From: Flavobacterium amnicola
Lineage (GTDB): Bacteria > Bacteroidota > Bacteroidia > Flavobacteriales > Flavobacteriaceae
DNA: 64,000 nt
Assembly (NCBI RefSeq): GCF_004122165.1
Contig: NZ_SBKO01000005.1
Coordinates: forward strand, 1-64,000
Reading direction: 5' to 3'
The notes under the pieces are model-generated. The model searched no databases. It worked only from the letters and a program-made list of their open reading frames with translations, and was not told the DNA's origin. A program made the position numbers and the translations under genes. Shown here in pieces: positions 1 through 64,000 of this stretch; the stretch's first letter is position 1; each line of letters begins with the position of its first letter.

Positions 1-1553
1 ATAACGTAACCGACAGATGTTATGCTGGCGGAAGCGATTCAGCTACCTTTACCATTACTCCAGCGCCAGCTGTTGTGGTGAGCAATGTTCAAGATGCAAG
101 CATCTCAGCCTGTGCAAGTGAAGCGGACATCAATGCGGCGTATGCAGCTTGGTTAGGAAGTTTTGGTGTTAGCGGTGGATGTAATCCACAAGGCGGTTTT
201 ACGGGTCCAACTACAATGCCAAATATTTGTGGAGGCTCAATCCAACTGACTTATAACGTAACCGACAGATGTTATGCTGGCGGAAGTGATTCAGCTACCT
301 TTACTGTAATTGCTCCAGATGCACTTGTTATTAATTGCCCAGACAGTATAGAACTTACTTGCAGTCAAAATCCACAACAAGTATTTGATTTATGGATTTC
401 TGGTTTTAGTTTCTCTGGAGGTTGTAGTCCAACTGCTACAGATTTATCGGGTTATCAATTGCCTTTGCCAGGAAATACCTTATCAATAACTTATGAAGTT
501 ACAGATAAATGTGAAGTAAAATCCTGTACAGCAACATTTATGGTACCGGATTGTGTAAAACCACATTGTACTTATACTCAAGGTTATTATGGTGATTATA
601 ATGGTGCTGCTTGTGATATTAATGGTAATCCAACAACCGATTATCAAATTATGGTAAATGCTATTAATGAAGCAGGTGGAGCTTATAATTTTGGTAGTAA
701 ACCAGTAGGTAATTATTTTACATTAAAAGCAAGTGATGTATATGGAAATCCTACCATTGCAGCAAATAATGTATTTACAATGTTACCAGGTGGTGGAACT
801 CCAAGAGCGTTAGTAGGTTTTGCTACTTTTGATACGTATTCGACTTGGTCTGATGGTGATCCATTAACAGCAAGCGGAAGTAATTCTGGTAAAATCAATA
901 ATAACTTATTGAGCCAAACCATGACAATGTTCTTTAATTTATCTGTAGATAACACTTTAGGAAGTTTTGTTTTAGAACCAAAATTCGCAACATCAGATGT
1001 AAATTGTGGTAGCGATGAGCCTATTCCAAATACTTATAAAGAGTTTAAAATTCACCCTAATATAATTGCATATTTAAATGCTAATTATGTTGGTGGTGCC
1101 ACAGTTGCTAATTTATTTAAATTGGCAAATAGAGCATTAGGTGGTGAAAATATAGGTAATTTGAATCATCCATTGATTAATGATGCGGTTGATAATATTA
1201 ATAGAGGATTTGACGGTTGTAGAATTCAAGTACCACTTGTAATTATAATCATTAAACCAAATGTTGATATTCTAGATACTTATAGAACAAATGAACCTAT
1301 TTTCACTGTGTATCCAGTGCCATTTAAAGATGTCTTTACGTTGAAATATGATTTTGATTATCCTTCAGACGTAAAAATTCAAATATTTGACACTAAAGGA
1401 ACCTTGTTACAAAGTGAAAATGATACAAACCCATATTTGAATAAAGAATTGTCAATTCGACCAAAATTCAATAGAGGCGAAGGTCAAATGTTCTTTGTAA
1501 AAGTGATAACCGAAAAAGGTGTAAGCATCAAAAAAGTTATTTCTGAAAAATAA
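1..1553 (+). CDS. C-terminal part of a repeat-containing, T9SS-secreted surface protein (5' end outside window)
   Basis: The frame is open from position 3, so the gene begins upstream of the window; the GTG at 75 is not its start. About 517 codons are visible. They begin with Cys-containing, HYR/Ig-like repeat units of about 84 residues, with recurring 'YNVTDRCYAGGSDSATFTV' and 'SGGC' motifs. A unique domain follows. The last 80 or so residues look like a type A T9SS sorting domain: 'FTVYPVPFKDVF', then 'VKIQIFDTKG', ending 'GVSIKKVISEK'. From family knowledge, such proteins cross the outer membrane by the type IX system and are anchored or released at the cell surface, often as adhesins. The ligand is unknown. 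The gene converges on the acyl-CoA dehydrogenase and shares its terminator. Confidence 0.8.
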   Translation, partial: NVTDRCYAGGSDSATFTITPAPAVVVSNVQDASISACASEADINAAYAAWLGSFGVSGGCNPQGGFTGPTTMPNICGGSIQLTYNVTDRCYAGGSDSATFTVIAPDALVINCPDSIELTCSQNPQQVFDLWISGFSFSGGCSPTATDLSGYQLPLPGNTLSITYEVTDKCEVKSCTATFMVPDCVKPHCTYTQGYYGDYNGAACDINGNPTTDYQIMVNAINEAGGAYNFGSKPVGNYFTLKASDVYGNPTIAANNVFTMLPGGGTPRALVGFATFDTYSTWSDGDPLTASGSNSGKINNNLLSQTMTMFFNLSVDNTLGSFVLEPKFATSDVNCGSDEPIPNTYKEFKIHPNIIAYLNANYVGGATVANLFKLANRALGGENIGNLNHPLINDAVDNINRGFDGCRIQVPLVIIIIKPNVDILDTYRTNEPIFTVYPVPFKDVFTLKYDFDYPSDVKIQIFDTKGTLLQSENDTNPYLNKELSIRPKFNRGEGQMFFVKVITEKGVSIKKVISEK

Positions 1554-1573
1554 AAAAAGTTTAATCTAAAATA

Positions 1574-1598
1574 AAAAGGCACGCATTGCGTGCCTTTT
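1574..1598. terminator. Bidirectional intrinsic terminator
   Basis: A 12-bp perfect inverted repeat (1574-1585 and 1587-1598, core GGCACGC/GCGTGCC) is flanked by A and T runs. It sits between two converging genes and can serve both strands. Confidence 0.85.
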
Positions 1599-1620
1599 AT
1601 AATATATACTACAAAGGAAA

Positions 1621-2760
1621 TTATTTTACTAATCCTCTTGAAATTACAATACGTTGAATTTCTGAAGTTCCTTCGTAAATTTGAGTAATCTTAGAATCAC
1701 GCATCATTCTTTCTACATGATATTCACTTACATAACCGTTTCCTCCATGAATTTGAACGGCATCATTAGCTACCTCTAAAGCAATTTCAGATGCATATAA
1801 TTTTGCCATAGCTCCAGAATGAGCAATATCTAATCCTTGATCTTTTTCAGCAGCAGCTTTATGAACTAACAATCTTGCAGCAGTAGTTTTAACGTGCATA
1901 TCTGCTAATTTAAAAGCTATCGCTTGATGTTGAAAAATTGGTTTTCCAAATGCTACACGCTCTTGCGCATATTTTAATGCTAACTCATATGAACCTTGAG
2001 CAATACCTAAAGCTTGAGAAGCAATTCCAATACGTCCACCGTTTAAAGTTGACATAGCGAAAGCAAAACCGAAACCATCAGCACCAATTCTATTTTCTTT
2101 TGGAACTTTTACATCATTAAATAATAAAGTATGTGTATCTGAACCACGAATTCCCATTTTCTTTTCTTTCGGACCTACTTCAAAACCCGGCATTCCTTTT
2201 TCCATAATAAGAACATTGATTCCTTTATGTCCTTTTGAAGCGTCCGTTTGTGCAATAACTAAATAAGTTGAAGCGGTTCCTCCATTGGTAATCCAGTTTT
2301 TAGTCCCGTTTACTAAATAATGATCACCCATGTCAATGGCTGTAGTTCTTTGCGAAGTGGCATCAGAACCAGCTTCTGGCTCAGACAAACAGAAAGCACC
2401 AATAACGTCTCCTTTTGCAAGCGGCGTTAAATACTTTACTTTTTGTTCTTCAGAACCATATTTTTCTAAACCAGCACAAACTAATGAGTTATTAACTGAC
2501 ATAATTACTGCAGCAGAAGCGTCAACTTTTGCAATTTCTTCCATTGCCAAAACATACGAAACACTATCTAATCCAGCTCCTCCGTATTTCGGATCAACCA
2601 TCATTCCTAAAAAGCCCAATTCGGCCATTTTTTTAACTTGTTCTGTCGGGAATTTTGAATGCTCATCTCTTTCAATAACTCCAGGTAATAATTCAGTTTG
2701 AGCAAAATCTCTTGCTGCTTGTTGAATCATTAATTGCTCTTCGCTTAAATTAAAGTCCAT
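1621..2760 (-). CDS. Acyl-CoA dehydrogenase (short-chain/butyryl type)
   Basis: FAD flavoprotein that oxidises acyl-CoA to trans-2-enoyl-CoA in fatty acid or branched-chain acyl-CoA breakdown in the cytoplasm. At 379 residues it has the usual length. Visible signatures are 'CLSEPEAGSDAT' (flavin/substrate loop) and 'IYEGTSEIQR' near the C-terminus; the Glu of YEGT (about residue 363) is the family's catalytic base. I chose the ATG at 2760 (MDFNLSEEQ) because family members start there. The frame extends 30 codons further up to 2850, but that extension would cross the promoter found here. IcmF and an amino acid dehydrogenase elsewhere in the window fit a branched-chain substrate, but the chain-length preference is inference. 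Confidence 0.93.
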   Translation of the reverse strand: MDFNLSEEQLMIQQAARDFAQTELLPGVIERDEHSKFPTEQVKKMAELGFLGMMVDPKYGGAGLDSVSYVLAMEEIAKVDASAAVIMSVNNSLVCAGLEKYGSEEQKVKYLTPLAKGDVIGAFCLSEPEAGSDATSQRTTAIDMGDHYLVNGTKNWITNGGTASTYLVIAQTDASKGHKGINVLIMEKGMPGFEVGPKEKKMGIRGSDTHTLLFNDVKVPKENRIGADGFGFAFAMSTLNGGRIGIASQALGIAQGSYELALKYAQERVAFGKPIFQHQAIAFKLADMHVKTTAARLLVHKAAAEKDQGLDIAHSGAMAKLYASEIALEVANDAVQIHGGNGYVSEYHVERMMRDSKITQIYEGTSEIQRIVISRGLVK

Positions 2761-2796
2761 CGTATTTTGTGTTTTGTTTGTAATTTTAAAAGTTTT

Positions 2797-2826
2797 CAAA
2801 GATAAGTATTTATACCAATTTTTCAA
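2797..2826 (-). promoter_or_regulatory. Promoter of the acyl-CoA dehydrogenase gene
   Basis: Read on the minus strand: TTG, 19-nt spacer, TATCTTTG. This exactly fits the flavobacterial TTG-N19-TAnnTTTG consensus. It lies 37 nt upstream of the ATG at 2760 and supports that start. Confidence 0.75.
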
Positions 2827-2836
2827 GAAGATTGAG

Positions 2837-2844
2837 TATTTTTG
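2837..2844 (+). promoter_or_regulatory. Candidate -7 box of anmK
   Basis: TATTTTTG matches TAnnTTTG and ends 4 nt before the anmK ATG. No TTG lies at the expected distance upstream, and the message would be nearly leaderless, so the call is tentative. Confidence 0.35.
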
Positions 2845-2848
2845 AAAC

Positions 2849-3916
2849 ATGAATAAACAGAATTACAACGTTGTAGGTGTAATGTCGGGGACTTCCCTTG
2901 ATGGAGTCGATTTAGCACATATTATTTTTTCAATTTCAGATGGAAAATGGAAGTATGAAATTTTGGAAAGTGAAACCATTCCGTATACGAATCAATGGGT
3001 AAATAGATTGAAAATAGCCGTTGATTTTTCAGAAGAAGAATTACTACAACTCAATAACGATTACACCGAAGTTTTAGGGGAAATAATTACAAATTTTATT
3101 CAAAAATTTAATTTGAAAAACCTTGATGCTGTTTGCAGTCACGGTCATACAATTTTACACCAACCTCAAAACGGATTTACTCTCCAAATTGGGAACCTTC
3201 CTGAAATAGCAAAAATTGTCAACCAAAAAATAATTTGTGATTTTAGAGTACAAGATGTGCAATTAGGAGGTCAAGGTGCGCCGTTAGTGCCAATTGGCGA
3301 CCGAATTTTATTTTCAGAATTTGACTATTGTTTAAATCTGGGAGGATTTTCTAATGTTTCTTTTGAAGAAAATGGAAAACGTATCGCTTTTGATATTTCG
3401 CCTGTTAATACCGTTTTAAATTTTTATGCCAATACAATTGGATTACAATATGATAATAAAGGAACTATTGCCAAGTCCGGTATCACTTCAGAAGATTTGT
3501 TAGCTGAATTGAATGCGTTAGATTTCTATCAAAAAAAATATCCAAAGTCACTCGGATTTGAATTTGTTAAAACAATAGTACTTCCTATTATCGAAAAATA
3601 TGAATTATCCATTGAAGATAAATTGAGAACTTTTACCGAGCATATTGCGTTTCAAATCGCAAACGCATTACCATTAAAAAATGGAAAACTCTTGATTACT
3701 GGTGGTGGAGCTTACAATGATTTTTTAATTGCGCAAATGAAGAATTATCTTCCTGAGATGCAAATTGTTATTCCGAATGCGAAAACTATCGAATTTAAAG
3801 AGGCCTTAATTTTTGCTCTATTGGGCGTTTTAAAACTAAGAAATGAAATCAATGTGTTGTCTAGTGTAACTGGTTCTAAACAAGATCATTGCTCTGGAGT
3901 GTTGTTTGATTCTTAA
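2849..3916 (+). CDS. anmK: Anhydro-N-acetylmuramic acid kinase
   Basis: Phosphorylates 1,6-anhydro-N-acetylmuramic acid, with ring opening, to MurNAc-6-phosphate, recycling peptidoglycan in the cytoplasm. The 355 residues match the family (E. coli about 369). The N-terminal 'GVMSGTSLDGVDLA' (residues 10-23) is the signature of this ASKHA-fold kinase. 'DFRVQDVQLGGQGAPLVP' and 'NLGGFSN' follow, and a C-terminal nucleotide-binding 'LLITGGGAYN' is clear. It is divergent from the acyl-CoA dehydrogenase with a short shared promoter region. No murQ lies next to it in the window. Confidence 0.95.
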   Translation: MNKQNYNVVGVMSGTSLDGVDLAHIIFSISDGKWKYEILESETIPYTNQWVNRLKIAVDFSEEELLQLNNDYTEVLGEIITNFIQKFNLKNLDAVCSHGHTILHQPQNGFTLQIGNLPEIAKIVNQKIICDFRVQDVQLGGQGAPLVPIGDRILFSEFDYCLNLGGFSNVSFEENGKRIAFDISPVNTVLNFYANTIGLQYDNKGTIAKSGITSEDLLAELNALDFYQKKYPKSLGFEFVKTIVLPIIEKYELSIEDKLRTFTEHIAFQIANALPLKNGKLLITGGGAYNDFLIAQMKNYLPEMQIVIPNAKTIEFKEALIFALLGVLKLRNEINVLSSVTGSKQDHCSGVLFDS

Positions 3917-3935
3917 CAAAAAATTCACATTAGAG

Positions 3936-3969
3936 TTGATGAAAAATAGGTGTATTTGTAGTACTTTTG
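3936..3969 (+). promoter_or_regulatory. Promoter of the chalcone-isomerase-like gene
   Basis: TTG at 3936-3938 and TACTTTTG at 3962-3969, spacer 23 nt (at the long end of the flavobacterial range), 22 nt before the ATG. Confidence 0.5.
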
Positions 3970-3991
3970 CAAACCCTAAATTTATTAAAAA

Positions 3992-4576
3992 ATGAAAAAA
4001 AATGTAATCATTGTGCTACTCTTTTTAGTACAAGTCTTTTCGGTTAATGCACAATCTCAATTTGAAGTGGAAGGAGTTACGGTTCCAAGAACTATTACTT
4101 TTGAAGGTCAAAAATTAGAACTTAACGGTTTTGGTGTGCGTTCAAAAGCTTGGGTGGATGTCTATGTACAGGCACTATATTTAACAACATTGAGCCAAGA
4201 TCCTAACTTTATTATGGATAGTGAGACGCCAATGGGAATTAGAATAGAAATTCTTTCTTCTTTAGTTTCTTCTAAAAAATTATCAAAGGCCTTGTATGTT
4301 GGTTTGGAAAAATCAGTTGGAGATGAAGGTATGATGAAAATTCAAAATGAAGCCAAACAATTAGAAGCACTTGTAAATGGTGATATAACCAAAAAAGGCG
4401 ATGTTTTTAATTTAATTTATAATCCGTCAGATACTTCTATTTGGATTGTGAAAAATGAAAAATTTGTTGGAAAAATCGCTGGTTTAGACTTCAAAAAAGC
4501 CTTTTTAGGAATATGGTTGTCTGAGAATCCAGTCGACAAAGATTTGAAAAATGATTTACTTGGAATTATAAAATAA
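3992..4576 (+). CDS. Secreted chalcone-isomerase-like protein
   Basis: 194 residues with a clear signal peptide (MKKNVIIVLLFLVQVFSVNA, cleavage near residue 21), so probably periplasmic. The mature part resembles the bacterial chalcone isomerase-like domain: an N-terminal 'FEVEGVTVPRTITFEGQKLELNGFG' beta region, then 'VDVYVQALYL', and a C-terminal 'GKIAGLDFKKAFLGIWLSENPVD'. Bacterial members are not flavonoid enzymes as far as known; a role in binding fatty-acid-like ligands has been suggested for the fold. It stands alone with its own promoter, followed by the inverted repeat at 4604-4647. The substrate is unknown. Confidence 0.75.
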   Translation: MKKNVIIVLLFLVQVFSVNAQSQFEVEGVTVPRTITFEGQKLELNGFGVRSKAWVDVYVQALYLTTLSQDPNFIMDSETPMGIRIEILSSLVSSKKLSKALYVGLEKSVGDEGMMKIQNEAKQLEALVNGDITKKGDVFNLIYNPSDTSIWIVKNEKFVGKIAGLDFKKAFLGIWLSENPVDKDLKNDLLGIIK

Positions 4577-4603
4577 TATTCTAAATAAAAATATTTTATT
4601 GTT

Positions 4604-4647
4604 AGTTGTGCAAATTACAGATTTCGATTTGTTAAATTTGCACAACT
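4604..4647. promoter_or_regulatory. 13-bp perfect inverted repeat over the amino acid dehydrogenase promoter
   Basis: Arms 4604-4616 and 4635-4647 (AGTTGTGCAAATT / AATTTGCACAACT) are separated by 18 nt. The right arm overlaps a TAAATTTG -7 box (4633-4640) and is followed by six T residues. A TTG sits in the left arm (4606-4608, spacer 24). It could be an operator, a terminator of the upstream gene, or both. Confidence 0.6.
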
Positions 4648-4677
4648 TTTTTATAAGCTTAACACAATTAACATACC

Positions 4678-5904
4678 ATGAAAGACCTTTTAAAGAAATT
4701 CGAAGATAAAGAACCAGAAGTAGTTTTTAACTGGAAAGATCCAGAAACGGAAGCAGAAGGATGGACCGTTATTAATTCATTACGAGGTGGTGCTGCCGGT
4801 GGTGGTACACGTATGCGTAAGGGATTAGACATGAATGAAGTATTGTCGTTGGCTAAAACTATGGAGGTTAAATTTTCAGTTTCTGGTCCTGCCATTGGTG
4901 GTGCTAAATCGGGAATCAATTTTGATCCAGCTGATCCTAGAAAAAAAGGAGTATTACAACGTTGGTACAAAGCCGTTTCTCCTTTATTAAAAAGTTATTA
5001 CGGTACTGGTGGCGATTTAAATGTGGATGAAATTCACGAAGTAATTCCTATGACCGAAGAGTGTGGTGTTTGGCACCCACAAGAAGGCGTTTTCAACGGA
5101 CATTTCAAGCCAACCGAAGCCGATAAAATTAACCGAATTGGTCAATTACGTCAAGGGGTTGTAAAAGTAATCGAGAACACAACATTCTCTCCTGATATCA
5201 ACAAAAAATACACGGTTGCCGATATGATTACCGGTTATGGTGTAGCACAAGCAGTTCGTCATTATTATGATATTTACGGCGGAAGTGTAGTGGGTAAAAA
5301 AGCCATTGTACAAGGTTTCGGAAACGTAGGTTCTGCAGCTGCTTTTTATTTAGCCGAAATGGGTGCAAAAGTGGTTGGAATTATTGATAGAGATGGTGGA
5401 GTGATTAATGAAGACGGATTCTCTTTTGAAGAAATTAGAACCCTATTCTTAAATAAAGACGGAAACAAATTGGTTTCTGATAAAATGATTCCTTTTGAAG
5501 AAATCAACGCTAAAATTTGGGCTATTGGAGCAGAAGTATTTGCACCGTGTGCCGCGTCAAGATTAGTGACTAAAGCGCAAGTCGATAGTATGGCTGCTGC
5601 TGGATTGGAAGTGATTTCTTGTGGTGCGAATGTTCCGTTTGCCGATAAAGAAATTTTCTTCGGACCGATTATGGAAGAAGTAGATAGCAAAGTGAGTTTG
5701 ATTCCAGATTTTATTTCAAACTGCGGAATGGCGCGTGTTTTTGCATATTTTATGGAGAAAAAAGTGCAAATGACTGACGAAGCCATCTTCAACGATACTT
5801 CAGATATTATCAAAAAAGCAATTGAAAAAACTCATGCATTAGGTGAAGACAAGAAAAACATCAGCGCCAGAGCATTTGAAATTGCATTAAAACAATTGGT
5901 ATAA
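4678..5904 (+). CDS. Glu/Leu/Phe/Val dehydrogenase
   Basis: NAD(P)-dependent amino acid dehydrogenase performing reversible oxidative deamination to a 2-oxo acid and ammonia in the cytoplasm. 408 residues. The N-terminal dimerisation/substrate domain contains 'GPAIGGAKSGI', with the family's catalytic Lys, and 'GTGGDLNVDE'. A Rossmann domain follows with 'VQGFGNVGSAAAFYLAEMGAKVVGI'-type sequence, of which 'GFGNVGSAA' is the dinucleotide loop. Sequence alone does not settle glutamate versus leucine/valine as substrate. Shortness and context (acyl-CoA dehydrogenase, IcmF) would allow a branched-chain substrate. Transcribed alone from a promoter covered by a long inverted repeat, which suggests regulation. 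Confidence 0.88.
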   Translation: MKDLLKKFEDKEPEVVFNWKDPETEAEGWTVINSLRGGAAGGGTRMRKGLDMNEVLSLAKTMEVKFSVSGPAIGGAKSGINFDPADPRKKGVLQRWYKAVSPLLKSYYGTGGDLNVDEIHEVIPMTEECGVWHPQEGVFNGHFKPTEADKINRIGQLRQGVVKVIENTTFSPDINKKYTVADMITGYGVAQAVRHYYDIYGGSVVGKKAIVQGFGNVGSAAAFYLAEMGAKVVGIIDRDGGVINEDGFSFEEIRTLFLNKDGNKLVSDKMIPFEEINAKIWAIGAEVFAPCAASRLVTKAQVDSMAAAGLEVISCGANVPFADKEIFFGPIMEEVDSKVSLIPDFISNCGMARVFAYFMEKKVQMTDEAIFNDTSDIIKKAIEKTHALGEDKKNISARAFEIALKQLV

Positions 5905-5976
5905 TTATTGATTTTTCTTCTGTAACATAACAAATAAATAGTATTTTCGTTACTATTGTTAGACAACAAAAGAATT

Positions 5977-6891
5977 ATGCAAACATTAGATTTATCAGCA
6001 AAAGAAAAGAGAAAATCGTTACTATTAACTGTAGTGATTTACACTTTGTTTTTGCTGATTTTGTTTTTTATACGTTTTTGGCCACCTTCCAATATGAATG
6101 AAGCACTTCTCGCAGGAGGTGGAGGAGGTGGTGGTGTAACTATCAATTTCGGGAATAGTGATTTTGGCTCTGGAAAAGATTTTCAAAGCGAAGAATTGGA
6201 TGTAAAAACCGTTAAAAATGTGGCGGCAGCATCCGAACCTGAGGAAGATATTATTTCGGGTGATGCGGAAGCTAATGAAGCCGTAAATATACCGAAGAAA
6301 ATTAATCCCGTTAAAGTTACCAAGCCAAAAGTTAAAATTGATCCGAAGCCGGTCGCAGAGACCAAACCGAAAGTCAATAAAAACACGAATGATGCCTTGT
6401 CAAGTATTTTAGGAGGCTCCAAAAAAGGGGGCGACGGAGACGATTCGCGTTCTGGAAACAAAGGAAAAACTAACGGAAGTCTGGGTTCTAATGATTACTA
6501 CGGCAGTGGTGGTTCTGGAGGTGGAGCCGGAGGCGGAACTGGTACGGGTAACGGAACAGGAACAGGAAGTGGTTCGGGTTCAGGATCAGGTGGTGGTTCA
6601 GGAAGTGGAAGTGGAGGCGTAGTTGGTTATTCCTTAGGTAATAGAAAGGCACTCTCTAAACCACAACCGAATTATACCTGTAACGAAGAAGGTAAAGTTG
6701 TGGTAGAAGTTACTGTAGATCAAACTGGTAAAACGATTAATGCTGTTGCGGGTGTTAAAGGAACAACAAATACCGCTTCGTGTTTGCTACAACAAGCAAA
6801 ATTAGCAGCATTGAATACCAAATGGCAAGCCAGTGCCGATGCTCCAGAACGACAAGTCGGAAAAATTATTTATAGTTTTAGTTTGAATTAG
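5977..6891 (+). CDS. TonB-family energy transducer with Gly/Ser-rich linker
   Basis: 304 residues. A cytoplasmic N-terminus is followed by one membrane helix (about residues 15-34) and a run of seven Gly around residue 47. Next come an acidic/Pro-Lys region ('KPKVKIDPKPVAETKPKV'), a long Gly-Ser-Thr linker, and a C-terminal TonB-like beta domain (about 225-304, 'GKVVVEVTVDQTGKT'). Its role is to transmit proton-motive force from ExbB-ExbD to outer-membrane TonB-dependent receptors. I chose the ATG at 5977; the in-frame TTG at 5956 lies only 7 codons earlier. It converges on exbD-exbB across a shared terminator, so the three-part machine is encoded in two facing units. A Gly-rich rather than Pro-rich spacer is unusual for classical TonB but seen in Bacteroidetes. 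Confidence 0.82.
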   Translation: MQTLDLSAKEKRKSLLLTVVIYTLFLLILFFIRFWPPSNMNEALLAGGGGGGGVTINFGNSDFGSGKDFQSEELDVKTVKNVAAASEPEEDIISGDAEANEAVNIPKKINPVKVTKPKVKIDPKPVAETKPKVNKNTNDALSSILGGSKKGGDGDDSRSGNKGKTNGSLGSNDYYGSGGSGGGAGGGTGTGNGTGTGSGSGSGSGGGSGSGSGGVVGYSLGNRKALSKPQPNYTCNEEGKVVVEVTVDQTGKTINAVAGVKGTTNTASCLLQQAKLAALNTKWQASADAPERQVGKIIYSFSLN

Positions 6892-6928
6892 ATTAAAAGA
6901 ATTTAAATATCTGAAATAGATATAAATG

Positions 6929-6960
6929 AAAACGTCCCAAATTATTTGGGACGTTTTTTT
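6929..6960. terminator. Bidirectional terminator between tonB and exbD
   Basis: Stem arms 6929-6942 and 6944-6957 (core ACGTCCCAAAT/ATTTGGGACGT) with flanking A and T runs; it serves both converging genes. Confidence 0.88.
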
Positions 6961-6974
6961 ATTCATTTAAAATT

Positions 6975-7373
6975 TTACTTCGAAGCACTCGTAGCAATCA
7001 CAAATTTTAAATTATTCCTTACTCCAATTTGTAGTACGTCAACTAAATCCTGTACTTGTAAGTTATACGGAATACGAACTACAACGGCTTGTTCTTTATT
7101 ATCTCCAATTTTTGCAAGTAATTCAGCTTCCAATTTATCAAAAGTAACTTCTTGCTTGTCTAAGTAAAAGCGTTTTTCTTCGGTAACCGATAAACTAATT
7201 AGTTGTTTATTGGTTTTTTCATTGTTTTTAGCCTTTGGCAAAGTCATTTTAATCACGTTCGGATTGGCTAAAGTCGAGATAATTAAAAAGAACAATAGCA
7301 AGAAGAACATGATGTCGCTCAAAGAACTGGTGGCGACTTCGGCTTCAAATCGTTTATTTCGTTTTATCGGCAT
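6975..7373 (-). CDS. exbD: ExbD/TolR-family biopolymer transport protein
   Basis: 132 residues: a short basic cytoplasmic N-terminus (MPIKRNKRFEAEVATSSLSD), one membrane helix (about 20-38) starting with the conserved proton-conducting Asp of 'SLSDIMFFLLLFFLI', and a periplasmic domain ending 'NNLKFVIATSASK'. It forms the proton channel with ExbB that powers TonB. Its start lies 20 nt inside the 3' end of exbB, so the two are translationally coupled in one leftward operon. Confidence 0.92.
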   Translation of the reverse strand: MPIKRNKRFEAEVATSSLSDIMFFLLLFFLIISTLANPNVIKMTLPKAKNNEKTNKQLISLSVTEEKRFYLDKQEVTFDKLEAELLAKIGDNKEQAVVVRIPYNLQVQDLVDVLQIGVRNNLKFVIATSASK

Positions 7374-8067
7374 TTGGTCTCTGAATTATATTAACAAACT
7401 CTAATACGTGTCTTTGCATGTTTAACGAATAATTGTCAATCATACTGTTATACAAGTGATAACCAGAGTAGGCTACAATACCTACAATAAGTCCAGCGCC
7501 ACTACTAATCATTTTTTCGTATAAACCTCCAGAAATATTTCCGATACTGATGTTTTCTGTCACCGAAATGCTGTAAAAAATCTTGATTACCCCAGAGATC
7601 GTTCCAATAAATCCTAAAGTAGGTGCAATACCGGCAACTAATCCCAAAATAGCTAATTTTTTCTCCATTTCACCAATTTCAATATTGGCTACTTTTTCCA
7701 TATTCGATTCGATCTCAGCAATTGGTCTTCCAATCGTTTGAATTCCTTCTTTAATCACATTGGCTGATGCAGCTCCATCTCTTTCGGCAGCTGTAATAGC
7801 TAAATCGATACTTCCGTTGTTCAAATGTGTACGAATGTCTTTCAATAAGTGCGGATCGTGTTTGGTCGCTTTTTTAATGTAGATGTACCGTTCTATAATA
7901 ATGTAAATGGTGTAAAACAATAATAAAGCAATCGGAATTAAGAAAAACCCTCCTTTGAAGATAAATTCCAATACCGAAATTTCATTTTCTTTTCCAATGT
8001 TTTCAATCACGGCTCCGGATGCCTGAGCAATAGTGTCGTTTTGCGCTTGTAATAAAAATCCAATCAT
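7354..8067 (-). CDS. exbB: ExbB/MotA/TolQ-family proton channel protein
   Basis: 237 residues with three hydrophobic segments (about 35-58, 140-165 and 178-200). The conserved region 'LGLVAGIAPTLGFIGTISGVIKIFYSIS' carries the channel-lining pattern. The N-terminal 'MIGFLLQAQND' may be a short signal-like extension. It is the inner-membrane pentamer component of the TonB energising complex and the first gene of the exbB-exbD operon. No Shine-Dalgarno is visible. Confidence 0.92.
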   Translation of the reverse strand: MIGFLLQAQNDTIAQASGAVIENIGKENEISVLEFIFKGGFFLIPIALLLFYTIYIIIERYIYIKKATKHDPHLLKDIRTHLNNGSIDLAITAAERDGAASANVIKEGIQTIGRPIAEIESNMEKVANIEIGEMEKKLAILGLVAGIAPTLGFIGTISGVIKIFYSISVTENISIGNISGGLYEKMISSGAGLIVGIVAYSGYHLYNSMIDNYSLNMQRHVLEFVNIIQRPNADKTK

Positions 8068-8200
8068 AAACTAAATTCGTTGTAATTTATTTTAAAAATA
8101 ATCTCAATTTTGCAATAAAGATAAAAGTCTCTAAGGTATTAAACTAAAAAATGATTCTTTTATTTTATAGCAATGATGTAAATAGCAATTATTATTCCAA

Positions 8201-9415
8201 ATGACCTATCAGGAAACAATTAACTGGATGTTTGCGCAGTTGCCTATGTATCAATTACAAGGGGCTTCTGCTTATAAAGCCGATTTGAACAACACGGTTT
8301 TATTAGCCAATCATTTGCAGCATCCAGAACAAAAATTTCAATCGGTTCACATCGCGGGAACCAACGGGAAAGGTTCAACTTCCTCAATGATAGCTTCGGT
8401 GCTTCAAGAGGCAGGTTATAAAGTGGGTTTGTATACTTCGCCGCATTTAAAGGATTTTAGAGAACGAATTAAAATCAATGGCGAAATGATTTCAGAAGAT
8501 TTTGTGGTCGATTTTATTGAAATTAACAAGTCTTTTTTTGAATCAAACAGTTTGAGTTTTTTCGAAATGACAGTGGGATTGGCCTTTGATTATTTTGCCA
8601 AAGAACAAGTAGATCTAGCCATTATTGAAGTCGGTATGGGTGGAAGGTTAGATTCTACAAATATTATTACTCCTTTGGTTTCGGTGATTACTAATATTGG
8701 TTTCGATCATACACAGTTCCTTGGTACTACTTTAACGTCAATTGCATCGGAAAAAGCAGGAATTATAAAGCCGAACATTCCTGTCGTTATTGGTGAATAT
8801 ACTCCAGAAACAAAAGAAGTGTTTTTGGCAAAAGCTTCGGAATGTAATGCAGAAATTTATTTTGCCTCCGATTTGATATCCAAAGAATATGACTCTGCTT
8901 TACTGGGCGATTATCAATTTCACAATAAAAAAACGGTGGTGCAAACTATTGAAGTGTTGCGAAACTATTTTACGATTTCAGAATCTGATTTGACAAACGG
9001 ATTGTTAAAGGTTGTTAAAAATACCGGTTTGTTGGGAAGATGGCAACAAATTAATGCGAACCCGAAAACAATTTGTGACACGGCGCATAACAGTCACGGA
9101 TTAAAAATTGTGCTGAATCAAATTCAAAAAGAAAAATTTGAACAATTACACTTTGTTTTAGGAGTAGTGAATGATAAAGATTTGGAAGATATTTTACCTT
9201 TATTTCCAAAAAATGCGAAATATTATTTTTGTAAACCCAATGTTCCTCGAGGTTTAGCAGCAGCAATTTTAAAAGCAAAAGCAGCAGAATATAATTTAAT
9301 TGGAGAAGTATTTGATTCGGTATCAGAAGCTTATGAAAAGGCACTAAAAAAGGCCCATCCAAACGATTTCATTTATATCGGTGGAAGTACTTTTGTAGTG
9401 GCAGAAATTGTGTAA
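8201..9415 (+). CDS. folC: Bifunctional folylpolyglutamate synthase/dihydrofolate synthase
   Basis: 404 residues. Adds glutamate to dihydropteroate and polyglutamylates folates, using ATP, in the cytoplasm. The P-loop 'GTNGKGSTSSM' is at residues 53-63. 'VDLAIIEVGMGGRLDSTNI' is the family's second signature, and the Mur-ligase-like C-terminal domain contains 'GRWQQINANPKTICDTAHN'. The length is typical. It is followed by the tRNA-Val promoter only 18 nt after its stop and appears monocistronic. Confidence 0.94.
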   Translation: MTYQETINWMFAQLPMYQLQGASAYKADLNNTVLLANHLQHPEQKFQSVHIAGTNGKGSTSSMIASVLQEAGYKVGLYTSPHLKDFRERIKINGEMISEDFVVDFIEINKSFFESNSLSFFEMTVGLAFDYFAKEQVDLAIIEVGMGGRLDSTNIITPLVSVITNIGFDHTQFLGTTLTSIASEKAGIIKPNIPVVIGEYTPETKEVFLAKASECNAEIYFASDLISKEYDSALLGDYQFHNKKTVVQTIEVLRNYFTISESDLTNGLLKVVKNTGLLGRWQQINANPKTICDTAHNSHGLKIVLNQIQKEKFEQLHFVLGVVNDKDLEDILPLFPKNAKYYFCKPNVPRGLAAAILKAKAAEYNLIGEVFDSVSEAYEKALKKAHPNDFIYIGGSTFVVAEIV

Positions 9416-9432
9416 TTTTTTTCAATTATTGT

Positions 9433-9462
9433 TTGCAGATATGAAAAACTGTTCTATATTTG
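9433..9462 (+). promoter_or_regulatory. Promoter of the tRNA-Val pair
   Basis: TTG (9433-9435, preceded by T), 19-nt spacer, TATATTTG (9455-9462). It is a perfect match to the flavobacterial consensus, 36 nt before the first tRNA. Confidence 0.85.
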
Positions 9463-9498
9463 CACCCACAATAACGGAAGATATTCTTCTTGTTTATT

Positions 9499-9573
9499 GG
9501 GCGATTAGCTCAGCTGGTTCAGAGCACCTCGTTTACACCGAGGGGGTCGGGGGTTCGAACCCCTCATCGCCCA
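9499..9573 (+). tRNA. tRNA-Val (anticodon UAC), copy 1
   Basis: 75 nt cloverleaf. Acceptor GGGCGAT pairs with ATCGCCC; the anticodon stem CCTCG/CGAGG encloses loop TTTACAC, giving anticodon TAC (Val). The T arm is GGGGGTTCGAACCCC. Discriminator A at 9573; the 3' CCA is not encoded. A false 69-residue open frame crosses both tRNAs. Confidence 0.97.
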
Positions 9574-9607
9574 CAAAATGTTTCTCGAAGACATTTAAAA
9601 TAATTTC

Positions 9608-9682
9608 GGGCGATTAGCTCAGCTGGTTCAGAGCACCTCGTTTACACCGAGGGGGTCGGGGGTTCGAACCCCTCATCGCCCA
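9608..9682 (+). tRNA. tRNA-Val (anticodon UAC), copy 2
   Basis: Identical over all 75 nt to copy 1 and spaced 34 nt after it, so the two are co-transcribed from one promoter and end at the same terminator. CCA is not encoded. Confidence 0.97.
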
Positions 9683-9685
9683 CAT

Positions 9686-9720
9686 AAAAAAAGCACTTCA
9701 TTTGAAGTGCTTTTTTTATT
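9686..9720. terminator. Terminator after the tRNA-Val pair, also serving the leftward membrane-protein gene
   Basis: Stem AAAAAAAGCACTTCA (9686-9700) with TGAAGTGC plus seven T (9703-9717). The stop codon of the converging gene lies within it (9716-9718). Confidence 0.88.
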
Positions 9721-10309
9721 TCTCATATTGATCTTCCATTTGTTTAATGGCATCAATCATCTCTTGTATCCTATCGTATTCTTTTTGTTTTTGTTTTTTA
9801 CCTAAATAGAAATACGCAAAGAGCATCCAACCGACATAAAGAAATAATACAAATGCTTTAAGACCAGTTGACATAGGTTGCATTACTTCAATAAAATAAA
9901 AGACAAATGCTATATTTAAAACTATAAAATAAGCAAGACTAATTTTGGTGCTTACTATTTGTTGAAAAGCATAATATTTTTCAAGTTGGTTTAAAGTTAG
10001 GGATGGTTTTTGAGTCAAATCTATTTTTCGCAACGTGATCATTTGTGATAATCGTACCAAAGAAAAAGCTGTAACGCATAAAGCCATTAACAATAATCCA
10101 ATATAAGTTGTTGACATTTTAAAATTAATTGTTGAGCCTACCCAAAATAAAACGGGTAATACTAAAACGAGAGTGGCAATTTGAAAAAACACTTTATTAG
10201 AATATTGTGTTCGGTCTTTTTTTGCTTTCGTGATGATTTGAGAAACATCAGGAAGCGTTGTTTGTTGCTGTTGTTTCCAGATTTCCTGAAGGTTATTAAA
10301 TTCTTTCAT
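9716..10309 (-). CDS. Membrane protein paired with ECF sigma factor, candidate anti-sigma
   Basis: 197 residues: a soluble N-terminus (MKEFNNLQEIWKQQQQ, about 40 residues), then two pairs of membrane helices (about 41-60, 68-88, 120-140 and 148-168) and a charged C-terminal tail. I recognise no named domain. It starts 14 nt inside the 3' end of the sigma gene, so coupling is tight. A paralogous arrangement with the same 'M-E-x-L/F..L...W' opening lies at 16003-16641. The position and the cytosolic N-terminal helix suggest an anti-sigma or sensor role. This is inference, since no zinc or ASD motif is present. Confidence 0.7.
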   Translation of the reverse strand: MKEFNNLQEIWKQQQQTTLPDVSQIITKAKKDRTQYSNKVFFQIATLVLVLPVLFWVGSTINFKMSTTYIGLLLMALCVTAFSLVRLSQMITLRKIDLTQKPSLTLNQLEKYYAFQQIVSTKISLAYFIVLNIAFVFYFIEVMQPMSTGLKAFVLFLYVGWMLFAYFYLGKKQKQKEYDRIQEMIDAIKQMEDQYEK

Positions 10310-10790
10310 ATTTCGAATAAATAGTGCTAAGTTGTTGTTTGATTCGGTGAATTTTTACTCTTAGATTTCCTTCTGAAATATCGGTAATCGATGCAATTTC
10401 AGCATAAGGAACTTCTTCTAATAAAAGTGTAATGATGAGTCGGTCGGATTCAGGTAATTCGCTAATACATTTGTATAAAAGCTGAATTTGATTTTCCTTT
10501 TCATCAGTATCTTCACTTATTTTTAAAACAGTTTTTTCAATATCTACTTTAGTCGTTTTTTTAGCATTTCTGATGTACAAAAGGCACGTATTAACAGTAA
10601 TTCGGTATAACCAAGTGCTGACTTGCGATTCGCCTCTGAATTTTTCTAAATTTTCCCAAACTTTTATGAATACTTCTTGCAGTAAATCATCCGCCTGCAT
10701 ACTGTCACCGGTGTACCCCAAACACAACCGATGGACTTTTTGAGAATAAGTGGAATAAATGTCTTTAAATTGATTTTCTATTGAACTCAC
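10296..10790 (-). CDS. ECF-type RNA polymerase sigma factor (first of two)
   Basis: 164 residues with the two ECF regions. Sigma2 covers about residues 10-75 ('DDLLQEVFIKVWENLEKFRGESQVSTWLYRITVN', core 'DLLQEVFIKVW'). Sigma4 covers about 105-160 ('LPESDRLIITLLLEEVPYAEIASI', with helix-turn-helix 'ISEGNLRVKIHRIKQQL'). It directs RNA polymerase to alternative promoters. It lies between an alpha/beta hydrolase gene (7-nt gap) and a membrane protein (overlap), forming a three-gene leftward operon. Confidence 0.93.
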   Translation of the reverse strand: MSSIENQFKDIYSTYSQKVHRLCLGYTGDSMQADDLLQEVFIKVWENLEKFRGESQVSTWLYRITVNTCLLYIRNAKKTTKVDIEKTVLKISEDTDEKENQIQLLYKCISELPESDRLIITLLLEEVPYAEIASITDISEGNLRVKIHRIKQQLSTIYSKYERI

Positions 10791-10797
10791 TATTTGT

Positions 10798-11706
10798 TTA
10801 TGATTTTGAGTTTAAAAATAAATCAATTTCGTTATAAAACCATTCTGGTTGATCATACATGATGAAATGTTTTGCTTCGGCTACTTTGATGGTTTTGTTT
10901 TTTAGCTGTACATATTGAATTCCGTACTCTTTTTCACTGGCTTCTTTGGTTCCCCAAAGGCTGGCTAAAATCAAAATAGGCGCTTCAATTTTTGAAATTT
11001 CTTGTCTTAAATCGGTTGTCGACATTTCTACTATCGTGCTACCTAAAGTTTTGCGATCACTTTTAAAACTCCATTCAGCAATTTGTTTGGCACGAACACT
11101 ATCATTTACCTGATACAACATGGCTTTGGTCATATTTTTCACATAACCCTCAGAAGGTAATGATTCAAAATTTTTGATTACTGCTTGTTTGTTAAATTGC
11201 GGATTGTTTTTAGTAATTTCAGCAGTGATTTCAGGTTTTCCTACCGCAGAAACAAATGGAAGTCCATCAACACAAATACTTTTTCCAAACATTTTTGGCT
11301 GGCTGCTTTGTAACCAAAGAGTCATGAATGCACCAAGACTGTGACCTATAATCATTGGTTTTTTTAATTTCTTATCGTTTACATATTGAATGATGTCATT
11401 GTGAACGGTTTTAAGTATTTCCTCATTTTCAATAGGTTTTACGCCTCCAAATCCTGCAATAGTAATTACATGAAGTTCGTATTTGTTTTTTAAATGTGCT
11501 ACGGTTTCTTTCCAAACGTCTCCACTACAAGAATATCCCGGAATTAATAATACCGGTTTTCCTTTGCCAATTACAGTTACTTCAAAAGAGTGTTGATTTT
11601 GTGCAAATACATTTACAAATGCAAGAATTGCGACTACTAAAATGATGACTTTTTTACTAAAGCTTCTAGAATTGTTTGTTTCGTTTGTGTGAATCATTGA
11701 TTTCAT
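10798..11706 (-). CDS. Secreted or membrane-anchored alpha/beta hydrolase
   Basis: 302 residues. A hydrophobic segment (about 19-33) ending 'VNVFAQ' is a signal peptide preceded by a rather long N-terminus; an internal ATG at codon 4 is an alternative start. The alpha/beta fold shows 'PVLLIPGYSCSGDVW' (oxyanion region), the nucleophile elbow 'GHSLGAF' (Ser about 123), and a late His in 'VAEAKHFIMYDQ'. It is probably a periplasmic esterase or related hydrolase; the substrate is unknown. It is first in the operon with an ECF sigma factor, so the hydrolase may belong to the stress response controlled by that sigma. Confidence 0.85.
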   Translation of the reverse strand: MKSMIHTNETNNSRSFSKKVIILVVAILAFVNVFAQNQHSFEVTVIGKGKPVLLIPGYSCSGDVWKETVAHLKNKYELHVITIAGFGGVKPIENEEILKTVHNDIIQYVNDKKLKKPMIIGHSLGAFMTLWLQSSQPKMFGKSICVDGLPFVSAVGKPEITAEITKNNPQFNKQAVIKNFESLPSEGYVKNMTKAMLYQVNDSVRAKQIAEWSFKSDRKTLGSTIVEMSTTDLRQEISKIEAPILILASLWGTKEASEKEYGIQYVQLKNKTIKVAEAKHFIMYDQPEWFYNEIDLFLNSKS

Positions 11707-11973
11707 AATTATTATTTTTTAGTTTGTTTATTTTCTCTTTTGATACAAACCGAAATCAATTGTTACAAAAAAAATAAAATTTTTTAATTAAAACTTTTAA
11801 AGTATTGAAAAACAATAACTTAAAATATATTTTTTTAGAAAATGACAAGTTAATGCATGTAAATTCTTGTAGAAAGTAGCATCACGGAAGGAAAGAAAGT
11901 GTAAAATATTCCTCTGTATACATTTTACAGTATAGATGATAAATCAAAGCTTGATTTGAATCGGAACAAACAA

Positions 11974-12429
11974 TTAAGATTGAATTTTTGTGTTAACTTC
12001 TAAATCTTTTATATAATCTTCATTTTCATAGAAGAAGCGTTCAAAAGCATCCATATGTTCGTTGAAAAAATCAAAAATAGTATTCCAAGTGGCTTTGTTG
12101 TTAATGCTAATTCCGTCAGTTTCCACCCATATTCTACTGATAATTTTACCAGATTCTAAGTAGTAATTTCTTTCGAAAATGGCTTCTGGTAAATAGTCTT
12201 CAAGTAAAATAGTTTTTAAAGATTCGACTTTTTCAAAATAAATTTTTCTTTTTTCTTCGTCTTTGGGTTCAATATCTAAAAGGACTTGCGCTTTTTTATT
12301 ATCTACAAAAAACTTGAAGCTTACATCTTTAATTTTAGTATTGTATAATAACCATTTTCGTGGATAAGCTTCCGCGAATTGTGTCCAAAATTCCTTTTTT
12401 ATTCTGATGCTTTCTTCTTTACTATACAT
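11974..12429 (-). CDS. DUF4268 domain-containing protein
   Basis: 151 residues, soluble, no signal peptide. The pattern 'KKEFWTQFAEAYPRKWLLYNTKIKDVSFKF' followed by 'ARVLLDI'-like strands and 'ERFFYENEDYIKDLE' matches the DUF4268 family as I know it from Flavobacteriia. The family is uncharacterised; its beta-rich core with 'IEPKDEEKRKIYFEKVESLK' resembles parts found near restriction-like proteins, but nothing here supports such a role. It is single-gene, divergent from the Nudix gene. The 267 nt upstream of its 3' end (11707-11973) hold no gene I can support. Confidence 0.75.
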   Translation of the reverse strand: MYSKEESIRIKKEFWTQFAEAYPRKWLLYNTKIKDVSFKFFVDNKKAQVLLDIEPKDEEKRKIYFEKVESLKTILLEDYLPEAIFERNYYLESGKIISRIWVETDGISINNKATWNTIFDFFNEHMDAFERFFYENEDYIKDLEVNTKIQS

Positions 12430-12531
12430 GGATTTGAATGACTTAAAATTGGTATATCAAAAAAAATGTCCTAAATTTATAAGATTGATTTGTAAGAATC
12501 AATAGGATTACTATTGTTAAAACTTGGCAAA

Positions 12532-13170
12532 ATGGACTTTTCTGATTTTTTAAAATATGTTCCAAAGATAGCAAATGAAATGCTTCCAGCGACGACAGCA
12601 CATGCAAAAATGGTGCCGCCCGAACGTATAGAATTTTTGGAACGCCAAAATCTAGCCAACGTAGTTCCGAAAAAAGCAGCCGTCTTGATGCTTTTATATC
12701 CTAAAAGTAATATTACACATTTGGCTTTAATCGTACGAAATTCGTACCCAGGAATTCATGCTTCTCAAATCGCTTTTCCAGGTGGTAAAGTCGAATTGTA
12801 TGACGCCGATTTATCACAAACGGCCTTAAGAGAAACGCATGAAGAAATAGGTGTGGAAAAAGATAAAGTATCAGTAATTAGGGCTTTTACAGAAGTGTAT
12901 ATCCCGCCGAGTAATTATTTGGTTTCTCCTTTTTTGGGTTTTTCTAGAGAAGAATTGACTTTTACATTGAGTCCAGACGAAGTTTCAGGATTGATAGAAT
13001 TACCTTTGTTGCAGTTTCTTGATGAAAGTATAATTGTAAATGTTGAGATGTCTACATCTTACGCTACTGATATTTCAGTACCTGCTTTTCAAATTGGAAA
13101 TCATTTGGTTTGGGGCGCCACCGCCATGATGATGAGTGAATTGAAAGATGTTATAAAAAGAGTCTTATAA
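12532..13170 (+). CDS. CoA-pyrophosphatase-type Nudix hydrolase
   Basis: 212 residues. It carries the NuCoA motif ('LIVRNSYPGIHASQIAFPGG') followed by the Nudix box 'GGKVELYDADLSQTALRE', 'THEEIG'. The pairing is that of coenzyme A diphosphatases (NUDT7/YeaB type), which cleave CoA to 3',5'-ADP and phosphopantetheine. The spacing between GG and RE is longer than in the general Nudix consensus, as in that subfamily. I chose the ATG at 12532 over the in-frame TTG at 12514. Confidence 0.88.
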   Translation: MDFSDFLKYVPKIANEMLPATTAHAKMVPPERIEFLERQNLANVVPKKAAVLMLLYPKSNITHLALIVRNSYPGIHASQIAFPGGKVELYDADLSQTALRETHEEIGVEKDKVSVIRAFTEVYIPPSNYLVSPFLGFSREELTFTLSPDEVSGLIELPLLQFLDESIIVNVEMSTSYATDISVPAFQIGNHLVWGATAMMMSELKDVIKRVL

Positions 13171-13208
13171 TTTTTTTGTAAATTCGCAGACTCAAATCAA
13201 AAAAAATT

Positions 13209-14024
13209 ATGGGTTTATTTAAAAGAAATCCTTTTGGTCATATTTTATTTATCAAACGCTGGTTAATCCGAATTTTCGGTGCTTTAACCCATCGTCGTTA
13301 TCGCGGTTTTAATGCATTACAAGTGGATGGTTCCGAAATTATACGCGATTTACCCGATACGAATGTATTGTTTATTTCCAACCATCAAACCTATTTTGCC
13401 GATGTAGTCGCGATGTTTCATGTCTTTAATGCCAGTTTAAAAGGTCGTGCTGATAATATCAAAAACATTGGTTATTTATGGGATCCTAAACTAAATATTT
13501 ACTATGTTGCAGCCAAAGAGACCATGCAATCTGGTTTATTACCCAGAATTTTAGCCTATGTTGGCGCTATAACAGTAGAAAGAACTTGGAGAGCAGGAGG
13601 GAAAGATTTGGATAAAAGCGAACAAAAAGAAGTTAACTTTAATGACACCGAAAACATCAAAATTGCCTTAGAAGATGGTTGGGTCATTACATTTCCGCAA
13701 GGAACAACCAAATCATTTAAACCGGTGAGAAAAGGGACTGCTCATATCATAAAACAGCACAAACCTATTGTAGTTCCTATTGTGATTGATGGATTTCGTC
13801 GCTCGTTTGATAAAAAAGGATTGCGATTAAAAAAGAAAGGTATACTTCAGTCCTTTACTGTAAAAGAGCCCCTTCAAATTGACTATGAAAATGAAACAAT
13901 TGAAGAAATTGTAGAAAAAATTGAATACGCGATTGAACAACATCCTTCTTTTTTAAAAGTACTTTCAGTTGAAGAAATTGAAGAACTGGAAGAATTGAAC
14001 AAAATGCGTTTGTGGAAATTGTAA
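13209..14024 (+). CDS. 1-acylglycerol-3-phosphate acyltransferase-like protein (PlsC family)
   Basis: 271 residues. Inner-membrane-associated acyltransferase of phospholipid synthesis. Motif I is 'SNHQTYFADV' (His about 59, Asp about 65), so the catalytic pair is spaced HX5D instead of the usual HX4D. Motif III reads 'FPQGTTKSF' where 'FPEGTRS' is usual. 'KGTAHIIKQHKPIVVPIVIDGF' matches the region after motif III. The deviations may mark a Bacteroidetes subfamily with another acceptor. It lies 38 nt after the Nudix gene on the same strand and could be co-transcribed. Confidence 0.8.
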   Translation: MGLFKRNPFGHILFIKRWLIRIFGALTHRRYRGFNALQVDGSEIIRDLPDTNVLFISNHQTYFADVVAMFHVFNASLKGRADNIKNIGYLWDPKLNIYYVAAKETMQSGLLPRILAYVGAITVERTWRAGGKDLDKSEQKEVNFNDTENIKIALEDGWVITFPQGTTKSFKPVRKGTAHIIKQHKPIVVPIVIDGFRRSFDKKGLRLKKKGILQSFTVKEPLQIDYENETIEEIVEKIEYAIEQHPSFLKVLSVEEIEELEELNKMRLWKL

Positions 14025-14062
14025 AACAGCAATAAATTTTTAGGAACTATTTTGAATTGTTT

Positions 14063-14944
14063 TTATGGTAGTAACAATTCAAAATATTTTCGAACCGATT
14101 TATCGTTGTCCTGTAATCCCATTTCAAGATGATTCTTAGTATTCTCTAATTTGTGTAAGGCTATTATTGATTCTTGTCTTATATGTGGGATACAATGTTT
14201 TTTGGAAAGTTCCATCAAGAAATTTTTTGTTTCATCGTCTCCAAATTTTGAAGCCAAATCTATTATTCCAAATTTAGATTCGGTAGACCCTTTGATAAGC
14301 CCGCTTATTTTTTGGTTTGGAATATCAAATTCATATTGTTTCATGTTGAATTGATTATACGATTTTAGGATCACATTTATGGCTAATGAATCTTCAGTAG
14401 TAGGAGGTAACTGAATATGAATGTCTTTTGATGGTTCATAAAAGATTGCTCTTTTTTCACAAAGGTTTGTGTGAATAGAAAAATCCAGTTGAACATCTTC
14501 TCCCACATATCCAATGGTTTTATTGTAATCGTATTGCCAAATTTTTGTCCAATATCCTTCTCCTTTATATCCCGTAGTTAATAATGCAAAATTATGATCA
14601 TGTGCATAATTATACGAAAATACTTGATTTTGAGAATTTTTAATGATACTGTTTTCAGATAGCATCGGCCAATACGTTGCTCTTATGTAATAATCATCTG
14701 TATTGTATAATAAAAAACTTTGTTCGTTGTAACTATTCTCTGATTGGAATCCGGATAGATTGTCTTTTAATTCTTCATTCAAATAATTGATAAAGAAATT
14801 TCGATTATTGCCTAACATTAATAGTTCATCTTTGATACTCAAAAGGGAATCAATATTGTCAAATTCAATTTTAGAATTAGCGATTTCAATAAATTCTTTT
14901 AATTCTAGGCTTTTATTACTGGTATCGTTAAATAGTATTGGCAT
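14063..14944 (-). CDS. HEAT-repeat protein with His-rich cupin-like core
   Basis: 293 residues, no signal peptide or membrane segment. An N-terminal helical region (1-70) is followed by a beta-rich core (about 75-195) with 'YIRATYWPML', 'YNYAHDHNFALLTTGYKGEG' (a His-x-His cluster), 'IWQYDY' and 'EPSKDIHIQLPP'. This pattern suggests a metal-binding cupin-like barrel, perhaps an enzyme. The C-terminal 90 residues form HEAT-like helices ('PHIRQESIIALHKLE', 'DNDKSVRKYFELLLP'). I know no characterised member. It overlaps the 3' end of the upstream paralogue by 17 nt. It probably acts with it and with the small peptide encoded upstream. Confidence 0.7.
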   Translation of the reverse strand: MPILFNDTSNKSLELKEFIEIANSKIEFDNIDSLLSIKDELLMLGNNRNFFINYLNEELKDNLSGFQSENSYNEQSFLLYNTDDYYIRATYWPMLSENSIIKNSQNQVFSYNYAHDHNFALLTTGYKGEGYWTKIWQYDYNKTIGYVGEDVQLDFSIHTNLCEKRAIFYEPSKDIHIQLPPTTEDSLAINVILKSYNQFNMKQYEFDIPNQKISGLIKGSTESKFGIIDLASKFGDDETKNFLMELSKKHCIPHIRQESIIALHKLENTKNHLEMGLQDNDKSVRKYFELLLP

Positions 14945-15755
14945 TTTCGGAGTTTAATAGTTTTAGAGATTCTTTTGCTGCTTTTTGAATTTCAGGATGC
15001 GAGTCTAACAGCATTTTTTTTAACTGAATAATTCCCGAATCATAATCCAAATTGATTAGCGCTTTCAATGCTTCCCATCGAATTGAATGGTTTTCGTTTG
15101 ATTGCAATGTGTTATGAATAAAATCTAAAGAATCTTGATTTCCAATTTCGGATAAAATTTTTAGTGTAGAAATAAGACGGTTATCATTTTGATCTGTAGA
15201 AATGAGCCTAATAGGTGCTAAGGTGTTTGTGTCATATTCCCAAATGAAATTCTCATAATCAATTAACTTGGTTAAACTTAGAAAATATACAGGGCTGTTA
15301 TTTTCAAATCGTATAAGATTATAAAATTTTTCAATAAAAATGGTGACGTTTGATTTTAAAATGTTGGATTCAATTATTTCTAATTTCGAGTCTTTTAATA
15401 AAATATTTGGCTGACAGCTTTTTTTCTGCGAATAGATGCTGTAGCTGTTATTGTTTTGATCAGAAAATAGAGGACAGAAAAAAACATCAGAATTATTAGA
15501 ATACAATTTTTTTGGATTCTTTCGACCAGCATTGTCTAGTATAATTAAAGATAATTCGAAATAGCTTGTATTGTCAATTTTGTAGCGTGTTGAGGAAGAA
15601 TCAATTGGAAAATAATAATCCAATTTGGTTAAATTTTTTAAATGGTAATTTAAAAAATTTGTTATTGAGAAAGTTGAAGAAAGTTGAGATAAATTATGAC
15701 AGATTTCTGCATTATCCAGTCCTTCTAGTTTGTGTAAAAACGATTTATAGTCCAT
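14928..15755 (-). CDS. HEAT-repeat protein, paralogue lacking the His motif
   Basis: 275 residues, soluble. The order is the same as in the downstream protein: an N-terminal helical part (MDYKSFLHKLEGLDNAEI), a middle beta-rich part, and C-terminal HEAT-like repeats ('HSIRWEALKALINLDYDSG', 'SHPEIQKAAKESLKLL') that align with those of its neighbour. The HDH cluster is absent, so it may be a non-catalytic partner or substrate-recognition subunit. The ATG at 15755 follows directly on the T-run of a terminator hairpin; the frame's earlier start at 15785 would lie inside that hairpin and was rejected. Composition is very rich in Asn, Lys and Ile. Confidence 0.65.
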   Translation of the reverse strand: MDYKSFLHKLEGLDNAEICHNLSQLSSTFSITNFLNYHLKNLTKLDYYFPIDSSSTRYKIDNTSYFELSLIILDNAGRKNPKKLYSNNSDVFFCPLFSDQNNNSYSIYSQKKSCQPNILLKDSKLEIIESNILKSNVTIFIEKFYNLIRFENNSPVYFLSLTKLIDYENFIWEYDTNTLAPIRLISTDQNDNRLISTLKILSEIGNQDSLDFIHNTLQSNENHSIRWEALKALINLDYDSGIIQLKKMLLDSHPEIQKAAKESLKLLNSENANTI

Positions 15756-15757
15756 AT

Positions 15758-15790
15758 AAAAAAAAACTGTGAAGGTTAACTTCACAGTTT
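15758..15790 (-). terminator. Attenuator-like terminator between the peptide gene and the HEAT genes
   Basis: Stem arms 15780-15790 and 15764-15774 (AAACTGTGAAG / CTTCACAGTTT, 11 bp perfect, loop 5 nt) are followed on the minus strand by nine T (15766-15758). The run ends 2 nt before the HEAT-gene ATG. Partial read-through would give many peptide transcripts and few enzyme transcripts. Confidence 0.8.
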
Positions 15791-15806
15791 GATTACAAGT
15801 TAAAAT

Positions 15807-15938
15807 TTAATCTGCTAGCCAAGTTGCTATACTTGTTCCAACATATACTCCTACGGCTACGATAACTGTAGTTGATGTGGCATCACTCAGATTTGAAGTT
15901 ACAGGATTCTGTAAATCCACTAATTTTAAATTTCTCAT
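15807..15938 (-). CDS. 43-residue peptide, candidate RiPP/bacteriocin-like precursor
   Basis: The frame runs from ATG at 15938 to TAA at 15807. The N-terminal half is polar and leader-like (MRNLKLVDLQNPVTSNLSDA). The C-terminal half is Thr/Val/Gly-rich and hydrophobic (TSTTVIVAVGVYVGTSIATW, ending LAD), with no Cys and no GG cleavage site. It has its own candidate promoter and its own terminator hairpin, and is followed by two HEAT-repeat genes. The arrangement, a short peptide expressed above downstream helper proteins, is typical of peptide-maturation loci, but the function is inferred. It could instead be a small membrane peptide. No homologue was recognised. Confidence 0.6.
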   Translation of the reverse strand: MRNLKLVDLQNPVTSNLSDATSTTVIVAVGVYVGTSIATWLAD

Positions 15939-15962
15939 AAAGTTTGTTTATTTAGATTTAGT

Positions 15963-15970
15963 CAAAAATA
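15963..15970 (-). promoter_or_regulatory. Candidate -7 box of the small peptide gene
   Basis: On the minus strand TATTTTTG, 24 nt upstream of the ATG and inside the 64-nt gap after the membrane-protein gene. No TTG occurs 17-23 nt further up, so an alternative sigma factor, perhaps the neighbouring ECF factor, is possible. Confidence 0.4.
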
Positions 15971-16002
15971 AATAAAATATAAGAATAATCTTACTTTTTT
16001 AT

Positions 16003-16641
16003 TTATTTAAAATCAATTTTTTTTAATTCGTTAAAATTTTTCTTCAAACGCTTTAATAGGAGGCCATACATAATATAATATAACAAGATGAAAACGCCTA
16101 TAATAAAAATCAAAATAGTTAAATAAACCCCAATTAAAAACACAAAACGCATATTACTATTCTCTACAGAGTCGTGCAATATTTGTTGGATTTTTTGATC
16201 ATGCGTAATTTGTGAAATCATGAAAATGAAGTAAATAACGATAATCATACTTAAATTATACCAAAAATAGTATTTAACCGTATTACGGGAATTTAAAATA
16301 CTGGCTAACATGCCTTTAACACTGTCTGAGGTGCTTATTTTTTTGTAATTTCTATAAAATTTTATAATAAAATAGACGATGATAAGGTAATTTACGTAGG
16401 TAAACGTTTCAATTATTATTTTTAGATGATAGGCTTCCAATAAATCGGTATACTTAGTGTCGTCGCTAAAAATAAAGCTCAATCCAGTCCAGAATAAAAT
16501 TTCTATTACACTAATAATAAATATCCATTTTATCGCCGAAGAAGAATTCTTGTGCAACATGCCATAGATTTTTTCTTCCGAAACATTCGGATAATTATCG
16601 CTTTTATTCCAAGTTTTTTTTAATAAATCCAACTCTTCCAT
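16003..16641 (-). CDS. Membrane protein paired with second ECF sigma factor, candidate anti-sigma
   Basis: 212 residues. The soluble N-terminus (MEELDLLKKTWNKSDNYPNV, to about residue 35) is followed by four hydrophobic helices (about 36-57, 75-95, 125-145 and 170-195) and a basic tail. Layout, size and opening motif match the protein at 9716-10309, whose gene also follows an ECF sigma gene. No known anti-sigma domain was recognised. Starting 14 nt after the sigma stop, it is almost surely co-transcribed with it. I infer membrane control of the sigma factor. Confidence 0.7.
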   Translation of the reverse strand: MEELDLLKKTWNKSDNYPNVSEEKIYGMLHKNSSSAIKWIFIISVIEILFWTGLSFIFSDDTKYTDLLEAYHLKIIIETFTYVNYLIIVYFIIKFYRNYKKISTSDSVKGMLASILNSRNTVKYYFWYNLSMIIVIYFIFMISQITHDQKIQQILHDSVENSNMRFVFLIGVYLTILIFIIGVFILLYYIMYGLLLKRLKKNFNELKKIDFK

Positions 16642-16655
16642 TTTCTCCTTTATCG

Positions 16656-17150
16656 TTACGGATTAATAATTTGTTTCAGTTTTGTTTTAATTCTATTCAT
16701 TTTCACACGGGCATTAACTTCACTAATACCCAATGTTTCGGCAATTTCAGTATAATCTTTATCTTCCAAATACATGAAGACCAAGGCTTTTTCAATGTCA
16801 TTTAATTGCTGAACTGCTTTGTATAATAGTTTGATGTGTTCTTCTTCCTCATAGTTGTATTCTTCCTGCAAAACAAAATGCCTACCAGTTTCAAATTCAA
16901 TTGTATTGACTGATTTGGTTGATTTTCGATATAAAGTAATAGCAGTATTAAGAGCCACTCTATAAGCCCAAGTTGAAAATTTTGATTCGCCTCTAAACTT
17001 AGGAAAGGCTTTCCAAAGCTGAATGGTTATTTCCTGAAACAAATCATTGTGTTCGTCCTCATTTTGAGTATATAGCCGACAAATCTTATGAACAATGTTC
17101 TGATTTTCTTTTAGTTGCGTAACAAAGGATTGCTCTAGCGTGGTACTCAT
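16656..17150 (-). CDS. ECF-type RNA polymerase sigma factor (second of two)
   Basis: 164 residues, the same length as the first. Sigma2 is visible as 'DLFQEITIQLWKAFPKFRGE' and 'FSTWAYRVALNTAI'; sigma4 as 'LVFMYLEDKDYTEIAETLGI' with 'SEVNARVKMNRIKTKLKQI'. It leads a leftward group: sigma, membrane protein, then (past a new promoter) the small peptide and two HEAT proteins. It is a plausible regulator of that locus. Confidence 0.93.
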   Translation of the reverse strand: MSTTLEQSFVTQLKENQNIVHKICRLYTQNEDEHNDLFQEITIQLWKAFPKFRGESKFSTWAYRVALNTAITLYRKSTKSVNTIEFETGRHFVLQEEYNYEEEEHIKLLYKAVQQLNDIEKALVFMYLEDKDYTEIAETLGISEVNARVKMNRIKTKLKQIINP

Positions 17151-17237
17151 ATAGAAATTAGTAGTATTTTGGCCGAATTTGTTACAAATAAAGTAAAAAT
17201 CTATTCTTCTAAACCTTTAAACTCCTGAACTCTTTTG

Positions 17238-17245
17238 TAACTTTG
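17238..17245 (+). promoter_or_regulatory. -7 box of ndh
   Basis: TAACTTTG, 21 nt before the ATG. The surrounding TTTGTAACTTTGG followed by TCTGAAAAAT recurs almost unchanged upstream of pepD (21671-21694). The -33 position has TTT rather than TTG. Confidence 0.6.
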
Positions 17246-17266
17246 GGAATCTGAAAAATTAATTCA

Positions 17267-18571
17267 ATGAACATTCCCCAATCTTCTAAAAAAAGAGTCG
17301 TAATTATAGGTGGCGGTTTTGCCGGAATTTCTTTGGCTAAAAAACTTAAGAATAAAAACCTTCAAGTAGTACTTTTAGACAAGCATAATTATCATACGTT
17401 TCAGCCGTTATTGTATCAAGTGGCAACAGGTGGATTAGAAGCAGGTTCTATTGCCTACCCGATTCGAAAAGTAATGCAAGATTGTCCCGATTTTTATTTT
17501 CGATTGACTTCCGTTAAAGAAATTGATGCCGATAATCAAAAAATTATTTCTGAAATTGGTGATTTACATTATGATTATTTAGTAATTGCTACAGGTTCTA
17601 AAACCAATTATTTTGGAAATAAAGAAATCGAACGCAATTCGATGTCGATGAAAACGATTCCGCAATCGTTGAATATTAGAAGTTTGATTTTGGAAAATTT
17701 CGAACAAGCCGTTCTCACTAAAGATGCTGCTGATAAAAATGCACTGATTAATTTTGTTTTAGTGGGCGCAGGTCCAACAGGAGTAGAGTTGGCAGGTGCT
17801 TTGGCCGAAATGAAAAAAGCAATTCTGCAAAAAGATTATCCTGATTTGGATATACGTAAAATGGAAATCAACTTAATCCAAAGCGGCGACCGAATTTTAA
17901 ACACAATGAGTGAGAAATCTTCTAAAGCATCGGAGGCATTTCTTGAAAGTCTAGGAGTAAAAATTTGGAAGAATGTGCGTGTGACTAATTATGATGGAAG
18001 AACGGTAACTACCAATTCAGAGCTAACTTTTGAATCAGCAACTGTTATTTGGACAGCAGGGGTTCAAGGCGCTGCCATTCAGGGATTATCTTCTGAAGCC
18101 CTAATTGAGCGTGTTGAACGCATTCGCGTAAATGAATTCAATCAGGTAAAAGGATATGATAATATTTTTGCCATCGGAGATATTGCCGCTATGGAAAGCG
18201 ACGCCAATCCGCAAGGACATCCCATGATGGCACAACCGGCTTTACAGCAAGGCGCTTTACTCGGAGAAAATTTGGTGCATCTTATTCAAAATCAGCCTAT
18301 GAAACCCTTTTTGTATAATGATAAAGGGTCTATGGCTACTATTGGTCGTAATAAAGCAGTTGTCGATTTACCCAAATATCATTTTAGTGGCGTTTTTGCT
18401 TGGTTTGTTTGGATGTTTGTGCATTTATTTTCTTTAATCGGATTCAAAAATAAAGCAGTCGTATTCCTGAATTGGGTCTATAACTACATTCGTTTTGATC
18501 GAGAAGGGCGTTTAATTATACGTCCATACAAAAAGAAAAGTTTTACCACGTTTACCAGCGATGAGATTTAA
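17267..18571 (+). CDS. ndh: Type II NADH:quinone oxidoreductase
   Basis: 434 residues. A peripheral, non-proton-pumping FAD enzyme that passes electrons from NADH to menaquinone. Two Rossmann motifs are clear: 'VVIIGGGFAGISLAKKL' (about 10-26, FAD) and 'VLVGAGPTGVELAGAL' (NADH). The FAD-binding 'GYDNIFAIGDIA' follows, then the hydrophobic C-terminal membrane-binding region 'FAWFVWMFVHLFSLIGF'. 'YHTFQPLLYQVATGGL' is the quinone-site-type motif of the family. It is divergent from the ECF sigma operon and ends in a clear terminator. Confidence 0.92.
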   Translation: MNIPQSSKKRVVIIGGGFAGISLAKKLKNKNLQVVLLDKHNYHTFQPLLYQVATGGLEAGSIAYPIRKVMQDCPDFYFRLTSVKEIDADNQKIISEIGDLHYDYLVIATGSKTNYFGNKEIERNSMSMKTIPQSLNIRSLILENFEQAVLTKDAADKNALINFVLVGAGPTGVELAGALAEMKKAILQKDYPDLDIRKMEINLIQSGDRILNTMSEKSSKASEAFLESLGVKIWKNVRVTNYDGRTVTTNSELTFESATVIWTAGVQGAAIQGLSSEALIERVERIRVNEFNQVKGYDNIFAIGDIAAMESDANPQGHPMMAQPALQQGALLGENLVHLIQNQPMKPFLYNDKGSMATIGRNKAVVDLPKYHFSGVFAWFVWMFVHLFSLIGFKNKAVVFLNWVYNYIRFDREGRLIIRPYKKKSFTTFTSDEI

Positions 18572-18597
18572 CTAACAGAACCTATGGAAAGCTTTAT

Positions 18598-18636
18598 AAA
18601 ATCATGATTTATAGTTATATCATGATTTTTTTTTTT
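18598..18636 (+). terminator. Terminator of ndh
   Basis: Arms 18598-18608 and 18619-18629 (AAAATCATGAT / ATCATGATTTT), 10-nt loop, then a T-run to 18636. Confidence 0.82.
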
Positions 18637-18817
18637 GTAACTTTAAGCTGGCTAAATAAGTTAAAATTTACGCTAAATTCCTTTCAACTTTTACCCAATT
18701 ACTTGACGGTACACATGGGTTTGAGGTTCATGTAAACTTCAAACAAATGAAAGATTGTCCTTATCGAAAAGGAAGCCGAAAACCAAAAGAGTAGGCAAGA
18801 ATTTAATTTAAAAAAAA

Positions 18818-19186
18818 ATGAAAAACTCAATGTTGATGAAATTCTCATTCGTTGCTATTATGCTATTTATTAATGTGCATAATATGAATGGACAAACAAA
18901 AATGGAGTCGTGGCCTGGAGTCACAAAAAAAGTTTTGACAGATAACGAAAAAGTGAGTGTTGCAGAAGTAACTTTTGCACCAGGAGCTGTTGCAGATTGG
19001 CATTCTCACCCACAGTATTCAGTATATGCTGTGACAAATGTTAAAATGAAAACGGAAATAAAAGATAAAGAAACCGTTGTAGTCGAATTAAAATCAGGAC
19101 AAGTAGGTTGGTCTGAAGCAGTCACACACAAAACTACTAATGTGGGTAAAAAACCTTTTACGGTAATCGTAACTGAAATTAAATAA
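18818..19186 (+). CDS. Secreted cupin-domain protein
   Basis: 122 residues. A signal peptide (hydrophobic 8-20, 'NMNGQ' near 25) precedes a single cupin barrel with 'PGAVADWHSHPQYSVYAV' (metal-binding His pair) and 'VGWSEAVTHKTTNVGK' (third His). Small periplasmic cupins of this kind bind a metal and may be sugar- or signal-related; the substrate is unknown. The 246-nt gap before it (18572-18817) contains the ndh terminator and a start-less 44-codon open stretch that I do not call a gene. Confidence 0.8.
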   Translation: MKNSMLMKFSFVAIMLFINVHNMNGQTKMESWPGVTKKVLTDNEKVSVAEVTFAPGAVADWHSHPQYSVYAVTNVKMKTEIKDKETVVVELKSGQVGWSEAVTHKTTNVGKKPFTVIVTEIK

Positions 19187-19251
19187 ATTTATAGGGATAA
19201 GGGATAAGGCAAAAGGGATAAGTTTAGTAACTATAGAACTTTTTCCTTGTA

Positions 19252-19290
19252 TCTTTTCTCTTTTCTCTTTTCTCTTTTCTCTTTTTTCTC
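19252..19290. repeat. TCTTTTC heptanucleotide tandem repeat
   Basis: Four perfect 7-nt units (19252-19279) plus a degenerate fifth, in the 109-nt gap after the cupin gene. Just before it, GGGATAA occurs three times (19194-19221). It lies immediately after the stop codon of the DUF3810 gene on the other strand. Confidence 0.85.
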
Positions 19291-19295
19291 AACTC

Positions 19296-20348
19296 TTACA
19301 ATTCCCTTTTATCATAATAATTCACCAACAAATCGACGAACTTACTATAGCTCTCCATACCATCCTTTTGTTGATTCATTTTTAAAAAATGATCATAAAA
19401 TATTTCAAAACCTTTGTCGATAAAACTTCTGTGACTCATCCAAAAATCTTCACTTTCTTGAAAATTAGTCAAAATGCCAGGATGTATAGTTTTGAGTAGT
19501 TGATTGAATTTCGCTTCGTCTTTGGTTGCAATATTTGCCAAACAATAGCGTAATGCATAGGTATAACCCGCATATTTAAAATGTAAATCTTCATTTTGTG
19601 TCGAAGCTAAAAAACCAATAAAATTGCATTCGCTTTCACTGGCAAATCCCATTTGATGCGCCATTTCGTGACAAGTGGTAGCAGGTAAATTATATTTTGG
19701 AGGCAAACTATTGACTTGCGCCTCATTGGTAAACGGATTCAAATAGCCTCCAAAGCCCATATAGGTTAGAGGATAACTGAATAATGATTTCTTTATACTC
19801 GGATTAGAGTATGTGAAAAAGGGGTGTTGTAAAGCTAGTTTTTGATATCCATTTTCTACTTTTTCAAATATTTTATTTACATCATAAGGCGATTGAACTG
19901 GTTTGCTACTGTTTTTTGTGATTGTAAAATGGATAGTGTTAGTTTTTGCAATTAATTTTTGAGTGAATTGTATTAATTGCTCATCGGTATATTCTCTTTT
20001 AATATTCATTTTTTCAAACAATGGCAATCGATAGTAATTAAAAGCCCATAACAAATGAAATAAAAAATAGACCACCGAAACTAAACTTATAATAGATGCT
20101 ACTTTTGACTTCCAATGGGTTTTTTGATGTATAAAAAACCATCTAATACCCCAAATGATTAATAAACCGTAAAAAATATCCCCAACAGAAAAAGGAATCC
20201 ACCCTAAAAGTATTCTCGAAAATTTTGAGAGGTATACATATAAGCCATTACTGTAATTGTTTTCCACAAATTCTGGAAAAAAAGTCAATAGTTGTAATCC
20301 AATAATTTGAACAACCAATAACAAAATTACTATGTTTTTTGTTTTCAT
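19296..20348 (-). CDS. DUF3810 family membrane protein with HExxH zinc-protease motif
   Basis: 350 residues. Three N-terminal hydrophobic segments ('NIVILLLVVQIIGLQLLTFF' from residue 4, about 40-60, and about 75-95) are followed by a large domain containing 'TTCHEMAHQMGFASESECNF'. The HEMAH and downstream Glu fit a zinc metallopeptidase, probably facing the periplasm. I chose the ATG at 20348; the frame extends to 20459 but overlaps the 3' end of the serine-hydrolase gene. It is second in a leftward pair with that gene (13-nt gap). Substrate unknown. Confidence 0.8.
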   Translation of the reverse strand: MKTKNIVILLLVVQIIGLQLLTFFPEFVENNYSNGLYVYLSKFSRILLGWIPFSVGDIFYGLLIIWGIRWFFIHQKTHWKSKVASIISLVSVVYFLFHLLWAFNYYRLPLFEKMNIKREYTDEQLIQFTQKLIAKTNTIHFTITKNSSKPVQSPYDVNKIFEKVENGYQKLALQHPFFTYSNPSIKKSLFSYPLTYMGFGGYLNPFTNEAQVNSLPPKYNLPATTCHEMAHQMGFASESECNFIGFLASTQNEDLHFKYAGYTYALRYCLANIATKDEAKFNQLLKTIHPGILTNFQESEDFWMSHRSFIDKGFEIFYDHFLKMNQQKDGMESYSKFVDLLVNYYDKREL

Positions 20349-20361
20349 TTTTTTAATTGCC

Positions 20362-21603
20362 CTATTTAACTTTACTTGTTTTTTTGATAAAATCCTCACA
20401 AACCAATTTAAAAATTTCTTCTTCAAATTTATAAAAGGAACTGTTTTTACCTTTTTCAAACGGAATTAAGCAACCATTTGTAATAACTACAAAACCAAAA
20501 TTTTGTTTTTCAGAAAAATATGCATCACTAATTAATCCATAAGCATCTCCAGCATGCCCGATAAAATTTCCAAAAAAATCAGGATCATAGATTAAATCGG
20601 AAGTATTCAAATTCGTTTGATGTAATCCTAATCCATATTGCTTGAAAAATCCATTATAATGATCTCCATTATTTCCAGTGAAAGTCCACTGATTTTTTTT
20701 CATCAATTGAATCGTTTTTTTTGAAAGTATTTTAGCTGTCTTCCCTTCATTTTTTAGATACTTTATGAATTTTCCAATATCTAATGCTGAAGCTCTTAAT
20801 CCGCCTTGAGGTGCAAAAAAAACAGCATTATTTCCAACTTTATAATTATTTAAATCACTTGGTGAAGGTTTTATTCCTTTGAAATCATCTTTATTGGGAA
20901 GCCAACCCTTTTCATCAAATCGATATATCGTTCCGATTGTTTGAATATCTTCAATATCTTGCAGATTAAATGTTGCTGTAATACCTAATGGATTTAGTAT
21001 TTCGTTTTTCATATAAATATCGAAACGCTGCTTACTTATTTTTTCTATCAAAGTTCCAATCAGTCCATAATTAAAATTACAATAGGTAAAATAAGTACCC
21101 GGTTTATAGTTCATAAACATATCGGATGTGAAACTTTTGCCTGTTGGAGTAATTACACTGCTTACACTAGGACTAGGAGTTTCATTGTAGGTAGACGCTA
21201 AAAAAGCATCATAACCCGCACCATCTTGAATTGAGGATGTATGACTCAGCAACATTCTAAAAGTAATAGGAACACCAGGGAAGTTAGGATTTTCAACTTT
21301 GAAATTCAGATAGTCAGAGATAGCATCATCCAATTGAAACATTTTTTTATCATACAATTTCATCAATCCCAAAGCGGTAAATGCTTTAGAAATAGAAGCA
21401 ATTCTGAATTTAGTTTCGGGAGTAATGGGTAATTTTTGAGCTTCATTTCGATAGCCAACAGCATATACTTTCTCAGTTGTACTAGAAAAAGTGTAAACCG
21501 CTAGTCCCATTAATTGATTTTCCTTGCAAATATGTTCAAGACTTGTCTCCATATTTTGAGCTAGGAATGGACTACAAAAAAACAACATGATTAAAAATCT
21601 CAT
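20362..21603 (-). CDS. Beta-lactamase-family serine hydrolase
   Basis: 413 residues with a signal peptide (MRFLIMLFFCSPFLAQ). The class C beta-lactamase/DD-peptidase fold is shown by S-I-S-K (residues 70-73, the SxxK nucleophile) and 'YCNFNYGLIG' (the Y-x-N element). 'NFIGHAGDAYGLISDAYFS' corresponds to the H/KxG strand. It is probably a periplasmic esterase or peptidase rather than a true beta-lactamase. It is first gene of a two-gene operon with the DUF3810 metallopeptidase-like protein, suggesting shared peptide or cell-wall substrates (inference). Confidence 0.85.
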   Translation of the reverse strand: MRFLIMLFFCSPFLAQNMETSLEHICKENQLMGLAVYTFSSTTEKVYAVGYRNEAQKLPITPETKFRIASISKAFTALGLMKLYDKKMFQLDDAISDYLNFKVENPNFPGVPITFRMLLSHTSSIQDGAGYDAFLASTYNETPSPSVSSVITPTGKSFTSDMFMNYKPGTYFTYCNFNYGLIGTLIEKISKQRFDIYMKNEILNPLGITATFNLQDIEDIQTIGTIYRFDEKGWLPNKDDFKGIKPSPSDLNNYKVGNNAVFFAPQGGLRASALDIGKFIKYLKNEGKTAKILSKKTIQLMKKNQWTFTGNNGDHYNGFFKQYGLGLHQTNLNTSDLIYDPDFFGNFIGHAGDAYGLISDAYFSEKQNFGFVVITNGCLIPFEKGKNSSFYKFEEEIFKLVCEDFIKKTSKVK

Positions 21604-21672
21604 GGGATACCTTTTTAATCAAATATAGATTATTTTTAAAAACAAACTAATCCTTTTATACTCCAAACTTTG

Positions 21673-21680
21673 TAACTTTG
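21673..21680 (+). promoter_or_regulatory. -7 box of pepD
   Basis: TAACTTTG, 28 nt before the ATG, in the same extended context as the ndh promoter. No TTG at the expected -33 position. Confidence 0.55.
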
Positions 21681-21707
21681 GACTTCTGAAAAATAAAACT
21701 AACAATA

Positions 21708-23168
21708 ATGAGCCAAGAAATAAGAAATTTGGAACCCAAAGCACTTTGGAACAAATTTGCCGATTTAAACGCAGTGCCTCGTCCGTCTAAAAAAGAAGAG
21801 CGAGTTATCGAATTCATGAAAAACTTCGGAACCAGTTTAGGATTGGAAACTTTTGAAGATGAAATACGCAACGTAATTATCCGAAAACCAGCCACACCAG
21901 GGATGGAAAATCGTAAGCCTATCGTAATGCAAGGGCATTTGGATATGGTACATCAAAAAAATAATGATACTGTTTTTGACTTTGATAAACAAGGGATTGA
22001 CATGTATGTCGATGGTGACTGGGTTCGTGCTAAAGGAACGACATTAGGTGCGGATAATGGACTTGGAGTAGCTGCGATTATGGCTATTCTTGAGAGTAAA
22101 GATATTGCACATCCTGCTATTGAAGCCTTGTTTACGATTGATGAAGAAACAGGAATGACAGGGGCGTTGAATTTAAAAGGAGGGATTTTGCAAGGACAAA
22201 TTCTTTTGAATTTAGATACCGAAGAAGACGATGAAATTGATATCGGTTGTGCCGGTGGAGTAGATGTAACAGCTACTCGTGGGTATAACGTGGAAGAAAC
22301 ACCAGAAGGTTCTGTAGGCTATACTATTACTGTGAAAGGATTAAAAGGAGGACACTCCGGAATGGACATTCACAAAGGATTAGGGAATGCTAACAAAATC
22401 ATGAACCGTTTGTTATTTGACGGATTTGAAAATTTTGGTTTGCAAATTGCCGAAATTTCAGGAGGTAGTTTGCGTAATGCAATTCCGCGTGAAAGCGTTG
22501 CGAAAGTTATTATTGCCGAAATGTATGATGAAGCCTATGTGTTCGACATGCAAGAGGTAATCAATGATATCAAAACAGAATTCAAAACAACGGAACCTAA
22601 ATTGGAAATTTTGATTGAAAAATCAGATTTGCCAGCCAATGTAATGGATTTAGGTGTACAAGAAGGATTGTTAAGATCCCTTTATGCTGCCCATAACGGA
22701 GTGTACCGAATGAGCGCTGATATGGAAGACTTGGTTGAAACTTCAAATAATATTGCAAGAGTAATTGTAAAAGATGGTGAAATTTCGATTCAGAATTTAA
22801 CCCGTTCTTCGGTTGAAAGCTCAAAATTTGATTTAGCGAATGCCTTGCGTTCGGCCTATGAATTATTTGGATGTGAAGTTGAATTTGGTGGAAGTTATCC
22901 AGGTTGGACACCAAATGTTAATTCGGAAATCTTAGATGTTTTGGTTAATATCTACGAAAAGCAAAATGGAGCAAAACCAAACGTTGTGGCTTGTCACGCA
23001 GGTTTAGAATGCGGAATTTTAGGAACAAATTATCCGGGAATGGATATGATTTCTTTTGGTCCAACCATTCATGGAGCGCATAGTCCAGACGAAAGAGCTT
23101 CAATTAAATCGTCTCAAAAATTCTGGAAGTTCTTATTAGAAATATTAGGAAACATTCCAACGAAATAA
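21708..23168 (+). CDS. pepD: Aminoacyl-histidine dipeptidase (Xaa-His dipeptidase)
   Basis: 486 residues, as usual for PepD of the M20C family. Cytoplasmic dizinc peptidase that splits dipeptides such as carnosine. Metal and catalytic motifs in order: 'IVMQGHLDMVHQK' (His and the Asp two residues on), 'TLGADNGLGVAA' (bridging Asp), 'TIDEETGMTGA' (catalytic Glu pair), 'GGHSGMDIHKG', and a late 'GPTIHGAHSPDER' with the last metal His. Monocistronic, with its own promoter and a strong terminator. Confidence 0.95.
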   Translation: MSQEIRNLEPKALWNKFADLNAVPRPSKKEERVIEFMKNFGTSLGLETFEDEIRNVIIRKPATPGMENRKPIVMQGHLDMVHQKNNDTVFDFDKQGIDMYVDGDWVRAKGTTLGADNGLGVAAIMAILESKDIAHPAIEALFTIDEETGMTGALNLKGGILQGQILLNLDTEEDDEIDIGCAGGVDVTATRGYNVEETPEGSVGYTITVKGLKGGHSGMDIHKGLGNANKIMNRLLFDGFENFGLQIAEISGGSLRNAIPRESVAKVIIAEMYDEAYVFDMQEVINDIKTEFKTTEPKLEILIEKSDLPANVMDLGVQEGLLRSLYAAHNGVYRMSADMEDLVETSNNIARVIVKDGEISIQNLTRSSVESSKFDLANALRSAYELFGCEVEFGGSYPGWTPNVNSEILDVLVNIYEKQNGAKPNVVACHAGLECGILGTNYPGMDMISFGPTIHGAHSPDERASIKSSQKFWKFLLEILGNIPTK

Positions 23169-23173
23169 TACCT

Positions 23174-23208
23174 AAAAAAAAAATCCCGCATAAAGCGGGA
23201 TTTTTTTT
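23174..23208. terminator. Bidirectional terminator between pepD and the PepSY gene
   Basis: ATCCCGC/GCGGGAT stem (arms 23175-23189 and 23195-23208, loop ATAAA) with A and T runs on both sides. The stop codon of the leftward gene overlaps it. Confidence 0.88.
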
Positions 23209-23758
23209 AAGCTAAGAATATCAAAAAGAGAAGGGGAAACAAAATTCCGGCAAATGCCAGTTTCCAACCTCTACGTTTAAAACTAAATTTACCAGCAGGT
23301 ATCATAATCGTTCCAGTTATCGCAATAAAGATTAAAGACAATCCAAAAATATCCGAATAGTAAATCCACCAATTAGAAGTATTTTTGTGTAGCTTCATCA
23401 TTTGGCTAACGATAGGTGTTTTTTGGAAGGATACAATTTCACCTTTTCCGGTTTTCATGTCAATTTCAACATCGTGCTTTTCGAAAGAAATTTTAAACTC
23501 ACCATCTTTCACTTTGTGACGGCGAAATTTATCATCAATGCCCAATTGTTTTCCAAAATCTTCTGCAAATTTTTCAGTTATTTTTTCTTCTTCTTGTGGT
23601 ACAGTAACCGAAATTTCTTTGGTTTCTACTGTGTATTTTTCGGCATGAAAAATATCTCTATGATTCATTAAAATCCCCGAAAAAGCAAAGGATACAATTA
23701 ATCCGATATAAAAATAGCCTAAATCACGGTGTAAGCCTCTAAATGTTTGTTTGTTCAT
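23207..23758 (-). CDS. PepSY-associated membrane protein
   Basis: 183 residues. An N-terminal helix (about 14-31, 'YFYIGLIVSFAFSGILMNHRD') precedes a periplasmic PepSY-like domain ('KLGIDDKFRRHKVKDGEFKISFEKHDVEIDMKTGKGEI'-type, with core 'VEIDMKTGKGEIV'). A second helix follows ('DIFGLSLIFIAITGTIMI'), then a basic loop and a third. Such proteins commonly accompany siderophore or haem receptors and may act in ferric reduction or regulation. It lies 50 nt downstream of the TonB-dependent receptor and is the last gene of the iron block. Confidence 0.82.
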   Translation of the reverse strand: MNKQTFRGLHRDLGYFYIGLIVSFAFSGILMNHRDIFHAEKYTVETKEISVTVPQEEEKITEKFAEDFGKQLGIDDKFRRHKVKDGEFKISFEKHDVEIDMKTGKGEIVSFQKTPIVSQMMKLHKNTSNWWIYYSDIFGLSLIFIAITGTIMIPAGKFSFKRRGWKLAFAGILFPLLFLIFLA

Positions 23759-23808
23759 TTTTAGTATAAATAATTCAGTTATTAGAATATTCTATGATTG
23801 TTTTTTTT

Positions 23809-26244
23809 CTAAAAAACAAATTCAAGCGTTGTATAAAATGATCTCGCATCAGAAGGAATGATTCCTGGGCCAGGATAGCCGGTAGCTCTTCTTGTAAAAT
23901 AACTGTTATTTGTAAGATTCGTCACACCAACTTCTAATTTCCATTTTCCCAATTTATACGATGATGAAAAATCGGCTACATAGTAATCCGGAATTTGTCC
24001 AAAAATACCGTATGTGTTGTCTTTTAAATCCGTCCTACTATTTTTTGCTTCAGTAAACTGAGACGAAACATAAGTAAATTGTATACTTGACATGAAGTTT
24101 TTATAGCCAAAACCTGTCCCAGTTTTGATATTGTATAGTGGCACAAATTCAACTTTATTTCCTTCAATATTTGGTGCATTTGATTTTAAATATTCAGAAT
24201 TTGTAACTGCAATATTTGAAAATAAATTCCAGATTAAGTTATCATTATTTTCAAAAAAAGTCTTGTTCAAACTCCAATCAAACATCGTTTCAAAACCATA
24301 GGTTAAGGCTGTTCCTATATTGTCTCTTAATCTAACAACTGCTGCCGAACCATTAGGGTTTTCTGTTTCATATTCACCAATTTTGTCATCATAATAAAGT
24401 CCATAAATACTAGTGTCAAATGTTATTTTACTTCCAATTTGGCCTCTAATTCCAATATCGGAGGTATAACCTTTTTCGTCCGTTATGTTTTCAGCGATTA
24501 CCTGACTTGGACTAACAGTACGAATGTCATTAAATGTCACCGAACGATAATTTTGAGAAACATTTCCGTAAATTTCTATTTTATTTTGCGGTTTATAGCT
24601 CAAGCCAACTCCAAATAAGAAAAAGTTTCGATCTTTAACGTTGTTTTCATTTTTGGTTTCATCAAGGATTACATTCCCAGAAAAATCAAGATTAATTTTG
24701 CGGTACCATCCATTAGCCTGTGTTTTTATTTTTTCAAATCTGAAACCTGGAGTAACTGAAAAATTGGATGTGATTTTGAATATGTTTTCTCCAAAAACTG
24801 ATAGATTTAAATTAGGATAAGAATAATTGGATTGGTTTTGATAGAATGGAAATTCGTTTGTTGCAATGTTGAAATTTGCATCAGAACCTGAACTTCCAGG
24901 ACCTTGAATTCCTGTATTTTTTGACTGATAATATTTTGCTCCTAGCAATAAGGCACTGGTTTGATTTTTAATTTTATAACGTTTTAAAATTCGAGATTCA
25001 GCTCCCCAATTCACAAACTCTCCAATAATTAAGTCTCTTTGACCTCCCACAGGATCAGTGTCTGCAACTCTGTTAGAACGAAATCCAACCGCTTTTCTAC
25101 TCGCATCTAAACCAAATAATTGCAATGAAAAATCGGTAGTTGGATTAAATTTATGTTTTAAACGTAACGCAAATAGATTCCAGTTTACAGCAAACCAGTT
25201 TCTGGTTCTGTTGCTTTGTAATGGATCTTCAGTAAACATTACATCGGTAAGTCCACCAGCCTGGTGCGCTAAATAATTGAAATGGGTATAATCGAAATGT
25301 AACGAAGTATTATCGTTCAATTTGTAATTAAAATTTCCAAAATAATTTTTACTGTTAAATTCAGAGTTAGGTCTAAATCCATCTCCTTGCTTGTAATTGT
25401 AAAAAGTATAATAACTGAATTTGTTTTTCGTACCGCTTAATGATGTAAAATTGGTAAACAGACTATAGGATCCAACGGTAGTTCTAGTTTGGAATTCCAT
25501 TATTTTAGAACTTGGTGTTTTCGTTTTAAAATTTACTAAACCGCCAAATTGTGTTCCATATTGTAAAGAAGCAGCACCTCTAACAACTTGTATTTCTTCT
25601 AAAGATTCTGTTGGTGTGGCATAATAGCTTTCAGGGTAACCTAATACGTCAGCGCTAATGTCATACCCATTTTGACGTGTATTAAAATTTGAAGTTCTGT
25701 TAGGGTCTAATCCACGTCCACCGATACTTAGTTGAAGTCCACCATCCGAACTTTCATTAATGGTAAGTCCTGTTACTTGCGCAAAAATTTGACGTGCATT
25801 ATTAGTAGCTTTGTTTGCTGTTAATTTGTCTATTGCAACAACTTCGGTTTTCTTACCGGCATAAATAGCAGTTTCATCAATGTCTTTTAGCTTATTGATG
25901 GCAAATAACTTTTCCTTTTGTTTACTAACTGTAACCTCTGTAAGGTTAACTATTTTTTCTAAAACCACTGTAAGATTTTCGCTTGAAGCTGTTACCTTTT
26001 TTTCAAGGATAGCATATTGATCTTTATGAAAAACCAGTTCTAATTCCTCGGAATTTTCTGTAGTTATTGTAAATTCTCCTTTGGAATTAGATACAAACTT
26101 GGCACCAGAACTCTTGATGTATATTTCGACAGCAGTTAAAGGTACGTTGTTTTCTGAGGTAATAATACCTGAAACTTTATTTTGAGCGTAACTATTAAAA
26201 ATTACAAATAAGAAAAAAAGATATTTAAAATCCTTTAATTTCAT
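23809..26244 (-). CDS. TonB-dependent outer-membrane receptor (FecA-like, iron uptake)
   Basis: 811 residues. Signal peptide (MKLKDFKYLFFLFVIFNSYAQ), then a carboxypeptidase-regulatory-like beta domain (about 24-100), and a plug ('ARQIFAQVTGLTINESSDGG', 'IGGRGLDPNRTSNFNTRQNG', 'EEIQVVRGAASLQYGTQFGG'). A 22-strand barrel follows, ending in the aromatic 'YTTLEFVF'. It imports a ferric chelate or other iron source with TonB energy. I chose the ATG at 26244; the frame continues to 26286 but that part overlaps the HTTM gene further. The 20-nt overlap with the HTTM gene indicates coupling. Confidence 0.92.
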   Translation of the reverse strand: MKLKDFKYLFFLFVIFNSYAQNKVSGIITSENNVPLTAVEIYIKSSGAKFVSNSKGEFTITTENSEELELVFHKDQYAILEKKVTASSENLTVVLEKIVNLTEVTVSKQKEKLFAINKLKDIDETAIYAGKKTEVVAIDKLTANKATNNARQIFAQVTGLTINESSDGGLQLSIGGRGLDPNRTSNFNTRQNGYDISADVLGYPESYYATPTESLEEIQVVRGAASLQYGTQFGGLVNFKTKTPSSKIMEFQTRTTVGSYSLFTNFTSLSGTKNKFSYYTFYNYKQGDGFRPNSEFNSKNYFGNFNYKLNDNTSLHFDYTHFNYLAHQAGGLTDVMFTEDPLQSNRTRNWFAVNWNLFALRLKHKFNPTTDFSLQLFGLDASRKAVGFRSNRVADTDPVGGQRDLIIGEFVNWGAESRILKRYKIKNQTSALLLGAKYYQSKNTGIQGPGSSGSDANFNIATNEFPFYQNQSNYSYPNLNLSVFGENIFKITSNFSVTPGFRFEKIKTQANGWYRKINLDFSGNVILDETKNENNVKDRNFFLFGVGLSYKPQNKIEIYGNVSQNYRSVTFNDIRTVSPSQVIAENITDEKGYTSDIGIRGQIGSKITFDTSIYGLYYDDKIGEYETENPNGSAAVVRLRDNIGTALTYGFETMFDWSLNKTFFENNDNLIWNLFSNIAVTNSEYLKSNAPNIEGNKVEFVPLYNIKTGTGFGYKNFMSSIQFTYVSSQFTEAKNSRTDLKDNTYGIFGQIPDYYVADFSSSYKLGKWKLEVGVTNLTNNSYFTRRATGYPGPGIIPSDARSFYTTLEFVF

Positions 26245-27592
26245 CGTTGAAGGGTAATATCCAATTTTTGTGACTAAAACTTTCATTTTCTTGGGCTAAA
26301 TTTATTTTTGGGTCTATATATAATTTACTTAATCTACCATTAATGGCTACGTAGCTTTCTACTCTGACTTCTGGATTAAACATTCCTAGTTGTTTGTGAT
26401 AATCGGCTAAAAAGTGGGCATATTCTAAAATGAAATCAGGTTGAAATGACATTTGCTTTTCCTGAAATGAAGTTAAGAATTGACGATTGTTTATGTGAAT
26501 TGTTTTTTTTGTTAGGTTATCTGTAACTGTGAATTGTGTATAACCTGCTTTTTCCATTAGCATTACACGCCATGAAAATCGGTAGCCTTCTTCTGTCCAA
26601 AATAATTCATCTGGATAAGCTAAGTATCGAAATGGGAAGGCCAGTTGAAAAATAATAAAACAAAATAAGAAGGATAATTTTACCTTGTTTATATTATTGT
26701 ATTGTTGCACTTTTTGTTTTCCATTCTCAAATACAGTTGTCGCTACTCCAAATATTTTAAATATAAACTTTAGGCATTTGGTATGAAAACTCGCGTCGAA
26801 AAAAAGCAAAGTACTCACAATCATCACATACGGAAATATACCTATTGGAAATAAAATCTTAGTCATTAAATGAAACACTACAACTAGAATAAAAGCTAGG
26901 TTGCGTGTTCTTTTGTATAGTAATAAAAAAGGAATGGCAAGGTCGTAAATCATTCCCGACCAACTAAAAGCATAATGTACCCAACTTTCATTGAAATAAG
27001 TACCAATCAAAGGTAAATTGGAATTATTGGGAAGCCAGATTTTAAGCGGCATTGCTTCAAGAATCCAATCCGAGTTTATTTTGGCCAAACCAGCATAAAA
27101 ATATACAATTCCCAACAAGAGCTTTAGAATATCTGTCGTCCAGCGAGGAATTTCTTCAAAGGCATTTTTTGAATTTCTAAAAGCATCAATAGAAAAAGTA
27201 GCATTTGCAGGTAAAAAGATAAGCACAAAACTTACCACTGAAATGAAATAATAATGATTGAGATAGGTTGTTTTATCCATTAGCTCTATATAGGTAAAGC
27301 TAAGGAAGAAAGTGATAATGGCTATTTTGTATTTATAACCTAAGGCAACAAATAAAGCAGAAATTCCACAAATGGCAAATAAAACATAAGTAAATTTTCC
27401 TAAAGTTTTAACCCATTCAAATCCATAATAAGTAAAATGAAATACAGGCTGAATATAAAACTGATCAATCCAACCAAAAGATGCAAATCGAATGATACTA
27501 AAAACCATCATTAAACCAAACGCTAGCCTAAAGAAAGCTAGCGTTGAGGCTTGAGTATTGGTATTTAAATAATTTTGTATATTAAAATTCAT
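26225..27592 (-). CDS. HTTM-domain (vitamin K-dependent carboxylase-like) membrane protein
   Basis: 455 residues with about eight membrane helices in the first 320, including the HTTM signature area 'FRLAFGLMMVFSIIRF' and 'TTDILKLLLGIVYFYAGLAK'. A soluble C-terminal part with 'ELFWTEEGYRFSWRVMLMEK' follows. HTTM proteins resemble the membrane part of gamma-glutamyl carboxylase. In Bacteroidetes, imelysin-linked members occur in iron loci; the chemistry is not known. It sits between imelysin (7-nt gap) and the TonB receptor (20-nt overlap) in one operon. Confidence 0.85.
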   Translation of the reverse strand: MNFNIQNYLNTNTQASTLAFFRLAFGLMMVFSIIRFASFGWIDQFYIQPVFHFTYYGFEWVKTLGKFTYVLFAICGISALFVALGYKYKIAIITFFLSFTYIELMDKTTYLNHYYFISVVSFVLIFLPANATFSIDAFRNSKNAFEEIPRWTTDILKLLLGIVYFYAGLAKINSDWILEAMPLKIWLPNNSNLPLIGTYFNESWVHYAFSWSGMIYDLAIPFLLLYKRTRNLAFILVVVFHLMTKILFPIGIFPYVMIVSTLLFFDASFHTKCLKFIFKIFGVATTVFENGKQKVQQYNNINKVKLSFLFCFIIFQLAFPFRYLAYPDELFWTEEGYRFSWRVMLMEKAGYTQFTVTDNLTKKTIHINNRQFLTSFQEKQMSFQPDFILEYAHFLADYHKQLGMFNPEVRVESYVAINGRLSKLYIDPKINLAQENESFSHKNWILPFNDEIKGF

Positions 27593-27599
27593 ATGATTT

Positions 27600-28718
27600 T
27601 TAATCACCATCGTTATCTACATAATCAATAGTGATGTTTAAAGCTTGCATCATGTCTAATTTAAAATAAACAACATTTTTTTGTATGGCCTGATAACTTT
27701 CAATCATTTTTGTATTATCAGAATTAACTTGTGTTGTAAAGCTATTATTTAAATTATTGTTTGTGTTGTAAATTGTTGTGTATTGGGCATTAACAATATC
27801 ACTTAATTTTTGATTGTCTCTAACCGCATTAACGAAATTCAAATAAGATTTTAAACTTTTTCCTGTAGCCGTACTATTAAAATGCTTTCCGTTAAAAAAA
27901 TCTTGTGAAGCTTGTAAAGCGGTGTTTAATAATTCTTTCGAAATGTTATTTTTGTAATAACCTTCTACTTTTTCTGGATATAATGTACCGCTTGAAAACA
28001 ACCCTGCAGGAATACCAACTTTTGCATAACGAATGTCTTTTTCATAACACTGAACAAAATTGTTTATTGTTTTACTCACAGACCCTGTAATTGAATTTCC
28101 GTTATTACTAATAAACGTACTTCTGTAACCACCGTTCCAATCAGCTACGATTAAATCCGCATTAGTTTTTAAACGATTTGCCAGAGCCGTTAAATATTGT
28201 TTGTATTTAGTTGCATTTGGATTCGATGTGTAAAATCCAACAATATTAGCATCACTAGCGTCCAATCCATTAATTAAGTAATCAACGGCAGGAAATCCTT
28301 GTCTATCATATTGTGATAATAAGGTGAAATCGTAAGTCCCAGAAGATATATTTGATTCAATTCCAGTAGTGTTTATTGGATAAATATTGGTGCATTCTTT
28401 GAAATTAATGGTAGCAGACTTACCAACATTAAATAAAGAAACGTATTGATAAGCTTTGTATGCTTCAAACCATGAATTTCTAACTGTTTGAAGATTTGTT
28501 TCATTTGGTGTAGAAGTAAAAGCATTAACATCTGTTACTAGGACTTGTACTTTTGTTTGGTAATTTGTATAACTTGGAATGATGATGTTATCAGCCCAGT
28601 CTTTCAAAAGCGCTGTTTTGTCATAATTATTTCCAATAATGTTGTTATTATCACTATCATTTGAAGAACAACTTAAAATAAGAGTTATAACAGAAAAAAT
28701 AAAAAGTATCTTTCTCAT
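27600..28718 (-). CDS. Imelysin-family iron-related lipoprotein
   Basis: 372 residues. Lipoprotein signal 'FSVITLILSCSS' (Cys about 17). The helical imelysin fold follows: 'VRNSWFEAYKAYQYVSLFNVGKS', later 'RQGFPAVDYLING', and the C-terminal 'LKSYLNFVNAVRDNQKLSD'. The family's GxHxxE motif is represented by G-F-P-A-V-D, so His and Glu are replaced. Imelysins are iron-regulated surface or periplasmic proteins. I chose the ATG at 28718 because it gives a clean lipoprotein signal. It has a -7 box of its own as well as read-through from the DUF4856 gene. Confidence 0.88.
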   Translation of the reverse strand: MRKILFIFSVITLILSCSSNDSDNNNIIGNNYDKTALLKDWADNIIIPSYTNYQTKVQVLVTDVNAFTSTPNETNLQTVRNSWFEAYKAYQYVSLFNVGKSATINFKECTNIYPINTTGIESNISSGTYDFTLLSQYDRQGFPAVDYLINGLDASDANIVGFYTSNPNATKYKQYLTALANRLKTNADLIVADWNGGYRSTFISNNGNSITGSVSKTINNFVQCYEKDIRYAKVGIPAGLFSSGTLYPEKVEGYYKNNISKELLNTALQASQDFFNGKHFNSTATGKSLKSYLNFVNAVRDNQKLSDIVNAQYTTIYNTNNNLNNSFTTQVNSDNTKMIESYQAIQKNVVYFKLDMMQALNITIDYVDNDGD

Positions 28719-28736
28719 AATGTTAAAAATTTTTTG

Positions 28737-28744
28737 CAAAAGTA
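28737..28744 (-). promoter_or_regulatory. Candidate -7 box of the imelysin gene
   Basis: On the minus strand TACTTTTG, 18 nt before the ATG and just after the DUF4856 terminator hairpin. No TTG at the expected distance. Confidence 0.45.
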
Positions 28745-28747
28745 CAA

Positions 28748-28777
28748 AAAGCAGTAGAACTTAACTTCTACTGCTTT
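28748..28777 (-). terminator. Terminator or attenuator after the DUF4856 gene
   Basis: 12-bp perfect stem (28748-28759 / 28766-28777, AAAGCAGTAGAA), 6-nt loop, with a five-T run on the minus strand. It may lower expression of the downstream imelysin-HTTM-receptor genes relative to the DUF4856 lipoprotein. Confidence 0.75.
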
Positions 28778-28795
28778 GTCGTTTTTTTGTTATTA

Positions 28796-30043
28796 TTAGT
28801 TTACCGTTGCTGCTTGCGCTACAGTGAAACCGAATTTTGTTGCAATTTGATTAGAAATAGCATCTAATTTTGGTCCGATTTGATCAATATCCCATAATCC
28901 GTTTGGACCACTAATCATCGAAGCTAACATTGAATCCACTTCTGATTTTGAAAAATATGGATTATCAGTTCCTGGTTTGTTTGTGTAACGTAATGACATA
29001 ATGAAACCATATGCTTCAGACAAAGCGTGGAACGCTTTAATTCCTCCATCTCCTTGAGCTAATTTTGTTTTTCCTTCTTGAAGGTAGAATACCGCTCTAA
29101 CAGCAGGAACCATAGCTAATTTTGCTTTGATGATGTTGATTTGTTTGTTACGAGTTTCATAATCATTAGCTACAATTGCAGCTCTACCTTTACGGAACGC
29201 TAAGTTGATGTCATTTTTTAAAGTATTAAAATCTGAATCAGCATTAACTTGATTGATATAACTACTCCAGTATTTGAATGTATTTGGAGTTACAGTTAAG
29301 TTGTCATTACCATAAATATATCCATAAGCTTCATCCCATGCATGTTCCATTGCAGTATATGGTTTACCAACTTCTAAAACTTTTTTGGTATTGTTTGTTC
29401 TGTTACTTCCTTCGTCTAATTTGTGTTTGCTTAAATAATTATTAACGATTTGATCCATTAAACATGCACCCATCATTCCTTTTAAGAAAACTTGTTGAGG
29501 CTCTAATCCATTAGCAGCATATAAACGCTTGCTTGAACCATCAAGATAAACACCAGCTACTCCAGGAGAAGCAGCAGCTCCTTGACTTGCAGCTTCAGCA
29601 TCATCAAAAGTTGATTCAAAAAAAATACGAACATTTGTTTGTTCTAATGTGGTACCACCACCATAGTACAATGAGAAATAATCTTTAGATGCAGCAGTTT
29701 TGTCTTTCAATTGTTTTCCAGAAGTGTTCAATCCAGCACCAGCGAAACGATTGTTTGTGTTAGTAAACATGTCTGATAAATAAGCGTCATCAGCTACTGT
29801 ACCATTAACTCCTGCATTTCTGATATAAGCCCCCATTTCATCCAACATAATTAGACGGTAAGTTTGTCCGGAGTGATCAACAGTAGTTGCACTTTCTCTT
29901 TCAAAAGTATAAGTTTCAGGCACTGTGTAGTTAAAAACTTTTGGAGTAGGAATAATAAGTGGCGTTTCGTCATCATTTGAACATGATGTTATTGTGATTA
30001 CCAAAATTGGTAAACTTGATAAGAATAAGCTTTTTAATTTCAT
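28796..30043 (-). CDS. DUF4856 lipoprotein of the iron-uptake block
   Basis: 415 residues. Lipoprotein signal 'LPILVITITSCSNDDE' (Cys about 21). The mature part is mostly helical, with 'MLDEMGAYIRNAG', 'GMMGACLMDQIVNNYLSKH', 'MEHAWDEAYGYIYGN' and 'AFHALSEAYGFIMSLRYT', consistent with DUF4856, a family that pairs with imelysin in Bacteroidetes. Probably outer-membrane or periplasmic and iron-related; molecular role unknown. It is the promoter-proximal gene of the block and has the best promoter, so it is probably the most abundant product. Confidence 0.85.
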   Translation of the reverse strand: MKLKSLFLSSLPILVITITSCSNDDETPLIIPTPKVFNYTVPETYTFERESATTVDHSGQTYRLIMLDEMGAYIRNAGVNGTVADDAYLSDMFTNTNNRFAGAGLNTSGKQLKDKTAASKDYFSLYYGGGTTLEQTNVRIFFESTFDDAEAASQGAAASPGVAGVYLDGSSKRLYAANGLEPQQVFLKGMMGACLMDQIVNNYLSKHKLDEGSNRTNNTKKVLEVGKPYTAMEHAWDEAYGYIYGNDNLTVTPNTFKYWSSYINQVNADSDFNTLKNDINLAFRKGRAAIVANDYETRNKQINIIKAKLAMVPAVRAVFYLQEGKTKLAQGDGGIKAFHALSEAYGFIMSLRYTNKPGTDNPYFSKSEVDSMLASMISGPNGLWDIDQIGPKLDAISNQIATKFGFTVAQAATVN

Positions 30044-30047
30044 TAGA

Positions 30048-30127
30048 ACTTTATTTAGATTGAATAAAAATTATTTGTTGCTGCAAATATAAAAACGACT
30101 TTTTAATTTACAAAACTTATTTAGACT
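30048..30127. promoter_or_regulatory. Paired operator-like repeats flanking the DUF4856 promoter
   Basis: The motif ACTT(T)ATTTAGA(T/C)T occurs at 30048-30061 (leader region) and at 30115-30127 (just above the -33 box), in the same orientation. Being placed on both sides of the promoter of an iron gene block, they are candidate sites for an iron-responsive repressor. Confidence 0.45.
30084..30113 (-). promoter_or_regulatory. Promoter of the iron-uptake block
   Basis: On the minus strand TTG, 19-nt spacer, TATATTTG: a perfect consensus match, 40 nt before the DUF4856 ATG. Confidence 0.85.
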
Positions 30128-30177
30128 AATTTTAAATAAAATTTATAAACTGTTTGATTCTAGAGGGATTGCAAATA

Positions 30178-30203
30178 AAAAAAATCCAGTAGGTACTGGA
30201 TTT
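30178..30203 (-). terminator. Terminator of the DUF6265 gene
   Basis: Arms 30182-30191 and 30194-30203 (AAATCCAGTA / TACTGGATTT); on the minus strand a T-run follows. Confidence 0.78.
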
Positions 30204-30228
30204 AAGTATAGATATTTCGGAGTAGTTC

Positions 30229-30705
30229 TTATTTTTTCTTTTGCATCGGATAGGTTTCTGATTGTTCGACGCCTTTTACTTTTCCATGAATGGAAGCCGA
30301 AATACTATCCGGGCTTATTAAATTATAGATAATTTTAGTCGGATAATCATGCTTCGGATTTTCAAAAACCAATTGTTTGTCGGTAAACGAAGTCAAATAA
30401 AAGGAAGTAACTTCTTCTGTATTTCCTTTAATGGCTACATTGTAAAAAAGACTATCATTTTTCTGCTCCAACACAACATTTTCGTGAAAAACAGTGTCTT
30501 TACCTTGCTTAACGATACTGATACCCATAAAGGTAGAATCAGAGAGTTTTTCCCAATTTTCGGTAAAATCACCCATTTTCGACTGGTTTTCCCATTCTCC
30601 TAAAAACCAATTGGCTTTTTCAATTAAAGGGAATTTTTTGGCTTCTTTTTTCTCACCACAAGAAAACAAAAGCAGCGAAGCAAATAGCAAAATATAATTT
30701 TTCAT
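30229..30705 (-). CDS. DUF6265-like lipoprotein
   Basis: 158 residues. Lipoprotein signal 'LLFASLLLFSCGEKK' (Cys about 16). The rest is a small beta-barrel-like domain with 'WFLGEWENQSKMGDFTENWE' and 'VFENPKHDYPTKIIY', which fits the DUF6265 pattern (calycin-like). It probably sits in the outer membrane or periplasm; function unknown. I chose the ATG at 30705 for the lipoprotein signal. Single gene, divergent from prfA. Confidence 0.72.
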   Translation of the reverse strand: MKNYILLFASLLLFSCGEKKEAKKFPLIEKANWFLGEWENQSKMGDFTENWEKLSDSTFMGISIVKQGKDTVFHENVVLEQKNDSLFYNVAIKGNTEEVTSFYLTSFTDKQLVFENPKHDYPTKIIYNLISPDSISASIHGKVKGVEQSETYPMQKKK

Positions 30706-30755
30706 AGAAAGAATTAAGAAATATAAATATAGCAAAAAAACTTGAAAATTTTAAC

Positions 30756-30787
30756 TTGAAACTTACAACAAAAAAATTGTATTTTTG
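30756..30787 (+). promoter_or_regulatory. Promoter of prfA
   Basis: TTG (30756-30758), 21-nt spacer, TATTTTTG (30780-30787), 25 nt before the ATG. Confidence 0.7.
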
Positions 30788-30812
30788 CACTCTCAAAAAA
30801 TAGTATACGACT

Positions 30813-31886
30813 ATGTTAGATAGATTGCAATTTGTAAAACAACGTTTCGACGAAATTTCAGACTTGATTATTCAGCCTGATGTTATCGCCGATCAAAAGC
30901 GTTATGTACAATTAAATAAAGAATACAAGGATTTAAACGCACTTGTTGAAAAACGTGAAGAATATCTAAATCTTGACGGAAATATTAAAGAAGCGCAAGA
31001 AATAATTGCAGATGGTTCGGATGCCGAAATGGTGGAAATGGCCAAAATGCAAATGGACGAAGCAAAAGCAAGAATTCCGGAATTGGAAGAGGAAATCAAA
31101 TACATGTTGATCCCTAAAGATCCAGAAGATGCTAAAAACGTAATGGTGGAAATCCGAGCTGGTACTGGAGGTGATGAGGCATCAATCTTTGCCGGAGATT
31201 TATTCAGAATGTACACTAAATATTGTGAAGCACGTGGCTGGAGAACATCTGTTGTAGATGTAAGTGAAGGTACTTCAGGTGGTTTCAAAGAGGTCATTTT
31301 TGAAGTAACGGGTGAAGATGTTTACGGTACTCTAAAATTTGAAGCAGGGGTTCACCGTGTACAACGTGTGCCTCAAACGGAAACGCAGGGACGTGTGCAT
31401 ACTTCAGCAGCAACTGTAATGGTATTGCCGGAAGCGGAGGAATTTGACGTTCAAATTGATATGAATGACGTTCGTGTCGATTTCTTCTGTTCGTCAGGGC
31501 CTGGAGGACAATCGGTAAATACTACTAAATCGGCTGTACGTTTAACGCACATTCCAACAGGATTGGTAGCACAATGTCAGGATCAAAAATCGCAGCATAA
31601 GAACAAAGATAAAGCAATGGAAGTATTGCGTTCTCGTTTGTACGAAAAAGAATTAGCAATCAAACAAGCGGAAGATGCTACTAAACGTTCATCTCAAGTA
31701 AGTTCTGGTGACCGTTCGGCAAAAATTAGAACCTACAATTATTCGCAAGGTCGTGTAACCGATCACCGAATTGGTTTGGATGTTTTTGATATGGATGGAG
31801 TAATGAACGGAAAAATTCAAAAATTCGTGGAAGAACTTCAGTTGGTTAATAACATGGAAAAACTAAAGGAATCGGAAGTTTTCTAA
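30813..31886 (+). CDS. prfA: Peptide chain release factor 1
   Basis: 357 residues, the normal RF1 length. Recognises UAA/UAG and hydrolyses peptidyl-tRNA on the ribosome. '[23 protein letters not shown]' marks domain 2, and '[20 protein letters not shown]' holds the catalytic GGQ (about residue 230). The tail '[20 protein letters not shown]' is the conserved C-terminal motif. No frameshift signal, as expected for RF1. Own promoter and terminator. Confidence 0.97.
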
Positions 31887-31892
31887 AAATAC

Positions 31893-31919
31893 AAGCCTCA
31901 TTTATTGAGGCTTTTTTTT
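31893..31919 (+). terminator. Terminator of prfA
   Basis: Stem AAGCCTCA/TGAGGCTT (31893-31900, 31906-31913), loop TTTAT, then a T-run. Confidence 0.88.
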
Positions 31920-31932
31920 ATATGTATAGCGG

Positions 31933-31961
31933 ACTTTGCGAAAAACTTTGCGAACTTTGCG
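31933..31961 (+). repeat. Three direct copies of ACTTTGCG
   Basis: Copies at 31933-31940, 31945-31952 and 31954-31961, in the 90-nt gap before pyrF and 15 nt from its ATG. Their CTTTG cores resemble -7 boxes without the TA, so they may be promoter-derived or a dispersed repeat. Confidence 0.7.
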
Positions 31962-31976
31962 GTTAAATAAACAACA

Positions 31977-32792
31977 ATGACAACACAACAACTACTCCAA
32001 CAAATTCAACTTAAAAAATCATTTTTGTGCATCGGATTGGATGTCGATGTAAATAAAATACCAAAGCATTTACTGAATTCTGAAGATCCTATTTTCGAAT
32101 TCAATAAAGCCATTATTGATGCTACGCACGATTTATGTGTTTCCTATAAACCGAATATTGCTTTTTATGAAGCTTACGGAATTAAAGGATGGCAATCGCT
32201 GCAGAAAACCATACAATATCTTAATACCAATTATCCCGGGCAATTCACTATTGCTGATGCGAAACGTGGTGATATTGGTAATACGTCTTCCATGTATGCT
32301 AAAGCTTTTTTTGAAGATTTACAATTCGATTCGGTGACCGTGGCGCCTTATATGGGGAAAGATTCAGTAGAACCTTTTTTAGCATTTGAAGACAAACACA
32401 CCATTATGTTGGCACTAACTTCCAACGAAGGAGCTTTCGATTTTCAAACATTAGAGACTAATGGTAAGGAATTGTACAAACAAGTTCTAGAAACTTCCAA
32501 AACGTGGAAAAATTCTGAGAACCTGATGTACGTGGTAGGTGCTACAAAGGCAGAATATTTTACCGAAATTCGTAAGATAGTTCCCGATAGTTTCTTGTTA
32601 GTACCTGGAGTAGGAGCGCAAGGCGGAAGTTTGCAAGAAGTGTGTAAATACGGAATGAATGCCAACGTCGGACTTCTTATCAATTCGTCTCGTGCGATTA
32701 TTTATGCGTCTAACGGAGAAGATTTTGCTCAAAAAGCAAGAGAAGAGGCAGAGAAATTACAGTTAGAAATGGAAAAAATATTAACCATTTAA
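31977..32792 (+). CDS. pyrF: Orotidine 5'-phosphate decarboxylase
   Basis: 271 residues. Converts OMP to UMP, the last step of pyrimidine synthesis. The catalytic Asp/Lys/Asp motif '[20 protein letters not shown]' is clear, '[16 protein letters not shown]' is the N-terminal strand, and '[13 protein letters not shown]' is the phosphate-binding loop. Its length and the DAKRGDIG form place it in the longer type 2 subfamily. Followed by an imperfect palindrome that probably ends the transcript. Confidence 0.95.
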
Positions 32793-32793
32793 G

Positions 32794-32843
32794 CCATATA
32801 AGTGCATATGAGTTTTTCTACATATATGACTCATATGGTTCAA
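32794..32843 (+). terminator. Imperfect long palindrome after pyrF
   Basis: A 9-bp perfect core (CATATGAGT 32805-32813 / ACTCATATG 32829-32837) extends imperfectly outward through CCATATAAG/ATGGTT. The T-run is weak, so its terminator function is uncertain. Confidence 0.45.
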
Positions 32844-32854
32844 AAACAAAATAA

Positions 32855-33712
32855 ATGAATTTTACAGATCAATTAGGAACTCAACATACTTTTGAAACCA
32901 CTCCCAAAAGAATTGTTTCATTGGTACCTTCCCAAACCGAATTATTATATGATTTGGGATTGGAAGATGCTATTGTAGGAATTACGAAATTTTGTGTGCA
33001 TCCGTTTCATTTGAAATCGACCAAAACGATTGTTGGCGGTACCAAACAAGTGAAGTTGGATAAAATTAAAGCGCTTCAACCTGATATAATAATTTGTAAT
33101 AAAGAAGAAAATACTCAAGAAATTGTCGATTCTTTGAAAGAAATCTGCCCGGTTTGGGTCACCGATATTTATACGATTGAAGACAACAATAAAATGATTC
33201 AAGATTTCGGACAGCTTTTCAACAAACGCACCGAGGCCATGAAATGGTTGGATAAAATTAATTTTGCTCATCAGGATTTTCAAAAGTTTATTACCGATAA
33301 AGCACCACGAAAAGTGGCATATTTTATTTGGGCAAATCCTTATATGGTAGCGGGTGGAAATACTTTTATTAATGAATTGTTGAAGTTGAATAAATTCGAA
33401 AATATTTATGACAATAATCCAACTCGAGGCGAAGCCGAACAGAGCGTAGCTAAATACGAAGGAAGATATCCTGAAGTTGTGGTCCAAAAAATGCGTATTC
33501 AAGGCGATCCCGATGTAATTTTTCTTTCTTCCGAACCCTTTCCATTTAAAGACGAGCATGCTTTCGAATTGGGCAGACATACGCATCACGCCACCACAAT
33601 TTTTGTCGATGGTGAAATGTTTTCTTGGTACGGCAGTCGCTTGGTAAAAGCCTTCGATTATTTTAAAAAACTTCAAGACCGATTAGGCGAACCTCATTTG
33701 CATTCGCATTAA
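32855..33712 (+). CDS. Cobalamin/iron-type helical-backbone substrate-binding protein without signal peptide
   Basis: 285 residues of the BtuF/FecB-like class III fold: 'PKRIVSLVPSQTELLYDLGL', 'VGITKFCVHPFHLKSTKTIVGG', 'LDKIKALQPDIIICNKEEN', and C-terminal 'EHAFELGRHTHHATTIFVDGE'. These proteins normally bind vitamin B12 or ferric chelates in the periplasm for an ABC importer. Here the protein begins directly with 'MNFTDQLGTQHTFETTPKRI', with no signal peptide and no in-frame start upstream to supply one. No permease or ATPase lies nearby. It may be cytoplasmic with another role, such as cobinamide binding; this is inference. Confidence 0.82.
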   Translation: MNFTDQLGTQHTFETTPKRIVSLVPSQTELLYDLGLEDAIVGITKFCVHPFHLKSTKTIVGGTKQVKLDKIKALQPDIIICNKEENTQEIVDSLKEICPVWVTDIYTIEDNNKMIQDFGQLFNKRTEAMKWLDKINFAHQDFQKFITDKAPRKVAYFIWANPYMVAGGNTFINELLKLNKFENIYDNNPTRGEAEQSVAKYEGRYPEVVVQKMRIQGDPDVIFLSSEPFPFKDEHAFELGRHTHHATTIFVDGEMFSWYGSRLVKAFDYFKKLQDRLGEPHLHSH

Positions 33713-33718
33713 AAAAAG

Positions 33719-33726
33719 TATATTTG
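33719..33726 (+). promoter_or_regulatory. Candidate -7 box of the alpha/beta hydrolase gene
   Basis: TATATTTG, 14 nt before the GTG start at 33741 and just after the upstream stop codon. Confidence 0.5.
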
Positions 33727-33740
33727 TCAAAATTAATCAC

Positions 33741-34526
33741 GTGATCAACTACACCATTTATAAAAATGAATCGAGTAACCAATGGGTGACTTTTGTCCAT
33801 GGTGCTGGTGGCAGTTCGTCGATTTGGTTCAAGCAAATTCGGGATTTTCAGAAGCATTTTAATGTATTGTTATTGGATTTACGTGGCCATGGGGAGTCAA
33901 AACAAACCACGTTTAAAAATCCTTTTCAAAAAAAATATACCTTTAAATCGATTGCACACGATATTGTTGAAGTGATCGATCACCTTAAAATTCAATCCTC
34001 TCATTTTGTTGGAATTTCACTAGGGACCATTGTGATTCGTCAGTTAGCTGAAACCCACCCTGATCGTGTTAAAAGTATGATTATGGGAGGTGCCATTTTA
34101 AAAATGAATTTTCGTTCGCAAATTTTAATGCGTTTGGGAAATATCTTCAAATATGTTTTGCCGTATCTGGTTTTGTATCGCTTTTTTGCGTTTGTGATTA
34201 TGCCCAACAAAAATCACAAGCAATCCCGATTATTATTCATCAACGAAGCGAAAAAACTCTACCAAAAAGAGTTTATTAAATGGTTCAAATTAACGGCCGA
34301 AATTAATCCGGTGTTAAAATGGTTTCGCCAAGTGGAAGTCAATATCCCAACACTTTATATTATGGGAGAAGAGGATTATATGTTTTTACCTTCCGTGAGA
34401 AAAGTGGTGGAAGCCCATTATAAAACTGCTAAATTACATGTGGTTGAAAAATGCGGACATGTGGTGAATGTGGAGCAAGCTTCGGTTTTTAATGATAAAG
34501 CTTTGGCCTTTCTTCGCCAATTTTAA
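33741..34526 (+). CDS. Cytoplasmic alpha/beta hydrolase
   Basis: 261 residues, GTG start. Fold markers: 'VTFVHGAGGSSSIWFKQI' (oxyanion HG), 'LLLDLRGHGES', nucleophile elbow 'GISLGTIV', 'LYIMGEEDYMFLP' (catalytic Asp region) and 'KCGHVVNVEQA' (catalytic His). No signal peptide. Probably an ester or C-C hydrolase; substrate unknown. It follows the substrate-binding protein by 28 nt but has a -7 box of its own. An imperfect AAAAG-CAGT/ACTG-CTTTT hairpin (about 34529-34558) may end its message. Confidence 0.85.
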   Translation: MINYTIYKNESSNQWVTFVHGAGGSSSIWFKQIRDFQKHFNVLLLDLRGHGESKQTTFKNPFQKKYTFKSIAHDIVEVIDHLKIQSSHFVGISLGTIVIRQLAETHPDRVKSMIMGGAILKMNFRSQILMRLGNIFKYVLPYLVLYRFFAFVIMPNKNHKQSRLLFINEAKKLYQKEFIKWFKLTAEINPVLKWFRQVEVNIPTLYIMGEEDYMFLPSVRKVVEAHYKTAKLHVVEKCGHVVNVEQASVFNDKALAFLRQF

Positions 34527-34674
34527 AAAGAAAAGCCAGTACCAAGGCACTGACTTTTCCGTAAACTAACCAAACCAAACAAAATTCTATGAATTTCTAA
34601 TACAAAGTACGTCATTATTTTTGAATTCGAACGTTAATATAATGTTATTATCTGTTTGATTATGAAAATTTTAA

Positions 34675-35385
34675 CTATTTTTTATCCTGCAATGCAAATA
34701 CTCTTTTTAACAATTCAGACGTTCGTGAAGCAAGGTTCGTTCTAATGCTTTTTTCCTCCACAGCCACCATTTTAAAGACGCCATTCATGGCTTGATTGGT
34801 CACATAATCGGTTAAATCTGGGTTCACTTTTTGAACAAAAGGAATGCTGTTGTATTTGGTGATGATATTCGTCCAAACTTTATCGGCGCCCACTTTCGAA
34901 AATGAATTTTTAATGACCGGATTAAATTTCCCGTATAATGCCGTAGAAGTAGTATTTTGCAAATAAGTAGTTGCGGCACTTTCATTCCCCATTAAAATGT
35001 TTCTAGCATCGGTAAAGGTCATTCCTTTAACCGCATCTACAAATATAGGAGTAGCTGTTTTTACCGCATCCTCGGCAGTTCTATTCATCGCTTTTAAGCC
35101 TTCGTCTGCCAAACTTCCCAAACCAATTTTACGCAATCCTGAATCTACTTTTTTCAATTCTTCCGGAAGTAAAATTTTCACCATTTGATTTTTGTAAAAA
35201 CCATCGGTAGCCGTAAGTTTGGTTACTTGTTTACTAATTCCGTTATTTAAGGCTTCTTTCAATCCTCCGGCAATATCTACATTACCTTCCGCTAAAATAG
35301 TTGGTAATTGTGTGGCAACTTGTTGTAATTCGGCGCAACTTGAAAAACTTCCACCAATTAATAGTAGCACAATAACTTTTTTCAT
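34675..35385 (-). CDS. DUF4197 lipoprotein (copy B)
   Basis: 236 residues. Lipoprotein-type signal 'VIVLLLIGGSFSSCAEL' (Cys about 17). The helical DUF4197 body includes 'LTATDGFYKNQMVKILLPEE', 'GLGSLADEGLKAMNRTAEDA', 'TPIFVDAVKGMTFTDARNIL' and the C-terminal 'LLKRVFALQDKK'. It is clearly a tandem duplicate of the upstream gene, ending in the same eight residues. Function unknown; probably periplasmic or outer-membrane. The starting ATG at 35385 is 4 nt after the stop of copy A, in one leftward operon. Confidence 0.83.
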   Translation of the reverse strand: MKKVIVLLLIGGSFSSCAELQQVATQLPTILAEGNVDIAGGLKEALNNGISKQVTKLTATDGFYKNQMVKILLPEELKKVDSGLRKIGLGSLADEGLKAMNRTAEDAVKTATPIFVDAVKGMTFTDARNILMGNESAATTYLQNTTSTALYGKFNPVIKNSFSKVGADKVWTNIITKYNSIPFVQKVNPDLTDYVTNQAMNGVFKMVAVEEKSIRTNLASRTSELLKRVFALQDKK

Positions 35386-35389
35386 ATTC

Positions 35390-36118
35390 TTATTTTTTAT
35401 CTTGTAAGGCAAATACTTTTTTTAATAAATCAGAGGTTCTAGCACTGAAATTGGTTCTAATGTTTTTTTCTTCCACTGTAATCATTTTAAATACGCCATC
35501 TAATGCTTTATTGGTCACATAATCCGTAATGTCAGGATTTACTTTAGTAACCAATGGAATACTGTTGTATCTCGTGATGATATTGGTCCAAATGACATCA
35601 GCACCTACTTTGCCGATTGATTCTTGGACTACTGGACTAAATTTAGCATAAAGAGGTTTTGTAGTGGCTGATTGTAAATATACCGATGCTGAATTTTCTT
35701 TCCCCATCAAAATAGTTTTGGCATCGGTAAAGGAAATCCCTTTAATTGCGTCCACAAATATTGGGGTTGAGGTTTTGACAGCGTCTTCGGCAGCACGATT
35801 TAAGGCTCTTATACCATCATCCGCCAAACTCGATAATCCTATTTTTCGTAACGTTTTGTCTACTTTTTGTAATTCTTCTGGCATTAAAATTTTAACCGCT
35901 TCATTTTTATAAAAACCATCAACAGCGGTTAGTTTTGATACTTGTTGGGTAACGCCTTTATTCAAAGCTTCCTTCAACGCGGCTCCAATATCTAGTCCAG
36001 TAGACGTTTTGGAGTTGGTAACCGTAACTACTTTTTCACTAGCTTTCTTAAGTAAGTCGTTCAATTGCGCATGGGAAACTAGCGGAACTAAAAATAAAAG
36101 GAAAAGAATTTTTTTCAT
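35390..36118 (-). CDS. DUF4197 secreted protein (copy A)
   Basis: 242 residues. Signal peptide 'ILFLLFLVPLVSHAQ' without the lipobox Cys of its neighbour, so probably soluble. Body: 'LTAVDGFYKNEAVKILMPEE', 'SLADDGIRALNRAAEDAVKT', 'TPIFVDAIKGISFTDAKTIL', 'NIITRYNSIPLVTKVNPDI'. Roughly two thirds of positions look identical to copy B by eye. One copy anchored and one soluble suggests divided roles. A TATTTTTG box lies 24 nt upstream (minus strand, 36143-36150). Confidence 0.83.
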   Translation of the reverse strand: MKKILFLLFLVPLVSHAQLNDLLKKASEKVVTVTNSKTSTGLDIGAALKEALNKGVTQQVSKLTAVDGFYKNEAVKILMPEELQKVDKTLRKIGLSSLADDGIRALNRAAEDAVKTSTPIFVDAIKGISFTDAKTILMGKENSASVYLQSATTKPLYAKFSPVVQESIGKVGADVIWTNIITRYNSIPLVTKVNPDITDYVTNKALDGVFKMITVEEKNIRTNFSARTSDLLKKVFALQDKK

Positions 36119-36200
36119 AGATATTGTTTTCATCAGCTAATACAAAAATAGCGCCAATTTTTATTAGAAGCATAAAGTTATGATTTTCTTTGAAACTTTG

Positions 36201-36276
36201 TCCCGCTATTCGCAGTATCTTTTATTCCGTTTACCAAACGAAATAAAAGGATACTTGCTGTTATCGGGGCTAAAAA
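36201..36276. repeat. Dispersed hairpin (REP-like) element, copy 1
   Basis: Starts TCCCGCTATTCGC and GTATCTTTT, has a palindromic centre (36221-36232 / 36236-36247, one mismatch), and returns through AAAAGGATAC to TATCGGGGCTAAAAAA. Ends and inner arms match the element at 46272-46357, while the central stem differs. Confidence 0.72.
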
Positions 36277-36336
36277 AGAACTTTTCTCTTACTTTTGAAA
36301 CTTTTAACTTTTAAAGATTAGCTATAAAATAATTTG

Positions 36337-36344
36337 TAAATTTG
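36337..36344 (+). promoter_or_regulatory. -7 box of icmF
   Basis: TAAATTTG, followed by CAC, 28 nt before the ATG. No TTG at 17-23 nt upstream. Confidence 0.55.
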
Positions 36345-36372
36345 CACTTCAAAAATCTATCAAATCCCTATA

Positions 36373-39300
36373 ATGGAACCACAAATACCTTATACCCCAA
36401 AAAATAAAGTTAGAATTGTAACAGCTGCTTCGCTTTTTGACGGACATGATGCCGCCATTAATATTATGCGTCGAATCATCCAGGCTACCGGAGTTGAAGT
36501 GATTCACTTAGGTCACGACAGAAGTGTAGAAGAAGTTGTAAATACAGCTATTCAAGAAGATGCGAATGCGATTGCGATGACATCGTACCAAGGTGGTCAC
36601 AACGAATATTTTAAATATATGTATGACTTGCTAAATGAAAAAGGAGCAGGGCATATCAAAATTTTTGGTGGAGGTGGCGGTGTAATCTTGCCTTCTGAAA
36701 TTTCAGAATTGCACGAATACGGGATTGAAAGAATTTATGCTCCAGACGACGGACGTGAATTAGGTTTACAAGGAATGATTAATGATTTGGTAAAACGTTC
36801 TGACTTCCCTGTTGGAAATGTATTGAATGGCGAAGTCGATCATTTGGAAGATAAAAATCCCACTGCCATTGCACGTGTGATTTCTTCAGCAGAAAATTTT
36901 CCTGAAGTAGCAAAACCCGCTTTAGAAAAAATTGCTAAAATCAACAAAGATTCTAAAACACCAGTACTTGGAATTACAGGTACAGGTGGTGCAGGTAAAT
37001 CTTCATTGGTAGATGAATTGGTGCGTCGTTTCTTAATTGATTTCCCTGAAAAAACAATAGGGTTAATTTCTGTCGATCCTTCTAAACGTAAAACAGGAGG
37101 TGCGCTTCTAGGAGATAGAATTCGTATGAATGCGATTAATAATCCTCGGGTTTATATGCGTTCGTTGGCGACTCGTCAATCGAATTTGGCCTTATCAAAA
37201 TATGTTCAGGAAGCGATTGAAGTACTGAAAGCAGCTAAATACGATTTAATTGTGTTGGAAACTTCAGGAATTGGTCAGTCTGATACTGAAATTATGGACC
37301 ACTCAGATGTTTCGTTATATGTGATGACACCTGAATTTGGTGCTGCAACACAATTGGAAAAAATTGATATGTTGGATTTTGCCGATTTAGTAGCCTTGAA
37401 TAAATTCGACAAACGTGGCGCTTTAGATGCGATTCGCGATGTGAAAAAACAATTCCAACGTAACCATAATCTTTGGGACGTTGATCCTGATAAAATGCCG
37501 GTTTTCGGAACCATTGCTTCGCAGTTTAATGATCCAGGAATGAATACCTTGTACAAATCAATCATGGATAAAATCGTGGAGAAAACGGGAATCGATTTGC
37601 ATTCGACTTTTGAAATCACCCGTGAAATGAGTGAGAAAATCTTCGTGATTCCACCACACAGAACACGTTATTTGTCTGAAATTGCTGAAAATAATCGTAA
37701 ATATGATGAAACGGCACTTTCTCAAGTGGAAGTGGCACAAAAATTATACGGAATTTTTAAAACGATTGAAACAGTTACAGGGAATGTTCCTACACTTACC
37801 AAAGCCGGAATTGATGAAACGATTTTAAAATCGAAAGATGAAGAAAGAAATGAATTCTTAAATCTTTTAGTGAAAGAATTCGACCGAGTAAAAATGAATT
37901 TAGATCCTTACAATTGGGAAATCATTTTAACATGGGATGAAAAAGTAAATAAATATAAGAATCCAATTTACTCATTTAAAGTAAGAGATAAAGAAATAAA
38001 AATTGCTACGCATACAGAGAGTTTGTCACATACTCAAATTCCGAAAGTTGCCTTACCAAAATACCAAGCTTGGGGGGATATCTTAAAATGGAACTTACAG
38101 GAAAATGTTCCTGGTGAATTTCCATTTGCTTCGGGATTGTATCCATTTAAACGTGAAGGAGAAGATCCATCTCGTATGTTTGCCGGTGAAGGTGGTCCTG
38201 AAAGAACCAACAAACGTTTCCATTATGTAAGTGCTGGTTTGCCAGCCAAACGTTTATCGACTGCTTTTGATAGTGTAACTTTATATGGAAATGACCCGCA
38301 CATTCGTCCAGATATTTATGGAAAAATTGGTAATGCCGGAGTTTCTATCTGTTGTTTGGATGATGCCAAAAAATTATATTCTGGATTCGATTTGAGTCAC
38401 CCAATGACTTCGGTTTCCATGACAATCAATGGTCCAGCACCTATGTTGCTTGGTTTCTTTATGAATGCCGCTATTGATCAAAACTGTGAAAAGTACATCA
38501 AAGAAAACGGATTAGAAGTTGAGGTTGAAGAAAAAATCAACGAAATCTACAAGAAAAAAGGAGTAGAGCGTCCTTCTTATCAAGGAGATTTACCAGAAGG
38601 AAATAACGGATTAGGGTTAATGCTTTTAGGGGTTACTGGAGATCAAGTGTTGCCGGCTGATGTATATAACGATATTAAGATTAAAACCCTTGCACAAGTT
38701 CGTGGAACGGTTCAAGCGGATATTTTAAAAGAAGACCAGGCGCAAAATACGTGTATTTTCTCTACAGAATTTGCATTGCGTTTAATGGGTGACGTTCAAG
38801 AATATTTCATCAAAGAAAACGTTCGTAACTTTTATTCGGTTTCGATTTCTGGATATCACATCGCAGAAGCGGGAGCGAACCCAATTACACAATTAGCCTT
38901 TACATTAGCCAACGGATTTACTTACGTAGAATATTACTTAAGTCGTGGAATGAATATCAATGATTTTGGTCCAAACTTATCGTTCTTCTTCTCGAATGGT
39001 ATTGATCCGGAATATGCAGTAATTGGTCGGGTGGCACGTAAAATTTGGGCAAAAGCTTTAAAGAATAAATACGGAGCGAACGAAAGAGCGCAAATGTTGA
39101 AATATCACATTCAAACTTCTGGACGTTCGTTACACGCACAAGAAATTGATTTTAATGATATCCGTACGACATTACAAGCGTTGTATGCGATTTATGATAA
39201 CTGTAATTCGTTACATACCAATGCGTATGATGAAGCGATTACTACTCCAACGGAAGAATCAGTGCGTCGTGCCATGGCAATTCAGTTGATCATCAATAAA

Positions 39301-39801
39301 GAATTAGGATTAGCGAAAAATGAAAACCCAATTCAAGGTTCGTTCATTATTGAAGAATTAACTGACTTAGTAGAAGATGCTGTTTTAGCTGAATTTGATA
39401 GAATTACCGAAAGAGGTGGAGTGCTTGGTGCGATGGAAACAATGTACCAGCGTTCAAAAATTCAAGAGGAAAGTTTGTACTATGAAACACTGAAGCATAC
39501 TGGTGAATTCCCAATTATTGGAGTAAATACGTTCTTGAGTTCTAAAGGTTCTCCAACGGTTATTCCTGCAGAAGTAATTCGTGCTACCGAAGAAGAAAAA
39601 GCATATCAAATTGAAATGCTTAATCATTTGCACGAAGCCAATAAACATAAAGTAGAAGAACATCTAAATATTCTTCAAGAAGCGGCTATCAAAAACGAAA
39701 ATATATTTGAACATTTAATGGATGCTACGAAAGTGTGCTCATTAGGTCAAATAACAGCAGCCTTGTTTGAGGTTGGTGGGCAATACAGAAGGAACATGTA
39801 A
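36373..39801 (+). CDS. icmF: Fused isobutyryl-CoA mutase IcmF (B12 domain, G-protein chaperone, mutase)
   Basis: 1142 residues in three parts. The N-terminal cobalamin-binding domain (about 1-140) has '[17 protein letters not shown]' (D-x-H motif) and '[13 protein letters not shown]'. The MeaB-like GTPase (about 195-400) has P-loop '[17 protein letters not shown]' and '[14 protein letters not shown]'. The mutase TIM barrel (about 560-1142) has '[20 protein letters not shown]', '[16 protein letters not shown]' and '[16 protein letters not shown]'. The fused order and '[19 protein letters not shown]' distinguish IcmF from methylmalonyl-CoA mutase. It interconverts isobutyryl- and n-butyryl-CoA (or isovaleryl/pivalyl-CoA) and repairs its own cofactor using GTP. 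Single gene. Confidence 0.93.
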
Positions 39802-39826
39802 AAAAAATAAGTTTATCTGAAAATAT

Positions 39827-39857
39827 AAAAAGCAGTCTAAATTTTAGACTGCTTTTT
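39827..39857. terminator. Bidirectional terminator between icmF and terC
   Basis: AAAAAGCAGTCTAAA / TTTAGACTGCTTTTT (39827-39841, 39843-39857) with A and T runs, between converging genes. Confidence 0.9.
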
Positions 39858-39874
39858 TATTTATAAGTGATTTT

Positions 39875-40828
39875 TTACTCTTCTAAATCTTCTTCTCCAC
39901 CTAATCGAAGCGAGACTAATATTCCAACTAATAAGGCAACCGCAATAAAAGTTAACGAAGCCCATTCTGGAATTTCAATATAATCGTGCGCTAACATTTT
40001 AATCCCTACAAAACTCAAAATAGCAATCAAACTATATTCCAAATAACTGAATTTTTCCAGCATATTAGCTAAAAAGAAATACATAGAACGCAATCCTAAT
40101 ATGGCAAAAATGTTAGAACTAAAAACCAAAAACGGATCGGAAGTAATAGCCAAAATAGCAGGAACGCTATCCACTGCAAACAATACATCCATTACCTCTA
40201 TAACGATAAGAGCAACAAATAATGGAGTAGCGGCTTTTCCTTTGGATGTCGGAATAAAAAATTTCTCTTTGTCTGTTTCCGAAGTGATAGGCATTATTTT
40301 GCCTAAAGTTTTATATACGAAAGAATCTTTGGGTTCGAAATCTTCATCATCTCCACTAAATAGCATTTTAATTGCCGTAAATAGAAGGAAAGCGCCAAAT
40401 AAGTAGGTTGTCCAAGTGAATTTATTAATAATGATTACGCCAAAGGATATCATGAGTCCTCTAAACACAATGGCTCCTAATATTCCCCAAAACAAAACAC
40501 GGTGTTGGTATTTCTGTGGAATCTTGAAAGAAGCAAAGATGACAGCAATGACAAAGATATTGTCAATACTTAGGGATAATTCGATAAGATAACCTGTAAT
40601 AAATTTTAAAGCAGCGCCCGTTTGGGTTAAGTGGGTTGGATTTGAAATATAATCGGTACCGTATAACCAATAGATGACTCCTGAAAATGCCATAGACAAC
40701 GAAACCCAAATGGCAGTCCATTTACTGGCTTCTTTTGTACTTATAATATGAGGAGTTTTATTAAATACACCCAAATCTAATGCAAGGATTACTAAAACCA
40801 TTGCAAAAAATAATATCCAAACAATCAT
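39875..40828 (-). CDS. TerC-family integral membrane protein
   Basis: 317 residues with about eight to nine hydrophobic helices. The TerC signatures are 'ELSLSIDNIFVIAVIFASFKI' and 'DVLFAVDSVPAILAITSDPF', each carrying conserved membrane Asp residues. An acidic loop, 'FSGDDEDFEPKDSF', divides the halves. The family is linked to manganese export and metallation of secreted proteins as well as tellurite resistance; no ter cluster is present here, so metal homeostasis is the likelier role. Confidence 0.9.
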   Translation of the reverse strand: MIVWILFFAMVLVILALDLGVFNKTPHIISTKEASKWTAIWVSLSMAFSGVIYWLYGTDYISNPTHLTQTGAALKFITGYLIELSLSIDNIFVIAVIFASFKIPQKYQHRVLFWGILGAIVFRGLMISFGVIIINKFTWTTYLFGAFLLFTAIKMLFSGDDEDFEPKDSFVYKTLGKIMPITSETDKEKFFIPTSKGKAATPLFVALIVIEVMDVLFAVDSVPAILAITSDPFLVFSSNIFAILGLRSMYFFLANMLEKFSYLEYSLIAILSFVGIKMLAHDYIEIPEWASLTFIAVALLVGILVSLRLGGEEDLEE

Positions 40829-40847
40829 AATTTAAATTTTGTTCTGA

Positions 40848-40878
40848 CAAATATAGTGCTTGATTTTGGAATACTCAA
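40848..40878 (-). promoter_or_regulatory. Promoter of terC
   Basis: On the minus strand TTG (40878-40876), 20-nt spacer, TATATTTG (40855-40848), 19 nt before the ATG. Confidence 0.72.
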
Positions 40879-40965
40879 TTTTACACGCGTTTTTACAAAA
40901 AGTAAAATTTTATGCATATAATGTTATTTTTATAGGGGTAAATGCTTTTAAAAATGATTTTTTAT

Positions 40966-40973
40966 TATATTTG
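40966..40973 (+). promoter_or_regulatory. -7 box of the glutamine synthetase gene
   Basis: TATATTTG, 41 nt before the ATG. AGGGGTA occurs on both sides (40934-40940 and 40985-40991) and could be a regulator site. No TTG at the normal -33 distance, which would fit an activated promoter. Confidence 0.5.
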
Positions 40974-41014
40974 CATCAAATTATTAGGGGTATAACTAAA
41001 ATTATGTAATTTTT

Positions 41015-43204
41015 ATGGCAACATTACGATTTCAAGCTTTGCAAAATGCTACCAACAGAAAACCTGTTTTTGTAGAAGAATTAGACAAAAAGTCGATTAT
41101 TTTTGGTTCAAACGTTTTTAACGACAAAGCAATGCGTCAGTTTTTAACGTCAGAAGCCTATAAAGCGGTTCAAAGTGCCATCCAGCACGGAACAAAAATT
41201 GATCGAAAGTTAGCCGATTATATCGCTATGGGAATGAAAGAGTGGGCGTTGACAAAAAATGTTACGCATTATACACACTGGTTTCAACCATTAACTGGAA
41301 CTACTGCAGAAAAACACGATGCTTTCTTCGAAACTTCTTTTGATGGAAGTGATCCAGTAGAAAAATTTGGTGGAAGTCAATTAGTACAACAAGAACCTGA
41401 TGCTTCTTCTTTTCCAAATGGAGGAATTCGTAATACGTTTGAAGCACGTGGATATACGGCTTGGGATCCAACATCTCCAGCTTTCATTTATGGAACTACT
41501 TTGTGTATTCCTACTGTTTTTATTTCATACACAGGTGAAGCTTTAGATAATAAGACTCCTTTGTTAAGAGCTTTACACGCTATCGATACAGCAGCGACGG
41601 ATGTAGCGAAGTATTTTGACAAAAACGTTAAAAAAATTACGCCAACTTTAGGTTGGGAACAAGAATATTTCTTGGTTGATAGCGCTTTGGCTTCATCAAG
41701 ACCTGATATTTTAGCCACAGGAAGAACATTGTTAGGACATACTTCTTCTAAAGGACAACAATTAGACGATCATTATTTTGGTTCAATTCCAACACGTGTA
41801 TTACAATACATGCGAGATTTAGAAAACGAATGTATGCTGTTAGGAATTCCGGTAAAAACACGTCATAACGAAGTTGCACCGAATCAGTTTGAGTTGGCTC
41901 CTATTTTCGAAGAAACGAATTTAGCGGTTGACCACAATTCATTATTAATGGATGTAATGCAAAAAGTTGCAGAACGCCATGATTTTAAAGTATTATTCCA
42001 CGAAAAACCTTTCAAAGGAGTAAACGGTTCAGGAAAACACAACAACTGGTCATTGGCAACAGATACTGGAATTAATTTATTGGCTCCAGGTAAAACACCT
42101 ATGAGTAATTTACAATTCTTAACGTTCTTTATCAATACGATTAAAGCGGTTCATGATTATGAAGAATTGTTAAGAGCTGGAATTGCATCAGCAAGTAATG
42201 ATCACCGTTTAGGAGCAAATGAAGCGCCACCGGCAATTATTTCGGTATTTATTGGTCAACAATTGACTAAAGTATTAGAAGAATTAGAAGGTGTAACTAA
42301 GGGGAAACTTTCTCCAGAAGAAAAAACCGATTTAAAATTAAACGTTGTAGGTAAAATTCCAGACGTTTTATTAGACAATACCGATAGAAACAGAACGTCT
42401 CCATTTGCATTTACTGGAAATAAATTCGAATTTAGAGCCGTAGGTTCTTCTGCCAACTGTGCCGTTTCTATGGCGACTTTAAATACGATTGTAGCAAAAC
42501 AATTGAAAGATTTTAAAGTAGAAGTAGATGCTTTAATCGATAAAAAAGGATTGAAGAAAGACGAAGCAATCTTTAATGTTTTGAGAGAATATATCAAAGT
42601 AACTAAAAACATTCTTTTCGAAGGAGATGGTTATAGCGATGCATGGGAAAAAGAAGCGAAGAAACGTGGATTAAGCAATCATAAAACAACACCGCAAGCT
42701 TTAAAAGCGAAAGTTTCTAAAAAAGCAATCGAGTTGTTTGGAGAAATGAACGTAATGAATCATGTTGAGGTAGAAGCGCGTTACGAAATCGAATTGGAAG
42801 AATACACGAAGAAAATTCAAATTGAAGGACGTGTGTTAGGTGATATCGCTCGTAATCACGTGATCCCAACTGCGATTCGTTATCAAAATGTATTGATTGA
42901 AAATGTAAAAGGATTGAAAGAAATTTTCGGAAAAGATTTCGAAAAAATCGCCAAAGAACAAATTGGTTTGATCAAAGAAATTTCAGAACATATTGAAGGG
43001 ATTAACCACAATGTGGATGAAATGATTGAAGAGCGTAAAAAAGCCAATAATTTATCGTCAACCGAAAAAATGGCTAGCGCTTATTGCGACAAAGTAAAAC
43101 CTTATTTTGAAATCATTCGTGAACATTGTGATAAATTAGAACTTTTAGTAGATGACGAAATTTGGACCTTAACCAAATACAGAGAATTGTTATTTACGAA
43201 ATAA
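41015..43204 (+). CDS. glnN: Glutamine synthetase type III
   Basis: 729 residues, the large GSIII form. Condenses glutamate and ammonia with ATP. N-terminal 'MATLRFQALQNATNRKPVFV' and 'SIIFGSNVFNDKAMRQFLTS' are characteristic of Bacteroidetes GSIII. Catalytic-core motifs are 'THWFQPLTGTTAEKHDAF', 'LGWEQEYFLVD' (metal Glu), 'RHNEVAPNQFELAPIF', 'VNGSGKHNNWSLAT' and 'DRNRTSPFAFTGNKFEFRAVG'. Divergent from terC, monocistronic, with its own terminator; nitrogen control through the 5' region is likely but not shown. Confidence 0.95.
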   Translation: MATLRFQALQNATNRKPVFVEELDKKSIIFGSNVFNDKAMRQFLTSEAYKAVQSAIQHGTKIDRKLADYIAMGMKEWALTKNVTHYTHWFQPLTGTTAEKHDAFFETSFDGSDPVEKFGGSQLVQQEPDASSFPNGGIRNTFEARGYTAWDPTSPAFIYGTTLCIPTVFISYTGEALDNKTPLLRALHAIDTAATDVAKYFDKNVKKITPTLGWEQEYFLVDSALASSRPDILATGRTLLGHTSSKGQQLDDHYFGSIPTRVLQYMRDLENECMLLGIPVKTRHNEVAPNQFELAPIFEETNLAVDHNSLLMDVMQKVAERHDFKVLFHEKPFKGVNGSGKHNNWSLATDTGINLLAPGKTPMSNLQFLTFFINTIKAVHDYEELLRAGIASASNDHRLGANEAPPAIISVFIGQQLTKVLEELEGVTKGKLSPEEKTDLKLNVVGKIPDVLLDNTDRNRTSPFAFTGNKFEFRAVGSSANCAVSMATLNTIVAKQLKDFKVEVDALIDKKGLKKDEAIFNVLREYIKVTKNILFEGDGYSDAWEKEAKKRGLSNHKTTPQALKAKVSKKAIELFGEMNVMNHVEVEARYEIELEEYTKKIQIEGRVLGDIARNHVIPTAIRYQNVLIENVKGLKEIFGKDFEKIAKEQIGLIKEISEHIEGINHNVDEMIEERKKANNLSSTEKMASAYCDKVKPYFEIIREHCDKLELLVDDEIWTLTKYRELLFTK

Positions 43205-43227
43205 TAATCAATAGCAAATAATCAGAT

Positions 43228-43258
43228 AACCGTGTCATTTTCTTGGCACGGTTTTTTT
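43228..43258 (+). terminator. Terminator of glnN
   Basis: AACCGTG (43228-43234) pairs with CACGGTT (43247-43253) over a 12-nt loop, then a T-run. Confidence 0.82.
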
Positions 43259-43273
43259 ATGTATTTTCGTAGT

Positions 43274-44155
43274 ATGAAGAATTTGCTTTTAATAGTATTG
43301 CTTTTCGGAAATGTTATGGTGTCAAAAGCACAAGAACAGTATGAAGTTTATTTTCAAAGTAATAAACACACATTACCTGTTTCTGAAAGCGTTGGACTTG
43401 AGAAATGGATTTTAGAAAATAAACAAAGTAAAATCCTTGCGATTAGCGGTTATACTGACGAAGACGGAACCAATCAATTTAATGATACTTTAGCCAAAAA
43501 ACGGGTCGAATCGGTATTTAAATTGGTGAAGGATAAAATTAAAATACGAGAGGATTTTAAAAAGTTAAGCTTTGGTGAAAATCATACCCAATCAAAAATT
43601 AAAGCCGAAAATAGAAAAGTCATCATCTATTTTTTAAAAGAAAAAGACTTAGCCCGTGAAGCGGAAATAATCGGTTTGAAAAATAAAGAAGTTGTGCAAC
43701 CTAAACCAATTGTTTTTCCTGAATCTATTATTGTGACTAATTTTGATGGTTCGCAAATGGAATATAAATTGGATGTTGCTTTTATGAAATCGCTAAATGA
43801 GGCCAAAACAGGAGAAAAATTAAAAATTGATAACCTTAACTTTGTCTTAAATACATTTGCTGTAACTGCCGATTCTCGTGGAAAATTATATGAATTGTTA
43901 TTGGTAATGCAACAAAATCCGAACCTTAAAATAAGTATTCAAGGGCATGTTTGTTGTGTTCAAAATGATAGACAAAATTTATCGACACAAAGAGCCAAAG
44001 CGGTTAAAATGTTTTTAGAACAAAAGAAAATAGACCCCACACGAATGAATTTTAAAGGCTTCGGAAGTACGGTTCCCTTATTTCCAATCCCGGAAAAGTC
44101 AGAAATTGAGCGTGCTGCCAATCGTCGTGTTGAAATTGAAGTCATATCCAATTAA
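43274..44155 (+). CDS. OmpA-family protein with two OmpA-like modules (copy 1)
   Basis: 293 residues. Signal peptide 'MKNLLLIVLLFGNVMVSKAQ'. The N-terminal module (about 25-130) carries 'ISGYTDEDGTNQFNDTLAKK'. The C-terminal OmpA module (about 195-293) has 'ISIQGHVCCVQNDRQNLSTQ', 'MNFKGFGSTVPLFPIP' and 'AANRRVEIEVI'. OmpA modules bind peptidoglycan; here the usual G-H-T-D is G-H-V-C-C, so the diaminopimelate-binding Asp is missing in the second module. I chose the ATG at 43274; the longer frame from 43232 runs over the glnN terminator. Three nt separate it from its paralogue. Confidence 0.82.
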   Translation: MKNLLLIVLLFGNVMVSKAQEQYEVYFQSNKHTLPVSESVGLEKWILENKQSKILAISGYTDEDGTNQFNDTLAKKRVESVFKLVKDKIKIREDFKKLSFGENHTQSKIKAENRKVIIYFLKEKDLAREAEIIGLKNKEVVQPKPIVFPESIIVTNFDGSQMEYKLDVAFMKSLNEAKTGEKLKIDNLNFVLNTFAVTADSRGKLYELLLVMQQNPNLKISIQGHVCCVQNDRQNLSTQRAKAVKMFLEQKKIDPTRMNFKGFGSTVPLFPIPEKSEIERAANRRVEIEVISN

Positions 44156-44158
44156 ATT

Positions 44159-44995
44159 ATGAAGATGAAGTTTTTATTTACCTTTTTAAGTTTGTGTTTT
44201 TCAACCCTTGTATTTTCTCAAGAAAAATTTGATATTTTTTTCGATTTCAATAAGGATATTCCAAATGAAAAATCGGCACTTGAATTGCAAAAATGGATTA
44301 CCGAAAACGACCATGCACAAGTCCTCAAAATTTATGGGTATTGTGATAGTGTCGACGATAATTCCTATAACAAAGAATTGGCTTTAAAACGAATTCAATC
44401 GACTTTAAAAACGTTGACCGAGAATAAAATTCAAATTAGTAAAAGTATCGAGCTAATTCCGTTCGGAAAAGATTTCAAACGTTCATTAATTCAGGAAGAG
44501 AATCGTAAAGTGACTTTGTTTTATGAGTTACTAAAATTGCCTGTCAATAATGTTGGAAATGAAGAAATTCCTACAATGGGTGACATCACTGCAAAAATCG
44601 AAAGAGAAAGAGCTACTTTGGCATCAAAATTCGCAAAAGCTAAAATAGGAGATATCATCACTATTGAAAATATTTACTTTCAATTGGATACCGACAAAAT
44701 CATCGAGAAATCACGACCAATTCTGAACGAGTTGTACGAGATAATGCGCAAAAATCCGAAACTAAACATTAGAATCAACGGGCATATTTGTTGCAATGTC
44801 GAAGCCACAAATAGTAAATTATCTTCGCAACGTGCCATTGCCGTTAAAGCTTTTTTATTAGAAAAACAGATTCATTTCTATCGTTTATCGTATAAAGGCT
44901 TCGGAAGTACAAAACCAATATTCGAAATTCCAGAAAAGAATGAAAAAGAGCGCTTGGCCAATCGTCGTGTTGAAATTGAAATTGTAGCAAATTAA
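44159..44995 (+). CDS. OmpA-family protein with two OmpA-like modules (copy 2)
   Basis: 278 residues. Signal peptide 'FLFTFLSLCFSTLVFSQ'. Same layout as the preceding gene: an N-terminal module with 'LKIYGYCDSVDDNSYNKELA' and 'EENRKVTLFYEL', then a C-terminal OmpA module with 'LNIRINGHICCNVEATNSKL', 'YKGFGSTKPIFEIPEKNE' and 'LANRRVEIEIV'. The G-H-I-C-C replacement is shared with copy 1, so it predates the duplication. Probably periplasmic. Co-transcribed with copy 1. Confidence 0.82.
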   Translation: MKMKFLFTFLSLCFSTLVFSQEKFDIFFDFNKDIPNEKSALELQKWITENDHAQVLKIYGYCDSVDDNSYNKELALKRIQSTLKTLTENKIQISKSIELIPFGKDFKRSLIQEENRKVTLFYELLKLPVNNVGNEEIPTMGDITAKIERERATLASKFAKAKIGDIITIENIYFQLDTDKIIEKSRPILNELYEIMRKNPKLNIRINGHICCNVEATNSKLSSQRAIAVKAFLLEKQIHFYRLSYKGFGSTKPIFEIPEKNEKERLANRRVEIEIVAN

Positions 44996-45022
44996 ATAAG
45001 CAAAAAACTTTAAACTTTTTTA

Positions 45023-45041
45023 CCCTGAGCTTGTCGAAGGG
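45023..45041. repeat. Short dispersed element CCCTGAGCTTGTCGAAGGG
   Basis: A 19-nt partly palindromic sequence identical to a motif I recall as widespread in intergenic DNA of many bacteria. Its central TTG (45031-45033) also serves as the -33 element of the purM promoter. Confidence 0.7.
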
Positions 45042-45061
45042 CTAACTTCTTGCTATCTTTG
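45031..45061 (+). promoter_or_regulatory. Promoter of the purM-like gene
   Basis: TTG (45031-45033), 20-nt spacer, TATCTTTG (45054-45061), 25 nt before the ATG. The TTG lies inside the dispersed element. Confidence 0.7.
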
Positions 45062-45086
45062 CCGCACAACAACACTAACTACTTTT

Positions 45087-46265
45087 ATGAGTTCTGATAC
45101 TTCAAAACGCTATGCCATGCGCGGTGTTTCTGCTTCAAAAGAAGATGTACACAACGCTATCAAAAACATTGATAAAGGATTATTCCCGAAAGCTTTTTGC
45201 AAAATTGTTCCCGATTATTTAACCAATGATGATGATTATTGCTTAATCATGCACGCCGATGGTGCGGGTACTAAATCGTCATTAGCCTATATGTATTGGA
45301 AAGAAACCGGGGATTTATCTGTTTGGAAAGGCATCGCACAAGACGCTTTAATCATGAATATTGATGATTTGTTATGTGTTGGTGCAACCGATAATATTAT
45401 GTTGTCTTCCACCATTGGTCGAAACAAGAACTTAGTTCCCGGTGAAGTCATTTCAGCAATTATAAACGGAACAGAAGAATTAATTGAAGAATTAAAATCT
45501 TTTGGTGTCACCATCCATTCTACCGGTGGAGAAACTGCCGATGTAGGGGATTTAGTACGAACTTTAATCGTAGATTCAACAGTAACCGCTCGTATGAAAC
45601 GTGCCGATGTGGTCGATAATGCCAATATTCAAGCTGGTGATGTGATTGTAGGTTTAACGTCTTTCGGTCAGGCCAAATACGAGAACTCATATAACGGCGG
45701 AATGGGAAGTAACGGATTAACATCGGCACGTCATGATGTTTTTGCTAAATACCTAGCCAACAAATACCCAGAAAGTTTCGATGCTTCGGTTCCTTCCGAA
45801 TTAGTGTATTCTGGTAATGTAAAATTGACGGACAAAGTAGAAAATTCTCCTATCGATGCAGGTAAATTAGTGCTTTCGCCAACGAGAACATATGCGCCAA
45901 TTATTAAGAAAATACTAGAAAAATATACACCAAACGACATTCACGGGATGGTGCATTGTAGTGGTGGAGCACAGACGAAAGTCTTACATTTCGTAGACAA
46001 TGTTCACGTGATCAAAGATAATTTATTTCCAGTGCCACCTTTGTTTAAATTAATTCAGGAGCAATCTGGAACCGATTGGAAAGAAATGTATCAAGTATTC
46101 AATTGTGGACACCGTATGGAAATTTATGTTCCTGCCGAAATTGCAAATAATATCATCGAAATATCTCAATCTTTTGGGGTCGATGCGCAAATCGTGGGTA
46201 GAGTGGAAGCTAGTGCTACTAAAAAGTTGACCATCCAATCGGAATACGGTATTTTTGAATATTAG
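45087..46265 (+). CDS. purM: Phosphoribosylformylglycinamidine cyclo-ligase, Bacteroidetes form
   Basis: 392 residues. AIR synthase family; converts FGAM to AIR with ATP in purine synthesis. Recognisable parts: 'YCLIMHADGAGTKSSLAYMY' (substrate/ATP region), 'DALIMNIDDLLCVGATDNIM', 'IHSTGGETADVGDLVRTLIV' and 'VGLTSFGQAKYENSYNGGMG'. A C-terminal 'MVHCSGGAQTKVLHFVDNVH' follows. It is longer than the usual 345-residue PurM and diverged, as in Bacteroidetes. Single gene. Confidence 0.88.
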   Translation: MSSDTSKRYAMRGVSASKEDVHNAIKNIDKGLFPKAFCKIVPDYLTNDDDYCLIMHADGAGTKSSLAYMYWKETGDLSVWKGIAQDALIMNIDDLLCVGATDNIMLSSTIGRNKNLVPGEVISAIINGTEELIEELKSFGVTIHSTGGETADVGDLVRTLIVDSTVTARMKRADVVDNANIQAGDVIVGLTSFGQAKYENSYNGGMGSNGLTSARHDVFAKYLANKYPESFDASVPSELVYSGNVKLTDKVENSPIDAGKLVLSPTRTYAPIIKKILEKYTPNDIHGMVHCSGGAQTKVLHFVDNVHVIKDNLFPVPPLFKLIQEQSGTDWKEMYQVFNCGHRMEIYVPAEIANNIIEISQSFGVDAQIVGRVEASATKKLTIQSEYGIFEY

Positions 46266-46271
46266 AAGCTA

Positions 46272-46357
46272 ATCCTGCTGTTCGCTGTATCTTTTCTAGT
46301 TCATTTCGAGTGCCTCAATGAACTATAAAAGGATGTCGCTTCCATCAGGGCTAAAAA
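46272..46357. repeat. Dispersed hairpin (REP-like) element, copy 2
   Basis: ATCCTGCTGTTCGC and GTATCTTTT, then a palindromic centre (TAGTTCAT 46298-46305 / ATGAACTA 46318-46325), then AAAAGGATG and CATCAGGGCTAAAAAA. It matches the ends of the element at 36201-36276. It creates a false upstream start for the next gene. Confidence 0.72.
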
Positions 46358-46365
46358 ATAAAACT

Positions 46366-46722
46366 ATGTACGAACTACTTTTCTGGAAATACCTCGATGA
46401 GGTGTATTTGAATCATCATTTGGTTTACGAATCATTATTGGATAACGAATCGGTGGAAGGTTTGGAAGAATTGCCTGTTCAGGTGATTTTGAACCGAATT
46501 ACTTCCGTTTTTTCCAAATGGGAAAAAGTAGACGAATACAGTTTTAAAAATAACGAAGGAGTTGGTGCTTTTCATATTATCACTACTCCACAAAGTATTC
46601 AAATCAATTGCTATGGTACCGAAGGGAAAACCATGAATAAATTGTGTGAAATAATGGAAGAATTCAAGTGTCCGTTATACGATCCACAAGTACCGCAACG
46701 TTATGATGAAATGGCGGAATAA
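46366..46722 (+). CDS. Conserved hypothetical protein
   Basis: 118 residues from the ATG at 46366 (MYELLFWKYLDEVYLNHHLV). An earlier in-frame ATG at 46318 lies in the dispersed hairpin and was rejected. Soluble, acidic, mixed alpha/beta: 'GLEELPVQVILNRITSVFSK', 'VGAFHIITTPQSIQINCYGT', ending 'PLYDPQVPQRYDEMAE'. I do not recognise the family. It stands between purM and an acetyltransferase gene on the same strand. Confidence 0.7.
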   Translation: MYELLFWKYLDEVYLNHHLVYESLLDNESVEGLEELPVQVILNRITSVFSKWEKVDEYSFKNNEGVGAFHIITTPQSIQINCYGTEGKTMNKLCEIMEEFKCPLYDPQVPQRYDEMAE

Positions 46723-46785
46723 AACGTCAGTTCAATTGATAGAGTAAACTCTATTGAGAACAAGTTAAATTAATGCTACTTCAAA

Positions 46786-47385
46786 ATGAGTTTTCAATTT
46801 CAATTTTCAGAAAATTATATTCTCGAATCCGAAATAGTTCGTTTAGAACCATTAGAGCAATCACATATTCCAAGTTTGCTTACCTATTCTTTACACCAAC
46901 CAGAAATATGGAAATTTTCTTCCATTGCTGCCATTGGTGAAGAGAATTTTAAGAAGTATGTCCAAATTGCTTTAGACCAAAGAGAAAAGTTGATAGAGTA
47001 TGCTTTTGTGGTGTATGACAAACGCACTAATGAATATGCCGGAAGTACTCGTTTTTATGATATGCAGTTGCAAAATAAAACATTACAATTGGGATACACT
47101 TGGTACGGATCACAATTTCACGGAACTGGTCTTAACAAGCACTGTAAATATTTATTGTTAGAATTTGCCTTCGAAAAAATGGGAATGGAACGTGTGGAGT
47201 TTCGTGCCGATAATACGAACGAACGGAGCAAATCTGCCATGAAAAGTATCGGCTGTAAAGTAGATGGTGTGTTGCGAAAGAATATGCTCAAACTTGACGG
47301 TACAAGACGCGACAGCATTGTATTGAGTATTTTGCGCGACGAATGGTTTGATGAAGTAAAAGAGAATTTGAAGCAAAAATTATAA
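46786..47385 (+). CDS. GNAT-family N-acetyltransferase (RimJ/RimL type)
   Basis: 199 residues. Acetyl-CoA-binding GNAT fold: 'VRLEPLEQSHIPSLLTYSLH', 'YAGSTRFYDMQLQNKTLQLG', 'YTWYGSQFHGTGLNKHCKYL' (the Q/G-x-x-G-x-G/N pyrophosphate loop region), 'MGMERVEFRADNTNERSKSA' and 'VLRKNMLKLDGTRRDSIVLS'. The Asn-x-x-S-x-x-x-x pattern is typical of RimJ/RimL-like enzymes, which acetylate protein N-termini or small molecules; the target is unknown. The next gene begins 15 nt downstream, so they are probably co-transcribed. Confidence 0.87.
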   Translation: MSFQFQFSENYILESEIVRLEPLEQSHIPSLLTYSLHQPEIWKFSSIAAIGEENFKKYVQIALDQREKLIEYAFVVYDKRTNEYAGSTRFYDMQLQNKTLQLGYTWYGSQFHGTGLNKHCKYLLLEFAFEKMGMERVEFRADNTNERSKSAMKSIGCKVDGVLRKNMLKLDGTRRDSIVLSILRDEWFDEVKENLKQKL

Positions 47386-47400
47386 GTTAAAAACACGATT

Positions 47401-47844
47401 ATGATAATCAATCCCAAAATAGGAATAGATCAGCTCGTTTTCGGTATGAAGCAAAACGATGTGGTTGCTTTATACGGTAAGCCTAGCAAACAATTTAAAG
47501 ACGAAGACGATAACATCATTTATTTGTATAATGAGAAGAAGTTACGCTTGACGTTTTATGAAGATGAAGATTTGCGTTTGGGGTACATTATTTCTTCCAA
47601 TCCAGAATTGACTTTGTTTAATGAGGAAATAATTGGAAAGCAGATTGCAAAAGTAGAAGCACTTTTAAAAGCCAAAAATTTTAAAGCCCTAGAAATTGAA
47701 AGTTTCGATTCGGTCGATAATTATTTTAACGAAAGCAATTGGATGATTTTTCAAGTAGAGTACGATGAAATTATTCGTTTCGAATTAGGAGCCGTTTTTA
47801 ACGATAAAGAAGATGAGTTTGATTGGAAATTTAAAGGGAAATAA
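47401..47844 (+). CDS. Hypothetical protein, small alpha/beta domain
   Basis: 147 residues, no signal peptide. 'IGIDQLVFGMKQNDVVALYG' followed by 'KPSKQFKDEDDNIIYLYNEK' resembles the G-M-x-x-x-x-V-x-x-x-x-G-x-P start seen in BamE-like and similar small domains. The rest ('KLRLTFYEDEDLRLGYIISS', 'MIFQVEYDEIIRFELGAVF') is beta-rich and acidic. I do not recognise a named family. Same operon as the acetyltransferase (15-nt gap). Confidence 0.7.
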   Translation: MIINPKIGIDQLVFGMKQNDVVALYGKPSKQFKDEDDNIIYLYNEKKLRLTFYEDEDLRLGYIISSNPELTLFNEEIIGKQIAKVEALLKAKNFKALEIESFDSVDNYFNESNWMIFQVEYDEIIRFELGAVFNDKEDEFDWKFKGK

Positions 47845-47889
47845 GTCTCACAAAAGAATTTATGATTTCTTGATCTAGAAATAAAAAAA

Positions 47890-49383
47890 ATGACAACAAC
47901 TACAACACAACAAACAGAAGTAGTTTTAATTGGCGCCGGAATTATGAGTGCCACACTAGGATTACTACTAAAAGAATTACAACCCGATCTTAAAATTCAA
48001 ATTTACGAGCGATTGGATATGGCTGCTGCCGAAAGTTCTGATGCATGGAATAATGCTGGAACGGGTCACGCCGCCTTTTGTGAATTAAATTATACGCCCG
48101 AATTAGAAGACGGAACGATTGAAACCAAAAAGGCTCTAAAAATTACGGAATCATTTGAGGTATCACGTCAATTTTGGTCGTATTTGGTTGAAAAAAACTT
48201 GCTTCAAAATCCAGAAAATTTTATCAAAGCAGTGCCGCATTTAAGCTTTGTTTGGGGCGATGAAAATGTCGAATACTTGCGAAAAAGGTTTGAAGCCTTA
48301 CAACAATTCCATCTTTTCAAAGAAATGGAATATACCGAAGATATAAATCGCGTGAAAGAATGGGCGCCATTAGTCATGGAAGGTCGAAAAAGCAAAGACA
48401 AAATTGCAGCCACGTCAATGAAGTACGGAACGGATGTCAATTTTGGAGCTTTAACGAGAAGTATTTTTAAACATCTGGAAACGCTAGAGGGTGTGAGTCT
48501 ACATTTCAACCATGAAGTACGAAAGTTAAAAAAGAAAGAAAACCTTTGGCGTATTAAAGTGACCGATTTAGCAAGTGGAGAAAAGAAAAGAATTTTCACT
48601 CCTTTTGTGTTTATTGGTGCTGGAGGAGGTTCTTTATTGCTGTTGGAAAAAGCTAATATTCCGGAAGGAGAAGGTTATGGAGGTTTCCCAGTAAGCGGAC
48701 AATGGTTAAAATGTACCAATCCCGAAGTGATTAAAAAACACGATGTAAAAGTGTACGGAAAAGCTTCGGTTGGAGCGCCACCAATGTCGGTTCCTCATAT
48801 CGACACGAGAATGATTGATGGTGAAAAAGCATTACTTTTTGGTCCGTATGCTGGATTTTCGACAAAATTTTTAAAGAATGGCTCTTATTTTGATTTAATC
48901 AAATCGATTGAGCTTGACAATATAAAACCGATGTTGGGTGCTGGAATCAAAAATATTCCGTTAACGAAGTATTTGATAGAACAGGTTTTTCAATCCTCTA
49001 ACGATAGAATGAAAGCCTTGAAAGAATATGTACCTTCTGCCAAAAAACAAGATTGGGTTTTGGAAACCGCAGGACAGCGCGTTCAGGTGATCAAAAAGGA
49101 TAAAGAAGGCAATGGAGTGCTAGAATTTGGTACTGAAGTGGTGTGTGCGGCTGATGGTTCCTTGGCTGTTTTATTAGGCGCTTCACCTGGCGCTTCTACG
49201 GCGACTTCTATCATGTTGGAATTATTGACCAAATGTTTTCCGGAAAAAATGAAAAGCACGCCTTGGCAAGAGAAACTCCAAAAAATGATTCCATCCTATG
49301 GGAAATCACTGAATGATCATCCGGAACTAGCCAATCAAATCAGAAAAAAAACAAACGAAGTCTTAAAATTGAAAGTGGAATAA
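47890..49383 (+). CDS. mqo: Malate:quinone oxidoreductase
   Basis: 497 residues, normal Mqo length. Membrane-associated FAD enzyme that oxidises malate to oxaloacetate and reduces quinone, replacing or supplementing malate dehydrogenase in the TCA cycle. FAD motif 'VVLIGAGIMSATLGLLLKEL' (about 10-29), then 'ESSDAWNNAGTGHAAFCELN', 'FVFIGAGGGSLLLLEKANIP', 'GFPVSGQWLKCTNP', 'VLLGASPGASTATSIMLELL'. All are diagnostic of the family. Confidence 0.95.
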   Translation: MTTTTTQQTEVVLIGAGIMSATLGLLLKELQPDLKIQIYERLDMAAAESSDAWNNAGTGHAAFCELNYTPELEDGTIETKKALKITESFEVSRQFWSYLVEKNLLQNPENFIKAVPHLSFVWGDENVEYLRKRFEALQQFHLFKEMEYTEDINRVKEWAPLVMEGRKSKDKIAATSMKYGTDVNFGALTRSIFKHLETLEGVSLHFNHEVRKLKKKENLWRIKVTDLASGEKKRIFTPFVFIGAGGGSLLLLEKANIPEGEGYGGFPVSGQWLKCTNPEVIKKHDVKVYGKASVGAPPMSVPHIDTRMIDGEKALLFGPYAGFSTKFLKNGSYFDLIKSIELDNIKPMLGAGIKNIPLTKYLIEQVFQSSNDRMKALKEYVPSAKKQDWVLETAGQRVQVIKKDKEGNGVLEFGTEVVCAADGSLAVLLGASPGASTATSIMLELLTKCFPEKMKSTPWQEKLQKMIPSYGKSLNDHPELANQIRKKTNEVLKLKVE

Positions 49384-49437
49384 GCATTTTTAGTTACTTT
49401 TGCACTTTAAAATGCGTTAGGGGTTGAAATGAAAATC

Positions 49438-49480
49438 CTGTCATTGCGAGGTAACGAAGCAATCTGACAGATTGCAATGT
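49438..49480. repeat. Dispersed palindromic element (CTGTCATTGCGAGG type)
   Basis: CTGTCATTGCGAGG, TAACGAAGCAATCT, GACAGATTGCAATG: the sequence pattern I know as a widespread intergenic repeat of bacterial genomes. GCAATCT (49459-49465) pairs with AGATTGC (49469-49475), and CATTGC with GCAATG. The rest of this 176-nt gap (49384-49559) has further repeat-like pieces (GCGTTAGGGGTTGAAA; GCGAGGGAACGCC). Confidence 0.7.
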
Positions 49481-49559
49481 AAGACCCGACCCGAGCAAAA
49501 AAAATAGTTTTTTCAATCGAATTAGTTGTTTGCGAGGGAACGCCCAAAGAAATAAGAAA

Positions 49560-50144
49560 ATGATATTACCAATTGTAGGATATGGTGATCCTGTATTACG
49601 TAAAGTAGGCGAAGAGGTAGCTAAAGATTATCCAAATTTAAACGAGACGATTGCTAACATGTACGAAACCATGTACAATGCTTGTGGAGTAGGTTTAGCT
49701 GCCCCTCAGGTTGGATTAGCAATTCGATTATTTATTGTAGATTGTGAACCGTTTAGTGATAGTGATGATGTTTCTGAAGAAGAAGCAGCACAACTTAAAG
49801 GTTTTAAACGTACTTTTATTAATGCCAAAATGCTCAAAGAAGAAGGAGAACTTTGGGGTTTTAATGAAGGGTGTTTGAGTATTCCAGATGTACGTGAAGA
49901 CGTGTACCGAAACGAAAAAATTACATTGGAATACTATGATGAGAATTTTACTAAAAAAACGGAAGAATTCGACGGACTAATTGCACGTGTGATTCAGCAC
50001 GAATACGACCATATTGAAGGAATTTTGTTTACCGATAAAATATCTACTCTTAAAAAGACGTTGATTAAAAAGAAGTTACAAAACATTATGGATGGTAAAG
50101 CAAGACCTGATTATAGAATGCGTTTTGTACCTAAAAAAAGATAA
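49560..50144 (+). CDS. def: Peptide deformylase
   Basis: 194 residues. Removes the formyl group from nascent N-termini; metal hydrolase. The three motifs are complete: 'GVGLAAPQVG' (I), 'EGCLSIPDV' (II, Cys ligand) and 'QHEYDHIEG' (III, two His and the catalytic Glu). I chose the ATG at 49560 (MILPIVGYGDPVLRKVGEEV), which matches the family; a frame extension to 49530 runs into repeat DNA. Confidence 0.96.
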   Translation: MILPIVGYGDPVLRKVGEEVAKDYPNLNETIANMYETMYNACGVGLAAPQVGLAIRLFIVDCEPFSDSDDVSEEEAAQLKGFKRTFINAKMLKEEGELWGFNEGCLSIPDVREDVYRNEKITLEYYDENFTKKTEEFDGLIARVIQHEYDHIEGILFTDKISTLKKTLIKKKLQNIMDGKARPDYRMRFVPKKR

Positions 50145-50174
50145 CAATTTTTTCCAACGAATAGTAAACAATAG

Positions 50175-50182
50175 TATATTTG
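50175..50182 (+). promoter_or_regulatory. -7 box of the DUF5606 gene
   Basis: TATATTTG, 40 nt before the ATG; the -33 position has TTT/TTTCC rather than TTG. Confidence 0.55.
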
Positions 50183-50222
50183 CTACCGAAATTTTTGGGA
50201 TTTATAAAAAAATATAGATAAA

Positions 50223-50753
50223 ATGAACTTAGAAAGAATATTAGCCATTTCAGGAAAGCCAGGTTTATATGCTTTGAAAATGCAAACAAGAACTGGTTTC
50301 GTTGCAGAATCATTAATGGATGGAAAAAGAATTACAGTAAGTTTACGTAGTAACGTAAGTTTATTGTCTGAAATTTCAATGTATACGTACAACGAAGAAA
50401 AACCTTTGGCAGAAGTAATGAAGGCAATTGCAGCTAAAGAAAACAACGGTCAAGCACCAAATTTAAAAGATGATAAAGCAGCATTAACCGCTTATTTTGT
50501 GGAAGTACTTCCGGATTATGATCAAGACAGAGTGTATGCTTCAGATATTAAAAAAGTATTAAATTGGTACAATATTTTACAAGCTAAAGGTTTACTTACT
50601 GCTGAAGAACCTTCTACAGAAGATAAAAAAGTAGAAAAAGTAAAAGCTACCACTGAAGCAAAACCTAAAAAAGTAGCGGCTCCTAAAAATGCAGGAACAG
50701 CAACTGCTAAAAAGGCACCAGCTCCTAAAGCAACAAAATCAACTAAAAAATAG
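50223..50753 (+). CDS. DUF5606 domain-containing protein with Lys/Ala-rich tail
   Basis: 176 residues. The N-terminal 125 ('MNLERILAISGKPGLYALKM', 'RITVSLRSNVSLLSEISMYT', 'VYASDIKKVLNWYNILQAKG') match the DUF5606 family of Bacteroidetes. The last 45 are low-complexity Lys/Ala/Pro/Thr ('KATTEAKPKKVAAPKNAGTA'), like the tails of nucleic-acid-associated proteins. Function unknown; cytoplasmic. It follows def, as commonly in this group, but has its own -7 box and terminator. Confidence 0.82.
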   Translation: MNLERILAISGKPGLYALKMQTRTGFVAESLMDGKRITVSLRSNVSLLSEISMYTYNEEKPLAEVMKAIAAKENNGQAPNLKDDKAALTAYFVEVLPDYDQDRVYASDIKKVLNWYNILQAKGLLTAEEPSTEDKKVEKVKATTEAKPKKVAAPKNAGTATAKKAPAPKATKSTKK

Positions 50754-50771
50754 TTGATTGCACCAAAATAT

Positions 50772-50807
50772 AAATCCCGCATTTGTCATTCGAATGCGGG
50801 ATTTTTT
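50772..50807 (+). terminator. Terminator of the DUF5606 gene
   Basis: AAATCCCGCATT / AATGCGGGATTT (50772-50783, 50793-50804), 9-nt loop, T-run. Confidence 0.9.
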
Positions 50808-50834
50808 GTTATTTAGTATTTCGAAATTAAAAAT

Positions 50835-51611
50835 ATGAACACACGCCAACAACAACTAGATGCTTTCGGTCGGTTATTAGATATCATGGATGATTTGCGT
50901 TCCAAATGTCCGTGGGATAGAAAACAAACCTTAGAGTCATTACGCCATCTTACTATTGAAGAAACTTATGAACTAGGAGATGCGATTTTGAATAATGATT
51001 TGAATGAAATTAAAAATGAGTTGGGCGATTTGTTATTGCATATTATTTTTTATGCCAAAATAGGTTCTGAAAAAAACAGCTTTGATATGGCCGATGTGGC
51101 CAATGCCATTTGTGATAAATTAATTCACCGTCACCCACATATTTATGGCGATGTAGTTGTGGCCGATGAAGAGGAAGTCAAACAAAATTGGGAAAAATTA
51201 AAACTGAAAGAAGGAAAAAAATCGGTTTTAGAAGGTGTTCCTAATGGTTTGCCAGCCCTAGTCAAAGCCAGTCGCATTCAAGACAAAGTAAAAGGTGTCG
51301 GATTTGATTGGGAAGAACCGCACCAAGTGTGGGACAAAGTACAAGAAGAATTACAAGAACTTCAAGTGGAAGTGGCTGCAGGTAATCAGGATAAGATCGA
51401 AGCCGAATTTGGCGATGTATTGTTTTCGATGATTAATTATTCTCGCTTTTTAAATGTAAACCCAGAAGATGCGCTAGAACGCACCAATAAAAAATTTATC
51501 AAGCGTTTTATGTATTTGGAAAGTAAAGCGGTCGAATTAGGTAAAAACTTGTCCGATATGACCTTGGCTGAAATGGATATTTTTTGGGAAGAAGCGAAGC
51601 GATTACCATAA
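50835..51611 (+). CDS. mazG: Nucleoside triphosphate pyrophosphohydrolase MazG
   Basis: 258 residues, two-domain MazG. Hydrolyses NTPs to NMP and PPi, cleaning abnormal nucleotides. 'LRSKCPWDRKQTLESLRHLT' plus 'IEETYELGDAILNNDLNEIK', 'NELGDLLLHIIFYAKIG' form the EExxE(12-28)ExxD metal site of domain 1; 'KVQEELQELQVEVAAGN' and 'EAEFGDVLFSMINYSRFLNV' form that of domain 2. The gene's last 18 or so coding bases recur just downstream. Confidence 0.93.
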   Translation: MNTRQQQLDAFGRLLDIMDDLRSKCPWDRKQTLESLRHLTIEETYELGDAILNNDLNEIKNELGDLLLHIIFYAKIGSEKNSFDMADVANAICDKLIHRHPHIYGDVVVADEEEVKQNWEKLKLKEGKKSVLEGVPNGLPALVKASRIQDKVKGVGFDWEEPHQVWDKVQEELQELQVEVAAGNQDKIEAEFGDVLFSMINYSRFLNVNPEDALERTNKKFIKRFMYLESKAVELGKNLSDMTLAEMDIFWEEAKRLP

Positions 51612-51671
51612 AATTGTAATTAGAAAATCAAAGATTTTCAAATTCCCAAATTGGGAAGAAGCGAAGCGATT
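51584..51671 (+). repeat. Direct repeat of the mazG 3' end
   Basis: A 21-nt sequence at 51584-51604 (coding for the W-E-E-A-K-R-L end of mazG) is repeated exactly at 51651-51671. Between them are a small hairpin (GAAAATC/GATTTTC) and the palindrome TTCCCAA-A-TTGGGAA. Confidence 0.8.
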
Positions 51672-51693
51672 GTAATTTCCAGTTTAAAAAGTT

Positions 51694-52491
51694 ATGAAAA
51701 AAATTATAGGCTTTATTTTACTGTTTTGTATTACAACAATACAGGCACAAGAAAAGGATTTTGTTTTAGGAAAAATTGCAACCCTAAAATCTACGGTCTT
51801 AAATGAAGATAGAAAACTCAATATCTATTTTCCTGCAGGATATGACGCTACTACTAGTTATCCGGTAATTTATTTATTAGACGGTTCGGCCGATCAAGAT
51901 TTCATTCACATTGTTGGAATTGTGCAATTTGCGAATTACGATTGGATTAACATGCTTTCTAAATCGATTGTTGTTGGCATCGAAAATGTGGATAGAAGAC
52001 GCGATTTTACCTTTCCGACCACTATCGAAAAGGATAAGCAAGATTTCCCTACTACCGGAGGTTCTGAAAAATTTATCACTTTTTTAGAAAAAGAATTGCA
52101 ACCGTATATTGAACAGAAATACAAAACAACAGCTTCTAAAACCATTATCGGACAGTCTTTGGGCGGACTATTAGCCACCGAAATTTTATTCAAAATGCCA
52201 AGGTTGTTTACCAATTATATTATTGTAAGTCCAAGTATATGGTGGAATAAACAATCCTTATTTGCTGTTGCTCCTGAATTTGCGAATACCAATTTTAATC
52301 AGAAAACGAAAGTTTTTATTAGCGTAGGTAAAGAGGGTAGTGTCATGGAAAAAGATGCTAAAAAATTATATGAAATGGTAAAGAAGAATGGCAAATCTAT
52401 AGATAGTCATTTCCATTATTTTAATGACAGTAGCCATGCCGATATATTACATTTGGCTGTATATAAAGCGTTTGAAACCTTAAAAATATGA
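51694..52491 (+). CDS. Secreted esterase of the alpha/beta family (esterase D / IroE-like)
   Basis: 265 residues with signal peptide 'IIGFILLFCITTIQAQ'. Fold marks: 'LNIYFPAGYDATTSYPVIYL', 'LLDGSADQDFIHIVG', nucleophile 'IIGQSLGGLLATEILF' and 'HYFNDSSHADILHLAVY' with the catalytic His. This pattern is the putative esterase family that includes esterase D and siderophore esterases IroE/Fes. A ferric-siderophore substrate is possible, but no siderophore cluster is near. It overlaps the next gene by 4 nt (ATGA). Confidence 0.85.
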   Translation: MKKIIGFILLFCITTIQAQEKDFVLGKIATLKSTVLNEDRKLNIYFPAGYDATTSYPVIYLLDGSADQDFIHIVGIVQFANYDWINMLSKSIVVGIENVDRRRDFTFPTTIEKDKQDFPTTGGSEKFITFLEKELQPYIEQKYKTTASKTIIGQSLGGLLATEILFKMPRLFTNYIIVSPSIWWNKQSLFAVAPEFANTNFNQKTKVFISVGKEGSVMEKDAKKLYEMVKKNGKSIDSHFHYFNDSSHADILHLAVYKAFETLKI

Positions 52492-52790
52492 GACCACCGT
52501 ATTATGCCGTAATTTTTACATCGGTTCGGACAGAAATTGAAGAAGGCTATTCGGAAATGGCCGACTTAATGCTTACTTTAGCCCAACAGCAAGAAGGATT
52601 TTTAGTTATTGAATCAGCTAGGAGTGAAGTAGGTATTACCGTTTCGTATTGGAAGGATTTAGAGTCGATTCGAAAATGGAAACAAAATCTAGATCATCTG
52701 GTCGCGCAACAAAAAGGTCGCGAACAATGGTATAGTTCTTACACCACTCGTATTTGTTTGGTAGAACGTGAGTATAGTTTTGAAAAATAA
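52488..52790 (+). CDS. Antibiotic biosynthesis monooxygenase (ABM)-domain protein
   Basis: 100 residues, a small ferredoxin-like alpha/beta domain: 'YYAVIFTSVRTEIEEGYSEM', 'LAQQQEGFLVIESARSE', 'VGITVSYWKDLESIRKWKQN', 'YTTRICLVEREYSF'. The pattern matches ABM/YdhR-type dimeric proteins that modify or bind small molecules without cofactor. Translationally coupled (4-nt overlap) to the esterase upstream; the pairing may matter. Substrate unknown. Confidence 0.83.
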   Translation: MRPPYYAVIFTSVRTEIEEGYSEMADLMLTLAQQQEGFLVIESARSEVGITVSYWKDLESIRKWKQNLDHLVAQQKGREQWYSSYTTRICLVEREYSFEK

Positions 52791-52818
52791 TTGGAATAGT
52801 TTTTGATAAAGGATAGTT

Positions 52819-53514
52819 GTGAAAAAAATAATTTTACTTGTCGTTTTATTACCATTGATTGGTTTTTCTCAAGAAGGAAAGCCCATAAAATCTATAGCCA
52901 TACCTAGTGCTGATTTGCCAAAACCTGACATAAAGCCTGAAACAACGGCTAATGCGCCACAATATTCGATTTCAAAACCTTTTGAACCTAAATTGTTCAA
53001 AGTCCCACCACGAGTCTATGGGGCGCCAAAAGAGGAGAGTAAAGTATCGATGACTCCCAAACAAAGTGATTTGAATGTTGGAAAGCAATTTGCAGAAAAA
53101 ATAAATAAAGCCAATACTCCCAAAAAAGAAGGAAGCGAAGACCCGAAAGCGTTTCGTAGAAATCAATATTTTGGAGAATACAAAACTGAATCGGCTACCA
53201 TTTCAATTTCCTATAGAGATTTCGGTGAAATTGATGCGGATCGCGTTAGAATTTGGTTGGATGGAAAAGTAGTTTCAGATATAATTGAATTGGAAGCCGA
53301 TACTAGAAAAGTATACATTGGATTGTTAATGGGTATTAATCACATTGAAATTGAAGCATTAAACGAAGGAGTTTATACACCTAATACTGGAGAATTTGGA
53401 TTCTTTGATGAAAATAAACAAATGATTGCTGGAGATAAATGGGGATTAGCAACAGGTTTTAGGGCCACATTCAATATTTTAAGAGTAGAAAGAGGAGCAT
53501 TAAAAAATGAATAA
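52819..53514 (+). CDS. Secreted hypothetical protein
   Basis: 231 residues, GTG start. Signal peptide 'MKKIILLVVLLPLIGFSQ'. The next 90 residues are Pro/Lys-rich and probably disordered ('SADLPKPDIKPETTANAPQY'). A beta-rich domain follows ('ISISYRDFGEIDADRVRIWL', 'KVYIGLLMGINHIEIEALN', 'GFFDENKQMIAGDKWGLATG'). Probably periplasmic; possibly a pilus- or cell-wall-related accessory. I do not know the family. 28 nt after the ABM gene, same strand. Confidence 0.72.
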   Translation: MKKIILLVVLLPLIGFSQEGKPIKSIAIPSADLPKPDIKPETTANAPQYSISKPFEPKLFKVPPRVYGAPKEESKVSMTPKQSDLNVGKQFAEKINKANTPKKEGSEDPKAFRRNQYFGEYKTESATISISYRDFGEIDADRVRIWLDGKVVSDIIELEADTRKVYIGLLMGINHIEIEALNEGVYTPNTGEFGFFDENKQMIAGDKWGLATGFRATFNILRVERGALKNE

Positions 53515-53518
53515 AATA

Positions 53519-53547
53519 AATAATCCCAGCAATTAGCTGGGATTATT
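53519..53547. terminator. Terminator hairpin between converging genes
   Basis: AATAATCCCAGC / GCTGGGATTATT (53519-53530, 53536-53547), loop AATTA; the T-run is weak on both sides. Confidence 0.72.
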
Positions 53548-53549
53548 GT

Positions 53550-55016
53550 TTAAACGTTTTCTACTATTTTATTGGTATCGTAACCAAAAAGATGATCTTT
53601 TTTAATTAATTCGGCAATACCTTCTGGAAGCATTTTTTCCCAGCCCGGTTTCCCTTTGCTAATCATTTTAAGTACTTCTCTCGAGAATATTTTTAAATTT
53701 TCGCGATCATAATCGGTAATATCTATTACTTTTCCGTTGTAAGCGAAGAATTTATAAAGCTCTTTCATTCTAGGGTGTACCTTCAAGTTTTGAGACGTTA
53801 AGAGTGTTCCGTCTTCATCTTCCATTGGATATAAATACACTTTCATATCGCGATAGAATAATTTTCCGAAGGCTTCTAAAATACCACCACTTAAATGACG
53901 GTAGTATTTTTCATCAAAGATGTCGACTAAGTTGTTTACTCCAAGGGTAATTCCCATTCTTTCCTTGGTGTAATTAGAAAAATATTCCACCACTTTATAA
54001 TATTCTTGGAAGTTGGAAATCATTACGGTTTGTCCAAGTGAACACAGTAATTCGGCTCTGTCCATGAAATCTCTTTCATCAATTTCTCCATCAGAACGTA
54101 AATTCGATAAAGTAATTTCAAAAATAACCAAGGTATTTTCCTTTTTCACCTTGTTTTCATCGACAAACATTTCTAACGATTTCTCGTACATGTCCATATT
54201 TACTTTGGTCACCGGACGAAAACTTCCGCGTAACGCTAAAATGTTCTTTTTGTATAAAACGGCGGCCGGTAAAATATTTTTTCCATTTGGATCAAACATT
54301 ACGGCGTCGGTCATTCCATTTTTTACCAACTGTAAACTCATCAATCGGTTGTCAACTTCTGCAAAACGTGGTCCTGCAAAGTTAATCGTATCAATTTCTA
54401 ACTGATCTTGATCAATATGGTCGTATAAATATTTCAATAATCGTTTCGGATCGTTGTATTTATAAAAAGCGCCATAAATTAAATTCACTCCTAATTTACC
54501 AAGGGTTTCTTGTTGTAATTTAGCGTCGGTTTCTTTAAATCGAATGTGAATTAAAATTTCGTTGTATTCTTCATCCGGTTCAATTTGGTATTTTATTCCA
54601 ACCCAACCATGACCTTTGTATTGTTTTGCGAAATCGATTGTAGCCACTGTATTGGCGTAACTAAAAAACATTTTTGACGGATGTTTTTCACGTTTTAAAC
54701 GCTCTTCAATTAGTTCTACTTCATGATTTAACATTTTACGCAAACGATTTTCGGTCACATAACGTCCATCATCTTCAATACCATAAATCGCATCACTAAA
54801 ATCTTTATCGTAGGCTGACATTGCTTTTGCAATTGTTCCCGAAGATCCTCCAGCTCTAAAGAAATGACGAACCGTTTCCTGACCCGCACCAATTTCAGCA
54901 AAAGTACCGTATATGTGTTCGTTAAGATTGATTCTTAGTGCTTTATCACTAATAGAAGGGATTTGTTCTATTGCTCTGTCTCCTTTAAGAACAATCTCAT
55001 TTTTAAGATCTTTCAT
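53550..55016 (-). CDS. Conserved protein of unknown function (488 residues)
   Basis: Soluble by sequence: no signal peptide or membrane helix. N-terminus 'MKDLKNEIVLKGDRAIEQIP', then a very conserved-looking 'IYGTFAEIGAGQETVRHFFR' and 'AGGSSGTIAKAMSAYDKDFS', a mid region 'FGKRYK'-free alpha/beta ('LGKLGVNLIYGAFYKYNDPK'), and late 'KVYLYPMEDEDGTLLTSQNL', 'FAYNGKVIDITDYD'. The Gly-rich GAGQET-GGSSGT segment could bind a nucleotide or cofactor. I recall near-identical proteins in other Flavobacteriia with inconsistent names, so I give none. It is a single gene with its own promoter, divergent from the MBL gene. Confidence 0.85.
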   Translation of the reverse strand: MKDLKNEIVLKGDRAIEQIPSISDKALRINLNEHIYGTFAEIGAGQETVRHFFRAGGSSGTIAKAMSAYDKDFSDAIYGIEDDGRYVTENRLRKMLNHEVELIEERLKREKHPSKMFFSYANTVATIDFAKQYKGHGWVGIKYQIEPDEEYNEILIHIRFKETDAKLQQETLGKLGVNLIYGAFYKYNDPKRLLKYLYDHIDQDQLEIDTINFAGPRFAEVDNRLMSLQLVKNGMTDAVMFDPNGKNILPAAVLYKKNILALRGSFRPVTKVNMDMYEKSLEMFVDENKVKKENTLVIFEITLSNLRSDGEIDERDFMDRAELLCSLGQTVMISNFQEYYKVVEYFSNYTKERMGITLGVNNLVDIFDEKYYRHLSGGILEAFGKLFYRDMKVYLYPMEDEDGTLLTSQNLKVHPRMKELYKFFAYNGKVIDITDYDRENLKIFSREVLKMISKGKPGWEKMLPEGIAELIKKDHLFGYDTNKIVENV

Positions 55017-55037
55017 CTTTAAATATTAAATACCTTG

Positions 55038-55068
55038 CAAAGGTAGTGAATGACTTATTTTTTATCAA
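55038..55068 (-). promoter_or_regulatory. Promoter of the 488-residue protein gene
   Basis: On the minus strand TTG (55068-55066), 20-nt spacer, TACCTTTG (55045-55038), 21 nt before the ATG. Confidence 0.72.
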
Positions 55069-55076
55069 ATATTATT

Positions 55077-55084
55077 TACTTTTG
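55077..55084 (+). promoter_or_regulatory. -7 box of the MBL hydrolase gene
   Basis: TACTTTTG, 17 nt before the TTG start codon at 55102; no TTG at the expected -33 position. Confidence 0.45.
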
Positions 55085-55101
55085 TGTAAAAAGCTTTTCA
55101 A

Positions 55102-55866
55102 TTGAACATTTATTTTTTGGGTACTGGTACTTCACAAGGCATTCCTGTTATAGGAAGCGATCATCCCGTATGTCATAGTCAAGACTCAAAAGACAAACGT
55201 TTGCGAGTATCGGTTTTAATTTCTTGGGGAACACATTCTTTTGTGATCGATTGTGGTCCTGATTTTCGTCAACAGATGCTCACTTCAAATTGTCCCAAAA
55301 TTGATGCCATTTTTTTTACGCACGAACATTCCGATCATACTGCTGGTCTAGATGATATTCGGCCGTTTTTTTTCAGACAGGGTGAAATCCCGATTTATGC
55401 GCACCAGAGGGTTTTATTGAATTTGGAAAAAAGATTTAATTATATTTTTGAAACCGAAAACAGATATCCCGGAGCGCCTGGTGTATTTCCAATTGAGGTA
55501 GTCAATAATGAAAATATTGAAATTGAGGACAAGCAAATCATTCCAATTAATGCCTGGCACGGAAATCTTCAAGTGTTCGGGTACCGATTTGAAAATTTTG
55601 CCTACCTAACGGATGTTAAAACGATGGATGCCGAAGAAATACTAAAATTGAAAGGATTGGATGTTTTGGTAATCAATGCCTTGCGAGATGACCCACATCC
55701 TACACATTTTAATTTGCAAGAAGCATTAGATTTTATACATTTGGTGCAGCCTAAAAAGACCTATTTAACTCATATTAGTCATACGTTTGGGTTTCACGAA
55801 GAAGTGCAAAAAAGACTACCTAAAAACGTGTTTTTAGCTTACGATAATTTACAAATAACAATATAA
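55102..55866 (+). CDS. MBL-fold metal hydrolase (PhnP-like), TTG start
   Basis: 254 residues. Metallo-beta-lactamase fold with 'FLGTGTSQGIPVIGSDHPVC' at the very start, 'FVIDCGPDFRQQML', the zinc motif 'FFTHEHSDHTAGLDDIRPFF' (H-x-H-x-D-H), and later 'YLTDVKTMD' and 'TYLTHISHTFGFHEEV'. This is the PhnP/cyclic-phosphodiesterase-like branch. The TTG at 55102 is the only start that keeps the conserved N-terminal strand (M-N-I-Y-F-L-G-T-G-T), so it is a real non-ATG start. Followed after 6 nt by a small membrane-anchored protein gene. Confidence 0.88.
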   Translation: MNIYFLGTGTSQGIPVIGSDHPVCHSQDSKDKRLRVSVLISWGTHSFVIDCGPDFRQQMLTSNCPKIDAIFFTHEHSDHTAGLDDIRPFFFRQGEIPIYAHQRVLLNLEKRFNYIFETENRYPGAPGVFPIEVVNNENIEIEDKQIIPINAWHGNLQVFGYRFENFAYLTDVKTMDAEEILKLKGLDVLVINALRDDPHPTHFNLQEALDFIHLVQPKKTYLTHISHTFGFHEEVQKRLPKNVFLAYDNLQITI

Positions 55867-55872
55867 AATATT

Positions 55873-56340
55873 ATGAAGAAACTACTTTTATACGGATTCA
55901 TTTTTTCAGTGTTGATGAATATTTTTCAATTGATGTATTCTACTAAGAAATTCAATCACGACAATGATGTGAACACGAAATATAAAGCGAAAATAAAAGA
56001 TACAATTGCTAAAATTGTAGCCGATAAAGAAGAAGGCGATTATTTTTCGTTACTGCACAACGATAAAGCATTTGATTATTATGAAGGAAAGGATATCCCG
56101 AAATTAATGGATCAAATCAAAGAACAACTAAATGAAATGAATACTGCTTCTGGTGGAAATAAATTAATTCCGTACGATGAAATGGTAATTAATAAAGTTC
56201 GTTTTTTAAATCATCGTTGGATTATTGCCGATTTTACCGGACCTTCTGGATGGGGTGAAGTGATTTTAAAATACTTTGTAGAAGCAGATGGTAAAGTAAC
56301 TATCGAAACCGCCGAAACATTAATGTACCCACAACAATAA
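55873..56340 (+). CDS. Hypothetical single-pass membrane protein
   Basis: 155 residues. One N-terminal helix (about 5-22, 'LLYGFIFSVLMNIFQLMYST'), then a soluble domain: 'ADKEEGDYFSLLHNDKAFDY', 'LMDQIKEQLNEMNTASGGNK', 'RFLNHRWIIADFTGPSGWGE'. The helix has no lipobox or clear cleavage site, so an anchored periplasmic domain is likely. No family recognised. It is 6 nt after the MBL gene and so in its operon. The 194-nt gap that follows has the lon promoter only. Confidence 0.72.
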   Translation: MKKLLLYGFIFSVLMNIFQLMYSTKKFNHDNDVNTKYKAKIKDTIAKIVADKEEGDYFSLLHNDKAFDYYEGKDIPKLMDQIKEQLNEMNTASGGNKLIPYDEMVINKVRFLNHRWIIADFTGPSGWGEVILKYFVEADGKVTIETAETLMYPQQ

Positions 56341-56480
56341 TTCTATATTAAAAAGAGTTAAGTGATAATCATCGCTTCTCGTTTAATTTAATGGCATAAA
56401 ACTTGACTAATTAGTTTGCTGGGATATCAATTAATTGTACTATTTATTGATTTTCAGTAAGATGACTATTGTTTATGTAA

Positions 56481-56488
56481 TATCTTTG
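56481..56488 (+). promoter_or_regulatory. -7 box of lon
   Basis: TATCTTTG, 46 nt before the ATG. The nearest TTG upstream is too distant for the housekeeping spacing. Confidence 0.55.
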
Positions 56489-56534
56489 TATTGCAGGTAG
56501 TCAATGTTTAATGACAAAATGACCTAAATTTTAT

Positions 56535-58988
56535 ATGTCTCAACAAAAAATACTTACACTTGACACTTTGTCACTTCAGGAATTAGACCATGAAGCCGAT
56601 TTAATTCCGTTAATGACTCCCGAGGATGAGGAGGAAATGAATAATGAAGAATTGCCTTCCGATTTAGCGATTCTTCCGTTACGAAATACTGTTTTGTTTC
56701 CTGGTGTTGTAATTCCGATTACTGCCGGTCGTGATAAATCGATAAAACTATTAAACGATGCTAATGCATCAGATAAAATTATTGGCGTTGTTTCTCAAAT
56801 CAATGAAGAAGACGAAGATCCGGACGAAACCCAAATTAACAAAGTGGGAACAGTTGCTCGAATTCTTCGTATTTTAAAAATGCCCGACGGAAATGTTACT
56901 GTTATTCTTCAAGGGAAAAAACGATTTGAAATAGATAAAGTCACTACGACAGAACCTTACATCAGAGCTTCCATAAAAGAAGTGGAAGAAGTACGACCAG
57001 CCAAAAAAGAAAAAGAATTTTTAGCGATTATTGATTCTGTTCGTGAGTTGGCTATTGAAATTATTAAGGAAAGTCCAAACATCCCTACGGAAGCTACTTT
57101 TGCTATTAAAAATATTGAAAGCAATTCTTTTTTGGTAAACTTCGTGTCTTCCAATATGAATCATCTTTCGGTAGTTGAAAAACAAGAATTATTAGAAATT
57201 AATAATTTAAAAGACAGAGCTTTAGCCACGCTGAAACATATGAATGTCGAACTTCAAAAATTAGAATTGAAGAATGATATTCAATCGAAAGTACGTTTTG
57301 ATTTAGATCAGCAACAACGTGAATATTTCTTACAACAGCAAATGAAAACCATCCAAGAAGAATTGGGAGGAAATTCGACTGAGCAAGAAATTGAAGAAAT
57401 GCGCAAAAAAGCGAAAACCAAAAAATGGGAGGAAAAAACAGGGGAGCATTTTGAGAAAGAACTTCAAAAATTGCAACGTACCAATCCGAATTCTCCAGAT
57501 TTTGGAATCCAACGCAATTATTTAGAGTTGTTTTTAGAATTACCATGGAATGATTACTCTAAGGATAATTTCGATTTGAAACGCGCTCAAAAAATATTAG
57601 ACCGCGACCATTTTGGTTTAGACGATATTAAAAAACGTATTATAGAACATTTGGCGGTATTGAAGTTACGTAACGATATGAAATCGCCTATTTTGTGTTT
57701 TACAGGTCCTCCAGGTGTTGGTAAAACTTCCATTGGAAAATCAATTGCCGAAGCTTTAGGTCGTGAATATGTGCGAATGTCATTGGGAGGTTTGCGTGAT
57801 GAAGCAGAAATCCGTGGGCATCGTAAAACCTATATTGGAGCCATGCCAGGTAGAATTCTTCAAAATTTAAAGAAAGCGAAAACGGCAAATCCGGTATTTA
57901 TTTTAGATGAAATAGATAAATTGTCCTCAAGCAATCAGGGTGATCCCTCTTCTGCATTGTTGGAAGCACTAGATCCAGAACAAAACAAGGAATTTTATGA
58001 TAATTTCCTTGAAATGGGCTTCGATTTGTCGAAAGTAATGTTCATTGCTACTTCTAATAATATATCGGCAGTGCAACCTGCGCTTCGTGACCGCATGGAA
58101 ATTATTACCATGTCGGGTTATACCATTGAAGAAAAAATAGAAATTGCAAAACAGCATTTGGTGCCAAAACAAATTAAAGAACACGGATTGACACCAAAGC
58201 AATTTGTAATTGGTAAAAAACAAGTCGAAAAAATTGTTGAAGGATATACTCGTGAATCGGGCGTTCGTGGTTTGGAAAAGAAAATTGCCCAAATGGTGCG
58301 TAATGCTGCTAAAAGTATTGCTTTAGAAGAAGAATACAACGTAAAAGCGACTGATGAAGATGTGGTTACTGTTTTAGGTGCCGCTCGAATGGAACGCGAC
58401 AAATATGAAAATAATGAAACTGCTGGAGTAGTTACTGGTTTGGCTTGGACAAGTGTGGGTGGCGATATTTTATTTATTGAATCTATTATTTCGGAAGGAA
58501 AAGGAACATTAACTTTTACTGGAAATATGGGAACAGTTATGAAAGAATCGATCACTATTGCGATGGAATTTGTAAAAGCGAATGCCAAACAATTAGGAAT
58601 TTCTCCTGAAATATTTACCAAATACAATATTCACGTTCACATTCCAGAAGGAGCCACTCCTAAAGACGGTCCAAGTGCGGGAATCGCGATGTTGACTTCT
58701 TTGGTTTCTTTATTGACTCAAAAGCGTGTGAAAAAGAATATAGCCATGACGGGAGAAATTACGCTTCGTGGTAAAGTATTACCGGTGGGCGGAATAAAAG
58801 AAAAGATTTTAGCAGCCAAAAGAGCTAAAATCAAAGAAATCATTCTTTGCGTGGAAAACAAACGTGATATAGATGAAATCAAAGCCGATTATATTAATGG
58901 TTTAACCTTTCATTACGTATCTGAAATGAGCGAAGTTTTAGAACTGGCCATCACAAAAGATAAGGTCAAAAATGCAAAAACATTATAA
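56535..58988 (+). CDS. lon: ATP-dependent protease Lon
   Basis: 817 residues, three domains. The N-terminal substrate domain (about 40-240) starts '[20 protein letters not shown]'. The AAA+ module has Walker A '[17 protein letters not shown]', Walker B '[13 protein letters not shown]' and sensor Arg '[10 protein letters not shown]'. The C-terminal protease has catalytic Ser in '[15 protein letters not shown]' and Lys in '[17 protein letters not shown]'. It degrades misfolded and regulatory proteins in the cytoplasm. Acidic N-terminal extension of about 40 residues. Strong terminator after it. Confidence 0.97.
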
Positions 58989-58992
58989 ATTA

Positions 58993-59022
58993 AAAACGGC
59001 TAAAATATTTAGCCGTTTTTTT
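58993..59022 (+). terminator. Terminator of lon
   Basis: AAAACGGCTAAA (58993-59004) / TTTAGCCGTTTT (59008-59019), loop ATA, T-run. Confidence 0.9.
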
Positions 59023-59077
59023 TGTAAAAAATAATATCTTCGCCCTTGCGTTATATAGAAAACGCAATTTTGTATTA

Positions 59078-60094
59078 ATGCACAAGAAACTAACTTTTCT
59101 ATTACTCTTTTCTACCGTTATTACTGCCTATTCACAAATAGGAGGGGAAAGTGTGTACCGTTTTTTAAACTTGGTTTCTTCACCCAGACAAGCCGCTTTA
59201 GGGAGTAAAACGATTACATTATATGATTATGATGTAAATCAACCGTTGTATAATCCAGCCTCCATTAACGAAGAAATGGATGGGAAATTGGCTTTAAATT
59301 ATGCCAATTATATCGGAGATGTGAGTTACGGGACGGCTTCGTATGCTTATACTTACGATAAGCATGTCAATACTTTTCATGGCGGTATTACCTATATTAA
59401 TTATGGAAAGTTTGATGGTCGTGATGAAGAAGGTAACGCTACTGGGACTTTTTCTGGAAGTGAAGCAGCCCTTTCATTAGGCTATGCCTATAATGTACCC
59501 TATACCAAATTACATCTTGGCGCCAATGCAAAGATAATATCATCCACTTTAGAAAATTATCAATCTTTTGGAGTAGCTGCCGATATTGCCGCCTCTTATA
59601 TTGATGATAAAAATGATATTAATTATGCGCTGGTTGTTCGTAATTTTGGAACACAGATAACCACATATAGTGGTACCAGAGAAAAATTACCCTTTGAAAT
59701 CATTGCCGGAATTTCACAAGAATTAGAAAACGTTCCTGTTCGTTGGCATATTACAGTAGATAATTTGCAAAAATGGAAAGTGGCTTTTTCAAACCCAGCA
59801 CGTAGCGAAGAAACGATAGATGGAGAAGTGGTGGAAGAAAAAGTGAGTTTTTTAGGAAATGCTTTTCGACATGTAATTGTAGGTGCCGAAATTATGCCGA
59901 AACGTGCCATTAGTTTTCGTTTGAGTTATAATTTCCGTCGTGCTGCCGAATTGAAATTGTTAGAGCAACGTACTTTTGCTGGAATTTCAGGTGGTTTCGG
60001 AATTCGTTTCGGGAAATTTAGATTCGATTATTCGTATTCAAGATACAGTTTGTCAGCCAATGCTTCCTTATTCGGATTAATGATTAATTTATAA
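59078..60094 (+). CDS. porQ: Type IX secretion system protein PorQ
   Basis: 338 residues. Signal peptide 'LTFLLLFSTVITAYSQ'. An outer-membrane beta-barrel of the FadL/PorV superfamily: 'GGESVYRFLNLVSSPRQAAL', 'YDVNQPLYNPASI', 'LALNYANYIGDVSYGTASYA', 'SLGYAYNVPYTKLHLGANAK', ending 'RYSLSANASLFGLMINL'. PorQ belongs to the T9SS attachment complex (PorU, PorV, PorQ, PorZ) that anchors or processes cargo with CTDs. The gene at the left edge of this window encodes such a cargo. One nt separates it from cmk. Confidence 0.9.
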   Translation: MHKKLTFLLLFSTVITAYSQIGGESVYRFLNLVSSPRQAALGSKTITLYDYDVNQPLYNPASINEEMDGKLALNYANYIGDVSYGTASYAYTYDKHVNTFHGGITYINYGKFDGRDEEGNATGTFSGSEAALSLGYAYNVPYTKLHLGANAKIISSTLENYQSFGVAADIAASYIDDKNDINYALVVRNFGTQITTYSGTREKLPFEIIAGISQELENVPVRWHITVDNLQKWKVAFSNPARSEETIDGEVVEEKVSFLGNAFRHVIVGAEIMPKRAISFRLSYNFRRAAELKLLEQRTFAGISGGFGIRFGKFRFDYSYSRYSLSANASLFGLMINL

Positions 60095-60095
60095 G

Positions 60096-60779
60096 ATGTC
60101 AGAAAAAATCACCATAGCCATAGACGGATATTCCTCAACAGGAAAAAGTACTTTAGCCAAACAAATTGCTAAAACATTAGGCTATGCTTATGTAGATACC
60201 GGAGCGATGTATCGTGCGGTGACTTTATTCGCTATGCAAAACGGATTTATAGATGAAGTAGAGTTATACAAAGAAGAACTAATCAAAAATTTATCCAAAA
60301 TTCAATTGCGTTTTCAGTTTAATCCTGATTTGGGTTTTGCCGAAATGTTTTTGAATGATGTGAATGTTGAAAAACAAATCCGTTCGCTTGAAGTTTCTAA
60401 TTTTGTGAGTCAAGTGGCCGAAGTTTCGGAAGTCCGTGCCATGTTGGTCAAACAACAACAAGAAATGGGTAAGGAAAAAGGAGTTGTGATGGATGGTCGT
60501 GACATCGGGACGGTTGTTTTTCCCGATGCCGAACTTAAAATTTTTATGAATGCCCGACCGGATGTGCGCGCCCAACGCCGTTTTGACGAACTAAGCGAAA
60601 AAGGACAATTGGTTTCTTACGATCGCGTTTTGGAAAATGTATTGCAACGCGATTATATCGATACTCACCGTGAGGATTCTCCTCTGGTAAAAGCAGAAGA
60701 TGCTATTGAAATTGATAACTCTGAACTCTCCCGAGAAGAGCAATTTAAAAAAGTACTGGAGTTAGTTAATAACATTTAA
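60096..60779 (+). CDS. cmk: Cytidylate kinase
   Basis: 227 residues. Phosphorylates CMP and dCMP with ATP. P-loop 'IAIDGYSSTGKSTLAKQIAK' (about 6-24; S-S-T replaces the usual GPAGAGKS residues before GKS), 'YVDTGAMYRAVTLF' (CMP binding), 'VVMDGRDIGTVVFPDAELKI' and 'ARPDVRAQRRFDEL' (Arg lid). In an operon with porQ (gap 1 nt), a pairing I know from other Flavobacteriia. The linkage with secretion is probably historical, not functional. Confidence 0.95.
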   Translation: MSEKITIAIDGYSSTGKSTLAKQIAKTLGYAYVDTGAMYRAVTLFAMQNGFIDEVELYKEELIKNLSKIQLRFQFNPDLGFAEMFLNDVNVEKQIRSLEVSNFVSQVAEVSEVRAMLVKQQQEMGKEKGVVMDGRDIGTVVFPDAELKIFMNARPDVRAQRRFDELSEKGQLVSYDRVLENVLQRDYIDTHREDSPLVKAEDAIEIDNSELSREEQFKKVLELVNNI

Positions 60780-60857
60780 GTTAAAACTATTTGTAGATTT
60801 AATTTTATTATTAGATTTACCACCCTTTTTAAACCAAACAAAAACCAAATCAAAATT

Positions 60858-62111
60858 ATGAATATTAAATTTAGACTAACCGTAATGAGTTTCCTTCAAT
60901 TCTTTGTGTGGGGAGCGTGGTTAATTACTGTAGCCAATTATTGGTTCGGTACAAAACAATGGAGTGGTGCCGAATTTGGAGCCATTTTCTCTACTCTAGG
61001 AATTTCTTCTATCATCATGCCAGCCATTACAGGTATTGTAGCCGACAAATGGGTGAATGCAGAAAAATTATATGGTGTTTTGCATATTTTAGGAGGTTTA
61101 GCCTTGCTTTACATTCCTCAAGTCGATAATCCAACTACTTTTTATTGGGTCATTTTTGCGGCGATGATGTGTTATATGCCAACGATTTCGTTGTCCAACT
61201 CGGTAGCTTATAATATTCTGAAAGAAAATAAATTTGATGTGGTTAAAGTATTTCCTCCTATTCGTGTTTGGGGAACTATCGGATTTATTGTTGCAATGTG
61301 GATTACGAATCTAACTGGAAATAAGGCATCTTATAATATGTTTTATTTGTCAGCTTTTGCAGCTTTTGCATTAGGGATTTATTCTTTTACACTGCCTAAA
61401 TGTCCACCACAGAAGCTAATTTCAGAAGATGCTTCATTCGGAGAGAAATTCGGATTGAGTGCTTTTAAATTATTTGGAACTTACAAAATGGCATTGTTCT
61501 TTATCTTTTCAATGTTCCTTGGAGGCGCTTTACAGTTAACCAATATGTATGGTGATGTGTATTTGTCAGAGTTTGCGAATGTTCCTGAGTATGCCGATTC
61601 TTTTGTGGTAAAATATTCGACTATCATTATGTCGATTTCTCAAATCTCAGAAACTTTATTCATTTTAGCGATTCCATTTTTCTTGAGAAAATTCGGAATT
61701 AAGCAAGTAATGTTGATATCAATGTTGGCTTGGGTATTGCGTTTCGGACTGTTTTCTTTCGGAAATCCAGTAGATGGATTGTGGATGATTATTTTATCGT
61801 GCGTCGTTTACGGAATGGCCTTCGATTTCTTTAATATTTCAGGATCGTTGTTCGTAGAAACGACTACAAGTCCTAAAATTCGTTCGTCTGCTCAAGGATT
61901 GTTTATGATGATGTCTAATGGTTTCGGAGCTTTCTTTGGTGGATTGATTAGTGGTGTTGTTATTGATACCTTTTTTACTAACAATGGAGTAAGAGACTGG
62001 CACGGCATCTGGTTAGCGTTTGCAGGATACGCTTTAGTAATTGCGATTGCTTTTGCGGTGTTGTTCAAACACAAACACGATCCTAAAGACGTGGAGAGTG
62101 TGAGTCATTAA
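60858..62111 (+). CDS. Nucleoside:proton symporter of the NupG type (MFS)
   Basis: 417 residues with twelve hydrophobic helices. 'RLTVMSFLQFFVWGAWLITV' (helix 1), 'YWFGTKQWSGAEFGAIFSTL', 'IMPAITGIVADKWVNAEKLY' (the MFS loop 2-3 area), 'SNSVAYNILKENKFDVVKVF' and 'PPIRVWGTIGFIVAMWITNL' are hallmarks of NupG/XapB-like nucleoside transporters. It imports nucleosides for salvage; with Cmk and MazG nearby, nucleotide supply is a theme here. C-terminal tail cytoplasmic. Confidence 0.92.
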   Translation: MNIKFRLTVMSFLQFFVWGAWLITVANYWFGTKQWSGAEFGAIFSTLGISSIIMPAITGIVADKWVNAEKLYGVLHILGGLALLYIPQVDNPTTFYWVIFAAMMCYMPTISLSNSVAYNILKENKFDVVKVFPPIRVWGTIGFIVAMWITNLTGNKASYNMFYLSAFAAFALGIYSFTLPKCPPQKLISEDASFGEKFGLSAFKLFGTYKMALFFIFSMFLGGALQLTNMYGDVYLSEFANVPEYADSFVVKYSTIIMSISQISETLFILAIPFFLRKFGIKQVMLISMLAWVLRFGLFSFGNPVDGLWMIILSCVVYGMAFDFFNISGSLFVETTTSPKIRSSAQGLFMMMSNGFGAFFGGLISGVVIDTFFTNNGVRDWHGIWLAFAGYALVIAIAFAVLFKHKHDPKDVESVSH

Positions 62112-62133
62112 TAAACAAATATAAAAATTATTT

Positions 62134-62170
62134 AACCCTTTTAGAAATCAAATTCTGAAAAGGTTTTTTA
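62134..62170 (+). terminator. Terminator of the nucleoside transporter gene
   Basis: AACCCTTTTAGAA (62134-62146) pairs imperfectly with TTCTGAAAAGGTT (62153-62165); a T-run follows. Confidence 0.72.
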
Positions 62171-62252
62171 GTAGAATACATTATAATTTTATTTCAATTA
62201 CCATTATAATAGCCTTTATTCTTTTCTCTATTTTCTTTTTTCTGTAATCTAT

Positions 62253-62282
62253 TTGGTAATTAAGAAATTATGACTAATTTTG
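62253..62282 (+). promoter_or_regulatory. Promoter of rpsA
   Basis: TTG (62253-62255), exactly 19-nt spacer, TAATTTTG (62275-62282). It matches the consensus and implies a transcript leader of about 110 nt. Confidence 0.82.
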
Positions 62283-62401
62283 CACACCTTTTGGTGGAGA
62301 AGCGTTTCCTTTAGGGTTCAATCATTTATGTAAAACACTTCTGTAATTTTCTATCACTGTCAGAAACGCAAGAAAATACAGAATACAAATTTTTATCAGA
62401 C
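62283..62401 (+). promoter_or_regulatory. Long 5' leader of rpsA
   Basis: About 110 nt between the predicted start of transcription and the ATG, far longer than for other genes here. It contains CACC-TTTT-GGTG (62286-62297), and GCGTTTC (62302-62308) complementary to GAAACGC (62363-62369). S1 synthesis is autoregulated in other bacteria, so a regulatory leader is plausible; not shown here. Confidence 0.5.
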
Positions 62402-64000
62402 ATGTCTGAAACATTAAAATCACAAGAACAGTTTTTAGCAGATTTCAACTGGCATAACTATGCCGAAGGTATTGATGCAGTTGATGCAAAAAACTTACAA
62501 GAATTTGAAGATTTAGTAGCGAAAACTTTCATCTCTACAGATCAAGAAGAAGTAGTAGAAGGAGTTGTAGTAAGAATTACTGAAAGAGATGCTATCGTTG
62601 ATATCAACGCTAAATCGGAAGGTGTTATTTCTTTAAATGAATTCCGTTACAATCCAGGTTTAAAAGTTGGTGATAAAGTAGAGGTTTTAATTGACGTTCG
62701 TGAGGACAAAACAGGTCAATTAGTATTATCTCACCGTAAAGCTAGAACTATTAAAGCTTGGGATAGAGTAATTGCTGCAAATGAAACTGGCGAAATCGTT
62801 AACGGTTTTGTTAAATGTCGTACTAAAGGTGGTATGATCGTTGATGTATTTGGTATCGAAGCTTTCTTACCAGGTTCTCAAATTGACGTTAAACCAATCC
62901 GTGATTACGATCAATATGTAAACAAAATGATGGAATTCAAAGTTGTGAAAATCAACCATGAGTTCAAAAACGTTGTTGTTTCTCACAAAGCGCTTATCGA
63001 AGCGGATATTGAAGTACAGAAAAAAGAAATCATTGGTCAATTAGAAAAAGGACAAGTATTAGAAGGTGTTGTTAAAAACATTACTTCTTATGGTGTGTTC
63101 ATTGACTTAGGTGGTGTAGATGGATTAATCCACATTACTGACCTTTCTTGGTCTAGAATCAATCACCCAAGTGAAGTTCTTGAATTAGATCAAAAATTAA
63201 ACGTTGTAATCCTTGATTTCGATGATGAGAAAACAAGAATCCAATTAGGTTTAAAACAATTAAACGCTCACCCTTGGGATGCATTAGATGCTAAATTAGC
63301 AGTTGGTGACAAAGTAAAAGGTAAAGTGGTTGTTTTAGCTGATTACGGTGCTTTCATCGAAGTTGCTGAAGGAGTAGAAGGTTTAATCCACGTTTCTGAA
63401 ATGTCTTGGTCTACACACTTACGTTCGGCTCAAGATTTCGTGAAAATTGGTGATGTTGTAGAGGCAGTTATCTTAACTCTAGATAGAGAAGAAAGAAAAA
63501 TGTCTTTAGGTATCAAACAAATGACACAAGATCCATGGACAGATATTACATCTAAATACCCAGTAGGTTCTAAACATACAGGTACTGTTAGAAACTTCAC
63601 TAACTTCGGAATTTTCGTAGAATTAGAAGAAGGAATTGACGGTTTAGTATATATTTCTGACTTATCTTGGTCTAAGAAAATCAAACATCCATCTGAATTC
63701 ATCAATGTTGGTGAAAAATTAGAGGTTGTTGTATTAGAATTAGACGTTGAAGCTCGTAAATTATCTTTAGGTCACAAACAAACTACAGCTAACCCATGGG
63801 ACAAACATGAAGATGCTTTCGCTGTTGGAACTATCCATAACGGAGTAATCGCTGAGATTGTTGACAAAGGTGCTACTGTAGATTTCGGAGATGATGTTGT
63901 TGCGTTTATCCCAACGCGTCACTTAGAAAAAGAAGACGGTAAAAAATTGAAAAAAGGCGATGCAGCTGATTTCAAAGTTATCGAGTTCAACAAAGAATTC
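62402..64000 (+). CDS. rpsA: 30S ribosomal protein S1 (3' end outside window)
   Basis: 533 codons visible, still open at the right edge. Starts 'MSETLKSQEQFLADFNWHNY'. At least five S1 RNA-binding repeats can be read, for example 'VEGVVVRITERDAIVDINAK', 'VNGFVKCRTKGGMIVDVFGI', 'LEGVVKNITSYGVFIDLGGV', 'VKGKVVVLADYGAFIEVAEG' and 'HTGTVRNFTNFGIFVELEEG'. A sixth begins at about 475 ('HNGVIAEIVDKGATVDFGDD'). It is the mRNA-binding protein of the small subunit, notable in a lineage that rarely uses Shine-Dalgarno pairing. Codon use is visibly more biased (GTT, GGT, CGT) than in neighbours, as for highly expressed genes. Confidence 0.97.
   Translation, partial: MSETLKSQEQFLADFNWHNYAEGIDAVDAKNLQEFEDLVAKTFISTDQEEVVEGVVVRITERDAIVDINAKSEGVISLNEFRYNPGLKVGDKVEVLIDVREDKTGQLVLSHRKARTIKAWDRVIAANETGEIVNGFVKCRTKGGMIVDVFGIEAFLPGSQIDVKPIRDYDQYVNKMMEFKVVKINHEFKNVVVSHKALIEADIEVQKKEIIGQLEKGQVLEGVVKNITSYGVFIDLGGVDGLIHITDLSWSRINHPSEVLELDQKLNVVILDFDDEKTRIQLGLKQLNAHPWDALDAKLAVGDKVKGKVVVLADYGAFIEVAEGVEGLIHVSEMSWSTHLRSAQDFVKIGDVVEAVILTLDREERKMSLGIKQMTQDPWTDITSKYPVGSKHTGTVRNFTNFGIFVELEEGIDGLVYISDLSWSKKIKHPSEFINVGEKLEVVVLELDVEARKLSLGHKQTTANPWDKHEDAFAVGTIHNGVIAEIVDKGATVDFGDDVVAFIPTRHLEKEDGKKLKKGDAADFKVIEFNKEF

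What the first reader, a model, noticed from the sequence alone, without database searches (positions are those of the whole stretch)
14063..17150. Possible undescribed peptide locus: ECF sigma factor, membrane regulator, 43-residue peptide, attenuator and two HEAT-repeat proteins
Five leftward genes lie together. A 43-residue peptide (15807-15938) with a polar leader-like half and a hydrophobic Thr/Val/Gly-rich half ends in a perfect terminator hairpin. Its T-run stops 2 nt before the ATG of a HEAT-repeat gene, itself overlapping a second HEAT gene with a His-x-His core. High peptide and low helper expression is the design of precursor-peptide loci. An ECF sigma factor and a membrane protein directly upstream could switch it on. 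No standard RiPP enzyme is present, so if real the chemistry would be new. The function is inference.
Basis: partly seen in the sequence, partly recalled or inferred. Interest (0 to 1): 0.78.

Follow-up and report, generated by a model that had tools for sequence, protein, structure and literature searches.

The report
Peptide gene with paired dioxygenase-like helpers
A tiny peptide gene travels with two neighbouring genes for unusual dioxygenase-shaped proteins in distantly related bacteria, which suggests an undescribed way of making an oxidised, gene-encoded peptide, though no product has been seen.

Summary
The 43-aa ORF, the hairpin after it and the two overlapping "HEAT" genes form a conserved unit. 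HEAT2 relatives lie in Proteobacteria, a planctomycete MAG and three other genomes of the window's family. In 87 of 87 examined HEAT2 genes a HEAT1 gene lies directly upstream. A peptide of one family lies before HEAT1 in 82 of these 87 (three misses are contig edges), and a small ORF does so in all three family relatives. Relatives evolve as coding sequence (pooled pN/pS 0.30). The window peptide matches one family relative better than 5000 of 5000 shuffles, and a hairpin follows the peptide in all four family cassettes. HEAT repeats are only the C-terminal part; both predicted structures have an N-terminal thiol-dioxygenase (cupin) fold. HEAT2 keeps an HxH...H pattern; HEAT1 mostly lacks HxH. 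Best reading: a precursor peptide modified by a metal-dependent oxygenase (HEAT2) with a degenerate partner (HEAT1). Catalysis and product are inferred. Cys occurs in only 36 of 93 peptides, so thiol oxidation cannot be the shared reaction. The sigma/membrane pair is probably not part of the unit. No held library or paper searched describes it.

The parts
15807..15938 (-). 43-aa peptide gene, proposed precursor: polar N-terminal half, hydrophobic C-terminal half
   Evidence: Small ORF at the same place in L163 aligns at score 69.5; 0 of 5000 half-wise shuffles reach it (L162: 53, L161: 182 of 5000). Rank 1 of 459 small ORFs of the window in similarity to 93 family peptides, 51 against 49 for the runner-up; 10 of 1000 shuffles reach it. 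Not found by the proteobacterial peptide HMMs.
15764..15790 (-). Rho-independent terminator-like hairpin between peptide and HEAT1, proposed attenuator
   Evidence: z -5.27; hairpins at the same place in L161, L162, L163 with z -4.41, -6.34, -3.42.
14928..15755 (-). HEAT1: degenerate thiol-dioxygenase-fold domain plus C-terminal HEAT repeats; proposed partner subunit
   Evidence: AlphaFold2 mean pLDDT 86.0; VIA Z 12.8 to mercaptosuccinate dioxygenase; any HxH in only 10 of 87 HEAT1 proteins; HEAT_2 34.5 bits.
14063..14944 (-). HEAT2: thiol-dioxygenase-fold domain with His115-Asp-His117...His176 plus HEAT-like C-terminus; proposed catalytic subunit
   Evidence: AlphaFold2 mean pLDDT 92.9; Foldseek E 3.8e-8 and VIA Z 14.2 to thiol dioxygenases, alignments within residues 8-223; H115, D116, H117, D174, H176, Q178 invariant in 55 sequences.
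15963..15970 (-). TAnnTTTG box (TATTTTTG) 24 nt before the peptide ATG, a possible Bacteroidota -7 promoter element (consensus recalled)
   Evidence: also before the peptide in L161 and L162, not in L163; 5.8% of background 80-nt stretches hold one (9.9% of AT-rich ones). No TTG at the recalled -33 spacing in the upstream sequence printed.
16003..16641 (-). Membrane protein next to the sigma factor: neighbour, probably not part of the unit
   Evidence: Match in 32 of 60 related genomes, own included, whereas HEAT1 and HEAT2 were not credibly found in any other of 199.
16656..17150 (-). ECF sigma factor: neighbour, probably not part of the unit
   Evidence: Sigma70_r2 61.4 bits, r4_2 37.7 bits; beside the membrane gene in 29 of 29 relatives' loci read, L098-L126.

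Best explanation
The unit is peptide gene, hairpin, HEAT1, HEAT2: a small self-contained peptide-modification cassette, RiPP-like, which the window's genome acquired between two convergent core genes. The peptide's N-terminal half serves as a recognition region and the hydrophobic C-terminal half as the part that is modified. HEAT2 binds a metal, probably iron, with three histidines (H115, H117, H176) in a thiol-dioxygenase-type cupin and oxidises the peptide with O2. HEAT1 is its degenerate sister and acts as partner, the HEAT repeats of one or both holding the peptide. The hairpin lets most transcripts end after the peptide, so that much peptide and little enzyme is made. Shown by computation: conserved order, coding conservation of relatives, predicted folds, conservation of the histidine pattern, the hairpin. 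Inferred: metal, catalysis, recognition, attenuation, product, export and purpose.
For: 87 of 87 HEAT2 genes have HEAT1 directly upstream, mostly overlapping. A family peptide lies within 1 kb upstream of HEAT1 in 82 of 87 pairs; three misses lie at a contig edge, the others are the Vibrio plasmid and the window. Of 4799 control ORFs in the same loci 8 hit, all 8 being peptides of the other pair in a two-pair locus. An HMM trained on 77 peptides of the remaining loci puts, among 1736 small ORFs of ten test loci, only ORFs upstream of HEAT1 in its top 16, from six of the eight test loci with known peptides. Pooled pN/pS 0.30 over 26 disjoint pairs; tandem copies with identical protein in L059 and L089 differ at 1-5 synonymous positions. 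Window-family cassettes: 4 of 397 genomes, own included, each with a peptide ORF and a hairpin, at three sites that share no other gene in the stretches compared. Folds. Histidine pattern in 84 of 87 HEAT2, any HxH in 10 of 87 HEAT1. HlyD/ABC exporters or LytTR and histidine-kinase regulators beside some loci.
Against: No product, activity or transcript is known. No exporter, protease or known RiPP enzyme lies in the window's unit. Cys occurs in 36 of 93 distinct peptides and not in the window's, so classic thiol oxidation cannot be the common reaction and the reaction is unknown. In Erythrobacteraceae the cassette sits among what look like housekeeping genes (gene names recalled), odd for an antibiotic-like product. 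37 of 83 pairs have no room for a hairpin, and only 16 of the 46 folded have z below -2. The window peptide is not found by the family HMM (E 8.2). The Vibrio plasmid pair has no recognisable peptide.
Confidence: 0.58

Rival explanations
1. A regulatory or sensor module: the peptide is a small membrane-associated regulator and the HEAT pair senses oxygen, metal or thiols through the cupin, binding or releasing the peptide without making a secreted product.
For: Hydrophobic stretch in 60 of 93 peptides, always in the C-terminal half; the thiol dioxygenase ADO serves in oxygen sensing (PMC8503633, passages); stable, apparently housekeeping context in Erythrobacteraceae.
Against: Tandem peptide copies with identical protein in L059 and L089, three different peptides in L017, and exporter genes beside gammaproteobacterial loci look like product formation.
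Confidence: 0.22
2. An unmodified toxic or bacteriocin-like hydrophobic peptide with the HEAT pair as immunity or antitoxin proteins.
For: Hydrophobic C-terminal half, occurrence on plasmids, two peptide types side by side in L014, L016, L017, L023.
Against: Immunity needs no invariant metal-site histidines; the fold match is to oxygenases; the only padloc match is a generic HEAT model (E 9.5e-5, HEAT1).
Confidence: 0.1
3. One reading: a stress-type operon run by the ECF sigma factor and the membrane regulator, with the peptide as its output.
For: 12 of 82 other loci, all alphaproteobacterial, have a sigma factor and a membrane protein directly upstream on the same strand.
Against: In the window's genus the pair exists without the cassette; no sigma hit around the cassette in L161-L163; the window's and the alphaproteobacterial membrane proteins show no detectable homology (hhalign probability 4%); a possible promoter box of the peptide's own.
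Confidence: 0.1
4. The window ORF is a chance ORF beside two real HEAT genes.
For: Short ORFs are common (459 of 28-70 aa in the window), another window ORF scores nearly as high against the family (49 against 51), and the family HMM misses this one.
Against: Match to the L163 peptide at the same place, reached by 0 of 5000 shuffles; hairpin at the same place in four cassettes; pN/pS 0.23 between the L161 and L162 peptides.
Confidence: 0.02

Closest known systems
Thiol dioxygenases (cysteine dioxygenase, mercaptosuccinate dioxygenase, ADO/PCO)
   Same: Predicted N-terminal domain has the same fold (the 50 VIA rows shown for HEAT2 run from Z 14.2 to 10.2) and HEAT2 has the HxH...H pattern of a 3-His metal site.
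   Different: No thiol-dioxygenase sequence match in Pfam for HEAT1 or HEAT2 or in the PDB for HEAT2; C-terminal HEAT repeats; a sister gene always beside it; a peptide gene that often encodes no Cys.
RiPP systems with metal-dependent oxidative enzymes (MNIO/DUF692 with partner protein; cupin-like hydroxylase PbsQ)
   Same: A short precursor gene beside an iron-type oxidative enzyme and a partner protein (PMC12257519, passages).
   Different: No DUF692 or JmjC-type hit in Pfam or NCBIfam for the unit's proteins; no modification shown.
HEAT_2 repeat proteins (PF13646)
   Same: C-terminal helical repeats match above cut-off in HEAT1 of the window, L014 and L022.
   Different: Only the C-terminal part; the rest is a cupin domain; HEAT2 stays below the cut-off.
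Two-peptide bacteriocins and daptide-type peptides
   Same: Short hydrophobic peptides, in some loci two types side by side.
   Different: The best daptide model match is chance level (E 0.09); comparison with two-peptide bacteriocins rests on recall and was not tested.

Membership tests
RiPP biosynthetic system | Short genetically encoded precursor next to dedicated helper genes | tested here: met
   82 of 87 pairs; a small ORF in 4 of 4 cassettes of the window's family.
RiPP biosynthetic system | N-terminal half more conserved than C-terminal half (leader/core) | tested here: inconclusive
   In 93 peptides the strongest columns lie in the N-terminal half (L in 87 of 90, G in 75 of 92), but the window and L163 peptides share both ends.
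RiPP biosynthetic system | A known RiPP-modifying enzyme or recognition domain | tested here: not met
   None in Pfam or NCBIfam scans of the unit's proteins; this argues against known classes only. No dedicated recognition-domain search was run.
RiPP biosynthetic system | Dedicated export or leader protease | tested here: inconclusive
   ABC-ATPase cluster in 13 and HlyD-type cluster in 8 of 83 loci, some on the other strand or kilobases away; no exporter adjoins the window's cassette.
RiPP biosynthetic system | Post-translationally modified product | not testable with these tools
   Needs mass spectrometry.
Thiol dioxygenase superfamily | Cupin fold of the superfamily | tested here: met
   HEAT2: Foldseek E 3.8e-8, VIA Z 14.2, rmsd 3.4 over 164 residues; HEAT1: Z 12.8, rmsd 3.3 over 163; both on predicted models.
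Thiol dioxygenase superfamily | 3-His metal centre (strictly conserved, PMC8503633, passage) | tested here: inconclusive
   HEAT2: H115, H117, H176 invariant in 55 sequences, pattern in 84 of 87; geometry and metal not tested. HEAT1: mostly absent.
Thiol dioxygenase superfamily | Detectable sequence relationship | tested here: not met
   No thiol-dioxygenase hit in Pfam or, for HEAT2, in the PDB.
Thiol dioxygenase superfamily | Thiol substrate | tested here: inconclusive
   Cys in 36 of 93 peptides, none in the window's; a substrate other than the peptide is not excluded.
ECF sigma regulon member | Sigma factor gene linked to the cassette in relatives | tested here: not met
   No sigma hit around L161-L163, the three nearest known cassettes; 12 of 82 other loci do have a pair.

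The most novel reading that the evidence does not exclude
A widespread, undescribed class of ribosomal peptides made by a heteromeric, 3-His thiol-dioxygenase-fold/HEAT oxygenase whose chemistry is not thiol oxidation, since its peptide substrates often have no cysteine; the same minimal cassette has spread across three phyla (the window's, Pseudomonadota and, by one MAG, Planctomycetota).
Probability: 0.45. Interest if true: 0.92.

Novelty: new variant of a known kind. Interest (0 to 1): 0.8.

Why it matters
If true, it adds an oxygenase type to peptide natural-product biosynthesis and a search handle (the HDHNF...DxHxQ HEAT2 gene behind a HEAT1 gene) that already points to 226 loci in one scan. 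It would also show a thiol-dioxygenase fold acting on peptides through something other than cysteine. The cassette has only four small parts, so function can be tested directly in E. coli.

Tried and rejected
Single-sequence searches for the peptide (150 genomes) and the HEAT proteins (199 genomes) gave only weak hits beside the own genome. The two HEAT hits (L010, L012) hold stops and fall on other genes; of the peptide hits I read only L008. A first genome-contig scan with HEAT1 found no relative. Plasmid tblastn with HEAT1 and phage tblastn with HEAT2 found nothing. A viral scan with window HEAT2 alone found no relative.

Considered and rejected: a known defence system (padloc); a known phage family (PHROGs); a chance ORF; thiol oxidation as the common chemistry. 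Homology between the window's membrane protein and the alphaproteobacterial one was tested and not found. Prevalence within Sphingomonadales could not be measured. Some gaps folded (such as L075, L081, L085) rest on HEAT1 starts set too late, and gaps under 18 nt were not folded. Many gene clusters look like antisense ORFs of GC-rich genomes; I did not use those.

Papers: ten searches brought up no description of this pair; only open-licence PubMed Central papers are held. I saw search listings for these, passages of PMC4019311, PMC12257519 and PMC8503633, and a term search without hits in PMC11002830. No whole paper was read.

Full report
What is in the sequence. HEAT1 (14928-15755) overlaps HEAT2 (14063-14944) by 17 nt. 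Pfam sees HEAT_2 near the C-terminus of each, above the cut-off for HEAT1 alone; the peptide and the membrane protein match nothing above a cut-off, and the sigma factor is an ECF type. I call the genomes sharing its family code 'the window's family' and those sharing its genus code 'the genus'.

The cassette is an insertion. HEAT1 and HEAT2 were not credibly found in any other of 199 related genomes (one weak match with stops for each, discarded after reading). The membrane gene matches in 32 of 60 relatives, own included. In the 29 other loci fetched with it (about 3.6 kb each, L098-L126) the sigma gene adjoins it in 29, the acyltransferase is also in reach in 20, and nudix and NADH dehydrogenase as well in 9. 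Between acyltransferase and membrane gene, six relatives read have 6 to about 150 nt and no cassette, while L098, L100 and L119 have an ORF of about 285 aa there.

A widespread family. tblastn found HEAT2 relatives on an Alteromonas and a Vibrio plasmid. In the Alteromonas locus two small ORFs without a listed gene stand before the HEAT1-HEAT2 pair. An alignment of four HEAT2 proteins found 226 confirmed relatives among 287 stretches in genome contigs; the tool kept 80. I worked on those 80, the two plasmid loci and the window: 83 loci. L013 and L096 (one contig of the viral collection) were left out of the pair counts because HEAT2 lies at the contig end. Four loci hold two pairs, giving 87 HEAT2 genes; all 87 have a HEAT1 gene directly upstream, usually overlapping by 1 or 13 nt (a first, cruder rule gave 83 of 89, its misses being L013/L096 and four starts set too far upstream).

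The peptide. A seed of 21 hand-picked small ORFs, the window's included, was iterated on ORFs upstream of HEAT1. 82 of 87 pairs have a family peptide; the misses are L015, L025, L031, L055 and the window. L025, L031 and L055 have under 75 nt of DNA upstream, so this is 82 of 84 pairs with upstream DNA. Of 4799 control ORFs elsewhere in the same loci 8 hit, and all 8 are peptides of the other pair in a two-pair locus. Because the seed was chosen by hand, I trained an HMM on the 77 peptides of the remaining loci (alphaproteobacterial, but for one record named Bacillus) and tested all 1736 small ORFs of ten other loci. The top 16 are all upstream of HEAT1, from six of the eight test loci with known peptides; L077 and L023 come 18th and 19th at chance-level E-values, and L015 has none. 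The window peptide (E 8.2) and the Alteromonas 'EPV' peptides are not found that way. Over 26 disjoint pairs (at least 60% identity and 6 differences; other pairs dropped) pooled pN/pS is 0.30. Tandem copies with identical protein, four in L089 and three in L059, differ by 1-5 synonymous changes; L059's fourth copy has one residue more and was not compared. The 93 distinct peptides are 36-60 aa long; 36 hold Cys, and 60 have a hydrophobic stretch, always in the C-terminal half.

The window peptide itself. Against the 93 peptides it scores highest of 459 small ORFs of the window (51, runner-up 49); 10 of 1000 half-wise shuffles reach that score and 23 of 1000 its top-five mean. Stronger support came from a profile search of the window's family: 4 of 397 genomes, own included. 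A search of 395 genomes spread over the phylum found only the own genome. All three new cassettes have a small ORF before HEAT1. The L163 peptide aligns with the window's at score 69.5, reached by 0 of 5000 half-wise shuffles; the L162 score is reached by 53 and the L161 score by 182 of 5000. The L161 and L162 peptides differ with pN/pS 0.23. Hairpins follow the peptide in L161, L162 and L163 (z -4.41, -6.34, -3.42). At blastp E 1e-5 no gene other than HEAT1 and HEAT2 is shared between the stretches around the window's, the L161/L162 and the L163 cassettes, so the minimal unit is peptide, hairpin, HEAT1, HEAT2.

Hairpin in the wider family. 46 of 83 peptide-HEAT1 gaps were long enough to fold; 16 have z below -2 and the window is the strongest; the other 37 pairs have under 18 nt or overlap. 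So the hairpin is a feature of part of the family, not of all.

The proteins. AlphaFold2 gives HEAT2 a mean pLDDT of 92.9 and HEAT1 86.0 from 55 and 52 sequences. VIA-align ranks mercaptosuccinate dioxygenase first for both: HEAT2 Z 14.2 (rmsd 3.4, 164 residues), HEAT1 Z 12.8 (rmsd 3.3, 163 residues); Foldseek's first rows are thiol and cysteine dioxygenases. The two are distant sisters (hhalign probability 94%, E 1.6e-7, over the end of the cupin and the HEAT part). H115, D116, H117, D174, H176 and Q178 of HEAT2 are invariant in 55 sequences. The strict motif with the downstream [DE]xHxQ part is in 84 of 87; one HEAT2 each in L032, L040 and L072 fails the motif but holds an HxH; HEAT1 has any HxH in 10 of 87. 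In thiol dioxygenases the 3-His coordination is strictly conserved, and ADO acts on proteins with an N-terminal cysteine (PMC8503633, passages). In a quick tree made before L161-L163 were known, the window's HEAT2 is a long branch outside the large proteobacterial group, its exact place unsure.

Surroundings. An ECF sigma and a membrane protein stand upstream in 12 of 82 other loci, all alphaproteobacterial, but their membrane protein shows no detectable homology to the window's. BLAST clusters place ABC ATPases in 13 loci, some on the other strand or kilobases away, and HlyD-type proteins in 8. In L059 HlyD, ABC, Yip1, histidine-kinase and LytTR genes follow the cassette; L089 looks alike but was not scanned. 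L077 has a LytTR regulator before and a LuxR-type autoinducer-binding regulator behind the cassette.

How it most likely works. The arrangement is that of a precursor with a two-protein modifying enzyme. The conserved metal-site pattern in HEAT2 and its rarity in HEAT1 suggest a catalytic subunit with a partner. Since most peptides have no cysteine, the shared reaction is not thiol oxidation of the peptide; what it is remains open. Export may use general transporters where no dedicated one is present. All of this paragraph is inference.

Verdict. A real, conserved and apparently undescribed cassette. Novelty rests on Pfam and NCBIfam scans of window and relative proteins, PHROGs and padloc scans of the window's, and ten paper searches in an open-licence library, so a description elsewhere cannot be excluded. 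I class it as a new variant of a known kind because ribosomal peptides with dedicated oxidative enzymes are a known kind; if the chemistry proves new it would be a new class within it.

Noticed in passing
window 10296-10790, - strand: A second ORF clustering with ECF sigma factors, beside an alpha/beta-hydrolase-like ORF (10798-11706; name recalled).
   Followed up: no
L098 2144-2998, L100 644-1498, L119 2155-3012: Relatives carry an unrelated ORF of about 285 aa in the slot where the window has the cassette; it looks like a TraB/GumN-type protein (recalled), so this intergenic site is a variable one.
   Followed up: partly
L089 8164-8869 and L059 8089-8879: Five tandem peptide genes before HEAT1: in L089 four encode the same protein, in L059 three do and a fourth has one residue more; the fifth is divergent in both. 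The identical ones differ only synonymously.
   Followed up: yes
L077 4796-19713 (Blastopirellula MAG): Cassette between LytTR and LuxR-type regulators, with an ABC-like gene and a very long polyketide-synthase-like ORF downstream (names recalled).
   Followed up: partly
L039: Record named Bacillus sp. 2B10, but its cassette groups with Sphingomonas hankookensis in the tree: probably mislabelled or contaminated.
   Followed up: no
L015 7267-8675 (Vibrio plasmid): Short, very divergent pair without a recognisable peptide, near a Tn3 transposase and restriction-modification genes; perhaps a different or decaying version.
   Followed up: partly
L013 1817-2932 and 3533-4414: In a contig of the viral collection a HEAT2 gene lies at the contig end near an integrase-like ORF (name recalled), hinting at transfer by an integrating element.
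   Followed up: no
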